Part shown: positions 1 to 47,643 of the stretch, one piece after another
Layout: each line of letters opens with the position of its first letter
Numbering within the stretch: the stretch's first letter is position 1
Translations under genes and position numbers: made by a program
Assembly (NCBI GenBank): GCA_017561025.1
Contig: JAFZDU010000051.1
Span: 1 to 47,643, forward strand
DNA from: Bacteroidales bacterium
GTDB taxonomy: Bacteria > Bacteroidota > Bacteroidia > Bacteroidales > F082
DNA: 47,643 bases
Direction of reading: 5' to 3'
Notes under the pieces: generated by a model
The model's database searches: none
What the model was told of the DNA's origin: nothing
What the model saw: only the letters and a program-made list of their open reading frames with translations

Positions 1-40
1 AAAATAAAGGGAAAATTAAGAAGAAAAAATACATAAGACA

Positions 41-187
41 ATGAAACGCACATTTCAACCATCAAACAGAAAACGTAGAAACAAACACGGCTTCAGATCA
101 AGAATGTCAACAGCCAATGGTCGTAAAGTTTTAAAAGCACGCCGTGCTAAAGGCAGAAAGAAACTTACAGTTTCTGACGAATATTAA
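41..187 (+). CDS. rpmH: 50S ribosomal protein L34
   Basis: Forty-eight codons from ATG at 41 to TAA at 185-187. The product starts [20 protein letters not shown] and continues with the RRAKGRKKL segment typical of L34, a very basic structural protein of the large ribosomal subunit. The length matches the family (about 45-52 residues). A strong terminator follows 40 bases later, so the transcript ends here and is separate from the minus-strand genes beyond. No clear Shine-Dalgarno is visible, as is usual in Bacteroidota; the upstream stretch is A-rich. Confidence 0.97.
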
Positions 188-224
188 TTCTGTTACGCCG
201 TACCTAATAACATTATTTAAGGTT

Positions 225-260
225 TAAAAAAATCCGGTCTTTTTAGATCGGATTTTTTTA
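225..260 (+). terminator. Rho-independent terminator of rpmH
   Basis: A-rich arm with AATCCGGTCT, TTTT loop, then AGATCGGATT running into a T tract. The stem is about 14 bp with one G-T wobble. The A and T tracts make it potentially bidirectional. Confidence 0.88.
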
Positions 261-315
261 TTTATTATATCTGCAATTTTGAAAATAATTCTGGTTTTTA
301 TTTATTAGCCATAGG

Positions 316-407
316 CTGACAACAGTCAACAGTCAACAGACTTCGTGTGCGGTGCCTGAGCTTGTCGAAGGCACAACGTCCGGCGCTTCGACAAGCTCAG
401 CGACCGA
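316..407. repeat. Composite element: heptad array plus REP-A pair
   Basis: Positions 317-340 are a period-7 array of GTCAACA units. After a 10-base linker, 351-374 carry a REP-A unit (GTGCC stem, TGAGCTTGTCGAA core, GGCAC stem). 384-407 carry a second unit in inverted orientation whose flanking stem is TCGC/GCGA instead. The pair forms an imperfect inverted repeat of about 20 bp per arm. It lies between the rpmH terminator and the yihY-like stop codon. Confidence 0.85.
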
Positions 408-427
408 ATCCCAAAAACTCCTAACTC

Positions 428-1402
428 CTATTTGTTCTTATCTTCAATTTGTTTAATATCAGGAAATGTAAAGACAATGTCTTGCGCCTTTGCAATGCTC
501 TTGTTCAACTCATAACCTATCAATATCAAGATGCAGTTGAAATATATCCAAATGATAAAGATTATCAAACCTCCGATTGAACCATACAAAAGGTTATAGG
601 TGGATATATTAGATATATAGAAATTGAACAATACTGTGCCTACGATAAACATTCCTGCAAACAAAAGAGAACCAGGAGTGAACAACTTGAACTTCCTGCT
701 GCGTGGATTGCCGAAATGATATAACAACGACATCGCAACAATCAAGGCAAAGATGATTATAAGCCACCTAACAAGATTTATCAGGAATACAACAACTCCA
801 CTATATATATGCATCTTTGTAAATAATACAGGCAATATCCTCTGACCAAATGTAATCAGCGCTATTGATAACACTAACAATAACACAAACATAATCATCA
901 CCAAGATTGAGTAAACTTGAATCTTTATAAACGACACTTGTCCGAATTCCTTGTCTCCCATATTAAATCCTCTGAAAAACGAACTTATGGCGCTCGTACT
1001 AAAATAGAAAGCAAGCAAAAGACCTATAGACATAAGTCCGCCGTGCTCGATAGACATAATCTGGTTGATGGTTGAAGCCACACTTTCGTATGTTCCAGGA
1101 GGCAGAAACGACTGCAAAGCCTCCAGCACATTCTGCGTCACACCTTGAAGCGGGAAATACGGCAATAATGTAAACAAGAACAAAATAGTCGGAAACAAAG
1201 CAAGGAAGACATAAAAGGCAACAGCAGCCGCTCTGTCAATAAGGTTGACCTGTGTAAAACCTCTTATAAAATATACAAGCACATCATACAAAGGAACGCC
1301 TTCAAAACCCGGCACCTTTACCAATCTAAGCACCGACTCCAAACGTTTCTTTATGCTTATGAAATATTCCCTTATATCCGAAACACTAATTTTCATCCTC
1401 AT
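428..1402 (-). CDS. YihY/BrkB-family inner membrane protein
   Basis: 324-residue polytopic membrane protein. The segment RAAAVAFYVFLALFPTILFL (about residues 57-76) is the hallmark start of the YihY/virulence factor BrkB family, and about six hydrophobic segments follow. The C-terminus is short and charged (IEDKNK). The biochemical role of the family is not settled; it was once misnamed RNase BN, and no nuclease motif is visible here. The start at 1402 overlaps the stop of the upstream DUF819 gene by four bases (ATGA), so the two are translationally coupled. A second in-frame ATG two codons downstream is possible. Confidence 0.9.
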   Translation of the reverse strand: MRMKISVSDIREYFISIKKRLESVLRLVKVPGFEGVPLYDVLVYFIRGFTQVNLIDRAAAVAFYVFLALFPTILFLFTLLPYFPLQGVTQNVLEALQSFLPPGTYESVASTINQIMSIEHGGLMSIGLLLAFYFSTSAISSFFRGFNMGDKEFGQVSFIKIQVYSILVMIMFVLLLVLSIALITFGQRILPVLFTKMHIYSGVVVFLINLVRWLIIIFALIVAMSLLYHFGNPRSRKFKLFTPGSLLFAGMFIVGTVLFNFYISNISTYNLLYGSIGGLIIFIIWIYFNCILILIGYELNKSIAKAQDIVFTFPDIKQIEDKNK

Positions 1403-2556
1403 AATAATTGATATACCAATATTCCAAGATAATTACCGACAGCGTAACCAATGACACCTACTGTAATACCTGTGATTATGACTTTCTTGTTTTTCATGCT
1501 CTCAGCTATCATAGGTACAAATAAAGGCGAATTGACAAGAGCCACAGAAGTAATGACCATAGTGTCAGAATCGACTTTAAATATCTTTGCTAAAATAACC
1601 GAAACAACCAAAGAACTAAATATAACAAAAGCTATATACATCACTATATTAAACCCAGCCTTATAATCTATAGAAGTGATATCGACCATAGTTGCGACTA
1701 CAAGACTGAATATCAATACCAGATACATTCCCGTATCATAGCTCTTTTCCATCTTTCTGACAAAAGGTAAAAATGATGCCGCAATAGACAAAGTCGTCAT
1801 TGTCAGGATAAGAACCAACATATTATCCACCTTTCCTGAAATAAGAAAACTGACTCCCATGCCTACACCTACTATTAATATGGCAAGTCCCAACGCGCCT
1901 AATGTCTTAGGGAAATGTTTTCTAGTGAAAATACCAGAATATGACGACTCTGAACTTTGAACTTTGAACTCTGAACTTTCTTGTCGTCTTGTTGTCTTGT
2001 TGTCTTGTTGTCTTAAAAAAAGTCGAAAGAGTTTTATTCCGAACGACATCAGAAAAACGAGATAAACAAAACTGATTACCATATCAAAAGTATGGACGAA
2101 GATATAAGTCTCAGACTCTACGTCAAGTGCAATCTTAAGACTTGCCAGATTAGGCGTTCCGCCGGTATAAACACCTACAAGAAGTCCTGCTATCTTGCTG
2201 AAACCAGTTTGATCATCGTTGAAGATATAATAACCTATAATATCCACCGCAAGCACGGAGACAAGTCCAATGCAAAGAGATGTAATAGCATTCTTCAGTT
2301 TCCAGTTTTTAAAATCACATCCGAAGAGAATCATAGGAAAAGCGAGAAGAATCATCACACTAGTGAGTGTGTCCTGAATACCTTTCAAAGACTCACCGAG
2401 ACCAAGAGGGAAAATGATGACATTAGAAATGACAATACCTATGATATATAATAACAGAATCTCTCCTATCCTATTCATGATAGCATATTTGCGACATAAA
2501 ACTATCACAAGACAAGGAACAACAAAATAAAACAATAGAGATAAAAACTGAATCAT
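1399..2556 (-). CDS. DUF819-family membrane protein carrying a repeat-derived loop
   Basis: 385-residue hydrophobic protein with about ten predicted membrane segments, matching the DUF819 (YjcL-like) family. Segments such as KIAGLLVGVYTGGTPNLASL (about residues 141-160) and the C-terminal NSPLFVPMIAESMKNKKVII are family-like. The substrate is unknown; the fold suggests a transporter. Residues about 181-203 form a hydrophilic loop (RQQDNKTTRRQESSEFKVQS and so on) encoded entirely by tandem heptad/octad DNA repeats (1949-2015). It sits between two membrane segments, so the insertion is probably tolerated. First gene of a two-gene minus-strand unit with the YihY-like gene. Confidence 0.85.
   Translation of the reverse strand: MIQFLSLLFYFVVPCLVIVLCRKYAIMNRIGEILLLYIIGIVISNVIIFPLGLGESLKGIQDTLTSVMILLAFPMILFGCDFKNWKLKNAITSLCIGLVSVLAVDIIGYYIFNDDQTGFSKIAGLLVGVYTGGTPNLASLKIALDVESETYIFVHTFDMVISFVYLVFLMSFGIKLFRLFLRQQDNKTTRRQESSEFKVQSSESSYSGIFTRKHFPKTLGALGLAILIVGVGMGVSFLISGKVDNMLVLILTMTTLSIAASFLPFVRKMEKSYDTGMYLVLIFSLVVATMVDITSIDYKAGFNIVMYIAFVIFSSLVVSVILAKIFKVDSDTMVITSVALVNSPLFVPMIAESMKNKKVIITGITVGVIGYAVGNYLGILVYQLL
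1949..2015. repeat. Heptad/octad tandem repeats inside the DUF819 gene
   Basis: 1949-1980 is a period-7 array of TGAACTT units (TGAACTT, TGAACTT, TGAACTC, TGAACTT). 1981-2015 is a period-8 array of TGTTGTCT units. Both lie inside the reading frame without creating a stop on the minus strand. Confidence 0.85.
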
Positions 2557-2570
2557 AAAATATTTTTTTG

Positions 2571-2600
2571 CGAAAATAATAAAAAAAGTTCAAAGTTCAA
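2571..2600 (-). promoter_or_regulatory. Possible promoter for the DUF819 gene
   Basis: On the minus strand, TTG (2598-2600), 19 bases, then TATTTTCG (2571-2578): one mismatch to TAnnTTTG. The -33 element would be supplied by the adjacent heptad array. Weak match. Confidence 0.3.
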
Positions 2601-2665
2601 TGGTTCAAAGTTTAATGGTTTAAAGCTCAAAAAAAACTTCAGTCTTTAGCCTTTAGCCATCAGTC
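2588..2665. repeat. Intergenic heptad arrays
   Basis: 2588-2630 is made of AGTTCAA/TGGTTCAA/AGTTTAA-type units with period 7-8. 2641-2665 is made of TTTAGCC units (TTTAGCC, TTTAGCC, ATCAGTC). They fill the divergent gap between the DUF819 gene and the RseC-like gene. Confidence 0.75.
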
Positions 2666-2671
2666 TTTTTA

Positions 2672-2679
2672 TATATTTG
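2672..2679 (+). promoter_or_regulatory. Bacteroidota -7 box upstream of the RseC-like gene
   Basis: TATATTTG matches TAnnTTTG exactly and ends 18 bases before the ATG at 2698. No convincing -33 TTG is visible in the TTTAGCC repeats upstream. It overlaps a TTG that could otherwise be read as a start codon, which argues for the ATG. Confidence 0.6.
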
Positions 2680-2697
2680 CAAATAAAAACAAAAAAA

Positions 2698-3108
2698 ATG
2701 AATCAACGCATATCACACGAAGGCATTATCACCAACATCAATGACAACAATGTAGAAATAAAGATATTATCGAAGAGCGCATGTGCCTCCTGCAACATAA
2801 AAGGAGCATGCAATATGTCGGAGATGAAAGAGAAAATAATAAGCATACCGCTCCCAAAAGATAAAAATTTATCTATAGGACAAGAGGTGAAAATAAGCAT
2901 GGGTTTAGGCCAGGCCAACCGTGCCGTGATATTCGCATATCTAATACCTGCTATAATATTAGTAAGCATGATATTTATTCTCAATGCATTAAAAACAGAC
3001 GAAGGTCTCAACGCCCTGATTTCCGTTGGCTCATTAGCCCCATATTACCTTATTTTATATCTTTTCAGGAACAGAATTAAACAAAAATTCGAGTACGAAA
3101 TTCATTAA
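2698..3108 (+). CDS. SoxR-reducing system / RseC-like membrane protein
   Basis: 136 residues from ATG 2698. N-terminal half is soluble with four cysteines (CASCNIKGAC, about residues 30-39, plus flanking), the Cys pattern of RseC/MucC family proteins. Two hydrophobic segments follow (VIFAYLIPAIILVSMIFIL and LAPYYLILYLF). RseC homologues are commonly found next to Rnf operons, and in enterobacteria RsxC/RseC act in keeping SoxR reduced; its exact role here is inferred. An upstream TTG at 2677 is in frame but falls inside the -7 box, so I chose ATG 2698. It lies 79 bases before rnfB and is probably part of the same functional unit. Confidence 0.85.
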   Translation: MNQRISHEGIITNINDNNVEIKILSKSACASCNIKGACNMSEMKEKIISIPLPKDKNLSIGQEVKISMGLGQANRAVIFAYLIPAIILVSMIFILNALKTDEGLNALISVGSLAPYYLILYLFRNRIKQKFEYEIH

Positions 3109-3139
3109 AAATTTTATCGGAATAAAAACAATTTATTCT

Positions 3140-3147
3140 TACTTTTG
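3140..3147 (+). promoter_or_regulatory. Probable -7 box of the rnf operon
   Basis: TACTTTTG matches TAnnTTTG and lies 40 bases before the GTG start of rnfB. The -33 region is AT-rich without a clear TTG. Transcription may also come from the RseC-like gene upstream. Confidence 0.5.
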
Positions 3148-3187
3148 TAGCAGTAAAGAAATTTATTAAACATTAAAAACTATTATT

Positions 3188-4060
3188 GTGAACGACATTT
3201 TACTCTATTCTCTCATTGTACTAGGAGTCTTGGGAGGCATTTTAGCGGTTATTCTTTACATAGTCGCTCAGAAGTTCAAAGTAGAAGAAAATCCATTGAT
3301 TGACGAAGTTGAATCTAATTTGTCTGGAGCCAACTGTGGCGGCTGCGGTTTTGCCGGCTGTCGCGCTTTTGCCGAGGCATGCGTAAAGTCTGCTGCCGAC
3401 AAGAACAGCCTCGCCGGATTGAATTGTACAAGTTCCGACATGACCAAAGTAGCAGCCATTTTAGGATTGACTGTCACAGCCGAAGAGCCTAAGATCGCTG
3501 TCGTACGTTGTAACGGAACATGCGAGAACGCTCCTAAGAAGACCCACTATGAAGGCGCCGACATCTGCGCATTCGCACACACATTGTTCGCAGGAGGCAG
3601 CGGCTGTCCTAACGCTTGTCTTGGCTTAGGCGACTGCGTAAAGAAATGTGCCTTCGACGCCATCCATGTTGACCCAGAATTAGGCATTGCCGTCGTTGAC
3701 GAAGACAAATGCGTTGGCTGTGGCACTTGCACAAAGGCATGTCCAAGAGGCATAATCGAGATTCGTCCTAAAGGCAAGAACAACCGCCGCATTTACGTCA
3801 ACTGTGTCAATATAGAGAAAGGAGCCATCACTACAAAGAACTGCAAGGTCGGTTGCATCGGCTGCCAGAAATGTCTCAAAGAATGTCCATTCGAAGCTAT
3901 CGAGATGCGCGGCACATTAGCCTACATCAACCCTGACAAGTGCAAGCAATGCCGCAAATGCGTCGACGTTTGTCCAAGAGGAAGCATCATGGCAGTGAAT
4001 TTCCCTCCTCGCAAACCTAAAGAAGTAAAAGAAGAAGTTAATAACGAAAGTAAACAATAA
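3188..4060 (+). CDS. rnfB: Rnf complex iron-sulfur subunit RnfB
   Basis: 290 residues with a GTG start. An N-terminal membrane anchor (LYSLIVLGVLGGILAVILYI) is followed by the four-cysteine 4Fe-4S domain with ANCGGCGFAGC (about residues 48-58). Ferredoxin-type clusters follow near residue 175 (CVGCGTCTKACPRG), 222 (CIGCQKCLKECP) and 251 (CKQCRKCVDVCPRG). RnfB is thought to take electrons from reduced ferredoxin and pass them into the Rnf complex. The lysine/glutamate-rich tail (PPRKPKEVKEEVNNESKQ) is typical. First gene of rnfBCDGEA; rnfC follows after 4 bases. Confidence 0.97.
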   Translation: MNDILLYSLIVLGVLGGILAVILYIVAQKFKVEENPLIDEVESNLSGANCGGCGFAGCRAFAEACVKSAADKNSLAGLNCTSSDMTKVAAILGLTVTAEEPKIAVVRCNGTCENAPKKTHYEGADICAFAHTLFAGGSGCPNACLGLGDCVKKCAFDAIHVDPELGIAVVDEDKCVGCGTCTKACPRGIIEIRPKGKNNRRIYVNCVNIEKGAITTKNCKVGCIGCQKCLKECPFEAIEMRGTLAYINPDKCKQCRKCVDVCPRGSIMAVNFPPRKPKEVKEEVNNESKQ

Positions 4061-4064
4061 GCGT

Positions 4065-5414
4065 ATGAATCCTAAGAAAACATTCCCTAAAGGCGGTGTT
4101 CATCCTGAAGAAAACAAACTTTCGTCAGACAAACCCATTATAACAATACCTATTCCTAAACAAGTAATCATTCCGTTGGGACAATGTCTCGGAGCACCAG
4201 CAGAAGCTATCGTAAAAAAAGGCGACGAGGTGAAAGTGGGACAGCTCATCGGAACAGCAAAAGGCTTCATCTCTGCCAACGTCCACTCCTCGGTGAGCGG
4301 AAAAGTCTCAAAAGTAGACGAGGTGATGGACCACACCGGTTACCGCAAACCTGCAGTCTTCATCGATGTTGAAGGCGACGAATGGTTAGAAGGAATTGAC
4401 TCCAGCGACAATTTAGTCAGAGAAATAACATTATCACGCGAAGAGATAATAGAAAGGGTGAAGAGCCACGGCATCGTCGGTATGGGCGGAGCCACCTTCC
4501 CAACAAGCGTGAAATTATCTATACCTAAAGACAAGAAAGCAGAGTTCGTCATCATCAACGCAGCAGAATGCGAGCCTTATCTCACATGCGACAACCGTCT
4601 TCTTCTCGAGAAACCATACGAATTCTTAATAGGCGTCAAAATATTGATGAAAGCCGTAGATGCTCCTAAAGCAATGATAGGCATTGAAACAAATAAAATT
4701 GATGCAGCAGAATTATTAGACAAAATAATAAAAGGCGACGAATACTACCACGGCATAGAAGTGCAGCCTTTACAGACCAAATATCCTCAAGGCGGCGAAA
4801 AACAACTCATCAAAGCTTGCACCGGAAGAGAGGTTCCATCAGGCAAGCTTCCTATAGAGACAGGATGCGTCGTCGTCAACGTAGCATCTACATACGCCAT
4901 TTATGAGGCCGTACAAAAGAACAAGCCTCTCATATCTAGAGTCGTCACCGTCACAGGCAAGTCTGTCAAGAATCCATCCAACTTCCTAGTTAGAATAGGA
5001 ACATCCTCAACAGTGCTCATCGAAGCCGTCGGTGGACTCCCAGAAAACACCACCAACATCATCAACGGAGGTCCTATGATGGGCAAGTCTGTCTCCGTAA
5101 ACGACTTCCCTGTCATCAAAGGAACATCGGGCATCTTGCTCATGACAGACAATGAAGCTCAGCCTCGTAAAGTTGGCAACTGCTTACGTTGCGGCAAGTG
5201 TATCCACGTATGTCCTATGGGACTTGAGCCATTCCTGCTCTGCCGTCTCTCTAAGAACAATATGTTCGAAGAAACAGAAGCAGAACGCATCATGGACTGT
5301 ATCGAATGCGGCTCATGCGAGTTCACATGTCCAGCAAACATCCCATTGCTCGACTACATCCGTTACGGCAAGAGCAAGACCGGTCAATTAATTCGTTCAC
5401 GTAATCAGAAATAA
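4065..5414 (+). CDS. rnfC: Rnf complex NADH-binding subunit RnfC
   Basis: 449 residues. The N-terminal FPKGGVHPEENK and the barrel-sandwich region are followed by the Rossmann-like NADH/FMN-binding core (GIVGMGGATFPTSVK, about residues 144-158; INAAECEPYLTCD). Two 4Fe-4S motifs are near residue 373 (CLRCGKCIHVCPMGL) and 412 (CIECGSCEFTCPANIP). It is the membrane-peripheral subunit that reduces NAD+ in the ferredoxin:NAD+ reaction. Length is normal for the family, without the long repeat tail of some proteobacterial RnfC. Confidence 0.97.
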   Translation: MNPKKTFPKGGVHPEENKLSSDKPIITIPIPKQVIIPLGQCLGAPAEAIVKKGDEVKVGQLIGTAKGFISANVHSSVSGKVSKVDEVMDHTGYRKPAVFIDVEGDEWLEGIDSSDNLVREITLSREEIIERVKSHGIVGMGGATFPTSVKLSIPKDKKAEFVIINAAECEPYLTCDNRLLLEKPYEFLIGVKILMKAVDAPKAMIGIETNKIDAAELLDKIIKGDEYYHGIEVQPLQTKYPQGGEKQLIKACTGREVPSGKLPIETGCVVVNVASTYAIYEAVQKNKPLISRVVTVTGKSVKNPSNFLVRIGTSSTVLIEAVGGLPENTTNIINGGPMMGKSVSVNDFPVIKGTSGILLMTDNEAQPRKVGNCLRCGKCIHVCPMGLEPFLLCRLSKNNMFEETEAERIMDCIECGSCEFTCPANIPLLDYIRYGKSKTGQLIRSRNQK

Positions 5415-5421
5415 CTAAGAG

Positions 5422-6408
5422 ATGAATAATTATACAATATCAGGCTCACCTCACGTTCACGGAGGAGAAAGCACAAAGAAAATAATGTACAGCGTAATCA
5501 TAGCCTTGATGCCTGCTTTCTTATTTTCAATCTATTACTTCGGATTCGATGCTGTACGCGTCACCTTAATATCAGTAGCAGCATGCGTCATGGTCGAATG
5601 GCTGATTCAGAAGTTCCTCATCAAAGGCCAATGTACAATATCCGACGGCTCTGCTATAATCACTGGCATCTTGTTAGCCTTCAACTTACCATCCAACATC
5701 CCAGCATGGATGATTATCATAGGCTCCATCGTTGCCATCGGCATCGGCAAGATGTCGTTCGGAGGCTTGGGCAACAACCCATTCAACCCTGCATTGGTAG
5801 GACGTGTCTTCATGCTTATCTCCTTCCCTAAAGCAATGACAACATGGCCAACACCGCAACCTTTATTCAGCAATGCACTAACTGATGCTGTAACAGGCCC
5901 TACACTTTTAGGACATATCAAAGAAGGTTTGGCACAAGGCATTTCCGCCCAAGACTTAATCATCTACGAAAACATCAAAGATTTTATCTATAGCGGTTCA
6001 TTAGGTGAAATAGGCTCCATAGCCATCATCATCGGCGGCCTCTTCTTGATAATAAGAAAAGTTATCGATTGGCAGACACCAGTAACAATCATCGCTACAG
6101 TTGGCATCGTTGCTACAGCATGCTGGCTCATCGACCCAGTTCAATTCGTACATCCAATGGTACACATCTTCGGCGGCGGCTTGATGCTCGGCGCATTCTT
6201 CATGGCGACAGACATGGCAACATCACCAATGACCATGAAAGGAAAGATCATCTTCTCATTAGGCATCGGTGCTTTGACAATCATCATCCGTCTTTGGGGC
6301 GCTTACCCAGAAGGCATGTCATTCGCCATCTTAATCATGAACGCTTTCGTACCATTGATCAACAAAGTATGCAAACCAACACGTTTCGGTAACACTGTAA
6401 AACAATAA
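5422..6408 (+). CDS. rnfD: Rnf complex membrane subunit RnfD
   Basis: 328 residues with about nine membrane segments. NqrB/RnfD family features include GGLGNNPFNPALVGR (about residues 113-127). The segment DAVTGPTLLG (about residues 155-164) is the position where FMN is attached covalently to threonine in the family. With RnfA and RnfE it builds the ion-translocating membrane core. It follows rnfC by 7 bases and precedes rnfG by 4. Confidence 0.97.
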   Translation: MNNYTISGSPHVHGGESTKKIMYSVIIALMPAFLFSIYYFGFDAVRVTLISVAACVMVEWLIQKFLIKGQCTISDGSAIITGILLAFNLPSNIPAWMIIIGSIVAIGIGKMSFGGLGNNPFNPALVGRVFMLISFPKAMTTWPTPQPLFSNALTDAVTGPTLLGHIKEGLAQGISAQDLIIYENIKDFIYSGSLGEIGSIAIIIGGLFLIIRKVIDWQTPVTIIATVGIVATACWLIDPVQFVHPMVHIFGGGLMLGAFFMATDMATSPMTMKGKIIFSLGIGALTIIIRLWGAYPEGMSFAILIMNAFVPLINKVCKPTRFGNTVKQ

Positions 6409-6412
6409 TATC

Positions 6413-6988
6413 ATGGCAGCAAAAAAAGACACATTAATAAATATGTTTGTAGCCTTATTCGTGATATGCATAGTATCTGGCGGAGTATTAGGCGTTGTTT
6501 ATAACGCGACAAAAGATCCTATCGCAGCAGCAGAAGCTGCCAAAAAGACCAAGGCTATCAAAAACGTACTCCCCGAGTTTTATGAACTTAAAGAGACAAC
6601 AGTAAAATCAGCAATGGAAGATGTAGAAATACCATTCCACCTCGCATACGACGCCGACAACAACTTCATAGGAGCTGCTGTTGAGACATTCACCAACAAA
6701 GGATTCAGCGGCAACATCAGTCTTATGGTAGGTATACTTGCTGATGGCTCAATAAAAAACATCACTGTCTTACAACATGCTGAAACTCCAGGCTTGGGCT
6801 CCAAGATGTCAGAACCAGAATTCAAGGATCAGTTCAACGACAAGAAAGCTGGAAGTTTCAATATCAAGGTAAAGAAAGACGGCGGCGATGTCGACGCTAT
6901 CACAGCAGCAACAATCAGCTCAAGAGCATTCTGCGATGCTGTAAACCGCGCATTATTAACATTTGAAAACAACAAAGGAGGATTTTAA
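6413..6988 (+). CDS. rnfG: Rnf complex flavoprotein subunit RnfG
   Basis: 191 residues: one N-terminal membrane helix, then an FMN-binding domain outside the membrane (HAETPGLGSKMSEPEFKDQF, about residues 121-140). The flavinylation motif near residues 161-169 reads DAITAATIS; T167 is the expected FMN-bearing threonine. The glycine common in this motif (SGAT) is replaced by alanine. An ApbE flavin transferase would be needed and is not in this window. Confidence 0.96.
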   Translation: MAAKKDTLINMFVALFVICIVSGGVLGVVYNATKDPIAAAEAAKKTKAIKNVLPEFYELKETTVKSAMEDVEIPFHLAYDADNNFIGAAVETFTNKGFSGNISLMVGILADGSIKNITVLQHAETPGLGSKMSEPEFKDQFNDKKAGSFNIKVKKDGGDVDAITAATISSRAFCDAVNRALLTFENNKGGF

Positions 6989-6990
6989 TC

Positions 6991-7578
6991 ATGGCTAACT
7001 GGAACAACTTAACAAAAGGATTCTTCAAGGAAAATCCGGTATTCGTCCTTCTCCTCGGATGCTGTCCAACATTGGCAACAACAACCAGCGCCATCAACGG
7101 ACTCTCAATGGGTTTGGCAACGACTTTCGTTTTGATATTGTCTAACATGTGTATATCATTGTTAAAGAACTTCATCCCTAACAAAGTACACATCCCTTGT
7201 TATATCGTCGTCATCGCATCATTCGTGACTGTGTTACAACTTTTGATGCAGGCATATCTCCCAAGTATTTACGAGACACTCGGTCTCTTCATACCGCTCA
7301 TCGTTGTAAACTGTATCGTTTTAGGTCGTGCTGAAGCCTTCGCATCAAAGAACGGCATCGGCGCTTCAGCCATCGACGGCATCAGCATGGGTCTTGGATA
7401 TTCCATGGCGCTCACCATCTTAGGCTCAATCCGTGAAATCTTAGGCAGCGGCTCTATCTTCGGATGGAAGTTCATCGAAGGCGACGCCATCTTGGTATTC
7501 GTCCTCGCCCCAGGTGCTTTCATCGCTATGGGTTATCTCATCGCCATCATGAACAGACTTTTAAAGAAATCAAAATAA
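6991..7578 (+). CDS. rnfE: Rnf complex membrane subunit RnfE
   Basis: 195 residues, six membrane segments. It starts with the family pattern NLTKGFFKENPVFVLLLGCC and continues with GLGYSMALTILGSIREILGSG (about residues 131-151). RnfE and RnfA are inverted-topology paralogues that form a pair with a cluster-binding centre in the membrane; CP (residues 24-25) is the conserved cysteine region. It starts 2 bases after the rnfG stop. Confidence 0.97.
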   Translation: MANWNNLTKGFFKENPVFVLLLGCCPTLATTTSAINGLSMGLATTFVLILSNMCISLLKNFIPNKVHIPCYIVVIASFVTVLQLLMQAYLPSIYETLGLFIPLIVVNCIVLGRAEAFASKNGIGASAIDGISMGLGYSMALTILGSIREILGSGSIFGWKFIEGDAILVFVLAPGAFIAMGYLIAIMNRLLKKSK

Positions 7579-7604
7579 GTTATTGACAATTAAAGATACA
7601 AGAT

Positions 7605-8177
7605 ATGGAATACTTACTTATATTTATCTCGGCAATATTCGTCAACAATATCGTTTTGACACAGTTCCTTGGCATCTGCCCTTTCCTCGGCGTCTCCAAG
7701 AAAATATCCACCTCTTTAGGTATGGGTGCTGCCGTTATCTTCGTCATAACTTTAGCGACAATAGTAACATGGCTCATCCAGCACTATCTGTTAAATCCTT
7801 TTAACTTAGGATTCTTGCAGACCATAGCATTCATCTTGGTCATCGCAGCATTGGTACAGATGGTAGAAATCATATTGAAAAAGATAAGTCCTTCATTATA
7901 TGCAGCATTGGGCGTATTCTTACCGCTCATCACAACCAACTGCTGCGTTCTCGGCGTTGCCATCTTAGTTATACAAAAAGACTTCGGATTGTTAGAAGGC
8001 ACAATGTATGCTTTAGCTAACGGCGTCGGTTTCACCTTGGCGCTGGTTGTCTTTGCAGGCTTGCGCGAGCAACTTACACTGTCAGACGTTCCAAAAGGAA
8101 TGAAAGGCGTGCCTATCGCACTCGTCACTGCCGGCATCCTAGCATTGGCATTCATGGGATTCGCTGGACTTGTTTAA
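7605..8177 (+). CDS. rnfA: Rnf complex membrane subunit RnfA
   Basis: 190 residues, six membrane segments. It shows the family features NNIVLTQFLGICPFLGVSKK (about residues 14-33) and LPLITTNCCVLGVAI (about residues 105-119), including the conserved cysteine positions paired with RnfE. Last gene of the operon. A strong terminator lies 42 bases downstream. Confidence 0.97.
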   Translation: MEYLLIFISAIFVNNIVLTQFLGICPFLGVSKKISTSLGMGAAVIFVITLATIVTWLIQHYLLNPFNLGFLQTIAFILVIAALVQMVEIILKKISPSLYAALGVFLPLITTNCCVLGVAILVIQKDFGLLEGTMYALANGVGFTLALVVFAGLREQLTLSDVPKGMKGVPIALVTAGILALAFMGFAGLV

Positions 8178-8219
8178 AAATTTAGAACTTTAGAGCTTTA
8201 TAAGAAGAACTAAAAAACA

Positions 8220-8255
8220 CAGAACCTCAGATTTTTTTCTGGGGTTCTTTTTTTT
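8220..8255 (+). terminator. Terminator of the rnf operon
   Basis: AGAACCTCAGA, a T-rich loop, TCTGGGGTTCT, then eight T. The 11-bp stem has one G-T wobble. Confidence 0.9.
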
Positions 8256-8339
8256 AAAGTCGCACGGCGGTACGACTCAACGTGAGATTGACATACCATG
8301 ATAGTATTACAGGGATTGTAAGGAATATTTTTAAAAAAG

Positions 8340-8371
8340 TTTGGAAATTTGAAATAAAAATATAAACTTTG
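8340..8371 (+). promoter_or_regulatory. Probable promoter of a short transcript
   Basis: TTTG (8340-8343), 20 bases, then AAACTTTG (8364-8371), one mismatch to TAnnTTTG, with standard spacing. Predicted start near 8378, 13 bases before a small open frame and about 110 bases before a terminator. Confidence 0.5.
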
Positions 8372-8390
8372 TGGGACTAAAATTAAAGGT

Positions 8391-8459
8391 ATGAAAAATG
8401 TTAAAAACGACATAAAAATTCTAGGGAAAAACAAGTTCATAGAATGCGTCTCTCGATAA
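8391..8459 (+). CDS. Possible 22-residue leader peptide or part of a small RNA
   Basis: ATG AAA AAT ... CGA TAA encodes 22 residues starting MKNVKNDIKILGKNKF. An AAAGG sequence sits just upstream (8385-8389). The stop codon lies inside the left arm of the hairpin at 8449-8496. That layout fits a translated leader whose ribosome could affect the hairpin, or simply a small RNA with a chance frame. I recognise no family. The next gene starts 150 bases later. Confidence 0.35.
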   Translation: MKNVKNDIKILGKNKFIECVSR

Positions 8460-8496
8460 ATCGTCTGATTGACGAATTTATTGAGAGATTTTTTTT
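8449..8496 (+). terminator. Long hairpin with T tract
   Basis: TCTCTCGATAAATCGTC, loop TGATT, GACGAATTTATTGAGAGA, then T8. The stem is about 17 bp with one bulge and one mismatch. It ends the short unit that begins near 8378. Confidence 0.85.
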
Positions 8497-8529
8497 AAGA
8501 AATAGATCAAACTACTGATGTGGAAAAAT

Positions 8530-8574
8530 GGGTTCTATCCATTGATGTAGGAAAATTGATAATAAATAGAACCC
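8530..8574. promoter_or_regulatory. Inverted and direct repeats upstream of a secreted-protein gene
   Basis: GGGTTCTAT (8530-8538) and ATAGAACCC (8566-8574) are perfect 9-bp inverted arms, 27 bases apart. The related direct repeats TGATGTGGAAAAAT and TGATGTAGGAAAAT overlap them. This could be a regulator site or RNA structure 35 bases before the start at 8610. The rest of the 8256-8609 gap shows nothing further that I can assign. Confidence 0.4.
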
Positions 8575-8609
8575 ACCTTAAATATTTATAAACTTTAACG
8601 CTATTTCCT

Positions 8610-10097
8610 ATGAAAAATATAGTCATTACATTATTATTCATATTGCACTTCACTAGTGTTTTCTCTCAGGATTTTATTTCGATAGATGTAGAAATGCCAG
8701 AAGAATTTCAACTTGTTCAATGTGCGCCATATGCTTATTATGCTCTGGCATTAGATGATGGAGATTTTATATTTACACAAAGCATTTACGACTTTGATAA
8801 ACAAAAAGACTGTGGAGTGAGATTTGTCAAAATGTCGCCACAAGGAAATATAACAAAAAGCATCTTTTACGAATTTAAGATTGAAGGTTCTTATGATTAT
8901 CCGCACAATTGCCTGATTAAAAATCCATATAATGAAAATGAGTTTATTTACACATATTTTTCCTATGGAGAACCATTTTATTATAATGCTGTCTTCTTTG
9001 ATAAAGATCTGAACATTATTGAAGAAATCAGCGAACCATTCCTTGTGGATGATTTCAAACTGGTTCACATATCATTCCTCAATTTGGATAATAATTTCAT
9101 ATATATATGGAATGCCGAATCTAAATGCCAAATTGCAGAAGTTGACATATATGGGAAGGTTATAAAATCATCGGTACTGAAGGAAAACAACAATCCGCAC
9201 TACCTATATAGATATTCGTTTTTTGTATATGACAAAGAAAAGAAACAATATGGATTCATTGATGATAGCAATGGAAAGGAACATATATTTAATATATTCG
9301 ACAAAGACCTTAACTTTATTAAGAGTTATACCTTATCTGGTTATGATGGATATAAATTATTTGGAGCAGCATATGGGTATGGATGTGTGGCAAGTTTGAA
9401 TGATGGAACTTTCGCTTTTACTGAAAGGTTTTATAATCCGAATGATTATAACGACAGATTTTTGCAGATGTGCAGATTGGATAAGAACTTTAATATTATA
9501 GATAAAAACATAATAGGCTACGAAGATGAAGATGGACTTAAATATTCAATTAATAAAGAGTGGAATGATATTGTAAAGTGTAAAGACGGGAGTTTATATT
9601 GTATATGGTATAAAAATTATAATGCTACAGCCACCGATTTGTATGTTGGGTATTACGATAAGGATTTAAATCTTTTGTGGGAACGATGCTGCAAAAAAGA
9701 CATGGCTTGTGCTGGAAATTTCTTAGGCATTGATGTCCTTGAAGATGGCGGTCTAGTATTAGCTGGAAACAATACTGGAAATTGGGGCGTTGCTGGTAGT
9801 TATTCATCAGTTATCATATTCGAAAACAACGGCACTGTTGTTACAGAGCACAATGGCATTGATTTCCGTCCATATAGTTTCTATCCCAACCCAACATCTG
9901 ATGTTCTCAACATACGTTATTCTCCAGATGTCAATGCTGAAAAGGTAGAGATTTACGGCATTGACGGCAAACTATATCACGAACAGAACTTCAATATGGA
10001 ATCCATCAATGTTAACGGTTTGTCGAGCGGCATCTATATGATGAAAGTCGTTATGGACAACGGAGAAACATTTACTGATAAAATTGTAATCAGATAA
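8610..10097 (+). CDS. Secreted protein with type IX sorting domain
   Basis: 495 residues. An N-terminal signal peptide (MKNIVITLLFILHFTSVFSQ) precedes a middle region rich in aspartate and aromatic residues. It holds repeated FDKDL(N)-type segments (for example FFDKDLNIIEE, FDKDLNFIKSY, YYDKDLNLLWE), suggestive of a beta-propeller-like array. The C-terminal 75 residues form a type A T9SS sorting domain: SFYPNPTSDVLNI, VEIYGIDGKL, GLSSGIYMMKVVMDNGETFT, ending KIVIR. It is therefore expected to cross the outer membrane through the T9SS and be surface-attached or released. I recognise no enzymatic motif. Its own terminator follows at 10161-10197. Confidence 0.85.
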   Translation: MKNIVITLLFILHFTSVFSQDFISIDVEMPEEFQLVQCAPYAYYALALDDGDFIFTQSIYDFDKQKDCGVRFVKMSPQGNITKSIFYEFKIEGSYDYPHNCLIKNPYNENEFIYTYFSYGEPFYYNAVFFDKDLNIIEEISEPFLVDDFKLVHISFLNLDNNFIYIWNAESKCQIAEVDIYGKVIKSSVLKENNNPHYLYRYSFFVYDKEKKQYGFIDDSNGKEHIFNIFDKDLNFIKSYTLSGYDGYKLFGAAYGYGCVASLNDGTFAFTERFYNPNDYNDRFLQMCRLDKNFNIIDKNIIGYEDEDGLKYSINKEWNDIVKCKDGSLYCIWYKNYNATATDLYVGYYDKDLNLLWERCCKKDMACAGNFLGIDVLEDGGLVLAGNNTGNWGVAGSYSSVIIFENNGTVVTEHNGIDFRPYSFYPNPTSDVLNIRYSPDVNAEKVEIYGIDGKLYHEQNFNMESINVNGLSSGIYMMKVVMDNGETFTDKIVIR

Positions 10098-10160
10098 TGA
10101 AGTATTGACCGTCTTGCGTGAATAAGGTTGTTGTGAAATAAGATTTAAAAGATTTAATAA

Positions 10161-10197
10161 GGGCGCCAGGTAGCATATTGACTTGGCGTCTTTTTTT
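10161..10197 (+). terminator. Terminator overlapping the next promoter
   Basis: GGGCGCCAGGT, loop, ACTTGGCGTC, then seven T. The stem relies on several G-T pairs. The -33 and -7 boxes of the next gene overlap it. Confidence 0.75.
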
Positions 10198-10206
10198 ATA
10201 TCTTTG
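10178..10206 (+). promoter_or_regulatory. Promoter of the C25 peptidase gene
   Basis: TTG (10178-10180), 18 bases, TATCTTTG (10199-10206), an exact TAnnTTTG. The ATG at 10212 is only 5 bases beyond the box, so the transcript would have almost no leader. Confidence 0.6.
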
Positions 10207-10211
10207 CATCT

Positions 10212-12110
10212 ATGAGAATATTTGTAGTTTTTATATTATTTATTTGTTTAGGTCAACAGACAACAGTCAACGGACAACAGACTTTGTGTATGGTGCCTGA
10301 GCCTGTCGAAGGCACAACGAGCGGCGCTTCGACAAGCTCAGCGACCGAGGGAAAGACACAAAGACGCAATGACGCAATGACGCAAAGTGAATCCTATACA
10401 TCTTTGCGACTCTGCGACTCTGCGAGTAATGAAAAGACACAAAAACGCGACTACCATTACCTCATCGTCACTCCCAACAACAGCGGCATCGCTCAATGGG
10501 CTGACACTCTCGCCAGATTCCGCAATGAACAGGGCATCTACACTAAAGTCGTCAATATTGATGACATCTGCGAGAACAAACCTATTCCTCTTAGAGATTA
10601 TTTCAAATATATTTATGAAAACTGGGACACGGCGCCTTCTGCCATCCTACTCTTCGGCGATTATTCCACCGACGCCACCCAGGGATTATCTTCATTCTTT
10701 CTCAACAATCACCCAGAAAACAATATCTCTTATCTTGCCGACAACAAACTCGTCGACTTCAACAATGACAATCTCCCAGAACTGGTTATTGCTCGTTTGC
10801 CTGCCGCCAACGCTCAACAGGCAGAACTTATGGTAAAGAAAACCATTCGTTATGAAACTCATCCTTCAACAAATCCTAACTATTACAACAATCCCGTGAC
10901 TGCAATGGGTTTCGAAGAATCAAAATGGTTTCAATTATGCTCAGAAATAATTGCAGGTTATTTCGAATATAAGGGCAAGCAACCCAAACGACTTAACTCT
11001 ATCAACAGCGGTACCCCCGACTCCATCTGGTCGACAGGACAAAACACAGATAAGGTCATAAATTATTTCGGAGAAAACGGATTGAATTATATCCCTGATA
11101 ATCTCAAGCATCTCACCGACTGGAACGCCAACCAATATGACTTAAGCCGCGCAATCAATGAAGGTACATTCATAGTACAACACCGCGACCATGGTCAGTA
11201 TCAATGCTGGAACAATCCTTATTTTTCAAATTATGAGATAGACAGATTGGAAAACGAAGATCTTACCTTCATCATGTCAGCCAATTGCCAGACCGGTGAC
11301 TTCAACTACGGCGATGGCGACAACGACTGTTTCGCAGAGAGATTCTTAAGGACAGAAAACGGCTGCGTCGCAATAGTCGCTGCATCTCAAATATCGTATT
11401 CCTTCGTCAACGACACCTACGTCTGGGGATTCTACGACTATCTCTGGAACGACTTCATGCCTAAGTCGGGCGACAACACTACAACATTCAAATATCCTGC
11501 TTTCGCTAATGCATATGGAAAATATTTTCTTGAACGCTCATCATGGCCATATACATCAATATACAAAGATGTAACATACAATCTGTTCCATTATTTCGGA
11601 GATGCATTTCTGCAGCTCAATACCGAGATGCCTCGCGAGATATGTGTCAGTTATCCTGAAGAGATAGCTACCGACTGCAGCTCTTTCACCATAAAAAAAG
11701 AGAAGGGCTCGAGAATGGCATTCTCAATAGATGGGGAAATAATAGCCACCTCATACGATGACGACAGCATCATAAGCATAAAGCCATTGTTCAAAGAGGC
11801 TCAGATAAAAGTAGTGGCAACAAAACAAGACTGCTACCGTCATGAAGGATACATAAAAGTAAAAAGCAATCTTAAGGAGAAAGACTTCAAGGTTTACCCA
11901 AATCCTGTCAAAGACATTTTATTTGTTGAAGGAAAAGATATAAAGCAAATAGAGATTTACAATTATCTCGGACAGGAGTTAATGAGACTCGACAATGCTG
12001 CTGCTACTGAAAAGATAGAGATAGACTGCAGCACCTTAAAAAAAGGACTCTTCCATCTTCTTATATTTGACGAAGACGGAAGAGTCGTTAAATCTTTTAT
12101 CGTAAACTAG
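10212..12110 (+). CDS. C25 (gingipain-like) cysteine peptidase with type IX sorting domain
   Basis: 632 residues. A short signal peptide (MRIFVVFILFICLG) runs directly into a repeat-encoded segment (about residues 15-77: heptads, then a REP-A pair read as VPEPVEGTTSGASTSSATEG, then octad repeats). The peptidase C25 domain starts near residue 80 (RDYHYLIVTPNN). The catalytic dyad is visible: H327 in QHRDHGQ and C359 in SANCQTG. Other C25 features are LLFGDYS (about 142) and PELVIARLPA. The C-terminus carries a sorting domain (VYPNPVKDILFV ... LKKGLFHLLIF). It is probably a surface or secreted protease. Its stop codon directly abuts the stop of porV on the other strand. Confidence 0.88.
   Translation: MRIFVVFILFICLGQQTTVNGQQTLCMVPEPVEGTTSGASTSSATEGKTQRRNDAMTQSESYTSLRLCDSASNEKTQKRDYHYLIVTPNNSGIAQWADTLARFRNEQGIYTKVVNIDDICENKPIPLRDYFKYIYENWDTAPSAILLFGDYSTDATQGLSSFFLNNHPENNISYLADNKLVDFNNDNLPELVIARLPAANAQQAELMVKKTIRYETHPSTNPNYYNNPVTAMGFEESKWFQLCSEIIAGYFEYKGKQPKRLNSINSGTPDSIWSTGQNTDKVINYFGENGLNYIPDNLKHLTDWNANQYDLSRAINEGTFIVQHRDHGQYQCWNNPYFSNYEIDRLENEDLTFIMSANCQTGDFNYGDGDNDCFAERFLRTENGCVAIVAASQISYSFVNDTYVWGFYDYLWNDFMPKSGDNTTTFKYPAFANAYGKYFLERSSWPYTSIYKDVTYNLFHYFGDAFLQLNTEMPREICVSYPEEIATDCSSFTIKKEKGSRMAFSIDGEIIATSYDDDSIISIKPLFKEAQIKVVATKQDCYRHEGYIKVKSNLKEKDFKVYPNPVKDILFVEGKDIKQIEIYNYLGQELMRLDNAAATEKIEIDCSTLKKGLFHLLIFDEDGRVVKSFIVN
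10252..10440. repeat. Repeat block inside the C25 gene
   Basis: 10252-10281 is a period-7 array of GTCAACA/GACAACA units. 10292-10348 is a REP-A pair (both cores, inverted). 10352-10387 holds octads of GACGCAAT type, and 10403-10427 holds GCGACTCT octads. The whole block is translated in frame as about 63 residues. Confidence 0.85.
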
Positions 12111-13322
12111 TTAGATATTGAATGACAGGCTGAAACGGAGTGTGTTTTCCAATGGGTTTGTTCCAGATGTTGCTGTGTTGTTAACTGGTACCAAGTAAGA
12201 TACATCGAGAGCAAATACATTATAGTGCAAGCCTGCACCGAGAGTTACATAACGACGGTCACCTTTCATTTGTGATTCGTGGAAGAAACCGGCGCGTACT
12301 GTAAACACGTCGTTATACCAATATTCAGCACCGAGACCGATAGTGAATTCTTTAAGTTCTTCTTGGAAGCCACCTGGAGCATCATAGAATGATTGAATCA
12401 TTCCTTGAACCAAGCCTACTTCATTATCCATACCTGCTGCGATAACAGGTTCACCATTTTCCATAACCTGAGCGCCAGTAACAGAGTCTGTCAAATATAC
12501 AGGAGGTGTTGGAACGAGGAGCTTGTTGAAATCCACTGAGAATGCAAATGAGTTGAAGTCATCAATATCAATCTTCAAAGATGGACCGAAGCGAAGGTTT
12601 GTTGGGATAAAGTCCTTATCGAGAGTTGACTCGTCATAATTCATTTTAGAACCGATGTTTGTGATAGCGACACCCCATGAGAAGTTAGCATCCAAACCGC
12701 TGAACCAATAAACGTCTCTTGTATAATAAACAGCTACGTCAGCTGCTACAGAGATAGCTGGTTTGGAGTAAGTGTCGACACCTTGTGTAAGGTTTGAATA
12801 GATGAAACGTCCTGCAACAGAACCAGAGATGTATTTTCCTAACTTACGTGAATAAGCGAGGTCGATAGCCCATTCATTAGGAGAGTATGTACCTTGGTCA
12901 ACATTTTGTCCGTCTCTATAGTTGATGTCACCGAGAGTGAAATAACGTAATGTTGAAGCAAAAGTAGATTTTGAATCGATGCGTTTTGCGAAAGCCAAGT
13001 AAGCGATATTCATATCATTGACCAAGCTTCTGAGCCATGGGCTATAAGCGAGACCAACAGCCATATCGTCTTCAATAAATGCATATTTTGCAGGATTCCA
13101 GTGCATTGAATAAACATCAGGAGATGTTGACACACCGATATCACCCATAGCAGATGATCTAGCGTCAGGTGCAATACTCATAAATGGAACGGCAGTAGAA
13201 ATAACGTTGTACTCTAAATTGTGTCCTAAGATTTCTTCAATAGTTGTTCCTGATTGAGCATTCATTTTTACATTTGCGAAAATCATCACAAACATTAATG
13301 TAATTAACTTAATTCTTTTCAT
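12111..13322 (-). CDS. porV: Type IX secretion outer membrane protein PorV
   Basis: 403 residues with signal peptide (MKRIKLITLMFVMIFANVKM then NAQ). The N-terminal AVPFMSIAPDARSSAMGDIG and MHWNPAKYAFI motifs are diagnostic of PorV (LptO), a FadL-like beta-barrel. PorV shuttles cargo with sorting domains from the translocon to the PorU sortase. Alternating hydrophobic strands continue to the terminal aromatic-rich strand ending in FSLSFNI. It lies downstream of porU in the usual order. Confidence 0.95.
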   Translation of the reverse strand: MKRIKLITLMFVMIFANVKMNAQSGTTIEEILGHNLEYNVISTAVPFMSIAPDARSSAMGDIGVSTSPDVYSMHWNPAKYAFIEDDMAVGLAYSPWLRSLVNDMNIAYLAFAKRIDSKSTFASTLRYFTLGDINYRDGQNVDQGTYSPNEWAIDLAYSRKLGKYISGSVAGRFIYSNLTQGVDTYSKPAISVAADVAVYYTRDVYWFSGLDANFSWGVAITNIGSKMNYDESTLDKDFIPTNLRFGPSLKIDIDDFNSFAFSVDFNKLLVPTPPVYLTDSVTGAQVMENGEPVIAAGMDNEVGLVQGMIQSFYDAPGGFQEELKEFTIGLGAEYWYNDVFTVRAGFFHESQMKGDRRYVTLGAGLHYNVFALDVSYLVPVNNTATSGTNPLENTLRFSLSFNI

Positions 13323-13424
13323 ATTTTACTTTAAATCAATAATTAGTTAGACTAACGAGTAACAAATTTTATTATTGTGTTTTTTTAATTATTTTTTATA
13401 AAAATTGACAAAAAAATCAATCTG

Positions 13425-13451
13425 CAAAGATAATGATTATTTGATAATCAA
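13425..13451 (-). promoter_or_regulatory. Probable porV promoter
   Basis: On the minus strand, TTG (13449-13451), 16 bases, TATCTTTG (13425-13432), an exact -7 box. It overlaps the porU stop and gives a leader of about 95 bases before porV. Confidence 0.55.
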
Positions 13452-16400
13452 TCTAGAATATCCTGATGTTTTTTCGTCAAAAGAATTGGTGATGGTAACA
13501 TGGTATATATACAGTCCCGCAGGCAGTTTCTGTCCGCCGTCTGAGTAACCGTCCCATCCGATAGGATTAATTCTTGCATTAGTGCCTATACTATGTTCTT
13601 CAATAGTTCTAACCAATTGTCCCATAATATTATAAATCCTAATCTTTATATCTATCTCATTATCTTTTTGGTTATGTTCGAATGTAAAATTGGTATAGTC
13701 AGACATCGGGTTCGGATAATTGAGAACGTTTTCAATATTGACGACTTTTCCTTTTACTACATTAAAGCTTATAGTTGTCGAATTTGAATTGTTGTAAATA
13801 TCCCATGCTCTGAAAGTAAGAAGATGTTCACCTTCGTTCAAATCATAGAATTTGTATGAAATGGTTCCATATTCATCCTTAGACACAGGCGCCTCATAGA
13901 ACTGATTAAGAGAATATGTCTTGTTAGTCGCTCCCGACAATGTAGCAGTGATATCATGACCTATTCCTGCCGTAGAAGTGTTTATTCCATTTTCATCTCT
14001 TATATATGCTATCAGAAGCGGATTCTCGTTTGTCATTGAACCATCTACAAACCTCTCATCGTCAATGAATATTTCAATCTCAGGGCCATTGTTATCAGGC
14101 TCGACATTCTGATTCATTCCTCCTACGATAAAATCAGAGAAAGAACCTTGAGCATCAGCATTTTCACTGTAAGCATAAAAGCTCATCAATCCTCCGCCAT
14201 AGCTATAGTTTATGTCTTTTGGCAAGGTGAAATCAACATCGAACTCTCCATTCACCACAGGCATTTTTCCTGTATATATAATATTGTCGCGTAATTTGAA
14301 AGATAATACTGAAGTTTCATTTCCATAGGTGTTATATGTATTTTCCTTATCATATACATTAAGCTGCAAAAAGCCGTTGAAGTCATTCATCTTGTTGCCG
14401 TTCACATCTTTCACAACACCTTTTATATTAATACTCTGCAAAGCCTTCAAAGTATCCATTTGGGTAATGTCGTGCTCGTTGATAGAAGTCAGCTCCACTT
14501 TATTTATAGGGAAGTTAAGACGAATGGCAGGGTCACCGAAGAAGACATAGTCATGGCAGTTGCTATCCTTAAGCTGTTTAGCATACATGCAAGCCTCACC
14601 CATTGTGACGTACTCTCCTCCTTCCACCTCAAACAGACGTTCATAGAATCTTTTCATCATGTCCTGATTAGATGTAGCGTATGTAACACGAGCAGCAGTA
14701 TACATTGCCACTGGTCCACCATTCTTATTAAGGAATGCATATTCACCAGCCGAGGTCCTGGTATGGTCATCATAACGGCTGAACTCACATGAAGCAGCAA
14801 GCATAAGGTGATATTTAGGAGCATTGCGCCACGCAAATATATTGTCGTTTGTAAGTATTCTCTCTTCGGCCCATCCTAACTCTCCGGCATGACCTATGTA
14901 ATTTATTATCAAAGAGCCAAATTCCACTCTATTGGTGATGGCAGCGTTACATTCAGGAGAGCGCTGACCGCTTGAAGTGGCGATCTGATGATATGCATCG
15001 AGGTATATCTTATCGAAATTGACATCATCACCCATGCTTCCCTTTACAAGACTCTCAAGCTGCTCGGCATGCTGCGCATATGTAGTGTTATCGTCATCAG
15101 CTACAAATGTTATCATCTTACGCCAGTGACCCATAGAGTCTTCATCCTTGCTTATATATTTTTCTATTTTATCGACAACGATTGTAGCCTCATCTAAAGT
15201 ATTCACAGGCATTCTTCCCATCGCAACATCTACAAACACATTGATTGTCATATCACCTTCATTATCGTCAAGGCATGCGAAGAAGTCATCAAACACATCA
15301 CTCGACGACGATACAGAATGCTTAGACTGATATGAAGGTATCAGACAGACATTGCCGCTTTTGTTTCTGAAGTCGTAGGAACAGTCACCGAAAAGAAGCA
15401 CATATTTCAGTCTCTTTCCCGACTTGTCATAAACCATCTTGATATAGTCGCGTATTCCTGAGATGTCGAGAGCGCCACACGAAAACTCATTGTAAATCTG
15501 CTGAGGCTCCACAATCTCTATCTTGAGATCATCGATGGTGGAGTGAAGCTCTTTAAGACGTTCAGCCTGAGAACGGAAGTCAGGATATGTTATTATCAAA
15601 TAATCAAAGTCATATTTAGAATGCAGGTTCTGATTTTCCACTGTTGACACAAATGTCACATTGTTGAAAGCATTACCGTTGAATGCAACAAACTCGTTGT
15701 TTTCAGTTCCAGCCACAACAAAAGAAGCCTTATTAGAAGAAAATTGAAGATTCATCTTCTTTGGCATAACAGGATTTGTCACATCCCACACCTGCAATGA
15801 AGAACTGGCGTTTTTGATTTCATAACGATATCTCCTAGAGCTGTCGGAACACTTTGGATTTCTGAAGCTCATGACATTACCGCTGAATGTAAGGTCACGC
15901 CAGGCATTGATGGTGATATAATCCAGCCATCCCACAGCCGATGACGAGTTCTTTACATACTCTAGAGCCACTGTTATTTTGTCTGTAGAAGAATTGAATT
16001 TCACATTATTAAGACTGCCTTCTTTCGCATATTCCTCACCAGATATCTTATTGAAATTAATCTGATTAAGATAAGATCCATTTACATTGACTTTCATGGA
16101 AGTCTGTGAGGCAGAGCTGCGAGAAGCTGCCTCCATCTTTATGTTACATTTCTCATTTTTCAGTAAGTTAGGGAAATTGAACTCGTATGAAATCGATGTT
16201 ACAGCATCAAACTTATCATAGTACCATGTCGCTCCCATATTATTCAAATTGTATACATCCTCTTCTTTAATTTGACAATCAAGGAAAGAGCTTACCGTTT
16301 CATCAGCGTTTCCAAGCTCATCTTCTGCAAATTGTATACGTTTTCCCGCACCGAGATCTGTTGTCAGGAACACATACGAATAGTCAGAATATGGATTTAA

Positions 16401-17219
16401 GACCTTTGCGTATACTCCGTTTTCATATTTCCAGGCAAGAGGACCTCTTCCGTAAAAAATGATATAATCGTTTTCTCCGAAAGATCCGTCACTTTCACCA
16501 TGAACATAAATCGGTATCTCGACAAGGTCCTGATGACGTTCAGTTTCATTAAGAGGAGGTACTATTCCGCCACCATTATGATAAAGCCTTATATTCTTAG
16601 GATTTATCGATGTCACAGGCACTCCCATAGCAGAGAGTTCCGAATAGGTTATCTTATACATTCCCGTTGAAGCCAAAGACATCTTATACCATTTTCCGCT
16701 ACTGAGCACCGAGTTCTCCACATAAGTCCTTTTCGACCTTTTTTCCATCTGTCGCAAAGAATAGCTGACCTCACATGAGAGTATACGTTTTATGGTATCA
16801 TTATGTCTATAAAATGGGGAAAGAGTGAATATAATACTGCAATTGTCACGAGATATGGCTTTTTCCGCCATGTAGCAAGGTTCGTCTCCCACGTTTTCAG
16901 GAAGGTAAGCCAATTCATGTGGAGCTACTGCTTCCGATGAAATGATATCGACATTGAAGTCAGCTTCAATATTATCATCCCATACCGGAATCATCTTTCT
17001 AAAGACAGAGTTTTTAGCATGAATATCGCCGTCCAGAGCCACTCCATCAAAGGAAAGATATGCTATTGTATCACCATTGAAATTGTATTTTTCAACTCCG
17101 TTCCATTTGAAATCTACAATGAAGGAATCTTTTTTTTGAGCAGACAGATTCAAAGCAGTAAGAAAGAAAAATGCAAGTAAAATATAATATTTTGTTTTAC
17201 AAGTAGTTATATCAGTCAT
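13437..17219 (-). CDS. porU: Type IX secretion sortase PorU
   Basis: 1260 residues. Signal-peptide-like N-terminus (YYILLAFFFLTALNLSAQ). A long beta-rich N-terminal region holds the PorU motifs KWYKMSLASTGMYKITYSEL (about residues 171-190) and GGGIVPPLNE. A C25 peptidase domain (about 540-920) follows, with catalytic H777 in NYIGHAGELGW and C811 in LAASCEFSR. The C-terminus holds a retained sorting-like domain (NYPNPMSDYTNF ... LPAGLYIYHVTI). PorU cleaves the sorting domain of T9SS cargo and attaches anionic lipopolysaccharide or a similar glycolipid. It is transcribed with or just before porV and divergently from gldJ. Confidence 0.95.
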   Translation of the reverse strand: MTDITTCKTKYYILLAFFFLTALNLSAQKKDSFIVDFKWNGVEKYNFNGDTIAYLSFDGVALDGDIHAKNSVFRKMIPVWDDNIEADFNVDIISSEAVAPHELAYLPENVGDEPCYMAEKAISRDNCSIIFTLSPFYRHNDTIKRILSCEVSYSLRQMEKRSKRTYVENSVLSSGKWYKMSLASTGMYKITYSELSAMGVPVTSINPKNIRLYHNGGGIVPPLNETERHQDLVEIPIYVHGESDGSFGENDYIIFYGRGPLAWKYENGVYAKVLNPYSDYSYVFLTTDLGAGKRIQFAEDELGNADETVSSFLDCQIKEEDVYNLNNMGATWYYDKFDAVTSISYEFNFPNLLKNEKCNIKMEAASRSSASQTSMKVNVNGSYLNQINFNKISGEEYAKEGSLNNVKFNSSTDKITVALEYVKNSSSAVGWLDYITINAWRDLTFSGNVMSFRNPKCSDSSRRYRYEIKNASSSLQVWDVTNPVMPKKMNLQFSSNKASFVVAGTENNEFVAFNGNAFNNVTFVSTVENQNLHSKYDFDYLIITYPDFRSQAERLKELHSTIDDLKIEIVEPQQIYNEFSCGALDISGIRDYIKMVYDKSGKRLKYVLLFGDCSYDFRNKSGNVCLIPSYQSKHSVSSSSDVFDDFFACLDDNEGDMTINVFVDVAMGRMPVNTLDEATIVVDKIEKYISKDEDSMGHWRKMITFVADDDNTTYAQHAEQLESLVKGSMGDDVNFDKIYLDAYHQIATSSGQRSPECNAAITNRVEFGSLIINYIGHAGELGWAEERILTNDNIFAWRNAPKYHLMLAASCEFSRYDDHTRTSAGEYAFLNKNGGPVAMYTAARVTYATSNQDMMKRFYERLFEVEGGEYVTMGEACMYAKQLKDSNCHDYVFFGDPAIRLNFPINKVELTSINEHDITQMDTLKALQSINIKGVVKDVNGNKMNDFNGFLQLNVYDKENTYNTYGNETSVLSFKLRDNIIYTGKMPVVNGEFDVDFTLPKDINYSYGGGLMSFYAYSENADAQGSFSDFIVGGMNQNVEPDNNGPEIEIFIDDERFVDGSMTNENPLLIAYIRDENGINTSTAGIGHDITATLSGATNKTYSLNQFYEAPVSKDEYGTISYKFYDLNEGEHLLTFRAWDIYNNSNSTTISFNVVKGKVVNIENVLNYPNPMSDYTNFTFEHNQKDNEIDIKIRIYNIMGQLVRTIEEHSIGTNARINPIGWDGYSDGGQKLPAGLYIYHVTITNSFDEKTSGYSRLIIK

Positions 17220-17359
17220 AATAATTACAAATTAATCCATTTATTTTAACAAAAACGAAACGAAGATACGTAATTTTTATTGTTGAAAAAGAGGTTTAAA
17301 AAAAAATAATTAATGCTTCCATTTCTGCGAAAAATTCCGTAAAATTGCAGTTTGATTTA

Positions 17360-17381
17360 AAATGAAAAATTTCTTTCATTT
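17360..17381. promoter_or_regulatory. Perfect inverted repeat upstream of gldJ
   Basis: AAATGAAA, 6-base spacer, TTTCATTT. It lies in the 218-base gap between the divergent porU and gldJ genes, which otherwise holds only AT-rich sequence and no convincing promoter. It may be an operator, or chance in an AT-rich stretch. Confidence 0.3.
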
Positions 17382-17437
17382 AAAGCAATAAAATGAAGAT
17401 TTGTCAGTTTTAGAAAAATAGTTAAAACAATAAAATA

Positions 17438-18820
17438 ATGCGTAGAATTAACAGTATTAAATCATTACTTGCGAGTTTAATTGTAAGTTTTTTGTTAGTA
17501 TCATGTTTTAAAGGTAATGATCAAGTATCCCGCACAACAGGATGGAGTTATAATGACCCAACAAACGGCGGTTTCAAAGTAGTTGAATCAGCAGAACAGA
17601 TAACAGGTCCAGGACTTGTTGCTATTGAAGGCGGAACATTCACCATGGGTGCAACAGTAGAAAACGTCTATCACGAATGGAACAACGTTCCAAGACAAGT
17701 CACTGTATCTTCATTCTATATGGACCAGACTGAAGTAAGCAACTTGGATTACCTCGAATACATTCATTGGTTGAATAGAGTCTATGGCTCAGAATATCCT
17801 GACATGGTCACAAGAGCTCTTCCTGACACAACAGTATGGCGCAATTCATTATCATACAACGAGCCTATGGTTGAGATCTACTTCCGTCACCCTGCTTATA
17901 GAGACTATCCTGTAGTAGGCGTTTCTTGGTTACAAGCCAACGACTATGCTTTATGGCGCTCAGACAGAGTAAACGAAATGTTATTGGTCGAAGCCGGCGT
18001 ATTAAGCCACAACACAAACCAGACAAAAGACAATCATTTCACAACAGAAGCATATTTGGCAGGTCAATATATGAGTGCGGTCAGTGGCAGCACAACAACA
18101 GTAGGCACTGACGGCAACAAAGCTGTAAAGATGGAAGACGGCGTACTCCTTCCAAAATACAGACTCCCAACAGAAGCAGAATGGGAATATGCAGCATTAG
18201 GTCTCATCGGCAACACTCGCGACGAACGCATCGTTGAACGCAGAGCTTATCCATGGAACACCGACGGAATGAGAACAAACGAAAAAGACTATAACGGCAG
18301 CTTCACTGCTAACTTCAAAAGAGGCAAAGGTGACTACATGGGCGTAGCTGGCAACTTGAACGACGGCGCAGCATTCCCTGCTCCAGTAGCATCATACTGG
18401 CCAAACGATTACGGCTTGTATAATATGGCCGGCAACGTATCTGAATGGGTACTCGACGTTTATCGTCCACTCTCATACGAAGACTTCAACGACCATAACC
18501 CTTACCGTGGAAATATCTACAGCCAAGACTCAACAATGGTCTACGGATTGAACTACAACGATGGCGACTACAAGTCAACAATACAGACAGATTGGACAAA
18601 CCAAACAGAAAATCCTGAAACATACACAGAACAAATGTACGACTATGGCGTCACTACATTGATTTCTGACAAGTCACGCGTTTACAAAGGCGGTTCATGG
18701 GCCGACGGAGCTTACTACTTAAGTCCTTCAGTACGCCGCTTCATGAACGAAGACGAAAGCTCTTCAACAGTAGGTTTCAGATGCGCCATGAATAAGATTG
18801 GCAGTGCATTGGCAAAATAA
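17438..18820 (+). CDS. gldJ: Gliding motility / T9SS lipoprotein GldJ
   Basis: 460 residues. A lipoprotein signal peptide ends LLVSC (C23). The body is a formylglycine-generating-enzyme-like (SUMF1) fold: GGTFTMGATVENVY, VSSFYMDQTEVSNLDYLEYI, then FRHPAYRDYPVVGVSWLQAN (about residues 150-169) and RVNEMLLVEAG, which point to GldJ rather than GldK. The C-terminal SRVYKGGSWADGAYYLSPSVRRFM and GFRCAM complete the fold. The catalytic cysteines of true SUMF1 are not expected. GldJ stabilises the GldK ring in gliding species. Its position next to porU, porV and murF matches the arrangement known in this phylum. Confidence 0.9.
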   Translation: MRRINSIKSLLASLIVSFLLVSCFKGNDQVSRTTGWSYNDPTNGGFKVVESAEQITGPGLVAIEGGTFTMGATVENVYHEWNNVPRQVTVSSFYMDQTEVSNLDYLEYIHWLNRVYGSEYPDMVTRALPDTTVWRNSLSYNEPMVEIYFRHPAYRDYPVVGVSWLQANDYALWRSDRVNEMLLVEAGVLSHNTNQTKDNHFTTEAYLAGQYMSAVSGSTTTVGTDGNKAVKMEDGVLLPKYRLPTEAEWEYAALGLIGNTRDERIVERRAYPWNTDGMRTNEKDYNGSFTANFKRGKGDYMGVAGNLNDGAAFPAPVASYWPNDYGLYNMAGNVSEWVLDVYRPLSYEDFNDHNPYRGNIYSQDSTMVYGLNYNDGDYKSTIQTDWTNQTENPETYTEQMYDYGVTTLISDKSRVYKGGSWADGAYYLSPSVRRFMNEDESSSTVGFRCAMNKIGSALAK

Positions 18821-18840
18821 TTTATTCATTTATAAAATAT

Positions 18841-18869
18841 AAGCCGTCACAACTCAAGACGGCTTTTTT
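18841..18869 (+). terminator. Terminator between gldJ and murF
   Basis: AAGCCGTC, 9-base loop, GACGGCTT then T. Eight perfect base pairs. It ends only 9 bases before the murF start. Confidence 0.8.
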
Positions 18870-18878
18870 AGTTTTACG

Positions 18879-20159
18879 ATGAAAACAATAGAACAGATTT
18901 ACCAATATTACTCTCGGAAATATCTTGTATCAACTGACAGCCGCAAGATTGAAGAAGGCTGCGTTTTCGTTGCACTCAAAGGCGAACGCTTCGACGGCAA
19001 CGACTTCGCATATCAGGTGGCTCAGGAAAACATAGCAGCCTGCGTTATTGCCGACAGAAAAGACCTGCCTCAACATGAACGTCTCTTCATCGTCGACGAC
19101 AGTCTCAGCACACTTCAGGAACTGGCACGACTTCATAGAGAAAAATGTAATATTCCTATTATTGGCATCACAGGAACTAACGGAAAGACAACGACAAAAG
19201 AACTGACAGCAGCAGTCCTTTCCAAGAAATACAACCTAATATACACACAAGGCAACTTCAACAATCACCTTGGCCTGCCTCTTACCGTGTTGCGCATTAA
19301 GCCTGACACAGAAATGGCCGTTGTGGAAATGGGTGCCAACCATCCTAACGAAATAGCTCAACTTTGCTCTATAGCAAATCCAGATTTCGGAATAATAACA
19401 AACATCGGCAAGGCTCACCTTGAAGGATTCGGCAGCTTCGAAGGCGTGGTGAAAACAAAAAATGAACTATACGACTTCATCAGAGACAAAAAAGGCAAAG
19501 CGTTCGTCAACCATGACAATGAGCTTTTGATGAACCTATCAAAAGACATTGACTCAAAGACTTACGGAAAAGATGACAAGGCCGATGTAAAAGCAAGCAT
19601 AGTTTCGTCAAATCCATATCTCATAATCGATTGGGAAGGCAAGCAAATCAAAACCAATCTAGTTGGCGACTATAACTTTGAAAACGTAATGGCTGCCATC
19701 ACAACAGGATGCTATTTCAACATAGAAAAAGAACTCATCATTGATGCTATAGAAAACTACCGCCCTACAAACAACCGCTCTCAATTCATCAAAAGCGAGA
19801 AAAATGAAATAGTCATGGATGCATACAACGCCAATCCTGTCAGCATGCATCATTCGATAAAAAACTTCAGAAACATCAGTTCCAACAACACCTTATTAAT
19901 ATTAGGTGACATGAGAGAACTAGGCAAGGAAGCAGAAAGAGAACATCAGACAATAGTAGCTCTTATCAAGGAGCTGAAGTTTGAAGACGTAATACTCGTG
20001 GGAGAAGAATTCAAGAAGGCAGCAGGAGCCGACTTCACCACATTCTATAATATAGAGGAACTTCTGTCTTATATAAGCCATAATGAGATTGAAGGAAAGA
20101 AAATATTAATCAAAGGATCAAACAGCATTCATCTGGAAAAAATCGTTAACGTATTGTAA
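18879..20159 (+). CDS. murF: UDP-N-acetylmuramoyl-tripeptide--D-alanyl-D-alanine ligase
   Basis: 426 residues, normal for MurF. N-terminal Mur ligase domain with DSRKIEEGCVFVALKGERFD (about residues 20-39). ATP-binding loop GTNGKTTTKE (about residues 99-108), VEMGANHPNEIA (about 149-160), and the C-terminal domain with DAYNANPVSM and LGDMRELGKEAEREH. It adds D-Ala-D-Ala to the cytoplasmic peptidoglycan precursor. The usual RBS position is occupied by the tail of the upstream terminator, so expression probably depends on read-through. anmK follows after 2 bases. Confidence 0.96.
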   Translation: MKTIEQIYQYYSRKYLVSTDSRKIEEGCVFVALKGERFDGNDFAYQVAQENIAACVIADRKDLPQHERLFIVDDSLSTLQELARLHREKCNIPIIGITGTNGKTTTKELTAAVLSKKYNLIYTQGNFNNHLGLPLTVLRIKPDTEMAVVEMGANHPNEIAQLCSIANPDFGIITNIGKAHLEGFGSFEGVVKTKNELYDFIRDKKGKAFVNHDNELLMNLSKDIDSKTYGKDDKADVKASIVSSNPYLIIDWEGKQIKTNLVGDYNFENVMAAITTGCYFNIEKELIIDAIENYRPTNNRSQFIKSEKNEIVMDAYNANPVSMHHSIKNFRNISSNNTLLILGDMRELGKEAEREHQTIVALIKELKFEDVILVGEEFKKAAGADFTTFYNIEELLSYISHNEIEGKKILIKGSNSIHLEKIVNVL

Positions 20160-20161
20160 TC

Positions 20162-21223
20162 ATGAGAGATTTTAAGGTAATAGGCCTGATGTCGGGAAGT
20201 TCGCTCGATGGCCTCGACATAGCTTACGTCAACTTCAGTCACGACAACAAAACATGGTTTTTCCAGATTGTCGAAGCTGGCAATGTCCCTTATTCAGATT
20301 ACTGGAAAGAACAGCTCAACATGGCTTTCAACAAAGACAAGGAAGAGCTCAAGGAACTCGACAAGGAATACGGAAGATACCTTGGAACCATAACAAAGAG
20401 ATTCATAGAGAAATATGACATGGAGCCTAAACTCATCGCTTCGCACGGACATACCATCTTCCATCGTCCAGAAGAAGGATTCACACTGCAGATTGGCGAC
20501 GGACAAGAGATTGCCAATGCGACAGGCATCATGACCATCAACGATTTCCGCACCGAAGACGTAGAGAAAGGCGGACAAGGTGCACCGCTAGTACCTATCG
20601 GTGACAGACATCTTTTCGCAGAATATCCTATATGCCTTAACATAGGCGGCATAGCCAATGTGTCATACGAGACAGATAACAAACGTATAGCATACGACAT
20701 ATGCATGGCAAACCAGCTGTTAAATTATCTCGCCGGCAAACTGGGCTACGACTACGACAATAACGGCAAGTTCGCACGACAAGGCAATGTCAATCAAGAG
20801 CTGTTAAATATCATGAACGACAATCCTTATTATTCACAGGATGCTCCAAAATCATTAGGAAGAGAATTCTTCGAAAACGTACAGCATAAACTTATAGATG
20901 ATTCAACATTGTCCGTCAATGATTTATTAGCGACAGCTACAGAACATATAGCCATTCAGATTTCCAATTCCACCAACCATCTGGAGTCGGGCAAGATGCT
21001 CATCACTGGCGGCGGCGCAAAGAACCATTATCTAATCGAAAGAATAAAAGCATTGAGCAAACACGAGATTGTGATTCCAGAGACATTGATAATAGACTAT
21101 AAAGAAGCTCTTATCTTCGCATTCCTCGCAGCACTTAAAATGGAAGGTAAAATCAACGTGCTCTCATCTGTGACAGGTGCGTCATCAGACAGCTCAAGCG
21201 GAAAAATATGGATGCCTAAATAA
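20162..21223 (+). CDS. anmK: Anhydro-N-acetylmuramic acid kinase
   Basis: 353 residues. The N-terminal GLMSGSSLDGLDIAYV (about residues 8-23) is the AnmK signature, followed by SHGHTIFHRPEEGFTLQIGD (about 98-117), LNIGGIANVSY and the C-terminal ITGGGAKN. The enzyme converts 1,6-anhydro-MurNAc to MurNAc-6-phosphate in peptidoglycan recycling, so murF-anmK links synthesis with recycling. Length is close to the usual 360-370 residues. Confidence 0.95.
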   Translation: MRDFKVIGLMSGSSLDGLDIAYVNFSHDNKTWFFQIVEAGNVPYSDYWKEQLNMAFNKDKEELKELDKEYGRYLGTITKRFIEKYDMEPKLIASHGHTIFHRPEEGFTLQIGDGQEIANATGIMTINDFRTEDVEKGGQGAPLVPIGDRHLFAEYPICLNIGGIANVSYETDNKRIAYDICMANQLLNYLAGKLGYDYDNNGKFARQGNVNQELLNIMNDNPYYSQDAPKSLGREFFENVQHKLIDDSTLSVNDLLATATEHIAIQISNSTNHLESGKMLITGGGAKNHYLIERIKALSKHEIVIPETLIIDYKEALIFAFLAALKMEGKINVLSSVTGASSDSSSGKIWMPK

Positions 21224-21274
21224 TTTTATAATATTTCAATAAAAAAATAGTTAAACAATAAAAAAGATAAAAAC

Positions 21275-21961
21275 ATGAACTTATTAAGTATTATTCTCCA
21301 GGTCACAGGCGACCTCATCAGCACAGCAGAAGCAGAAGAGATCCAATTGTCATTATGGCAATTGGCAAAAGAAGGCGGTTGGATCATGTTGATTCTCGCC
21401 ATATTCTCAATAGTAGCTATTTACATCTTCACAGAGAGATTCATCACTATCAACAAAGCTTCCAAGAAAGACGACACTTTCATGGACAGCATCCGTAACT
21501 ACATGATTGAAGGCAAACTCGATGATGCCAAGACATTATGCAAGGAGAAAGACACTCCTATTTCAAGAATGATAGAAAAAGGCATCTCACGTATAGGCAA
21601 GCCTCTCAACGACATACAGACAGCTATAGAAAATGTTGGCAACCTTGAAGTCAGCAATTTGGAAAAAGGCGTAGCTCTGATAGGCATGATTTCAGGTGCA
21701 GCCCCTATGCTCGGATTCCTCGGAACTGTGACAGGCATGATACGCGCATTCTACGACATGTCAATGGCTGGCAACAACATCGACATCGAACTGCTATCAG
21801 CAGGTATCTATGAAGCTATGGTGACAACAGTTGGCGGTCTTATCGTAGGTATCATAGCATTCATTCTTTACAATATCATCGTTTCAAGAATCGACAATGT
21901 CGTAAACCTACTCGAAAGCAAGAGCATAGAATTCATGGACGTTTTGAACGAGCCAGCTTAA
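21275..21961 (+). CDS. exbB: MotA/TolQ/ExbB proton channel family protein
   Basis: 228 residues with three membrane segments: WIMLILAIFSIVAIYIFTER (about 35-54), GMISGAAPMLGFLGTVTGMI (about 138-157) and TTVGGLIVGIIAFILYNIIV (about 185-204). The GLLGTVxGM-like motif of ExbB/TolQ reads GFLGTVTGM. It forms the proton channel that energises TonB. With exbD and tonB downstream the assignment to the TonB system is good; TolQ is the alternative, but no tolB or pal is nearby. Confidence 0.93.
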   Translation: MNLLSIILQVTGDLISTAEAEEIQLSLWQLAKEGGWIMLILAIFSIVAIYIFTERFITINKASKKDDTFMDSIRNYMIEGKLDDAKTLCKEKDTPISRMIEKGISRIGKPLNDIQTAIENVGNLEVSNLEKGVALIGMISGAAPMLGFLGTVTGMIRAFYDMSMAGNNIDIELLSAGIYEAMVTTVGGLIVGIIAFILYNIIVSRIDNVVNLLESKSIEFMDVLNEPA

Positions 21962-21970
21962 ATCAATTCT

Positions 21971-22027
21971 TAATGTATAATGCATAATGCACAATTTAAA
22001 ATTATCACTTGTGAATTATGAGTTAAA
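21971..22027. repeat. Heptad array between exbB and exbD
   Basis: 21971-21997 consists of TGTATAA, TGCATAA, TGCACAA units. 22009-22027 holds TTGTGAA, TTATGAG, the same sequence type in inverse sense. The array fills almost the whole 77-base gap inside an otherwise tight operon. Confidence 0.65.
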
Positions 22028-22038
22028 TAAAAGTTATT

Positions 22039-22452
22039 ATGGCAATAAAATCAAGAAATAAAAGAAAAATCGACTTCAATTCGTCATCAATGTCGGATCT
22101 GGTTTTTCTATTGTTGATTTTCTTCATGTTGACATCAACCTTGGTCGCTCCTAATGCCATCAAGCTTTTGCTTCCTTCAAGCAACAGCAAGACAATGTCA
22201 AAGCAGACAATCACTGTTTATGTCGATGACAAGAATCAATATTATTTAGAAGAAAGAGCCATCAGCGAAGATCAGATTCAGACTGAGATTCACAAAGCAT
22301 TGGCAGGACAAATTGAAGGCACCGTTGTGATTCGTTCCGACAAGAGCGTTGCTGTTCAACATATTGTCAACATCATCGACGCTGTCAACGAGATCAACAA
22401 AGAGACTGATAATAAACATAAGGTTTTGTTAGCAACATCAAATAAGAAATGA
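22039..22452 (+). CDS. exbD: ExbD/TolR family biopolymer transport protein
   Basis: 137 residues: short basic cytoplasmic N-terminus (KSRNKRKIDFNSSSMSDLVF), one membrane helix (LLLIFFMLTSTLVAP) with the conserved aspartate just before it (SDLVFLL), and a periplasmic domain. It is the partner of ExbB. Its stop overlaps the start of tonB by four bases. Confidence 0.94.
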   Translation: MAIKSRNKRKIDFNSSSMSDLVFLLLIFFMLTSTLVAPNAIKLLLPSSNSKTMSKQTITVYVDDKNQYYLEERAISEDQIQTEIHKALAGQIEGTVVIRSDKSVAVQHIVNIIDAVNEINKETDNKHKVLLATSNKK

Positions 22453-23222
22453 CAAACAAAAACAAGAATAAGATTTACGGAATAATCGGCACTATTGTAT
22501 TTCATGCGATAGTTCTTGTTTTGCTATTCACACTATGTTTCAGAACTCCTCTCCCACTTCCTGGCGAAGCAGGCGTAGAAGTCAATCTTGGCATGTATGC
22601 ACAAGGTCTAGGCACTGAGGGCAATCAGCCCAAAGAACCTGAACCAGTAAAAGAGACACCTAAAGTTGAAGAGACTAAGCCTCAGGAAATAGAAGAAGAC
22701 ATCTCTAGCGAAGATGAAGACGTTCCTTCTTTAGATAAGAATATTGAAAAGGAAAAAGAAGAAGAGAAGCTTGTAGAAGAGGTCATTCCAGAAGAGAAAC
22801 CTGTTGTGAACCAAAGAGCTATTTTCAATGCTCCTAAGAACAAGAAAGAACCTTCATCAGAAGGAAATACTGAAGGTGCTGGAGAGAAAGGCATGCCTAA
22901 CGGATTGAAAGACATTGAAAGATATGAAAGCAATGGTGGCAGCGGCGGCGGTCCAGCTTACGACCTAGGAGGCCGAGGCGCCAAGAGCATATCTTCTCCA
23001 AGCAAGGAATTCAGCGAAGAAGGAAAAATCGTCGTTGACATAAAAGTGGATAGAAACGGATATGTCGTCGATGTGAAAATAGGTAAAGGCACCGATATAG
23101 TCGACAGTTCAATGCGTGAAAATGCGATGGCTGCGGCGAGAAAGTCAGTGTTCAACAAAGACGAAAATGCTCCGGAAATACAAAGCGGAACGATAACTTA
23201 TACTTACATCAAAAGACAATAA
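22449..23222 (+). CDS. tonB: Energy transducer TonB
   Basis: 257 residues. N-terminal membrane anchor (IIGTIVFHAIVLVLLFTLCF), a long proline/glutamate/lysine-rich spacer (about residues 55-125) to cross the periplasm, a Gly/Ser-rich hinge (SNGGSGGGPAYDLGG), then a C-terminal TonB domain with GKIVVDIKVDRNGYVVDVKI (about residues 194-213) and ITYTYIKRQ at the end. It transmits energy to TonB-dependent outer membrane receptors such as SusC-type transporters. Confidence 0.94.
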   Translation: MTNKNKNKIYGIIGTIVFHAIVLVLLFTLCFRTPLPLPGEAGVEVNLGMYAQGLGTEGNQPKEPEPVKETPKVEETKPQEIEEDISSEDEDVPSLDKNIEKEKEEEKLVEEVIPEEKPVVNQRAIFNAPKNKKEPSSEGNTEGAGEKGMPNGLKDIERYESNGGSGGGPAYDLGGRGAKSISSPSKEFSEEGKIVVDIKVDRNGYVVDVKIGKGTDIVDSSMRENAMAAARKSVFNKDENAPEIQSGTITYTYIKRQ

Positions 23223-23235
23223 AAACTAAAAGAAT

Positions 23236-24522
23236 ATGAATTACAAAGAGACATTAGATTGGATGTTCAACAAACTGCCAATGTATCAACGCATTGGTGC
23301 AGCAGCATATAAAGCAGACCTTAACACAACAATTGAAATACTCGCTTATCTTAACAACCCTCAAGACAATTTCAAATCGGTACATATCGCAGGCACCAAC
23401 GGAAAAGGCAGCACATCACACTCTTTGGCATCAGTGTTCCAAGCAGCAGGCTTTAAGACTGGACTTTACACATCACCTCACCTCCGCGACTTCAGAGAAA
23501 GAATACGCATCAACGGAGATATGATTTCTGAAAACGAAGTCGTCACTTTCATAGAACATCATAAAGACAAACTGGAAGAGCTGCAACTCTCATTCTTCGA
23601 GATGACAGTGGCTATGGCTTTTGATTATTTCAGAAAAGAAAAAGTCGATATCGCCATCATTGAAGTGGGCATGGGCGGACGCCTCGACTCTACCAATGTA
23701 ATACAACCTGAACTCAGCCTCGTGACAAACATCTCTTTGGATCACGTCAAATTCCTCGGCGACTGTGAAGAAAAAATCGCTGTAGAGAAAGCCGGCATAA
23801 TAAAAGAAAACACTCCTATTGTCATTGGCGAGACTCAAGAGAAAAGCAAAGACGTATTCACAGAAAAAGCTAAGGAAAAAAACAGCCCTATATATTTCGC
23901 AGACCAAATCTTCGAATGCAAAAAGAAAGACGGCCTGGCTTTGGAATATCATTCTTACGATATCTTCAAAAACAATGAGATGTATCTCAACGATTTGAAA
24001 TTCCCACTGCTTGGCAACTATCAGAAGAAAAACCTGGCAACAATTATATGCGCCTTAGATATCTTGAAAAATAAATTCCACATCAACGAAAACAATATCA
24101 AAGACGGATTGTTGAATGTAGTGAAATATACCGGCTTGATGGGAAGATGGCAGGTTATAAACAAGAAACCTCTTGCCATTGCTGACACCGGACATAACGT
24201 CGCTGGAATAAACGAAGTTAAAAAACAATTGGCAGAAACAAAATTCGAGAAGCTGCACTTCGTCTTGAGCGTGGTCAACGATAAGGATATTGAAGGCATA
24301 TTGGAACTTCTCCCTAAAGATGCAGAATATTATTTCTGTAAGGCCGACATACCTAGAGGTCTGGAAGTAGAGATACTAGCAGAAAAAGCCACCAGATGCG
24401 GACTAACAGGAAAAACATACACATCAGTGAAAGAAGCTTATGCAACGGCATGTGCCAATGCAAGGGAAAACGATCTTGTATTTGTAGGCGGAAGCAATTT
24501 TACAGTTGCAGAAGTGGTTTGA
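23236..24522 (+). CDS. folC: Folylpolyglutamate synthase / dihydrofolate synthase
   Basis: 428 residues of the Mur ligase superfamily. N-terminal LDWMFNKLPMYQRIGAAAYK, P-loop GTNGKGSTSH (about residues 53-62), TGLYTSPHLRDFRERIRING (about 76-95), VGMGGRLDSTNVI (about 143-155) and ISLDHVKFLGD are all FolC hallmarks. It adds glutamate to folates and may also make dihydrofolate. It starts 13 bases after tonB, so it is in the exbB-exbD-tonB transcript. Confidence 0.95.
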   Translation: MNYKETLDWMFNKLPMYQRIGAAAYKADLNTTIEILAYLNNPQDNFKSVHIAGTNGKGSTSHSLASVFQAAGFKTGLYTSPHLRDFRERIRINGDMISENEVVTFIEHHKDKLEELQLSFFEMTVAMAFDYFRKEKVDIAIIEVGMGGRLDSTNVIQPELSLVTNISLDHVKFLGDCEEKIAVEKAGIIKENTPIVIGETQEKSKDVFTEKAKEKNSPIYFADQIFECKKKDGLALEYHSYDIFKNNEMYLNDLKFPLLGNYQKKNLATIICALDILKNKFHINENNIKDGLLNVVKYTGLMGRWQVINKKPLAIADTGHNVAGINEVKKQLAETKFEKLHFVLSVVNDKDIEGILELLPKDAEYYFCKADIPRGLEVEILAEKATRCGLTGKTYTSVKEAYATACANARENDLVFVGGSNFTVAEVV

Positions 24523-24543
24523 TTTAAAAATAACTTATCTTTG
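24518..24543 (+). promoter_or_regulatory. Probable tamL promoter
   Basis: TATCTTTG (24536-24543) matches the -7 box exactly, 17 bases before the GTG start. TTTG at 24518-24521, inside the folC stop region, is rather close (14 bases). Confidence 0.5.
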
Positions 24544-24560
24544 TAAAGAAAATAGATTTT

Positions 24561-26873
24561 GTGAAGAAAAGATTCAACCTCATATTATTATGCTTAATGC
24601 TGATATTTTTGGCATCATGTTCCATCAGGAAAAACATACCTGAAGGAAAGATGATATTGAAACATAATAATGTAGAGATTGGCTCTAAAGACGTTGACTT
24701 CACGAAATCAGACATCACACCTTATATATCACAGTCAGCTAATTCCAACTTCCTTGGATTTATGCCATTGACTTGGATATATTATAAGACAGACGATAAA
24801 ACTGATAAAAAATTCTACAATTGGATCAACAAAACGATTGGCGACAAGCCTGTCTATTACAGCAAAGATCAGAAAGACAAGTCGGTGACACAAATCAGCA
24901 AATATCTTGACGATATTGGCTATTTCAATTCTACAGTATCCACAAAAGTGAAGAACAAAAGAGGAATAGGATCTGTCGTATATGAAATACACCCGACACA
25001 GCCTTATATCATTGACGAGATTTCTTATAAAATAAAAGATTCTACCATATATAAATATGTCAAGGAGATAGAGAACGTGTTGCCTGCCAAGAAAGGCAAT
25101 ATCTATAATGCCTTCATCTTAGATGATGAACGTGACATGATAAGTGAATATCTTAAGAACAACGGCTACTACTATTTCTCCAAGGATTATATTTTCATGG
25201 AAGTCGACACCAATTTCATGGCACATAAGGCAAACATCAATATCAGAATTGATGACGCAATAAATCCTGCAACACAAAAGATAGAAAGCCATAAAAGATA
25301 TCAGATAAACAATATATACATTTATCCTAATAGCTCTACACTAAACCTCAACAGTATTGACACCCTTGCACATATTGTCAGATTAGGCAAAAAACAAGAT
25401 GACGAAACTTTCTACTTTGTATTCAGCAGTGACCCAAAGATAAGATTCAAAACCTTTGACAACCAGATCCACATACATAGCGGACAGCCATACAGTCTGC
25501 GCTCTGTGACACAGACATATAAGTCACTAAACAACCTAAAGATATACAACCTCACAAACATAGACTTTGAGCCTGTAGAGAGTGAAAACGACAGCATCAA
25601 GCTGTTGAATTGCAATATTTCATTAAACAGAACAAAAGTAAATTATTACAGTCTGCAGGTAGAAGGCACCAACTCCAGCGGCGACTATGGTATTTTAGGC
25701 AGTCTCACCTACCGTAACAGAAATATTTTCAAAGGATCTGAAATCTTTAACATTAGTGCTAAATTTGGTACACAGGCACAGTCAGTACTTGATGACGAAG
25801 GAACTACAAGTCTATTCAACACCAAGGAATTCGGTATTGACGCAAGCATTTACTTCCCTAAGTTTCTAAGTCCTATAAAATTCAACAATTTTGCAAAAGA
25901 ATTTCAGCCTAGGACAACCTTGACAACAGGTTACAACATACAATCAAGACCAATATACCTTCGACAGATTACCGTATTTACTTTCGGTTACAACTGGATG
26001 AGCAACGATCACGTACAGCAAATTTTTACGCCTATAACACTCAATAGCGTTAAGGTCGACCCAACCCCATCATTTGAAGAGGTTCTTGAACAGGAGACAA
26101 ACCAACGTATCAAAGACCAATATACGAGCCACTTGATTATGGGTATGGACTATACTTATATCTTCAACAACCAAAATGTCAGATTCCTTAATGACTTCTT
26201 CTATTTCAAGGCAAACATTCAATCCAGCGGCAATATTTTATCAGCCTTTAATAACACATCATTGATAAAAACCGTTGACAATTATCACGAAATTTTCGGC
26301 ATCAGATATGCACAGTATGTGCGTCTTGCATTAGATTTCAGATATTTCCACTATACTTTCGGAGAACATCAGATTGCTACACGTTTCATGTTAGGCGCTG
26401 GTATTCCTTTTGGAAACTCATACGATATGCCATTCGAAAAAAGTTTCTATGCCGGCGGCACTAATGGCATGAGAGGCTGGCAATTCCGTGAATTAGGTCC
26501 TGGCACTTTCAGTAATCCAGACAAGCTTAACATAGAAAGAATCGGTGATATACAACTGGAATTCAACCTCGAATATCGTTTTCCAATCTACAGCATATTC
26601 AAAGGTGCCGTATTCACTGATATAGGCAATATATGGACCATGAGAGAAAGCGAGACTTTCGTAGGCGGTGAGTTCCATTTCGATACATTCTACAAACAAC
26701 TTGCAGCAGATGCCGGTTTCGGCCTGAGGCTCGACATTTCTTTCATGCTTTTCCGCCTCGACGTGGCAGCGCCTATGGTAAATCCAGCTTACCCTGAAGG
26801 TCAACGATGGAGAATCAGCAAGTTACAACTCAACGACTTCATCCTCAACTTCGGTATCGGTTATCCATTCTAA
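24561..26873 (+). CDS. tamL: Outer membrane assembly lipoprotein of the TamA/BamA superfamily (TamL)
   Basis: 770 residues with a GTG start. Lipoprotein signal with FLASC (C20), as in the lipidated TamA homologues of Bacteroidota called TamL. POTRA-like domains cover about residues 30-370 (for example ISKYLDDIGYFNSTVSTKVK, about 112-131). A C-terminal 16-strand barrel holds AGIPFGNSYDMPFEKSFYAG, GGTNGMRGWQFRELGPG (about residues 634-650) and a terminal strand ending GIGYPF. The RGW motif equals the (V/I)RGF motif of Omp85 loop 6. It is thought to help insert outer membrane proteins. TamB is not in the window. Confidence 0.92.
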   Translation: MKKRFNLILLCLMLIFLASCSIRKNIPEGKMILKHNNVEIGSKDVDFTKSDITPYISQSANSNFLGFMPLTWIYYKTDDKTDKKFYNWINKTIGDKPVYYSKDQKDKSVTQISKYLDDIGYFNSTVSTKVKNKRGIGSVVYEIHPTQPYIIDEISYKIKDSTIYKYVKEIENVLPAKKGNIYNAFILDDERDMISEYLKNNGYYYFSKDYIFMEVDTNFMAHKANINIRIDDAINPATQKIESHKRYQINNIYIYPNSSTLNLNSIDTLAHIVRLGKKQDDETFYFVFSSDPKIRFKTFDNQIHIHSGQPYSLRSVTQTYKSLNNLKIYNLTNIDFEPVESENDSIKLLNCNISLNRTKVNYYSLQVEGTNSSGDYGILGSLTYRNRNIFKGSEIFNISAKFGTQAQSVLDDEGTTSLFNTKEFGIDASIYFPKFLSPIKFNNFAKEFQPRTTLTTGYNIQSRPIYLRQITVFTFGYNWMSNDHVQQIFTPITLNSVKVDPTPSFEEVLEQETNQRIKDQYTSHLIMGMDYTYIFNNQNVRFLNDFFYFKANIQSSGNILSAFNNTSLIKTVDNYHEIFGIRYAQYVRLALDFRYFHYTFGEHQIATRFMLGAGIPFGNSYDMPFEKSFYAGGTNGMRGWQFRELGPGTFSNPDKLNIERIGDIQLEFNLEYRFPIYSIFKGAVFTDIGNIWTMRESETFVGGEFHFDTFYKQLAADAGFGLRLDISFMLFRLDVAAPMVNPAYPEGQRWRISKLQLNDFILNFGIGYPF

Positions 26874-26883
26874 GATTATTATT

Positions 26884-28470
26884 ATGGATAGAAATACATT
26901 ATTTAATATATTGTTGAATAATTTCGGTTTCACTCCTACCGAAGGTCAAGCCAAGGTTTTATATCATCTTTCTGCATTTATTTTAACGGAGAAAGAACGA
27001 CCTGTGTATCTTTTAAGAGGATATGCTGGTACAGGAAAGACGACATTGGTTTCTGCTTTAGTCAAGACTTTGCCTAGCCTGGGAATGCGTTATCAACTGC
27101 TCGCCCCTACAGGAAGAGCTGCCAAGGTAATGAGCACATATACAGGAAAAGCAGCCTCCACATTACACAGAAAGCTATATCGGTTTCAAGTCAATGCCAA
27201 CGGAGAATTTCGTATGGCAAGAGCTGAAAACAAAGCCAAAGACACTATATTTATCGTTGACGAATGTTCTATGATATCGGATCAGGGTGACGGATATTCC
27301 TGGTCGCGCTCACTTCTCGACGATTTAATAGAATACGTCTTCAGCGGCAGCTGTTGTAAATTGCTGCTTATCGGAGATTCCGCTCAGCTGCCGCCAGTAG
27401 GCCTCGACATCTCCCCCGCAATGGACTTCGACATCCTGAAAAACAGTTTCGCTCTCACACTAGCCACTTACGAGATGAAAGAAGTGATGCGACAAAACTT
27501 GGATTCGGGGATATTATATAATGCTACGGAAATCCGTAATTTAATGTCAACCGGACAACAGTCAACAGTCTTTTATGATAATCAATTTGAATTACCATTA
27601 TTAGACATTAAAAATTTCTCAGATATCGAAAAGATTGATCCGATGTCGTTTGAGGAATTACTATGGCAGAGTTTCGGTGACAAGAGAAGCAACAACGATG
27701 CTGTCGTAATCTGCCGTTCCAACAAGAGAGCCAATATGTTCAACCAAGCCATCAGAAGCAGAGTGCTGCAGGAAGAAGGCGAACTATCTACCGGCGACAA
27801 GCTGATGGTTGTGAAGAATAATTATTATTGGAGCGGTCAGCAGTCAGCAGTCAGCGATCAGCAGTCAACGGTCAACAGTCAACGGTCAATGGCCAGCAAT
27901 CAAGAGGTGCCTGAGCTTGTCGAAGGCACAACTAAAGGATTCGGCACTTCGACAAGCTCAGTGACCGAAACATCTCAGCAACTTAATATATCCTTCATCG
28001 CTAATGGCGATATGATTGAGATTATGAGAATCAACAAGTTTGAGGAGATGTATGGTTTTCATTTCGCTGATGTCGACATACAGCTGACGGATTATGAGGA
28101 AGCTCCGACGCTTTCTGTCAAGATAATAATGGAGACATTATACAGCGATTCCCCTGCCCTCACCAATGAAGAAGCTAAGAGACTATATCAAGCTGTTGAA
28201 GAAGACTATATGGACATTCCCAAAGCTGCAGACCGCCGTAAGGCGATGAAAGACAATCCTTATTACAACGCGCTACAGGTGAAGTTCGGTTATGCTTTGA
28301 CGTGTCACAAGACCCAAGGCGGACAATGGAGCAATGTGTTCATAGAAGCGCCATACCTGCCAAATGAGACCACGCTGGAACTCGGCGACCTCCGTTGGCT
28401 ATACACCGCCATGACTCGCGCCAGCGAGAAGGTGTATCTGGTCAATTTCAAGGATGAATGGTTTATGTGA
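26884..28470 (+). CDS. RecD-like ATP-dependent helicase (UvrD/Pif1-RecD superfamily 1B)
   Basis: 528 residues. Walker A GYAGTGKTTL (about 46-55), Q-motif-like FTPTEGQAKVL before it, GRAAKVMS, Walker B FIVDECSMIS (about 122-131), motif III LIGDSAQLPPVG, and C-terminal CHKTQGGQWSNVFIE and WLYTAMTRASEKVYLV. The protein is shorter than RecD2 and lacks its N-terminal extension; such stand-alone helicases are widespread in Bacteroidota. A repeat-derived insert occupies about residues 316-363, between the helicase core and the C-terminal SH3-like region. A shorter heptad piece encodes about residues 224-229. Both keep the frame. It starts 10 bases after tamL. Confidence 0.9.
   Translation: MDRNTLFNILLNNFGFTPTEGQAKVLYHLSAFILTEKERPVYLLRGYAGTGKTTLVSALVKTLPSLGMRYQLLAPTGRAAKVMSTYTGKAASTLHRKLYRFQVNANGEFRMARAENKAKDTIFIVDECSMISDQGDGYSWSRSLLDDLIEYVFSGSCCKLLLIGDSAQLPPVGLDISPAMDFDILKNSFALTLATYEMKEVMRQNLDSGILYNATEIRNLMSTGQQSTVFYDNQFELPLLDIKNFSDIEKIDPMSFEELLWQSFGDKRSNNDAVVICRSNKRANMFNQAIRSRVLQEEGELSTGDKLMVVKNNYYWSGQQSAVSDQQSTVNSQRSMASNQEVPELVEGTTKGFGTSTSSVTETSQQLNISFIANGDMIEIMRINKFEEMYGFHFADVDIQLTDYEEAPTLSVKIIMETLYSDSPALTNEEAKRLYQAVEEDYMDIPKAADRRKAMKDNPYYNALQVKFGYALTCHKTQGGQWSNVFIEAPYLPNETTLELGDLRWLYTAMTRASEKVYLVNFKDEWFM
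27553..27570. repeat. Short heptad array inside the helicase gene
   Basis: GGACAACAGTCAACAGTC: two and a half GTCAACA-type heptads, read in frame as GQQSTV. Confidence 0.6.
27834..27967. repeat. Composite element inside the helicase gene
   Basis: 27834-27896 is a period-7 array (GCAGTCA, GCGATCA, ACGGTCA, ACAGTCA, ATGGCCA variants). 27906-27929 is a REP-A unit with GTGCC/GGCAC stem, and 27945-27967 is its inverted partner with CACTT/AGTGA stem. Read in frame as serine/glutamine-rich sequence followed by VPELVEGTT and GTSTSSVTE. Confidence 0.88.
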
Positions 28471-28476
28471 TTGATT

Positions 28477-28650
28477 GTACGGACGCGATTTATCGCGTCC
28501 TACATTAATGGATACGATTTATCGCGTCCTACATTAATGGACACGATGAATCGTGTCCGTACATCACATTGCTGATATTGATGGAATATACGTACGGACG
28601 CGATTTATCGCGTCCTTTACACATGTGGACACGATGAATCGTGTCCGTAC
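28477..28650. repeat. REP-B array upstream of the RAYT gene
   Basis: Five palindromes: 28477-28504, 28510-28532, 28539-28562, 28592-28620 and 28627-28650. Each is an 8- to 12-bp stem with a four-base loop. Two have GGACGCGA/TCGCGTCC stems and two have GGACACGA/TCGTGTCC. 28510-28532 is mixed. Octads of CATGCATA type follow at 28649-28677. Confidence 0.92.
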
Positions 28651-28703
28651 ATGCATACATGCATAAATGCATACGATGTTAATAATTTTTATATATTTTT
28701 TTG

Positions 28704-28734
28704 TTGAAATATTGTGATTATCACAATACCTTTG
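28704..28734 (+). promoter_or_regulatory. RAYT promoter with a 17-bp palindrome between its boxes
   Basis: TTG (28704-28706), 20 bases, TACCTTTG (28727-28734), an exact -7 box. Between them ATTGTGATTATCACAAT (28711-28727) is a perfect palindrome, placed where a bound regulator would block RNA polymerase. It contains TGTGA/TCACA half sites like those of the CRP/FNR family but with a 3-base spacer. Predicted start near 28740; ATG at 28750. Confidence 0.65.
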
Positions 28735-28749
28735 CAAAAACTAAAATTT

Positions 28750-29352
28750 ATGGGTAACATTTATCATGAGCGCAAATCTCCGCGTGCCAATTGGCATGAG
28801 TACGATGGTGGAGATTATTTTGTAACTATATGTACAAAAGACAAATTTCATTATTTCGGTGAGATAAAAAATGACGAGATAAAATTGACAGACATCGGCA
28901 TTTATCTAAAATCACAAATTGAAAATATTCAGAAATATTATCCATTTGCTGAAGTATTGTTATACACTATTATGCCGAATCATATTCATTTAATAATATC
29001 CATTTGTACGGACGCGATTCATCGCGTCCATACATCAGACGCGATTCATCGCGTCCATACGGCAGTGAACACGAATGATACAGCGATTCATCGCGTCCAT
29101 AATAATGATAATAATGATACAATGGACGCGATTAATCGCGTCCCTACATCGGCGCGCAATGTAATGAAAAAGCAGATGTTAGGCAGTGTAATACGTGGGC
29201 TGAAAGCTCGCGTCACAAAATATGCCAATGACAACAAAATACAATTCGCATGGTTGGGACGTTATAACGACAGAATCATTCGTAATAAAAATGAGATGAA
29301 CAGAATAGCAGAATATATCACCAACAACCCTATCAAATGGAAATCGAATTGA
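28750..29352 (+). CDS. REP-associated tyrosine transposase (RAYT, Y1 HUH family) with in-frame REP copies
   Basis: 200 residues from ATG 28750 (MGNIYHERKSPRANWHEYDG); an in-frame GTG at 28714 lies inside the promoter and is rejected. Y1_Tnp features: GGDYFVTICTKDKFHYFGEI, the HUH motif MPNHIHLIIS with H78 and H80, and C-terminal GRYNDRIIRNKNEMNRIAEY (Y172 is the likely nucleophile) then ITNNPIKW. Residues 86-137 are encoded by four REP-B palindromes and spacers: three read as (D)AIHRVH and one as DAINRV. Outside this insert the protein is about 150 residues, typical for a RAYT. RAYTs process single-stranded REP hairpins and are thought to spread them. The HUH, tyrosine and C-terminal motifs are intact, so the enzyme may be active. 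Confidence 0.9.
   Translation: MGNIYHERKSPRANWHEYDGGDYFVTICTKDKFHYFGEIKNDEIKLTDIGIYLKSQIENIQKYYPFAEVLLYTIMPNHIHLIISICTDAIHRVHTSDAIHRVHTAVNTNDTAIHRVHNNDNNDTMDAINRVPTSARNVMKKQMLGSVIRGLKARVTKYANDNKIQFAWLGRYNDRIIRNKNEMNRIAEYITNNPIKWKSN
29006..29147. repeat. Four REP-B palindromes inside the RAYT gene
   Basis: 29006-29033, 29038-29060, 29083-29101 (partial) and 29124-29147. The loops differ (TTCA versus TTAA) but the stems are the same. Confidence 0.92.
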
Positions 29353-29381
29353 TTTTGTATTATTGCGATGCCATCCCTATT

Positions 29382-29509
29382 GTACGGACGCGATTTATCG
29401 CGTAAATTCCCTATTGTACGGACGCGATTTATCGCGTCCATATATATAGGACACGATGAATCGTGTCCGTACATTGTACATTGGTGGACACGATAAATCG
29501 TGTCCGTAC
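29382..29509. repeat. REP-B array downstream of the RAYT gene
   Basis: 29382-29403 (right end cut off after CGCGT), 29416-29442, 29449-29472 and 29485-29509. The last two carry the GGACACGA/TCGTGTCC stem. Confidence 0.92.
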
Positions 29510-29518
29510 ATGCATACC

Positions 29519-29562
29519 ACAAAAAAATTTCCGCCGAGGTTTTTACCCCCGACGGAAATTGA
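29519..29562 (-). terminator. Terminator of the minus-strand secreted-protein genes
   Basis: On the minus strand AATTTCCGTCGGGGG, short loop, CCTCGGCGGAAATT, then seven T. It lies 53 bases beyond the stop at 29615 and inside the REP-B array. Confidence 0.8.
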
Positions 29563-29581
29563 TTAAATAAATCAAATAAAG

Positions 29582-29608
29582 TAAGGATGCGATTAATCGC
29601 ATCCCTAC
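29582..29608. repeat. REP-B variant
   Basis: GGATGCGATTAATCGCATCC: both stem arms carry the matching change (ATG/CAT) relative to the main form. It lies 7 bases from the stop of the FISUMP-like gene. Confidence 0.85.
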
Positions 29609-29614
29609 ACGCTT

Positions 29615-31081
29615 TTATTCTCGAACAGGACGAATAGAATACCCGAGGTAGCGTTGAGTGGTGCTGCTGACCACGTAGTGACTACTGCTATTGAAGGAGA
29701 GGAGGCAGGAGGAGTTGTTGTAGCCATCGCCGCGAGGCGTAGAACTCCAATAGCTGCCATCGTCACCTGGAGTATGAAGCGATGTATCAATGCGATAAGC
29801 CGCAGCAGGAAGGAAAATACAGTTGCTGTTTACTTTTGATGCAACCTTATAGCCATTAACGCCATTTTGCGTTGTCCAGGTCCAGGTACAATTATTTATC
29901 AGTTCGTACATTTCGTTTTCTGTTGGCATACGCCATTCACCGCCCCAGTTAACAGTAGCCGCATCGTATTCTGTACCGCTGATGTCACTCATAGGCTTAT
30001 TGTATGTTTCACTATTGGCTGCGGTATATGTTTCTTTTGTAACTACTTCACCCCATGCGTAATAGTTACCATATTCTTCTGGCGTAGTTGCTCCGATATT
30101 ATGTGTAGCCCATTTCAAGCCAGATGGCAAGCCTAAGTCTACACACTCATATTCTATTGGAGTTTCCAATGTTGTAAATGAAACCACCTCGCTATATGAA
30201 GTTCCTTCACTATTTGTAGCGTATGCCTTTACATAATATGTAGTATTTGGGGTTAAATCTATCAATGCATTGTTTATATATCCCCCTTCGTTTTCTAAAA
30301 CAACCTTATTATCTGCTTCGCTTGGCTCTGCGTTTGTACCCCAATAGAAACCACGTTCTGTGATTTCAGAGCCTCCATCTGTTGCGTATGTACCAATTAC
30401 TGCAGTAACATCTGTACATTTTACTTCTAATATTGTAACAACTGGCATTTCAATGCCGATTCTACTTTTAACCGGGCGCACAGAGTAGCCGTTGTCACGA
30501 CCGTGGTAGCTCGTGTAATGACTACCACCATCAAATTCGAGGTAGTATGCGATGCTGGTAGTACTGCTCGGCGTAGAACTCCAATAGTAACTGCGACCAC
30601 AACTTCCGCTATAAAACGAATTTCCACTAAAATACCCTACTGCAGGAAGGAAGATGCTATTGCCATTAGGTCCTGTTACCTTATAGCCTTTAACACCGTT
30701 TTGTTTGGTCCACTCCCATGTACATTTGTTATTTAATTCTTCCATTTCTGCATTTGTTGGCATTCTCCAATCACCTCCCCAGTTGGCAGTAGCCGCATCA
30801 TATTGTGCGTTACCAGAGATGTCTTCCATTTGTTTTCCGTATGTCAAACTATTTGATTGGTTATATTCTTCTTTTGGTTTTGTCTCTCCCCATGCGTAAT
30901 AGTTTCCGCATTGTTCTGGCGTCTTGGCTCCCACATTACATGTAGCCCATTTCAATCCAGAAGGCAATCCGAGGTCAACCCATTCGTGACCATTCTCAGT
31001 ACCAGTGCTCTGAGCACCCAAAGGCATGTTTAATCCGAGTAAACAAACAAGTGCTATTATTATTGTTGATAATTTTTTCAT
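29615..31081 (-). CDS. Secreted protein with two FISUMP-like domains
   Basis: 488 residues with signal peptide (IIIALVCLLGLNMPLGAQS). Two copies of a 175-residue domain (about 32-207 and 310-488) match the Fibrobacter succinogenes major paralogous domain pattern: VDLGLPSGLKWAT, GNYYAWGE, WGGDWRMPT or WGGEWRMPT, NGVKGYKV, FLPAVGY, YWSST and GYSVRPV. A fibronectin-III-like module joins them (about 215-305; TPNTTYYVKAYATNSEGTSY). No type A sorting domain is visible, so its export beyond the periplasm is uncertain. The function of the family is unknown. Divided from the subtilisin gene by a composite repeat at 31099-31231. Confidence 0.85.
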   Translation of the reverse strand: MKKLSTIIIALVCLLGLNMPLGAQSTGTENGHEWVDLGLPSGLKWATCNVGAKTPEQCGNYYAWGETKPKEEYNQSNSLTYGKQMEDISGNAQYDAATANWGGDWRMPTNAEMEELNNKCTWEWTKQNGVKGYKVTGPNGNSIFLPAVGYFSGNSFYSGSCGRSYYWSSTPSSTTSIAYYLEFDGGSHYTSYHGRDNGYSVRPVKSRIGIEMPVVTILEVKCTDVTAVIGTYATDGGSEITERGFYWGTNAEPSEADNKVVLENEGGYINNALIDLTPNTTYYVKAYATNSEGTSYSEVVSFTTLETPIEYECVDLGLPSGLKWATHNIGATTPEEYGNYYAWGEVVTKETYTAANSETYNKPMSDISGTEYDAATVNWGGEWRMPTENEMYELINNCTWTWTTQNGVNGYKVASKVNSNCIFLPAAAYRIDTSLHTPGDDGSYWSSTPRGDGYNNSSCLLSFNSSSHYVVSSTTQRYLGYSIRPVRE

Positions 31082-31098
31082 GATATTTCTTTTTTAAA

Positions 31099-31231
31099 GG
31101 TCAACAGACAACGGTCAACGGTCAACAGTTCTTGAGTATATGGTGCCTGAGCTTGTCGAAGGCAGCTGTCACTTCGACAAGCTCAGTGACCAGCGAACAT
31201 TGTCTGTTGTCTGTAGTCTGTTGACTGTTGT
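31099..31231. repeat. Composite element with heptad arrays on both sides
   Basis: 31099-31130 is a GTCAACA/GTCAACG array, 31142-31191 a REP-A pair with stems GTGCC and GTCAC, and 31200-31231 a TGTCTGT/TGACTGT array, the complement of the left array. The whole forms a loose inverted repeat of about 130 bp between two genes. Confidence 0.88.
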
Positions 31232-31233
31232 CA

Positions 31234-34200
31234 TTACTTCATATAAACTACTTTTTCTCTTTGCATCATATTGCCGTTAACATACATATTGATGATGTAG
31301 ATACCTGCTGGCATGTCTGTCTTAGGTTGCCATTCGTAATTGTATTCTCCTCTGCTTTGTGTGCCGAGATTGATATTGGCAACTTCCTGTCCCATCATAT
31401 TGCTGATGGTCAATGTAACTTTTGCACTTGCTGCACCAACAACGTATGGTATGTTCAAACTGCCGTTGAATGGGTTTGGATATGCCTGGTTGAGTGCATA
31501 TACTTCTGTTGGTGTATTGACATTCATCATATCTTCCACAGCTATTACGTTTACGCCCTCTGTGTCGGATAAAATCATCTCATCCATTTCGGCATCGCCT
31601 ATTCTTAATATAGCATGTTTGCCGACACCAAGTTTAGCTCCGCTCATGCTGTATGCCATGAACATATATCTTCCGTCGTTGACAAACTGAGCTACTTGCT
31701 CAAACTTATCCATTGCAGAGAGAACCTCTATTTCTTCAGCATCATCGCAGTTGAAATATACCTGAACACCTGCAAGTTCAACAGGAGTGTCAACATAAAG
31801 TATTCCATCCACTATTGAATAAGTTGCTGCAGCACGTGGGGTATTGTCAGCCTCAGACTTGCCTGTAGTGATAATGCTGATAATTCGAACAATATCCATG
31901 ACGTCTATCTCACCTTCACCGTTAACGTCAGCAGCGCCGAATACGAAAGGCTGAGGCATTCCACCTGTGATGTATGAAACCACTGTCACGATATCAGCCA
32001 CGTCAACATTCAAGCTGCCGTTTGCGTCACCAGGCTGGGCTGTGAGTGGAACTGTAGATACATTTCTCGAAGCCTCGCTTTCAGTGAGGTTAGTACGCAA
32101 TGTCTTATAGAAATAATAATAACGCTCACCTGGAACAACATCAAAGTCTGTAAATAATGTATCTGTTATCAATTCATTATTTACAAGCAGTGTATCAGTA
32201 TTGTTACCTCTTTCATTTATCTGATAACGATACATATTCCATCCAAGATGGTCGTTGAAATAAGTGGAGTCATTTTCCCAAACCAAATCAACCTTGCCAA
32301 TACCAGGAGTAGCCTCGAAGCCTGTACTCATTGAACCAGCAGCAGCCACCTGTACGTTGAAGCGTTTGTTTTCAAAAGGAATTTCAAAGAATTCGTTATC
32401 CATTGCATTAGCTACATAGATACGATTAAGACCGTCCGTCACAGCAGATGCATCTAAGTCTAGATATACAGTATATATAGTACTATCAGCGCTCCAGCTA
32501 CCGTCTATAGCGATAGCATTCTGAGTATAAGGAGGACGCACGCCCATTGCCACCATAGGAGGAGTAGAAATATCCATAGCACGGTTGAAATAAACCTCAA
32601 ACTTATGACGACCCACGCCAAGAGGTGTCACTTCATCAAACTCATCCTGAGCATCCTTGCCATTTACAAGAACCTTCCAAACGATACCATGAGCCTTAGA
32701 AGAAGGACGACGCTCAGCAGTACTTTCATCTATATCATTAAATGTTGATGAACCAGGAGTGTCTATATCATAGATATGAGAACTTATTATCTCATCTTTT
32801 GAAGAACCGAGGTATGTGCCATTCATAGGACATACAATCATTGATGAACCAGAAATACTAACATCATTGTATGATATTATCTCCTTATTGCTATTCATCT
32901 GATAATTATTAAAAACATTACCCAAAAGAACATAACCAGAACGAGTATTATCTCTATGAGTAGAAGATATATAATCATAAGCTGTAAAACAATTTCCTAC
33001 TACATTATTAGCAAAATCAAATGTTGCCCCAGGTCCATTATCACATGATATTCTCAATCCGCCAACAGTAGTCGTATTTAATGAGTAATTAGGTATGTTT
33101 ACATGAGACTGATTATACATCACATTGGTATTTGTCACATTCACACCTGACAAACAATCGCCACTACCATTATTGTATCTTACAATACAATTATCTAACA
33201 AAGCTTTTCTTGAATAAGTAATATCAATATTATTGAGTTCAGTTCCCGAGTTCAAGATTTCATTCATATATTCAAACTCGTAGTCATCATCGTAATAACA
33301 ATATTCATAATATATCGGGTCTTTAGAATTACCAATTATACTTGCATATTCTATTATGCAATAAGACAGAGTATCACTGCGTCCTAATAGCAATTTATAT
33401 CCACCTTGTCCAAGGTCAGTCTTTGTAAAAGTAATCATATTACCTGGTTCGCCTTTGGCTATTATCTTACCATTGTTAACCATACTTATGTTATCTTTAA
33501 ACTTAACTATGGTTCCTGGCAAAATTGTAAGAGTTGTTCCTTCAGTAACGCCAAAAGACTCTGTTACTATATAATGCACATCAGGGCTTAGCGTCATATC
33601 TTCTGTTAGAAGACCTTTAAGCTCAACGCCATTTTCCACATGTATAGTAAACGGCTGTTCCATAACTTCATCAGCATTAGGGCATGTTGCTTTCAAGACC
33701 AAATTTATATAACGTCCGTCAACGACATTATCTGCAATCTTCATCTTAACAGGATTAACAGCCTTACTCTTGGCGTAAGCAGAAAGATTATGTCCGAATT
33801 CTATATTATCGTTTTCAATAAACTCAATTGTTCTGTCGTCTTCATATTCGTCAAATTCGAGCCAGTATGTGATATCTTCTGCTGCACCCCATGTTGTACG
33901 TAATGTAGGATAGAAATACAATATCTCTCCAGCGTCAGGACGTCCGTCGCCATCACCTTCTTCATCAGTAATCTGATATGTCACAGCCTGTAACTGAGCT
34001 GGTGCTGGACCTGCTTCATAACATGCCAAGAAGTCAACATGGCTTCCAGAAGTATTAATCAAGTCACCCCAGAGCATTTCCTGAGAAGGGTAATCTTTAG
34101 CAACCAAAAGAGCAGAAACGCCGCCAGCCACCAAAGGACAAGCCATTGAAGTACCATTGAAATACTTATATTGTCCATTAGGCACAGTGCTTATTATGCT

Positions 34201-35562
34201 AACACCTGGAGCTTGCAATTCGTAATTGTATAATTGTTCTTCATCAAATCCAGAGTATGAAGGACCATCGCAGTCGTAGTTAGAGAAACTAGCAAGATAA
34301 CCTTCATCCATTGTTGCCTGCACACCAAGAACAAATGTAAATGCAGCAGGATAGAAAGGCATATCAGTAACATAAGGATTAGCACAAATAGCCCAGTCAT
34401 CAATATTCAAACCATTATTACCGGCGGCAGCAACAATAACACAGTTTTGGTATGCTTGTGCCAATGCTTGTTCAAGGGCTATTGAGTATGCGACAGAACC
34501 CAGACTCATGCTAATGATATCAGCGCCATTGTTCTTTGCATAGCCAATACCTTCAATAATTGTAGAAATAGCACCAGAGCCATTGCTTTGCATAACTGTA
34601 ACAGGCATGATATATGCGTTAGGGTTAGCACCTACTACGCCTTTGCCGTTAGTACCAACTGCGGCTGCAATACCAGCGCAGTGAGTGCCATGGCTGTTGT
34701 AGTCGCGCACGTCGCCTGTCTTGTTTACAAAATCCCAACCATGTATATCGTCTTTAAAGCCATTGCCATCATCGTCACTGCCATTGGCTATTTCATTAGG
34801 GTTAGTCCAGATGTTAGCTGCAAGGTCAGGGTGTGTGATATCAACACCTGTATCAAGGATAGCAATAACAGGACGTTCAGTACTAGAATTATCATCAAAA
34901 TCATCCTCGTATGCTTGCCAAAGATCATCAATATTTGTGGCACTTATACCCCACTGCTGGCTATAATAAGGCTCCTTTCTATAAGTCTTATAAGCAAAAT
35001 AATTATAATCAGGATCTCTATTCTCATCATAATTTGGCACTTCGACAGGCTCAGTGACCGACATGATGCCTGAGCTTGTCGAAGGCGTTGTCTCTACGCC
35101 TAAGGCGTACATAATATAATTCGGCTCCGCAAACTCAACCTCATCCATTCCGTTGAATTCGTCTATGAGTTCTCTTGTCTTGCTTACATCACCACCTATC
35201 TTCACCAAGCAGAGACGGCTGAGGTCACGTTCAACAACGTCGGCGCCGTTATAGCTCTTGGATGTACGGAAGTCATGTCTTTTCTCATCGCCAGGACAAA
35301 GCTGTCTGACAGACTCAACATTGTACTTTGTAAATAACTTATCGACAGCAGACATGCCAGTGCTTTGCAGTTTGTCATTTCTGTCGTACTTCAGATTGAA
35401 GGAACTCTTATCGGCAAACTTGACGATAATCTCACCTTCCACTGCATTGTTACGATTCATGAAGTCGATTTTCACTACTTCATCCTCGTTGTTTCTGTCC
35501 TGCGCAAAACCGCATAAAGCAGTTGCAAGGACCAACATTAAAGTAAAAAGTTTCTTTTTCAT
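31234..35562 (-). CDS. Subtilisin-family (S8) protease with dockerin and type IX sorting domain
   Basis: 1442 residues from ATG 35562; an in-frame ATG nine codons further upstream would start inside a heptad array and spoil the signal peptide (MKKKLFTLMLVLATALCGFA). Order of parts: propeptide (about 35-160); a REP-A pair read in frame (about 159-175); S8 domain with D237 (ILDTGVD), H291 (SHGTHCAG) and S472 (NGTSMACP); a beta-helix-like right-handed region (about 650-960); Ig/fibronectin-like parts; a dockerin type I domain (about 1179-1232) with two calcium loops DANGSLNVDVADI and DVNGEGEIDVMDI; and a C-terminal sorting domain (YPNPFNGSLNIPYVV ... MPAGIYIINMYV). A secreted, surface-attached protease is expected. 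Confidence 0.92.
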   Translation of the reverse strand: MKKKLFTLMLVLATALCGFAQDRNNEDEVVKIDFMNRNNAVEGEIIVKFADKSSFNLKYDRNDKLQSTGMSAVDKLFTKYNVESVRQLCPGDEKRHDFRTSKSYNGADVVERDLSRLCLVKIGGDVSKTRELIDEFNGMDEVEFAEPNYIMYALGVETTPSTSSGIMSVTEPVEVPNYDENRDPDYNYFAYKTYRKEPYYSQQWGISATNIDDLWQAYEDDFDDNSSTERPVIAILDTGVDITHPDLAANIWTNPNEIANGSDDDGNGFKDDIHGWDFVNKTGDVRDYNSHGTHCAGIAAAVGTNGKGVVGANPNAYIMPVTVMQSNGSGAISTIIEGIGYAKNNGADIISMSLGSVAYSIALEQALAQAYQNCVIVAAAGNNGLNIDDWAICANPYVTDMPFYPAAFTFVLGVQATMDEGYLASFSNYDCDGPSYSGFDEEQLYNYELQAPGVSIISTVPNGQYKYFNGTSMACPLVAGGVSALLVAKDYPSQEMLWGDLINTSGSHVDFLACYEAGPAPAQLQAVTYQITDEEGDGDGRPDAGEILYFYPTLRTTWGAAEDITYWLEFDEYEDDRTIEFIENDNIEFGHNLSAYAKSKAVNPVKMKIADNVVDGRYINLVLKATCPNADEVMEQPFTIHVENGVELKGLLTEDMTLSPDVHYIVTESFGVTEGTTLTILPGTIVKFKDNISMVNNGKIIAKGEPGNMITFTKTDLGQGGYKLLLGRSDTLSYCIIEYASIIGNSKDPIYYEYCYYDDDYEFEYMNEILNSGTELNNIDITYSRKALLDNCIVRYNNGSGDCLSGVNVTNTNVMYNQSHVNIPNYSLNTTTVGGLRISCDNGPGATFDFANNVVGNCFTAYDYISSTHRDNTRSGYVLLGNVFNNYQMNSNKEIISYNDVSISGSSMIVCPMNGTYLGSSKDEIISSHIYDIDTPGSSTFNDIDESTAERRPSSKAHGIVWKVLVNGKDAQDEFDEVTPLGVGRHKFEVYFNRAMDISTPPMVAMGVRPPYTQNAIAIDGSWSADSTIYTVYLDLDASAVTDGLNRIYVANAMDNEFFEIPFENKRFNVQVAAAGSMSTGFEATPGIGKVDLVWENDSTYFNDHLGWNMYRYQINERGNNTDTLLVNNELITDTLFTDFDVVPGERYYYFYKTLRTNLTESEASRNVSTVPLTAQPGDANGSLNVDVADIVTVVSYITGGMPQPFVFGAADVNGEGEIDVMDIVRIISIITTGKSEADNTPRAAATYSIVDGILYVDTPVELAGVQVYFNCDDAEEIEVLSAMDKFEQVAQFVNDGRYMFMAYSMSGAKLGVGKHAILRIGDAEMDEMILSDTEGVNVIAVEDMMNVNTPTEVYALNQAYPNPFNGSLNIPYVVGAASAKVTLTISNMMGQEVANINLGTQSRGEYNYEWQPKTDMPAGIYIINMYVNGNMMQREKVVYMK
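35037..35088. repeat. REP-A pair inside the subtilisin gene
   Basis: Two inverted TGAGC(C/T)TGTCGAA cores 14 bases apart. On the coding strand they read PSTSSGIMSVTEPVEV. They lie between the propeptide and the catalytic domain. Confidence 0.85.
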
Positions 35563-35577
35563 AATGTTTGAAATTAA

Positions 35578-35606
35578 GTCAACGGACAACAGACAACGGA
35601 CAACTG
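35578..35606. repeat. Heptad array upstream of the subtilisin gene
   Basis: GTCAACG, GACAACA, GACAACG, GACAACT units directly before the start codon region (15 bases away). Confidence 0.7.
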
Positions 35607-35659
35607 CCCGTGCGTATGCAATCCATCACTGTTAATTATTTATTTAATTTTTCATTTCC

Positions 35660-35766
35660 CTTTAGCCTTTTGCCATTAGCCTTTAGCCTTTAGTCATTTG
35701 TCTTGAGCCCTTTGTCATTCATCTTTAGTCTTGAGCCCTTTGTCATTCATCTTTAGCCTTTAGCCT
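35660..35766. repeat. Long TTTAGCC heptad array overlapping a gene end
   Basis: About fifteen degenerate period-7 units: TTTAGCC, TTTTGCC, ATTAGCC, TTTAGTC, ATTTGTC, TTGAGCC, CTTTGTC, ATTCATC and so on. A four-unit block (TTGAGCC CTTTGTC ATTCATC TTTAG(T/C)C) occurs twice. The array enters the 3' end of the 35743-35988 gene. Confidence 0.85.
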
Positions 35767-35988
35767 AAAAATCGCGAATGCAGAAAGCAAGAGAACACCG
35801 CCACCGAGAGGCACTTCCGAAGACTGGTCATCTGCAAGACCATGCGAAGCAGGTAATGCTGGCATATCAATTCCCCATGATGTCTCTCTCGTATCCACAT
35901 TAGAATATGCAAAGAAACCATCAGACTGAGCGTTAATATTAAATACTAATCCTATTGTAAAAATTGCTGTTATTATAAGTTTTTTCAT
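35743..35988 (-). CDS. Small secreted protein with PID-CTERM-like sorting tail
   Basis: 81 residues. Signal peptide (LIITAIFTIGLVFNINAQ), a short hydrophilic middle, then SSEVPLGGGVLLLSAFAIF followed by a basic tail RLKAKDE. The layout of Pro-Leu-Gly-Gly, a short hydrophobic helix and a basic end resembles the small PID-CTERM sorting tails found in Bacteroidota. That identification is tentative. The last seven codons and the stop come from TTTAGCC heptads, so the natural C-terminus has been replaced or extended by the repeat. Confidence 0.7.
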   Translation of the reverse strand: MKKLIITAIFTIGLVFNINAQSDGFFAYSNVDTRETSWGIDMPALPASHGLADDQSSEVPLGGGVLLLSAFAIFRLKAKDE

Positions 35989-36016
35989 TTTATTATTTTT
36001 TTAAGTTAACAAGACC

Positions 36017-36170
36017 GTAGGGACGCGATTAATCGCGTCCGTACTTCGTGGGTATACGGTCGCTGAGCTTGTCGAAGCGATGAGCATTGTGCCTTCGACA
36101 GGCTCAGGCACCGAGGATGAAGTCCCGTAGGGACGCGATTAATCGCGTCCGTACTCTGTTGTCTGTTGTC
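36017..36170. repeat. REP-B / REP-A pair / REP-B / heptad block
   Basis: REP-B at 36017-36044 and 36127-36154, identical over 28 bases and each starting GTAG. Between them a REP-A pair at 36058-36114 has stems GTCGC/GCGA and GTGCC/GGCAC. A TCTGTTG array follows at 36155-36170, ending directly at the stop codon of the next gene. Both palindrome families are nested here. Confidence 0.9.
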
Positions 36171-36171
36171 A

Positions 36172-38046
36172 TTATTCTAATATTATCTTCTGTACATTAA
36201 TTCCTTTATCATCATTTTTTTGTATCACGTATACACCTGCGCTGAAGCCTCCCGTAGGGACGCGATTAATCGCGTCCGTACAATTGCCGTTATATATGCA
36301 GCGGCCCATCGCGTCAAATATGCTGATATCGGCATCACCTGAAATGTCGTAGATTACAATATCACCATTATTTATATATGCAAAATGACTGTTGTCCGTT
36401 GTCTGTTGTCCGTTGTCTTTCAGCAACACGAATCTTTCTGCATTATCATCAGACGCTGCTATGAATGAATATTCGTTTTCCAAAAGCAGATTGATCTTTT
36501 CACCTGTCATACGATCCAACAGCACAAGGTTCTCGAAATCGCCTTTAAGTTCGAAGCTCAATGTGTAGCTTCCCATTTCCTTTGCATCGAAACATACAGG
36601 GATTTCTTTTGCATCTTCATTGCTGTTGAAGATAGCATAATTGACATCTGACTCTTTCACATAAACAGTAGCTATTCTGTCGTTGAAGTTATGCAGTTTA
36701 GGGAAGCCGCTGCTTTCGTTTTCTCCGAAACGGATGATGAGGTTGTCAGAAGTTTCAGAATTAGAAGCTATAATATTGATATAATCCTTTTTCTCATTTC
36801 TTGATTTTTCAGAAGCATCATATTCAAGAAATGGATTTTTTCCGCATGTACAAATCATAAAACCCTCTCCTACTTTTATGGTTCCTTCAACATTATAAAT
36901 ATATGCTCCAGTGGTAGAATTTAATGTCACGAATCCATCCTCCATTCTTCTCGAATTATAATTCATATAATCTTCCCAAACGATATCAAAACTAAACGGA
37001 TTACCTAAAAGATGGAAGTTTGCCCAATCATTATTTGAATTATAAGAAATAGGAAAATCGTGATATATAGCTTCATTATACAAAACTCCTTTAAACGATG
37101 CTGTAGTTTGTGTTTCGTATGAAGCCAGATAACCAACTCCTTGTTGGAACTCTGTTTCAAAGTCATTATGACTTTTATAGTTAACCCATTGAAGTTCTGC
37201 ATTGCCATCAAATTTATACAAGTCATAATCGCCACTTGCCGGTAAAAATCCTTCTGTTTGAGCATTTATCATTGGAGAAGAAACGAATTGCCATCCGCTT
37301 TTTTGAGTGCTCCATGATGTAGGGTTAACGATATTCTTATTAAATGTTGCAGCAACATTTTTGCTTGTCTGAACTATCTGTCCTCCCTCTTCAATTATCA
37401 AGGCATTTGGGTCACCGTTAGACAACTTTTCAGTTACTGTCAAGAGACCACCATCCTGAATCGTCAAAGATTTGTTTTCATTAATAACCAAGCTATTTAC
37501 AGTAATGTCGCTTTTATTTGTAATTATAGCTGCGCCGTTTACGACCACGTCATCATCGGCTGTTGGCAATGTTTTGTTTTGCCAGTTGTTTACATCATTC
37601 CAAGAGCCCTCACCTGTAAAAATAACAGCTGGGATTGGGGTAATGAAACTTATTTTATATGGTTCTGTTGCTGTGCCTTCAGTTGCATCTATTTCAAATG
37701 TATATGACTGATTGCAGTCTAATTCCAGCACTGAAGCTGTGTTATGGTCATACAATTTGAATGTAAGCTCACATGCAGCATCACTGAATAAAGTGATATT
37801 ATAAACATACTTACCTGTAATGTTGGATATTGAAGGAAGAGCGGATCCTCTGACCTCATCACCACAAAACACACCTAACTCGAGATTGTTATTCTGCTGC
37901 TCCACATCATCAACATAAACTGTAGCTACCATATTCATATTATGTTCATATTGCTGATGATCAAACTGCCAATACAGTTCTGACGATGACGCAAACGCCA
38001 GTCTTGAACTTAAGAGAATACCTAATACAATAAAAATCTTTTTCAT
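36172..38046 (-). CDS. Secreted protein with type IX sorting domain invaded by a REP
   Basis: 624 residues with signal peptide (MKKIFIVLGILLSSRLAFAS). Region 25-135 is beta-rich (VYVDDVEQQNNNLELGVFCG). Region 145-245 looks like a short beta-helix (GEGSWNDVNNWQNKTLPTAD ... SLTIQDGGLLTVTEKLSNGD), and later parts match large Bacteroidota T9SS surface proteins (GWQFVSSPM, HLLGNPFSFDI). The C-terminus is a sorting domain (ISIFDAMGRCIYNG ... FSAGVYVIQKND). Residues about 543-553 (DNGQQTTDNSH) come from heptads. Residues about 589-598 (TDAINRVPT) come from a REP-B copy placed within the sorting domain itself. 11 bases downstream of the cohesin-like gene, so likely one transcript. Confidence 0.85.
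   Translation of the reverse strand: MKKIFIVLGILLSSRLAFASSSELYWQFDHQQYEHNMNMVATVYVDDVEQQNNNLELGVFCGDEVRGSALPSISNITGKYVYNITLFSDAACELTFKLYDHNTASVLELDCNQSYTFEIDATEGTATEPYKISFITPIPAVIFTGEGSWNDVNNWQNKTLPTADDDVVVNGAAIITNKSDITVNSLVINENKSLTIQDGGLLTVTEKLSNGDPNALIIEEGGQIVQTSKNVAATFNKNIVNPTSWSTQKSGWQFVSSPMINAQTEGFLPASGDYDLYKFDGNAELQWVNYKSHNDFETEFQQGVGYLASYETQTTASFKGVLYNEAIYHDFPISYNSNNDWANFHLLGNPFSFDIVWEDYMNYNSRRMEDGFVTLNSTTGAYIYNVEGTIKVGEGFMICTCGKNPFLEYDASEKSRNEKKDYINIIASNSETSDNLIIRFGENESSGFPKLHNFNDRIATVYVKESDVNYAIFNSNEDAKEIPVCFDAKEMGSYTLSFELKGDFENLVLLDRMTGEKINLLLENEYSFIAASDDNAERFVLLKDNGQQTTDNSHFAYINNGDIVIYDISGDADISIFDAMGRCIYNGNCTDAINRVPTGGFSAGVYVIQKNDDKGINVQKIILE
36254..36281. repeat. REP-B palindrome inside a sorting-domain gene
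   Basis: Same 28-base form as at 36017 and 36127 (GTAG, GGACGCGATTAATCGCGTCC, GTAC), read in frame as TDAINRVPT. Confidence 0.9.
36387..36418. repeat. Heptad array inside a sorting-domain gene
   Basis: CTGTTGT, CCGTTGT, CTGTTGT, CCGTTGT units with period 7, read in frame on the minus strand as DNGQQTTDN. Confidence 0.8.
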
Positions 38047-38057
38047 TATTTAATTAT

Positions 38058-40478
38058 TTATTTGTTTGACTTATTATTTTCACGTTTTTCTTTCAAGGAA
38101 TATGACAATACCTTTTCTGATGAATCTGTGTTCTTATACTTATACCCTTCTCCTGGTTTAAGGACAGTAAGCGAGCCATCCCAACAACCATATTCTTCAT
38201 AATATCTCGCGAACTGAGTTTGTGATTTTATAAAGTCACCGTCTTTAGGTGTAAAACCTAAATCAATGTCATTTAGAGACATCTCTGTCGCAACAGGATA
38301 ACTCAACCAGTTCCAGCCAGGTCTTAAAACATAAGAAAATTCCGACAAATCAGTCAAAGTTCCACTAATTGTCATGGTACATGGAGTTGATATCTTAATC
38401 ATATATAGACTATTGTTATCTATGGTTTTCAATGAGCCATCCCATAACTGTACGTCCTCATAATATGTTGCAAATTCCGTATGTGATTTTATCTGCTTCG
38501 CATTACCTCCCAATGCTTGCTGAACCTTATTCAGTCCTTCTTCTCCTTCTATATCTATATACGTCGAATACCAATTCCAGCCTTCTTTCATTTCCTTGCT
38601 ATGCATACTCGACAACTTTATCGCCTTTATCTTATCGCCGCCTGAGTTCTTGTTGTTGCCCTTAACATCACAGAGGACAATATTCTTAAGGCTTACAGTA
38701 GCGCTCTCGTTTTGAGCATCGTCTTTTCTCACAAGTCTTATTTTCAAGACTGCTCCTTCATTGCCTGCGATGATGTCGTTGCTCATTGAGAAAACCAAAA
38801 TCTTAAACGTACTGTCGTTGACAGCTACAGCAGTCTTGCTGAATCCTGAACAGCGTTCTGTCAGCTTGACATCACTACCAGATAATGTATAATATTTATT
38901 AGGAAAACTGAAGTCAGCTTGAATAGCTGTCAACTCTGAATAATTATCCAAATTAACAAGAATATCTAAATATTTAATTGAAGTGACATCATCATTGTCA
39001 ATCTGAAGTTCATTTGGCTCATATCTGGTGCCCAATACTTTTACAACCAACAATCCTGTCGTAGGGTCATTGCTATATATTCTCATTGTACTTTTTATCT
39101 CGCCTTCAACATCCTTATTACAGCTGACGTTGATAGTTCCTGACTGATAATCATTTATCACCAAAGGAAATTCTGTTGTTGAGAATAGATAATCGTCATT
39201 GAATTTCACGCTGTCAATTCTCAGTGGTGCGTTGCCATTGTTATATATTCCATACTCACTGCCAATGGTTTCTGTCACTGATGATGGCACCAACTCATGA
39301 GTGGAGCTAGCACTAATTTTGGGTGCTCTCACACTGACGTATCCCGAATAATAATCAGACACAACATTCTCTGCAGATGCATTGGCAATGATGACATTCT
39401 TAGGATATAGATAATGATAACCGCTGTTGCCTTTTATCTTAATCTTAAGACTTGCAATTACGCCGTCGTTACCAGCGAAAGATGAATTTGTCAAAGAATA
39501 AGCGCCAACGACGAGAGTATCGTTTCTCATGCTCGCAAATCCTAAATGGTCAGTCTTACGTGATGACAACTCAAAGCTACCGGCCTGATATTGCAGTGCA
39601 CTAGGCATCTTGACGCAAAATTGAAAACCGCTTATCTCGTCCATATTGTTAATCTTGATATTGAAATCAATAACACTATCACAATATCCAGATGTATAAT
39701 CCAGATGTAACTCATTAACTGAATATGGGTCTGCAATGACTTTAGCTTTCTGGCTTCCGTTCGAAGCGTCAGACACAACAATGATATCGTATGTCACAGC
39801 TCCGGCAATCTGTGGTGCATATTGTATGGTATAAGATGTGCTGTTTCCAGATGAAACAACCTTTTCTGTAAATGATGGACATGATAAACTTTCATCAGAA
39901 AACATGAGTCCAGAAATTGTCATTGGGGCATTACCAATATTTTTTACGGTAAGGCTTCTTGTATAAGTGCTTCTGATTGGAATATGACCATAATTAAGTT
40001 CTGTTGTTATTATCTGCGCTTTGGGAGTAATGACCTTAACATTACCGTTTGATGTTGATAAAGGCAACTCTTCAGCGTTGGCATCAACCAATTTGGCCTT
40101 ATTATTTTCAAGGATAAAATTACCAGGCTCATTTCCCAACTTCAGTTGAAAAGATGCTATCTTTCCTTCATTGCCGCTAAATGTAGAATTGGAAAATGAA
40201 TAAGAATAAATCTTAAGAACACCATTCACCTCAGAAGCAATAAGCTGATGATCTTCACTTCTGTATAAAACAGCTGAATTTTGCACATAACTTAAATTCT
40301 CTCCAAGAGGAATTTCTGTCTGAAATGCAATGAAACTATCTGTGTTAGCAACAGACAGTTCAATCTCTACGATATCCTGTGGACCGCCTTCAGCCGATGT
40401 CAAGCTCATAATGTTTTGGGCTATAAGATGAGAGCTGAATGCAGAGAAGAGGATGATTATCAATAATATTTTTTTCAT
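38058..40478 (-). CDS. Secreted protein with three cohesin-like modules
   Basis: 806 residues with signal peptide (ILLIIILFSAFSSHLIAQ). Cohesin-like modules at about 24-150, 255-385 and 497-625 share V(E/D)(I/F)(E/N)(L/I)..N(M/A/Y)..(I/F).(A/G)(F/I)Q near the start and (S/T)(N/M)S.(F/I)(S/A)GN(E/D)G.(I/V)(A/L) near the end. Each ends in a short strand before the next module. Between them are Ig-like 'choice-of-anchor D' modules (about 158-250, 390-495). The C-terminal part has two repeats of a GWNW(Y/L)S unit (about 640-790) with TQFARYYEEYGCWDGS-type segments. No sorting domain is visible; the end is charged (KEKRENNKSNK). It could be a scaffold for dockerin proteins, such as the subtilisin in this cluster. 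Confidence 0.82.
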   Translation of the reverse strand: MKKILLIIILFSAFSSHLIAQNIMSLTSAEGGPQDIVEIELSVANTDSFIAFQTEIPLGENLSYVQNSAVLYRSEDHQLIASEVNGVLKIYSYSFSNSTFSGNEGKIASFQLKLGNEPGNFILENNKAKLVDANAEELPLSTSNGNVKVITPKAQIITTELNYGHIPIRSTYTRSLTVKNIGNAPMTISGLMFSDESLSCPSFTEKVVSSGNSTSYTIQYAPQIAGAVTYDIIVVSDASNGSQKAKVIADPYSVNELHLDYTSGYCDSVIDFNIKINNMDEISGFQFCVKMPSALQYQAGSFELSSRKTDHLGFASMRNDTLVVGAYSLTNSSFAGNDGVIASLKIKIKGNSGYHYLYPKNVIIANASAENVVSDYYSGYVSVRAPKISASSTHELVPSSVTETIGSEYGIYNNGNAPLRIDSVKFNDDYLFSTTEFPLVINDYQSGTINVSCNKDVEGEIKSTMRIYSNDPTTGLLVVKVLGTRYEPNELQIDNDDVTSIKYLDILVNLDNYSELTAIQADFSFPNKYYTLSGSDVKLTERCSGFSKTAVAVNDSTFKILVFSMSNDIIAGNEGAVLKIRLVRKDDAQNESATVSLKNIVLCDVKGNNKNSGGDKIKAIKLSSMHSKEMKEGWNWYSTYIDIEGEEGLNKVQQALGGNAKQIKSHTEFATYYEDVQLWDGSLKTIDNNSLYMIKISTPCTMTISGTLTDLSEFSYVLRPGWNWLSYPVATEMSLNDIDLGFTPKDGDFIKSQTQFARYYEEYGCWDGSLTVLKPGEGYKYKNTDSSEKVLSYSLKEKRENNKSNK

Positions 40479-40715
40479 AAACTATATTTTATGTCAAAAT
40501 TTCAAAAACAATTCAACAATAATTACAATACCCTTCTATGCTTACTGTTTCCAAGAAACATTAAGGTATCTGAATCTATTATAGACAATACAATATTGCA
40601 AAGCACAAAATCGCACCTTGTTAATAATTTTTAAATAAGATAGAAAAGGATTTAATTTATAGTATAAGCAGATGCTACAAAAGCGCAATGGGGGGGTAAA
40701 ATACTAAATACCAAC

Positions 40716-40737
40716 AAGTTAACAATACAGTTAACTT
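40716..40737. promoter_or_regulatory. Perfect inverted repeat in the leader of the cohesin-like gene
   Basis: AAGTTAAC, six bases, GTTAACTT. It lies between the predicted promoter (40797-40804) and the start at 40478. A G7 run is nearby (40690-40696). The rest of the 40479-40870 stretch is AT-rich and shows no gene. Confidence 0.45.
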
Positions 40738-40796
40738 TTAAGACCAAATCACTATTATAATATTTCAACCCTGACATTTTGATTTATTATTAGTTG

Positions 40797-40804
40797 CAAA
40801 ATTA
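40797..40804 (-). promoter_or_regulatory. Possible -7 box for the cohesin-like gene
   Basis: TAATTTTG on the minus strand matches TAnnTTTG; no good -33 box. It would give a leader of about 310 bases. It is the only exact match I found in this gap on that strand. Confidence 0.35.
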
Positions 40805-40872
40805 AAACTTTTTTCGAAACTAAAAAATTATAATCAAAAAAAATAATCACATAAATCAGAGTAATTACAAAC

Positions 40873-40906
40873 AAAAAAAACCGCCCAAAAATGAGCGGTT
40901 TTCAAA
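40873..40906 (-). terminator. Terminator of eno
   Basis: On the minus strand AAAACCGCTC, loop, GGGCGGTTTT then T. It lies just downstream of the eno stop. Confidence 0.88.
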
Positions 40907-40937
40907 ATGAGAATTGTAGTAATATAATGTTTTTATA

Positions 40938-42257
<1,320 letters not shown>

Positions 42258-42264
42258 TTACTTA

Positions 42265-42298
42265 AAAAAAAGACCCGACCAAAGTGTCAGGTCTTTTT
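42265..42298 (-). terminator. Terminator of the ribosomal/RNA polymerase operon
   Basis: On the minus strand AAAAAGACCTGAC, loop, GTCGGGTCTTTTTT. Located just after rplQ. Confidence 0.88.
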
Positions 42299-42307
42299 AA
42301 TATTTAT

Positions 42308-42793
42308 TTATTCTGCTGAAGCTTCTGTTGCTTGAGCTTCTTCTACAGCTGGAGTTTCAGTTTTTTTCTTACCGCCTCTTCTGCGTGTAGCTTTAGCAAC
42401 TTTATTAGCTTTCTTATCGTTGCCAGTATAGATTTCGTTATAGTCAACGAGTTCCATCATACACATCTCAGCGCTGTCACCAAGACGAGTACCTAATTTA
42501 ATGATACGTGTGTAACCGCCTGGACGATTTTCAACTTTTTGGCTGATTTCGCGGAACAATTCTGTAACTGCTTCTTTACTTTGGAGCATAGCGAAAACTG
42601 TACGGCGTGATACTGTTGAATCATCTTTGGAACGAGTAATCATTGGTTCTACATAGATACGTAAAGCCTTAGCTTTAGCAACTGTAGTAACGATACGTTT
42701 ATTAAGAATAAGCGAACAAGCCATATTAGCTAACATAGCATTGCGGTGAGCGCTTTTTCTTCCTAAGTGATTAAATTTCTTATTGTGTCTCAT
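42308..42793 (-). CDS. rplQ: 50S ribosomal protein L17
   Basis: 161 residues. N-terminal [20 protein letters not shown] and [20 protein letters not shown] (about 89-108) are L17 hallmarks. Compared with the E. coli protein (127 residues) it has a C-terminal extension, a basic stretch [16 protein letters not shown] and an acidic alanine/glutamate tail, as is common in Bacteroidota. Last gene of the operon. Confidence 0.97.
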
Positions 42794-42798
42794 CTTTA

Positions 42799-43791
42799 TT
42801 ATTCCTTATCTAATTTATATTTGCTGATATTCATTCCAAATTCTAATCCTTTGCTTCTGACCAATTCTTCCAATTCTGTAAGAGATTTCTTACCAAAATT
42901 ACGGAATTTAAGGAGGTCATGTTTATCAAGTGATACTAAGTCACCTATTGTCTCAACTTCAGCTGCTTTCAAGCAGTTCAAAGCGCGGACTGAAAGATCC
43001 ATCTCGACCAACTTAGTTTTAAGAAGTTGACGAATGTGCAATGAATTTTCGTCCAAGTCGTCTGATGCTGCTTTCTTTTCATCCATCATTGTAATTCTTT
43101 CATCTGAGAACAACATAAAGTGATAGATAAGTATCTTAGCTGCTTCTTCCAATGCATCTTTAGGATTGATTGATCCGTCTGTTTCAATATCAAATATGAG
43201 CTTTTCGTAGTCAGTTTTTTGTTCAACACGATAGTTTTCATATTTGTAGCTAACGTTTCTGATTGGAGTATGGATTGAATCTATGGCGATAGTGTCGATT
43301 GGAGCATTCAACACTTTGTTTTCGTCAGCATTCACATATCCTCTACCTTTGTTAATTGTCAATTCGATAGACAATTTTACAGAAGGGTCCATGTGGCAGA
43401 TGACGAGCTCTGGGTTCAACACTTGAAACACTGAGAGGAACTTATTGATGTCACCAGCGACGAATTGATCTTGACCGCCGACAACTACATTAACCTTCTC
43501 AAATGTTTCGCCCGGGATTTGTTGTTTAAAGCGAACCTGTTTGAAACGTTGTACCATATCAGCAACGTCTTCTATAACACCATGTATTGGAGCAAGTTCA
43601 TGTTGAACACCTTCAATACGAATTGATGTAATAGCATATCCTTCCAATGAAGAAAGAAGAACTCTTCTGAGTGCATTGCCGATAGTAGTAGCAAAACCTG
43701 GTTCGAGTGGGCGAAATTCGAAGACACCATGTTTGTCTGTCGATTCTACCATTATAACCTTATCGGGTCTTTGAAATGCTAATATTGCCAT
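42799..43791 (-). CDS. rpoA: DNA-directed RNA polymerase subunit alpha
   Basis: 330 residues. The N-terminal dimerisation domain holds [20 protein letters not shown] (about 24-43) and [20 protein letters not shown]. The C-terminal domain begins near 255 and holds [20 protein letters not shown] and [19 protein letters not shown]. Both parts are complete. It lies between rpsD and rplQ, 5 bases before the latter. Confidence 0.98.
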
Positions 43792-43810
43792 AATATCAGT
43801 TTATATTCGA

Positions 43811-44416
43811 TTATTTAGAATACAACTCAACGATAAGTTGTTCATTGATGGTTTCAGGAATGTCCTCACGGTTTGGATAAGTCATGAACTTACCGCAAAG
43901 TTTATCTGAATCCCATTCTAACCATGGATAACGGTTTGTGTGACCTTCCACTGAATTAGTAACGACTTCCAAGCTCTTGGATTTTTCACGTACTGCGATG
44001 ATGTCACCAACTTTCACGAGGTATGAAGGAATGTTGACAACCTTACCATTGACTGTAATATGACGGTGGCTTACCAATTGACGAGCTGCTGCGCGTGTTG
44101 GAGCAATACCGAAACGATAAACTAAGTTATCTAAACGTGATTCAATAAGTTGAAGTAAAATTTCACCAGTGATACCTTTTTTCTTATTAGCTTTTTCGAA
44201 TAAGTTTCTGAACTGACGTTCTAAGATACCATAAGTGTATTTTGCTTTTTGTTTCTCCATCAACTGTACGCCATATTCAGAGACTTTTTTTCTTCTCTTA
44301 GCTGCACCATGTTGTCCTGGAGGATAATTTCTTTTTTCGTAATTTTTGTCAGCACCGTAGATTGGTTCACCAAATTTACGTGCAATTTTTGTTTTAGGAC
44401 CTGTATATCTTGCCAT
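43811..44416 (-). CDS. rpsD: 30S ribosomal protein S4
   Basis: 201 residues. [27 protein letters not shown], and the S4 RNA-binding domain [20 protein letters not shown] (about 93-112) with [20 protein letters not shown] are visible. No zinc-binding cysteines at the N-terminus, so it is the C-minus form. It binds 16S rRNA early in assembly. Confidence 0.98.
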
Positions 44417-44446
44417 AACTCTTAATTTTTAAAATTTTAATAAAAA

Positions 44447-44836
44447 TTACACTCTTCTACGTTTAGGTGGACGGCAACCATTGTGTGGCAATGGAGTAAC
44501 GTCAACGATTTCAGTTACTTCAATACCAGAAGCATTGATTGAACGGATAGCTGATTCACGTCCTGAACCTGGTCCTTTTACAAATACTTTTACTTTACGT
44601 AATCCCAAGTCATATGCTGTTTTAGAGCAATCTTCGGCTGCCATTTGAGCTGCGTATGGAGTGTTCTTTTTTGAACCTTTGAAGCCCATTTTTCCGGCTG
44701 ATGCCCAAGAAATGACTTGTCCTTCATTGTTTGTCAAGGAAATGATGATGTTATTGAAAGAAGCTTTAATAAATGCTTTTCCAACAGCTTCAATCTTAAC
44801 AACACGTTTCTTAACGACTTTTGTGTTTTTTGCCAT
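44447..44836 (-). CDS. rpsK: 30S ribosomal protein S11
   Basis: 129 residues. [40 protein letters not shown] and the terminal [13 protein letters not shown] are typical. It starts with a lysine-rich extension ([20 protein letters not shown]). Confidence 0.98.
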
Positions 44837-44890
44837 TTTTTAAATAGATGTTTTTAATGGTTTTTTATGATCCAACCAAAAAGTTATTTA

Positions 44891-45268
44891 TTACTTAGTG
44901 GCTTTCTTTTTATTAGCAACAGTTTTCTTACGTCCCTTACGAGTACGTGCATTGTTTTTGGTACTTTGACCGCGTAAAGGTAATCCAGCACGATGACGGA
45001 CTCCTCTATAACAACCAATATCCATTAAACGTTTGATATTGATTTGAATTTCACTACGAAGTTCACCTTCTACTTTATATTGGTCACCGATGATTGTACG
45101 GATAACGTTTTGTTCATCGTCATTCCAATCTTGAACTTTCTTCTCTGGATCAACACCTGCTTTTGCAAGGATTTCTTTTGCAAGTGAACGTCCAATACCG
45201 TAAATATAGGTTAAAGATATTTGACCTTGTTTGTTGTTAGGAATATCTACACCAGCGATTCTTGCCAT
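44891..45268 (-). CDS. rpsM: 30S ribosomal protein S13
   Basis: 125 residues. [34 protein letters not shown] and [20 protein letters not shown] are hallmarks; the C-terminus is basic ([14 protein letters not shown]). Confidence 0.98.
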
Positions 45269-45292
45269 AATTTTACTGTTTTACTTTTGTTA

Positions 45293-45409
45293 TTAACCCT
45301 GACGTTGTTTTTCTTTTGGGTTCTTTTTGTTAATTACATACAATTTACCCTTACGACGCACTATTTTGCAATCGTCTGATCTCTTCTTGATTGATGCTCT
45401 GACTTTCAT
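45293..45409 (-). CDS. rpmJ: 50S ribosomal protein L36 (cysteine-poor form)
   Basis: 38 residues from ATG 45407-45409 to TAA 45293-45295: [20 protein letters not shown] and then [18 protein letters not shown]. The zinc-binding set of three cysteines and one histidine of the usual L36 is missing apart from C14, so this is the zinc-free form common in Bacteroidota. It lies between infA and rpsM as expected. Confidence 0.95.
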
Positions 45410-45469
45410 ATTTATTTTATTATCTTTATTTCTTTAAAGTCATTTTTGTTATTCTTATTTTTGCGGGTG

Positions 45470-45477
45470 CAAAGATA
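45470..45477 (-). promoter_or_regulatory. Internal promoter before rpmJ
   Basis: TATCTTTG on the minus strand, an exact -7 box, in the 76-base gap between infA and rpmJ. Its -33 region is weak. It could drive rpmJ-rpsM-rpsK-rpsD-rpoA-rplQ separately from the upstream genes. Confidence 0.5.
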
Positions 45478-45485
45478 AGAAAAAT

Positions 45486-45704
45486 TTATTTATATCTGAA
45501 TGTTATACGTCCTTTTGTTAAATCATAAGGTGACATTTCTAATCTTACCCTATCTCCAGGTAATATTTTTATGTAATGCATACGCATTTTTCCTGAAATA
45601 TGAGCAATAATTTGAAGTCCGTTTTCTAGTTCTACTCTGAACATTGCATTACCCAATGATTCTACAACTGTTCCGTCTTGTTCTATAGACAATTGCTTTG
45701 CCAT
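45486..45704 (-). CDS. infA: Translation initiation factor IF-1
   Basis: 72 residues, a single OB fold: [29 protein letters not shown] and [20 protein letters not shown]. Standard length and position between map and rpmJ. Confidence 0.97.
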
Positions 45705-45714
45705 ATAATATTCT

Positions 45715-46485
45715 TTATTTATTGATTTCTTCTATCCATTCAAAACTTGATAATATTTCTGCTTTTCCGTCACGTATTGCAACGTCATGTTCAAAATGAG
45801 CTGCTGGCATTCTATCCTTTGTCTTGATAGTCCATCCATCACGCTCTTGGATAATGTCTCGTTTACCAAAAGTTATCATTGGTTCAATGGCAATGACGAT
45901 ACCCTCAGATAATTTTGTTCCGGAACCACGTTTACCATAGTTTGGAACTTGAGGATCTTCATGTAATTTTCTGCCAACACCATGACCAACTAACTCTCTA
46001 ACTACACCATATCCAAATTGCTCTACGTAACTTTGGATAGCAAATCCTATATCACCAATACGGTTACCTGCAACAGCTTGTTCGATACCTTTATATAATG
46101 ACTCCTTAGATCTTTGTAAAAAGAGTTTTATTTCATCTGATACCTCGCCAACTGTAAAAGTATAGGCTGAATCACCGACGTAGCCTTGTAAGATTGTACC
46201 ACAGTCAACTGAAACGATATCACCGTCGCGAAGCTCGTAATTACCAGGTATACCATGAACCACAGCATCGTTAACGGAGATGCATAGACTTCCGGGAAAT
46301 CCACCATATCCCTTGAAGGCTGGTATCGCACCATTATCTCTGATAAATTCCTCAGCGATTTTATCAAGTTCTATAGTACGGATACCCGGACGTATATGCT
46401 TCCCTACTTCACCGAGAGTTTTACCCACGAGTAAAGCAGCGTTTCTTAATAATTCAATTTCTTTATCTGTTCTGTAATGAATCAT
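45715..46485 (-). CDS. map: Type I methionine aminopeptidase
   Basis: 256 residues. [20 protein letters not shown] (metal-binding aspartates), [18 protein letters not shown] (metal and substrate histidines), AIEPMI and AHFEHDVAI are intact. It removes the initiator methionine from nascent proteins. It starts 11 bases after the secY stop and is followed closely by infA. Confidence 0.97.
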
Positions 46486-46496
46486 ATTAAGAAATC

Positions 46497-47643
46497 TTAC
46501 ATTCTTCCTGAACGTCCTTTAATACGACCGGTTTTGGTTAAACCATCATAGTGACGCATTAAAAGATGACTTTCTATTTGTTGTAAAGTATCTAACACAA
46601 CACCAACGAGAATCAACAAAGATGTACCACCATAGAATTGTGAGAATTGTTGATTTACGCCGAGAATTGATACTATAGCTGGCATAATAGCTACAACACC
46701 TAAGAAAATAGAACCTGGTAAAGTAATTCTAGAGATAATTTCATCAAAGAATTCTTGTGTTTTCTTGCCTGGTTTAACACCTGGAATAAAGCCACCGTTT
46801 TTCTTAATATCTTCTGCCATTTGTGCTGGGTTAATTGTAACAGCTGTGTAGAAGTATGTAAAAGCGATAATCAATACAAAGAAAACAAAGTTATACCAGA
46901 AACCATTCATATTAGTGAATGCTGTCATGAAACCTGACATTTGTTCTGTTTGTGCGAAACCTGCTATAGTGATAGGTACAAACATGATTGCCTGAGCAAA
47001 GATGATTGGCATAACACCGGCTGAATTCACTTTAAGTGGAATATATTGACGTACACCGCCGTATTGTTTGTTTCCAACAACGCGTTTAGCATACTGTACC
47101 GGTATTTTACGAGTACCTTGTACTAACAAAATCGTCATAATGATTACGAGTACGAGGACAACGATCTCAATCAAGAAGAAGATTGGACCACCATGACCTT
47201 GTGTGAAACGTGATGCAACTTCAGCAAACAAAGCGAAAGGTAAACGAGCAATAATACCTATCATGATGATTAATGATATACCATTACCAATACCTTTATC
47301 TGTTATACGTTCACCGAGCCACATAACAAACAATGTACCTGCGATGAGGATAATCACTGACGAAATCCAGAAGAACAATGTTGGTGAGCCGCCTGCTACG
47401 AAAGGATAAATTGCGTCTGCAGGAAGTTGTGCACGCAAGTTAGCAATATAACCTGGAGCTTGAGCTGCAACGATTAACACTGTTAAGTAGCGAGTAATTT
47501 GGTTGATTTTACGACGACCGCTTTCACCTTCTTTTTGTAAACGTTGGAAATAAGGTATTGCCATACCCAACAGCTGAACTATAATAGAAGCTGTGATATA
47601 TGGCATAATACCTAATGCGAATACTGAAGCGTTAGCGAAAGCA
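46497..47643 (-). CDS. secY: Protein translocase subunit SecY (partial)
   Basis: The frame stays open to the window end, so the N-terminus is missing. The visible 381 codons begin with the family segment AFANASVFALGIMPYITASI and run through ITDKGIGNGISLIIMIGIIA, the plug-adjacent and TM7-TM10 regions, to IESHLLMRHYDGLTKTGRIK near the end. SecY is the channel of the Sec translocon. The methionine at 47606 is internal, not the start. Confidence 0.97.
   Translation of the reverse strand, partial: AFANASVFALGIMPYITASIIVQLLGMAIPYFQRLQKEGESGRRKINQITRYLTVLIVAAQAPGYIANLRAQLPADAIYPFVAGGSPTLFFWISSVIILIAGTLFVMWLGERITDKGIGNGISLIIMIGIIARLPFALFAEVASRFTQGHGGPIFFLIEIVVLVLVIIMTILLVQGTRKIPVQYAKRVVGNKQYGGVRQYIPLKVNSAGVMPIIFAQAIMFVPITIAGFAQTEQMSGFMTAFTNMNGFWYNFVFFVLIIAFTYFYTAVTINPAQMAEDIKKNGGFIPGVKPGKKTQEFFDEIISRITLPGSIFLGVVAIMPAIVSILGVNQQFSQFYGGTSLLILVGVVLDTLQQIESHLLMRHYDGLTKTGRIKGRSGRM

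Follow-up and report, generated by a model that had tools for sequence, protein, structure and literature searches.

REP palindromes read in frame inside a RAYT gene of a Bacteroidales bacterium, as already described for its enzyme group, and an unusual residue at the WQ motif

The window, i.e. the whole stretch of 47,643 nucleotides that was analysed, contains a gene for a REP-associated tyrosine transposase (RAYT, TnpA_REP) that is both flanked and entered by copies of a palindrome, REP-B, which we searched for with the pattern GGACGCGATTNATCGCGTCC (20 nt, up to 3 mismatches allowed). The features are as follows, all on the + strand.

28481..28646, +, upstream REP-B array with copies at 28481, 28510, 28539, 28596 and 28627 (pattern match)
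28750..29352, +, RAYT/TnpA_REP gene, 200 aa, ATG start at 28750
28978..28989, +, HUH motif N77-H78-I79-H80
29010..29029, +, internal REP-B copy 1, GTAC foot, residues 88-93 (DAIHRV)
29037..29056, +, internal REP-B copy 2, residues 97-102 (DAIHRV)
29079..29098, +, internal REP-B copy 3, 5'-truncated, residues 111-116 (TAIHRV)
29124..29143, +, internal REP-B copy 4, GTAG foot on the minus strand, residues 126-131 (DAINRV)
29251..29256, +, W168-L169, WL where related RAYTs have the WQ motif, aligned with W94-Q95 of 4er8
29314..29331, +, Y motif YITNNP with the catalytic Y189 and the metal-ligand position N193, by alignment to the Y motif of 4er8
29386..29604, +, downstream REP-B array with copies at 29386, 29420, 29449, 29486 and 29585 (pattern match)
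36021..36277, +, three further REP-B copies, all having both a GTAG and a GTAC foot; the third is in frame in ORF 36175-38046 (-)

The reading frame of the RAYT gene is open from end to end, and an alternative GTG start at 28714 would give a protein of 212 aa. For comparison we used 139 distinct RAYT frames, which remained from 173 profile-matched ORFs after removal of 20 duplicates and of 14 ORFs without the HUH/Y pair; they were gathered by similarity to the window's relatives, many are from one genus, and they are not a random sample. A first-pass annotation of this DNA had named H78 and H80 as the HUH residues, and both are present in all 139 alignment rows. Its choice of Y172 as the tyrosine was wrong: the catalytic residue is Y189, which is Tyr in every row and lies in the segment aligned with the 4er8 Y motif, while the metal-ligand role at N193 is taken from residue N119 of the E. 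coli enzyme (PMC6006769). With Y189 as the tyrosine, the insert does lie between the HUH motif and the tyrosine, as had been stated. The description of the rest of the protein as complete holds for 24 of the 25 columns conserved in at least 90% of the rows and fails at the remaining one, Q169, which is here Leu.

The protein has an HUH motif, one catalytic Tyr within a Y---NP context and the HuH/Y1 core fold, and its gene is flanked by ten copies of a REP that is repeated genome-wide; together, these features identify it as a class 2 TnpA_REP. It is nearest to subclass 2.4, as its NHIH and YITNNP correspond to the subclass motifs NH[IFV]H and YIxNNP and four REP copies (residues 88-131) are inserted in frame between HuH and Y. 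Given that W168-L169 stands in place of the WQ motif, whose Q is found in 137 of the 139 related rows, we regard the enzyme as a variant rather than a plain member of this subclass. A Pfam search at 0.001 assigned the window protein to no family, and its paralogue in the same genome, L031, scored 21.1 bits against Y1_Tnp (PF01797), for which the cut-off is 23. In the AlphaFold model the residue blocks 21-80 and 151-190 have confidence values of 93-98, and the insert blocks 91-140 are of low confidence (43-59).

The 14 REP-B palindromes that had been reported around and inside the gene are confirmed within 28477-29608. Four lie inside the frame, and the flanking copies, previously given as nine or ten, number exactly ten. 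The pattern matches 13 of the 14 at up to 3 mismatches, the truncated copy at 29079 being the exception, and it has zero matches in 100 shuffles of the window. Across 28481-28564 the upstream array has a tandem period of 29 nt, and just two of the eight spacings within the flank arrays, 57 and 99, are multiples of 3. The spacings of the internal copies are 27, 42 and 45 nt, each a multiple of 3, and the frame is therefore preserved at every step; the internal copies are coding without a stop, as had been noted. The array folds better than its shuffles both as DNA (z -7.2) and as RNA (z -6.0), because its units are palindromes.

Repeats are also found in the neighbouring genes. The helicase ORF at 26884-28470 contains in-frame AGCAGTC/CAGTCAAC-type repeats and, after them, a pair of TGCCTGAGCTTGTCGAAGGCA and TTCGACAAGCTCAGTGACC (27832-27966), and the AGCAGTC/CAGTCAAC repeats and the TGCCTGAGCTTGTCGAAGGCA/TTCGACAAGCTCAGTGACC pair recur at 31096-31191. 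The ORF at 29615-31081 has an Lcl_C domain in two stretches, and its halves hold repeats that are 72-76% alike in DNA.

The central idea of the first-pass annotation, that the transposase gene has been entered in frame by its own REPs, is already in print, because in-frame REPs inside tnpAREP genes, generally between HuH and Y, are described for subclass 2.4 in the passages of Quentin et al. (2018, PMC6006769) cited here, in which a model puts the variable region at the periphery and in-gene REPs are termed unique to 2.4, though some members of 2.8 carry one. The window gene shares with this subclass NHIH, YITNNP, the flanking REPs and the position of the in-frame REPs in that peripheral region; it differs in having WL rather than WQ, feet that are mostly GTAC rather than GT[AG]G, and four units in the loop. 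It differs also from the E. coli TnpA_REP of subclass 2.2 (PDB 4er8), in-gene REPs being a feature of 2.4 (PMC6006769), and the E. coli REPs are bulged and the GTAG is contacted by the C-terminal tail of the E. coli enzyme (PMC8266576). REPs have been reported inside many other genes (PMC3733652): the intragenic GTAG/CGTC REPs of Di Nocera et al. (2013), like the Rickettsia RPEs cited there, are palindromes in genes of varied function, many of them in frame, but many of the genes that hold them act in DNA synthesis and repair, whereas one host in the window is the cognate transposase. Among the titles listed by our literature searches, none besides PMC6006769, PMC3733652 and PMC8266576 concerns in-frame self-invasion, and parts of what is added here may also be published.

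Comparison with the paralogue and with relatives places the insert in this context. L031 (G000:C113) has neither a REP nor a hairpin in its loop, and the loop segment is therefore not a fixed part of the protein. Downstream of L031 lies a different REP family, GTAGGGACGCATCGAATGCGTCC, with 44 forward sites in the genome; among the places listed, its copies lie within 150 bases of the end of 11 contigs and may for that reason break the assembly. In the relative L069 the same part of the RAYT loop holds a separate REP-B array. This array consists of tandem 21-nt half-REP units (DAINHNA repeated) followed by one whole REP-B, and looks grown by duplication rather than by insertion. Three near-identical enzymes, L042, L038 and L009 (dS 0.04-0.08), have one, two and three in-frame loop units, respectively. 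In the pairs L004/L150 and L150/L153 the loop DNA is identical across 99 aligned nt, compared to a 7-9% difference between the cores; this pattern would fit an exchange of the loop region. Further individual cases are L011, a RAYT frame with a REP-like loop stretch in which the helix before the WQ motif seems to be missing; L026, with a REP hairpin inside the N-part of the frame; and L024, with an additional RGDPRGR stretch at a position similar to that of the L026 hairpin.

Among the 139 frames, 67 have a loop hairpin with a score of at least 10 (78 hairpins in all) and 72 have none; a first count had found loop hairpins in 63 of 131 RAYT frames. Outside the loop, such hairpins occur in four frames in the N-part and in five in the C-part. 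Counted over the frames and their flanks, there are 77 in 15,965 bp of mid-loop, 44 in 13,680 bp within 100 bp upstream and 54 in 13,740 bp within 100 bp downstream, compared to 4 in 34,705 bp of the N-part and 5 in 8,485 bp of the C-part, and beyond 1.4 kb the density is 0.11-0.15 per kb. Hairpin density thus peaks directly upstream, directly downstream and in the middle of the loop, and the catalytic parts are near background. With a score of at least 9, the loop has a hairpin in 82 of the 139 genes, as opposed to 9 for the N-part, 3 for the C-part and 3 loops after one codon shuffle. Self-invasion in frame by the enzyme's own REP type is therefore real but not special to the window gene, and the segment that was to be looked for in homologues, lacking as a REP in L031, has a strong hairpin in nearly half of the related frames.

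The loop hairpins resemble the REPs of their own locus. In the 50 of 139 loci in which this could be tested, the mean similarity of the loop hairpin to the flank hairpins of its own locus is 0.89 and to those of other loci 0.62, a difference matched by none of 2000 permutations; in 7 of the 50 loci the loop hairpin is unlike its own flanks. The encoded peptide is not constant: of the 78 loop hairpins, 48 leave only frames 0 and 1 open, and 21 of these use frame 0 and 27 use frame 1; two identical loop elements were found in both frames in different genes. The dN/dS of the cores is low, both with and without loop hairpins: among 240 pairs, the 45 closest give values of 0.06-0.26. Mapped on a tree of weak resolution, the presence of a loop hairpin changes at least 30 times, compared to a mean of 46.5 after shuffling, with none of 1000 shuffles giving as few changes; this non-random distribution implies that loop hairpins are inherited in part, rather than arising by new insertion alone, and are often gained or lost.

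REP-B is not confined to the RAYT gene. In a survey of 56 of the 60 sites counted in the genome (up to 3 mismatches), 12 copies are in frame in 8 other ORFs, 7 of which have Pfam families. The hosts are shikimate dehydrogenase-, FucP-, glyoxalase-, methyltransferase-, ABC ATPase-, TilS- and rhamnulokinase-like, with one lacking a Pfam family (loci L179, L190, L193, L196, L199, L200 and L201, and window 36258-36277). The FucP-like ORF has three copies and the TilS-like ORF two; by NCBIfam, FucP and TilS score above the cut-off, and shikimate dehydrogenase and rhamnulokinase below it. Two frames are used, DAINRV-like and GTRLIAS. The TilS-like ORF (L201:2034-3620) contains, besides its REP-B copies, further repeat-like in-frame stretches (ELVEGTTHGASTSSATA, SKFKVQGSKF). 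The simplest background is that this genome tolerates in-frame REPs generally. The first-pass annotation had also proposed a feedback loop in which the coding strand holds substrate and the insert may alter the activity of the enzyme. This is not borne out by the low-confidence model of the insert, the unconserved peptide or the occurrence of REP-B in other genes, and the earlier interpretation is supported in part, as to in-frame self-invasion and not as to feedback.

Combining these data, we suggest as the probable explanation that the RAYT gene lives among its cognate REPs: (i) REPs would enter DNA preferentially near the RAYT gene, or be retained there, (ii) entries into the catalytic core would be removed by selection, (iii) the loop that joins the HUH strand to the helix after it would tolerate entries that keep the frame, and (iv) the loop array would then grow and shrink by in-frame steps. 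Loop copies would mostly be passengers, in which the DNA hairpin stays recognisable and the encoded peptide is not the thing kept. The position of the hairpins, their match to the flanking REPs, the use of both frames, the low core dN/dS and the REP-B copies in other genes are direct observations; that RAYT itself places the copies, that proximity to RAYT causes the REP excess and that the loop is without function are suggested by them. The main point that this model leaves unexplained is a numerical one. Loop hairpins occur at 6.1 per kb of native bases, compared to about 4-5.5 per kb at the flank peaks, whereas by our own rough estimate (2/3 frames, 1/3 lengths) a frame-filtered neutral model predicts about one fifth of the flank rate; this excess may point to retention or in-place replacement. 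The partial inheritance of the hairpins and the seven loci with unlike flanks also argue against the model. In 13 chosen pairs, pooled, hairpins are kept at 0.894 and the rest of the loop at 0.841, but the relation is reversed in two pairs and tied in two, and the comparison is weakened by gaps and shared ancestry.

Alternatively, the loop REP could be a selected cis element, its coding strand or mRNA hairpin being bound by the enzyme for autoregulation, or serving as a REP seed that travels with the gene. The resemblance to the flanks, the excess over our neutral estimate, the folding of the window array and the use of both frames, which implies that DNA or RNA and not peptide is kept, are in line with this idea. 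We nevertheless consider it unlikely, given that the 72 frames do without such a hairpin, its presence changes often on the tree, REP-B is also found in unrelated genes, and good folding follows from palindromes.

The Leu at position 169, found among the 139 rows in the window protein only, allows an additional and tentative proposal, compatible with the passenger model, in which L169 stands in place of the Gln that contacts the GTAG foot in E. coli and the REPs have moved to GTAC, a change that might shift cleavage from CT/CA to GT/GA. In E. coli TnpA_REP the aligned Q95 is among the residues contacting the GTAG foot (PMC6006769, PMC8266576). Of the 10 flank copies, 3 have a GTAG foot, compared to 38 of 43 REP-B copies elsewhere (Fisher p 0.0005), although these counts are not independent because the flank copies are partly tandem duplicates; 7 of the 10 have a GTAC foot only, and one of the three pattern-matched internal copies has a GTAG foot. 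The relatives L069 and L031 retain Q and have mainly GTAG feet. However, a GTAC foot is also found on 14 of the 43 copies elsewhere, and of the three loci among 139 with mainly GTAC feet by our own rule, two (L118 and L132) retain Q, the third being the window. GTAC substrates are cut at GA or GT by the Marinomonas TnpA_REP, whereas GTAC abolished cleavage in that of S. maltophilia (PMC8266576); because one enzyme cuts such substrates and another does not, the shift is possible. The passages cited leave the base contacted by Q95 unspecified, and contacts to the last two foot bases are assigned to the E. coli C-terminal tail (PMC8266576).

An equal rival to this proposal, and just as doubtful, is that the enzyme is decaying, with the Q169L substitution and the degenerate feet of the local REPs marking a loss of activity. 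The truncation of internal copy 3 and the presence of a GTAG foot on one of the four internal copies would fit; the otherwise intact conserved columns and a frame preserved across four units, with every spacing a multiple of 3, argue against it.

A more speculative and rather improbable model is that in this RAYT group the in-frame loop is kept as a landing site that holds a copy of the current substrate, with loop REPs being replaced in step with the flanks and read in any open frame, and, in the window, with Q169L and the GTAC foot changing together. If this were true, the gene would carry its own substrate type wherever it goes. Finally, an assembly artefact is very improbable: the genome is in 126 contigs and the GTAGGGACGCATCGAATGCGTCC family lies near contig ends, but the array is interior to a 47.6-kb contig (contig 48 of 126), in an open frame, and the REP-B array in the loop of L069 and the loop hairpins of the first count of RAYT frames also argue against an artefact.

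Self-entry is already known from this enzyme group; what sets the window gene apart is mainly one DNA-reading residue and the ends of its hairpins. Natural series are available among the RAYT genes that have loop REPs, as in the near-identical enzymes with one, two and three units. Loop REPs record the pairing of a REP type with an enzyme, and this bears on how REPs spread and how enzymes and REPs are matched. The window gene contributes a natural substitution at a position whose E. coli residue contacts the GTAG foot, and this substitution occurs alongside GTAC feet. The in-frame REP-B copies in AroE-, FucP-, TilS- and RhaB-like genes, in turn, indicate that several entries of this kind can be borne by a single genome.
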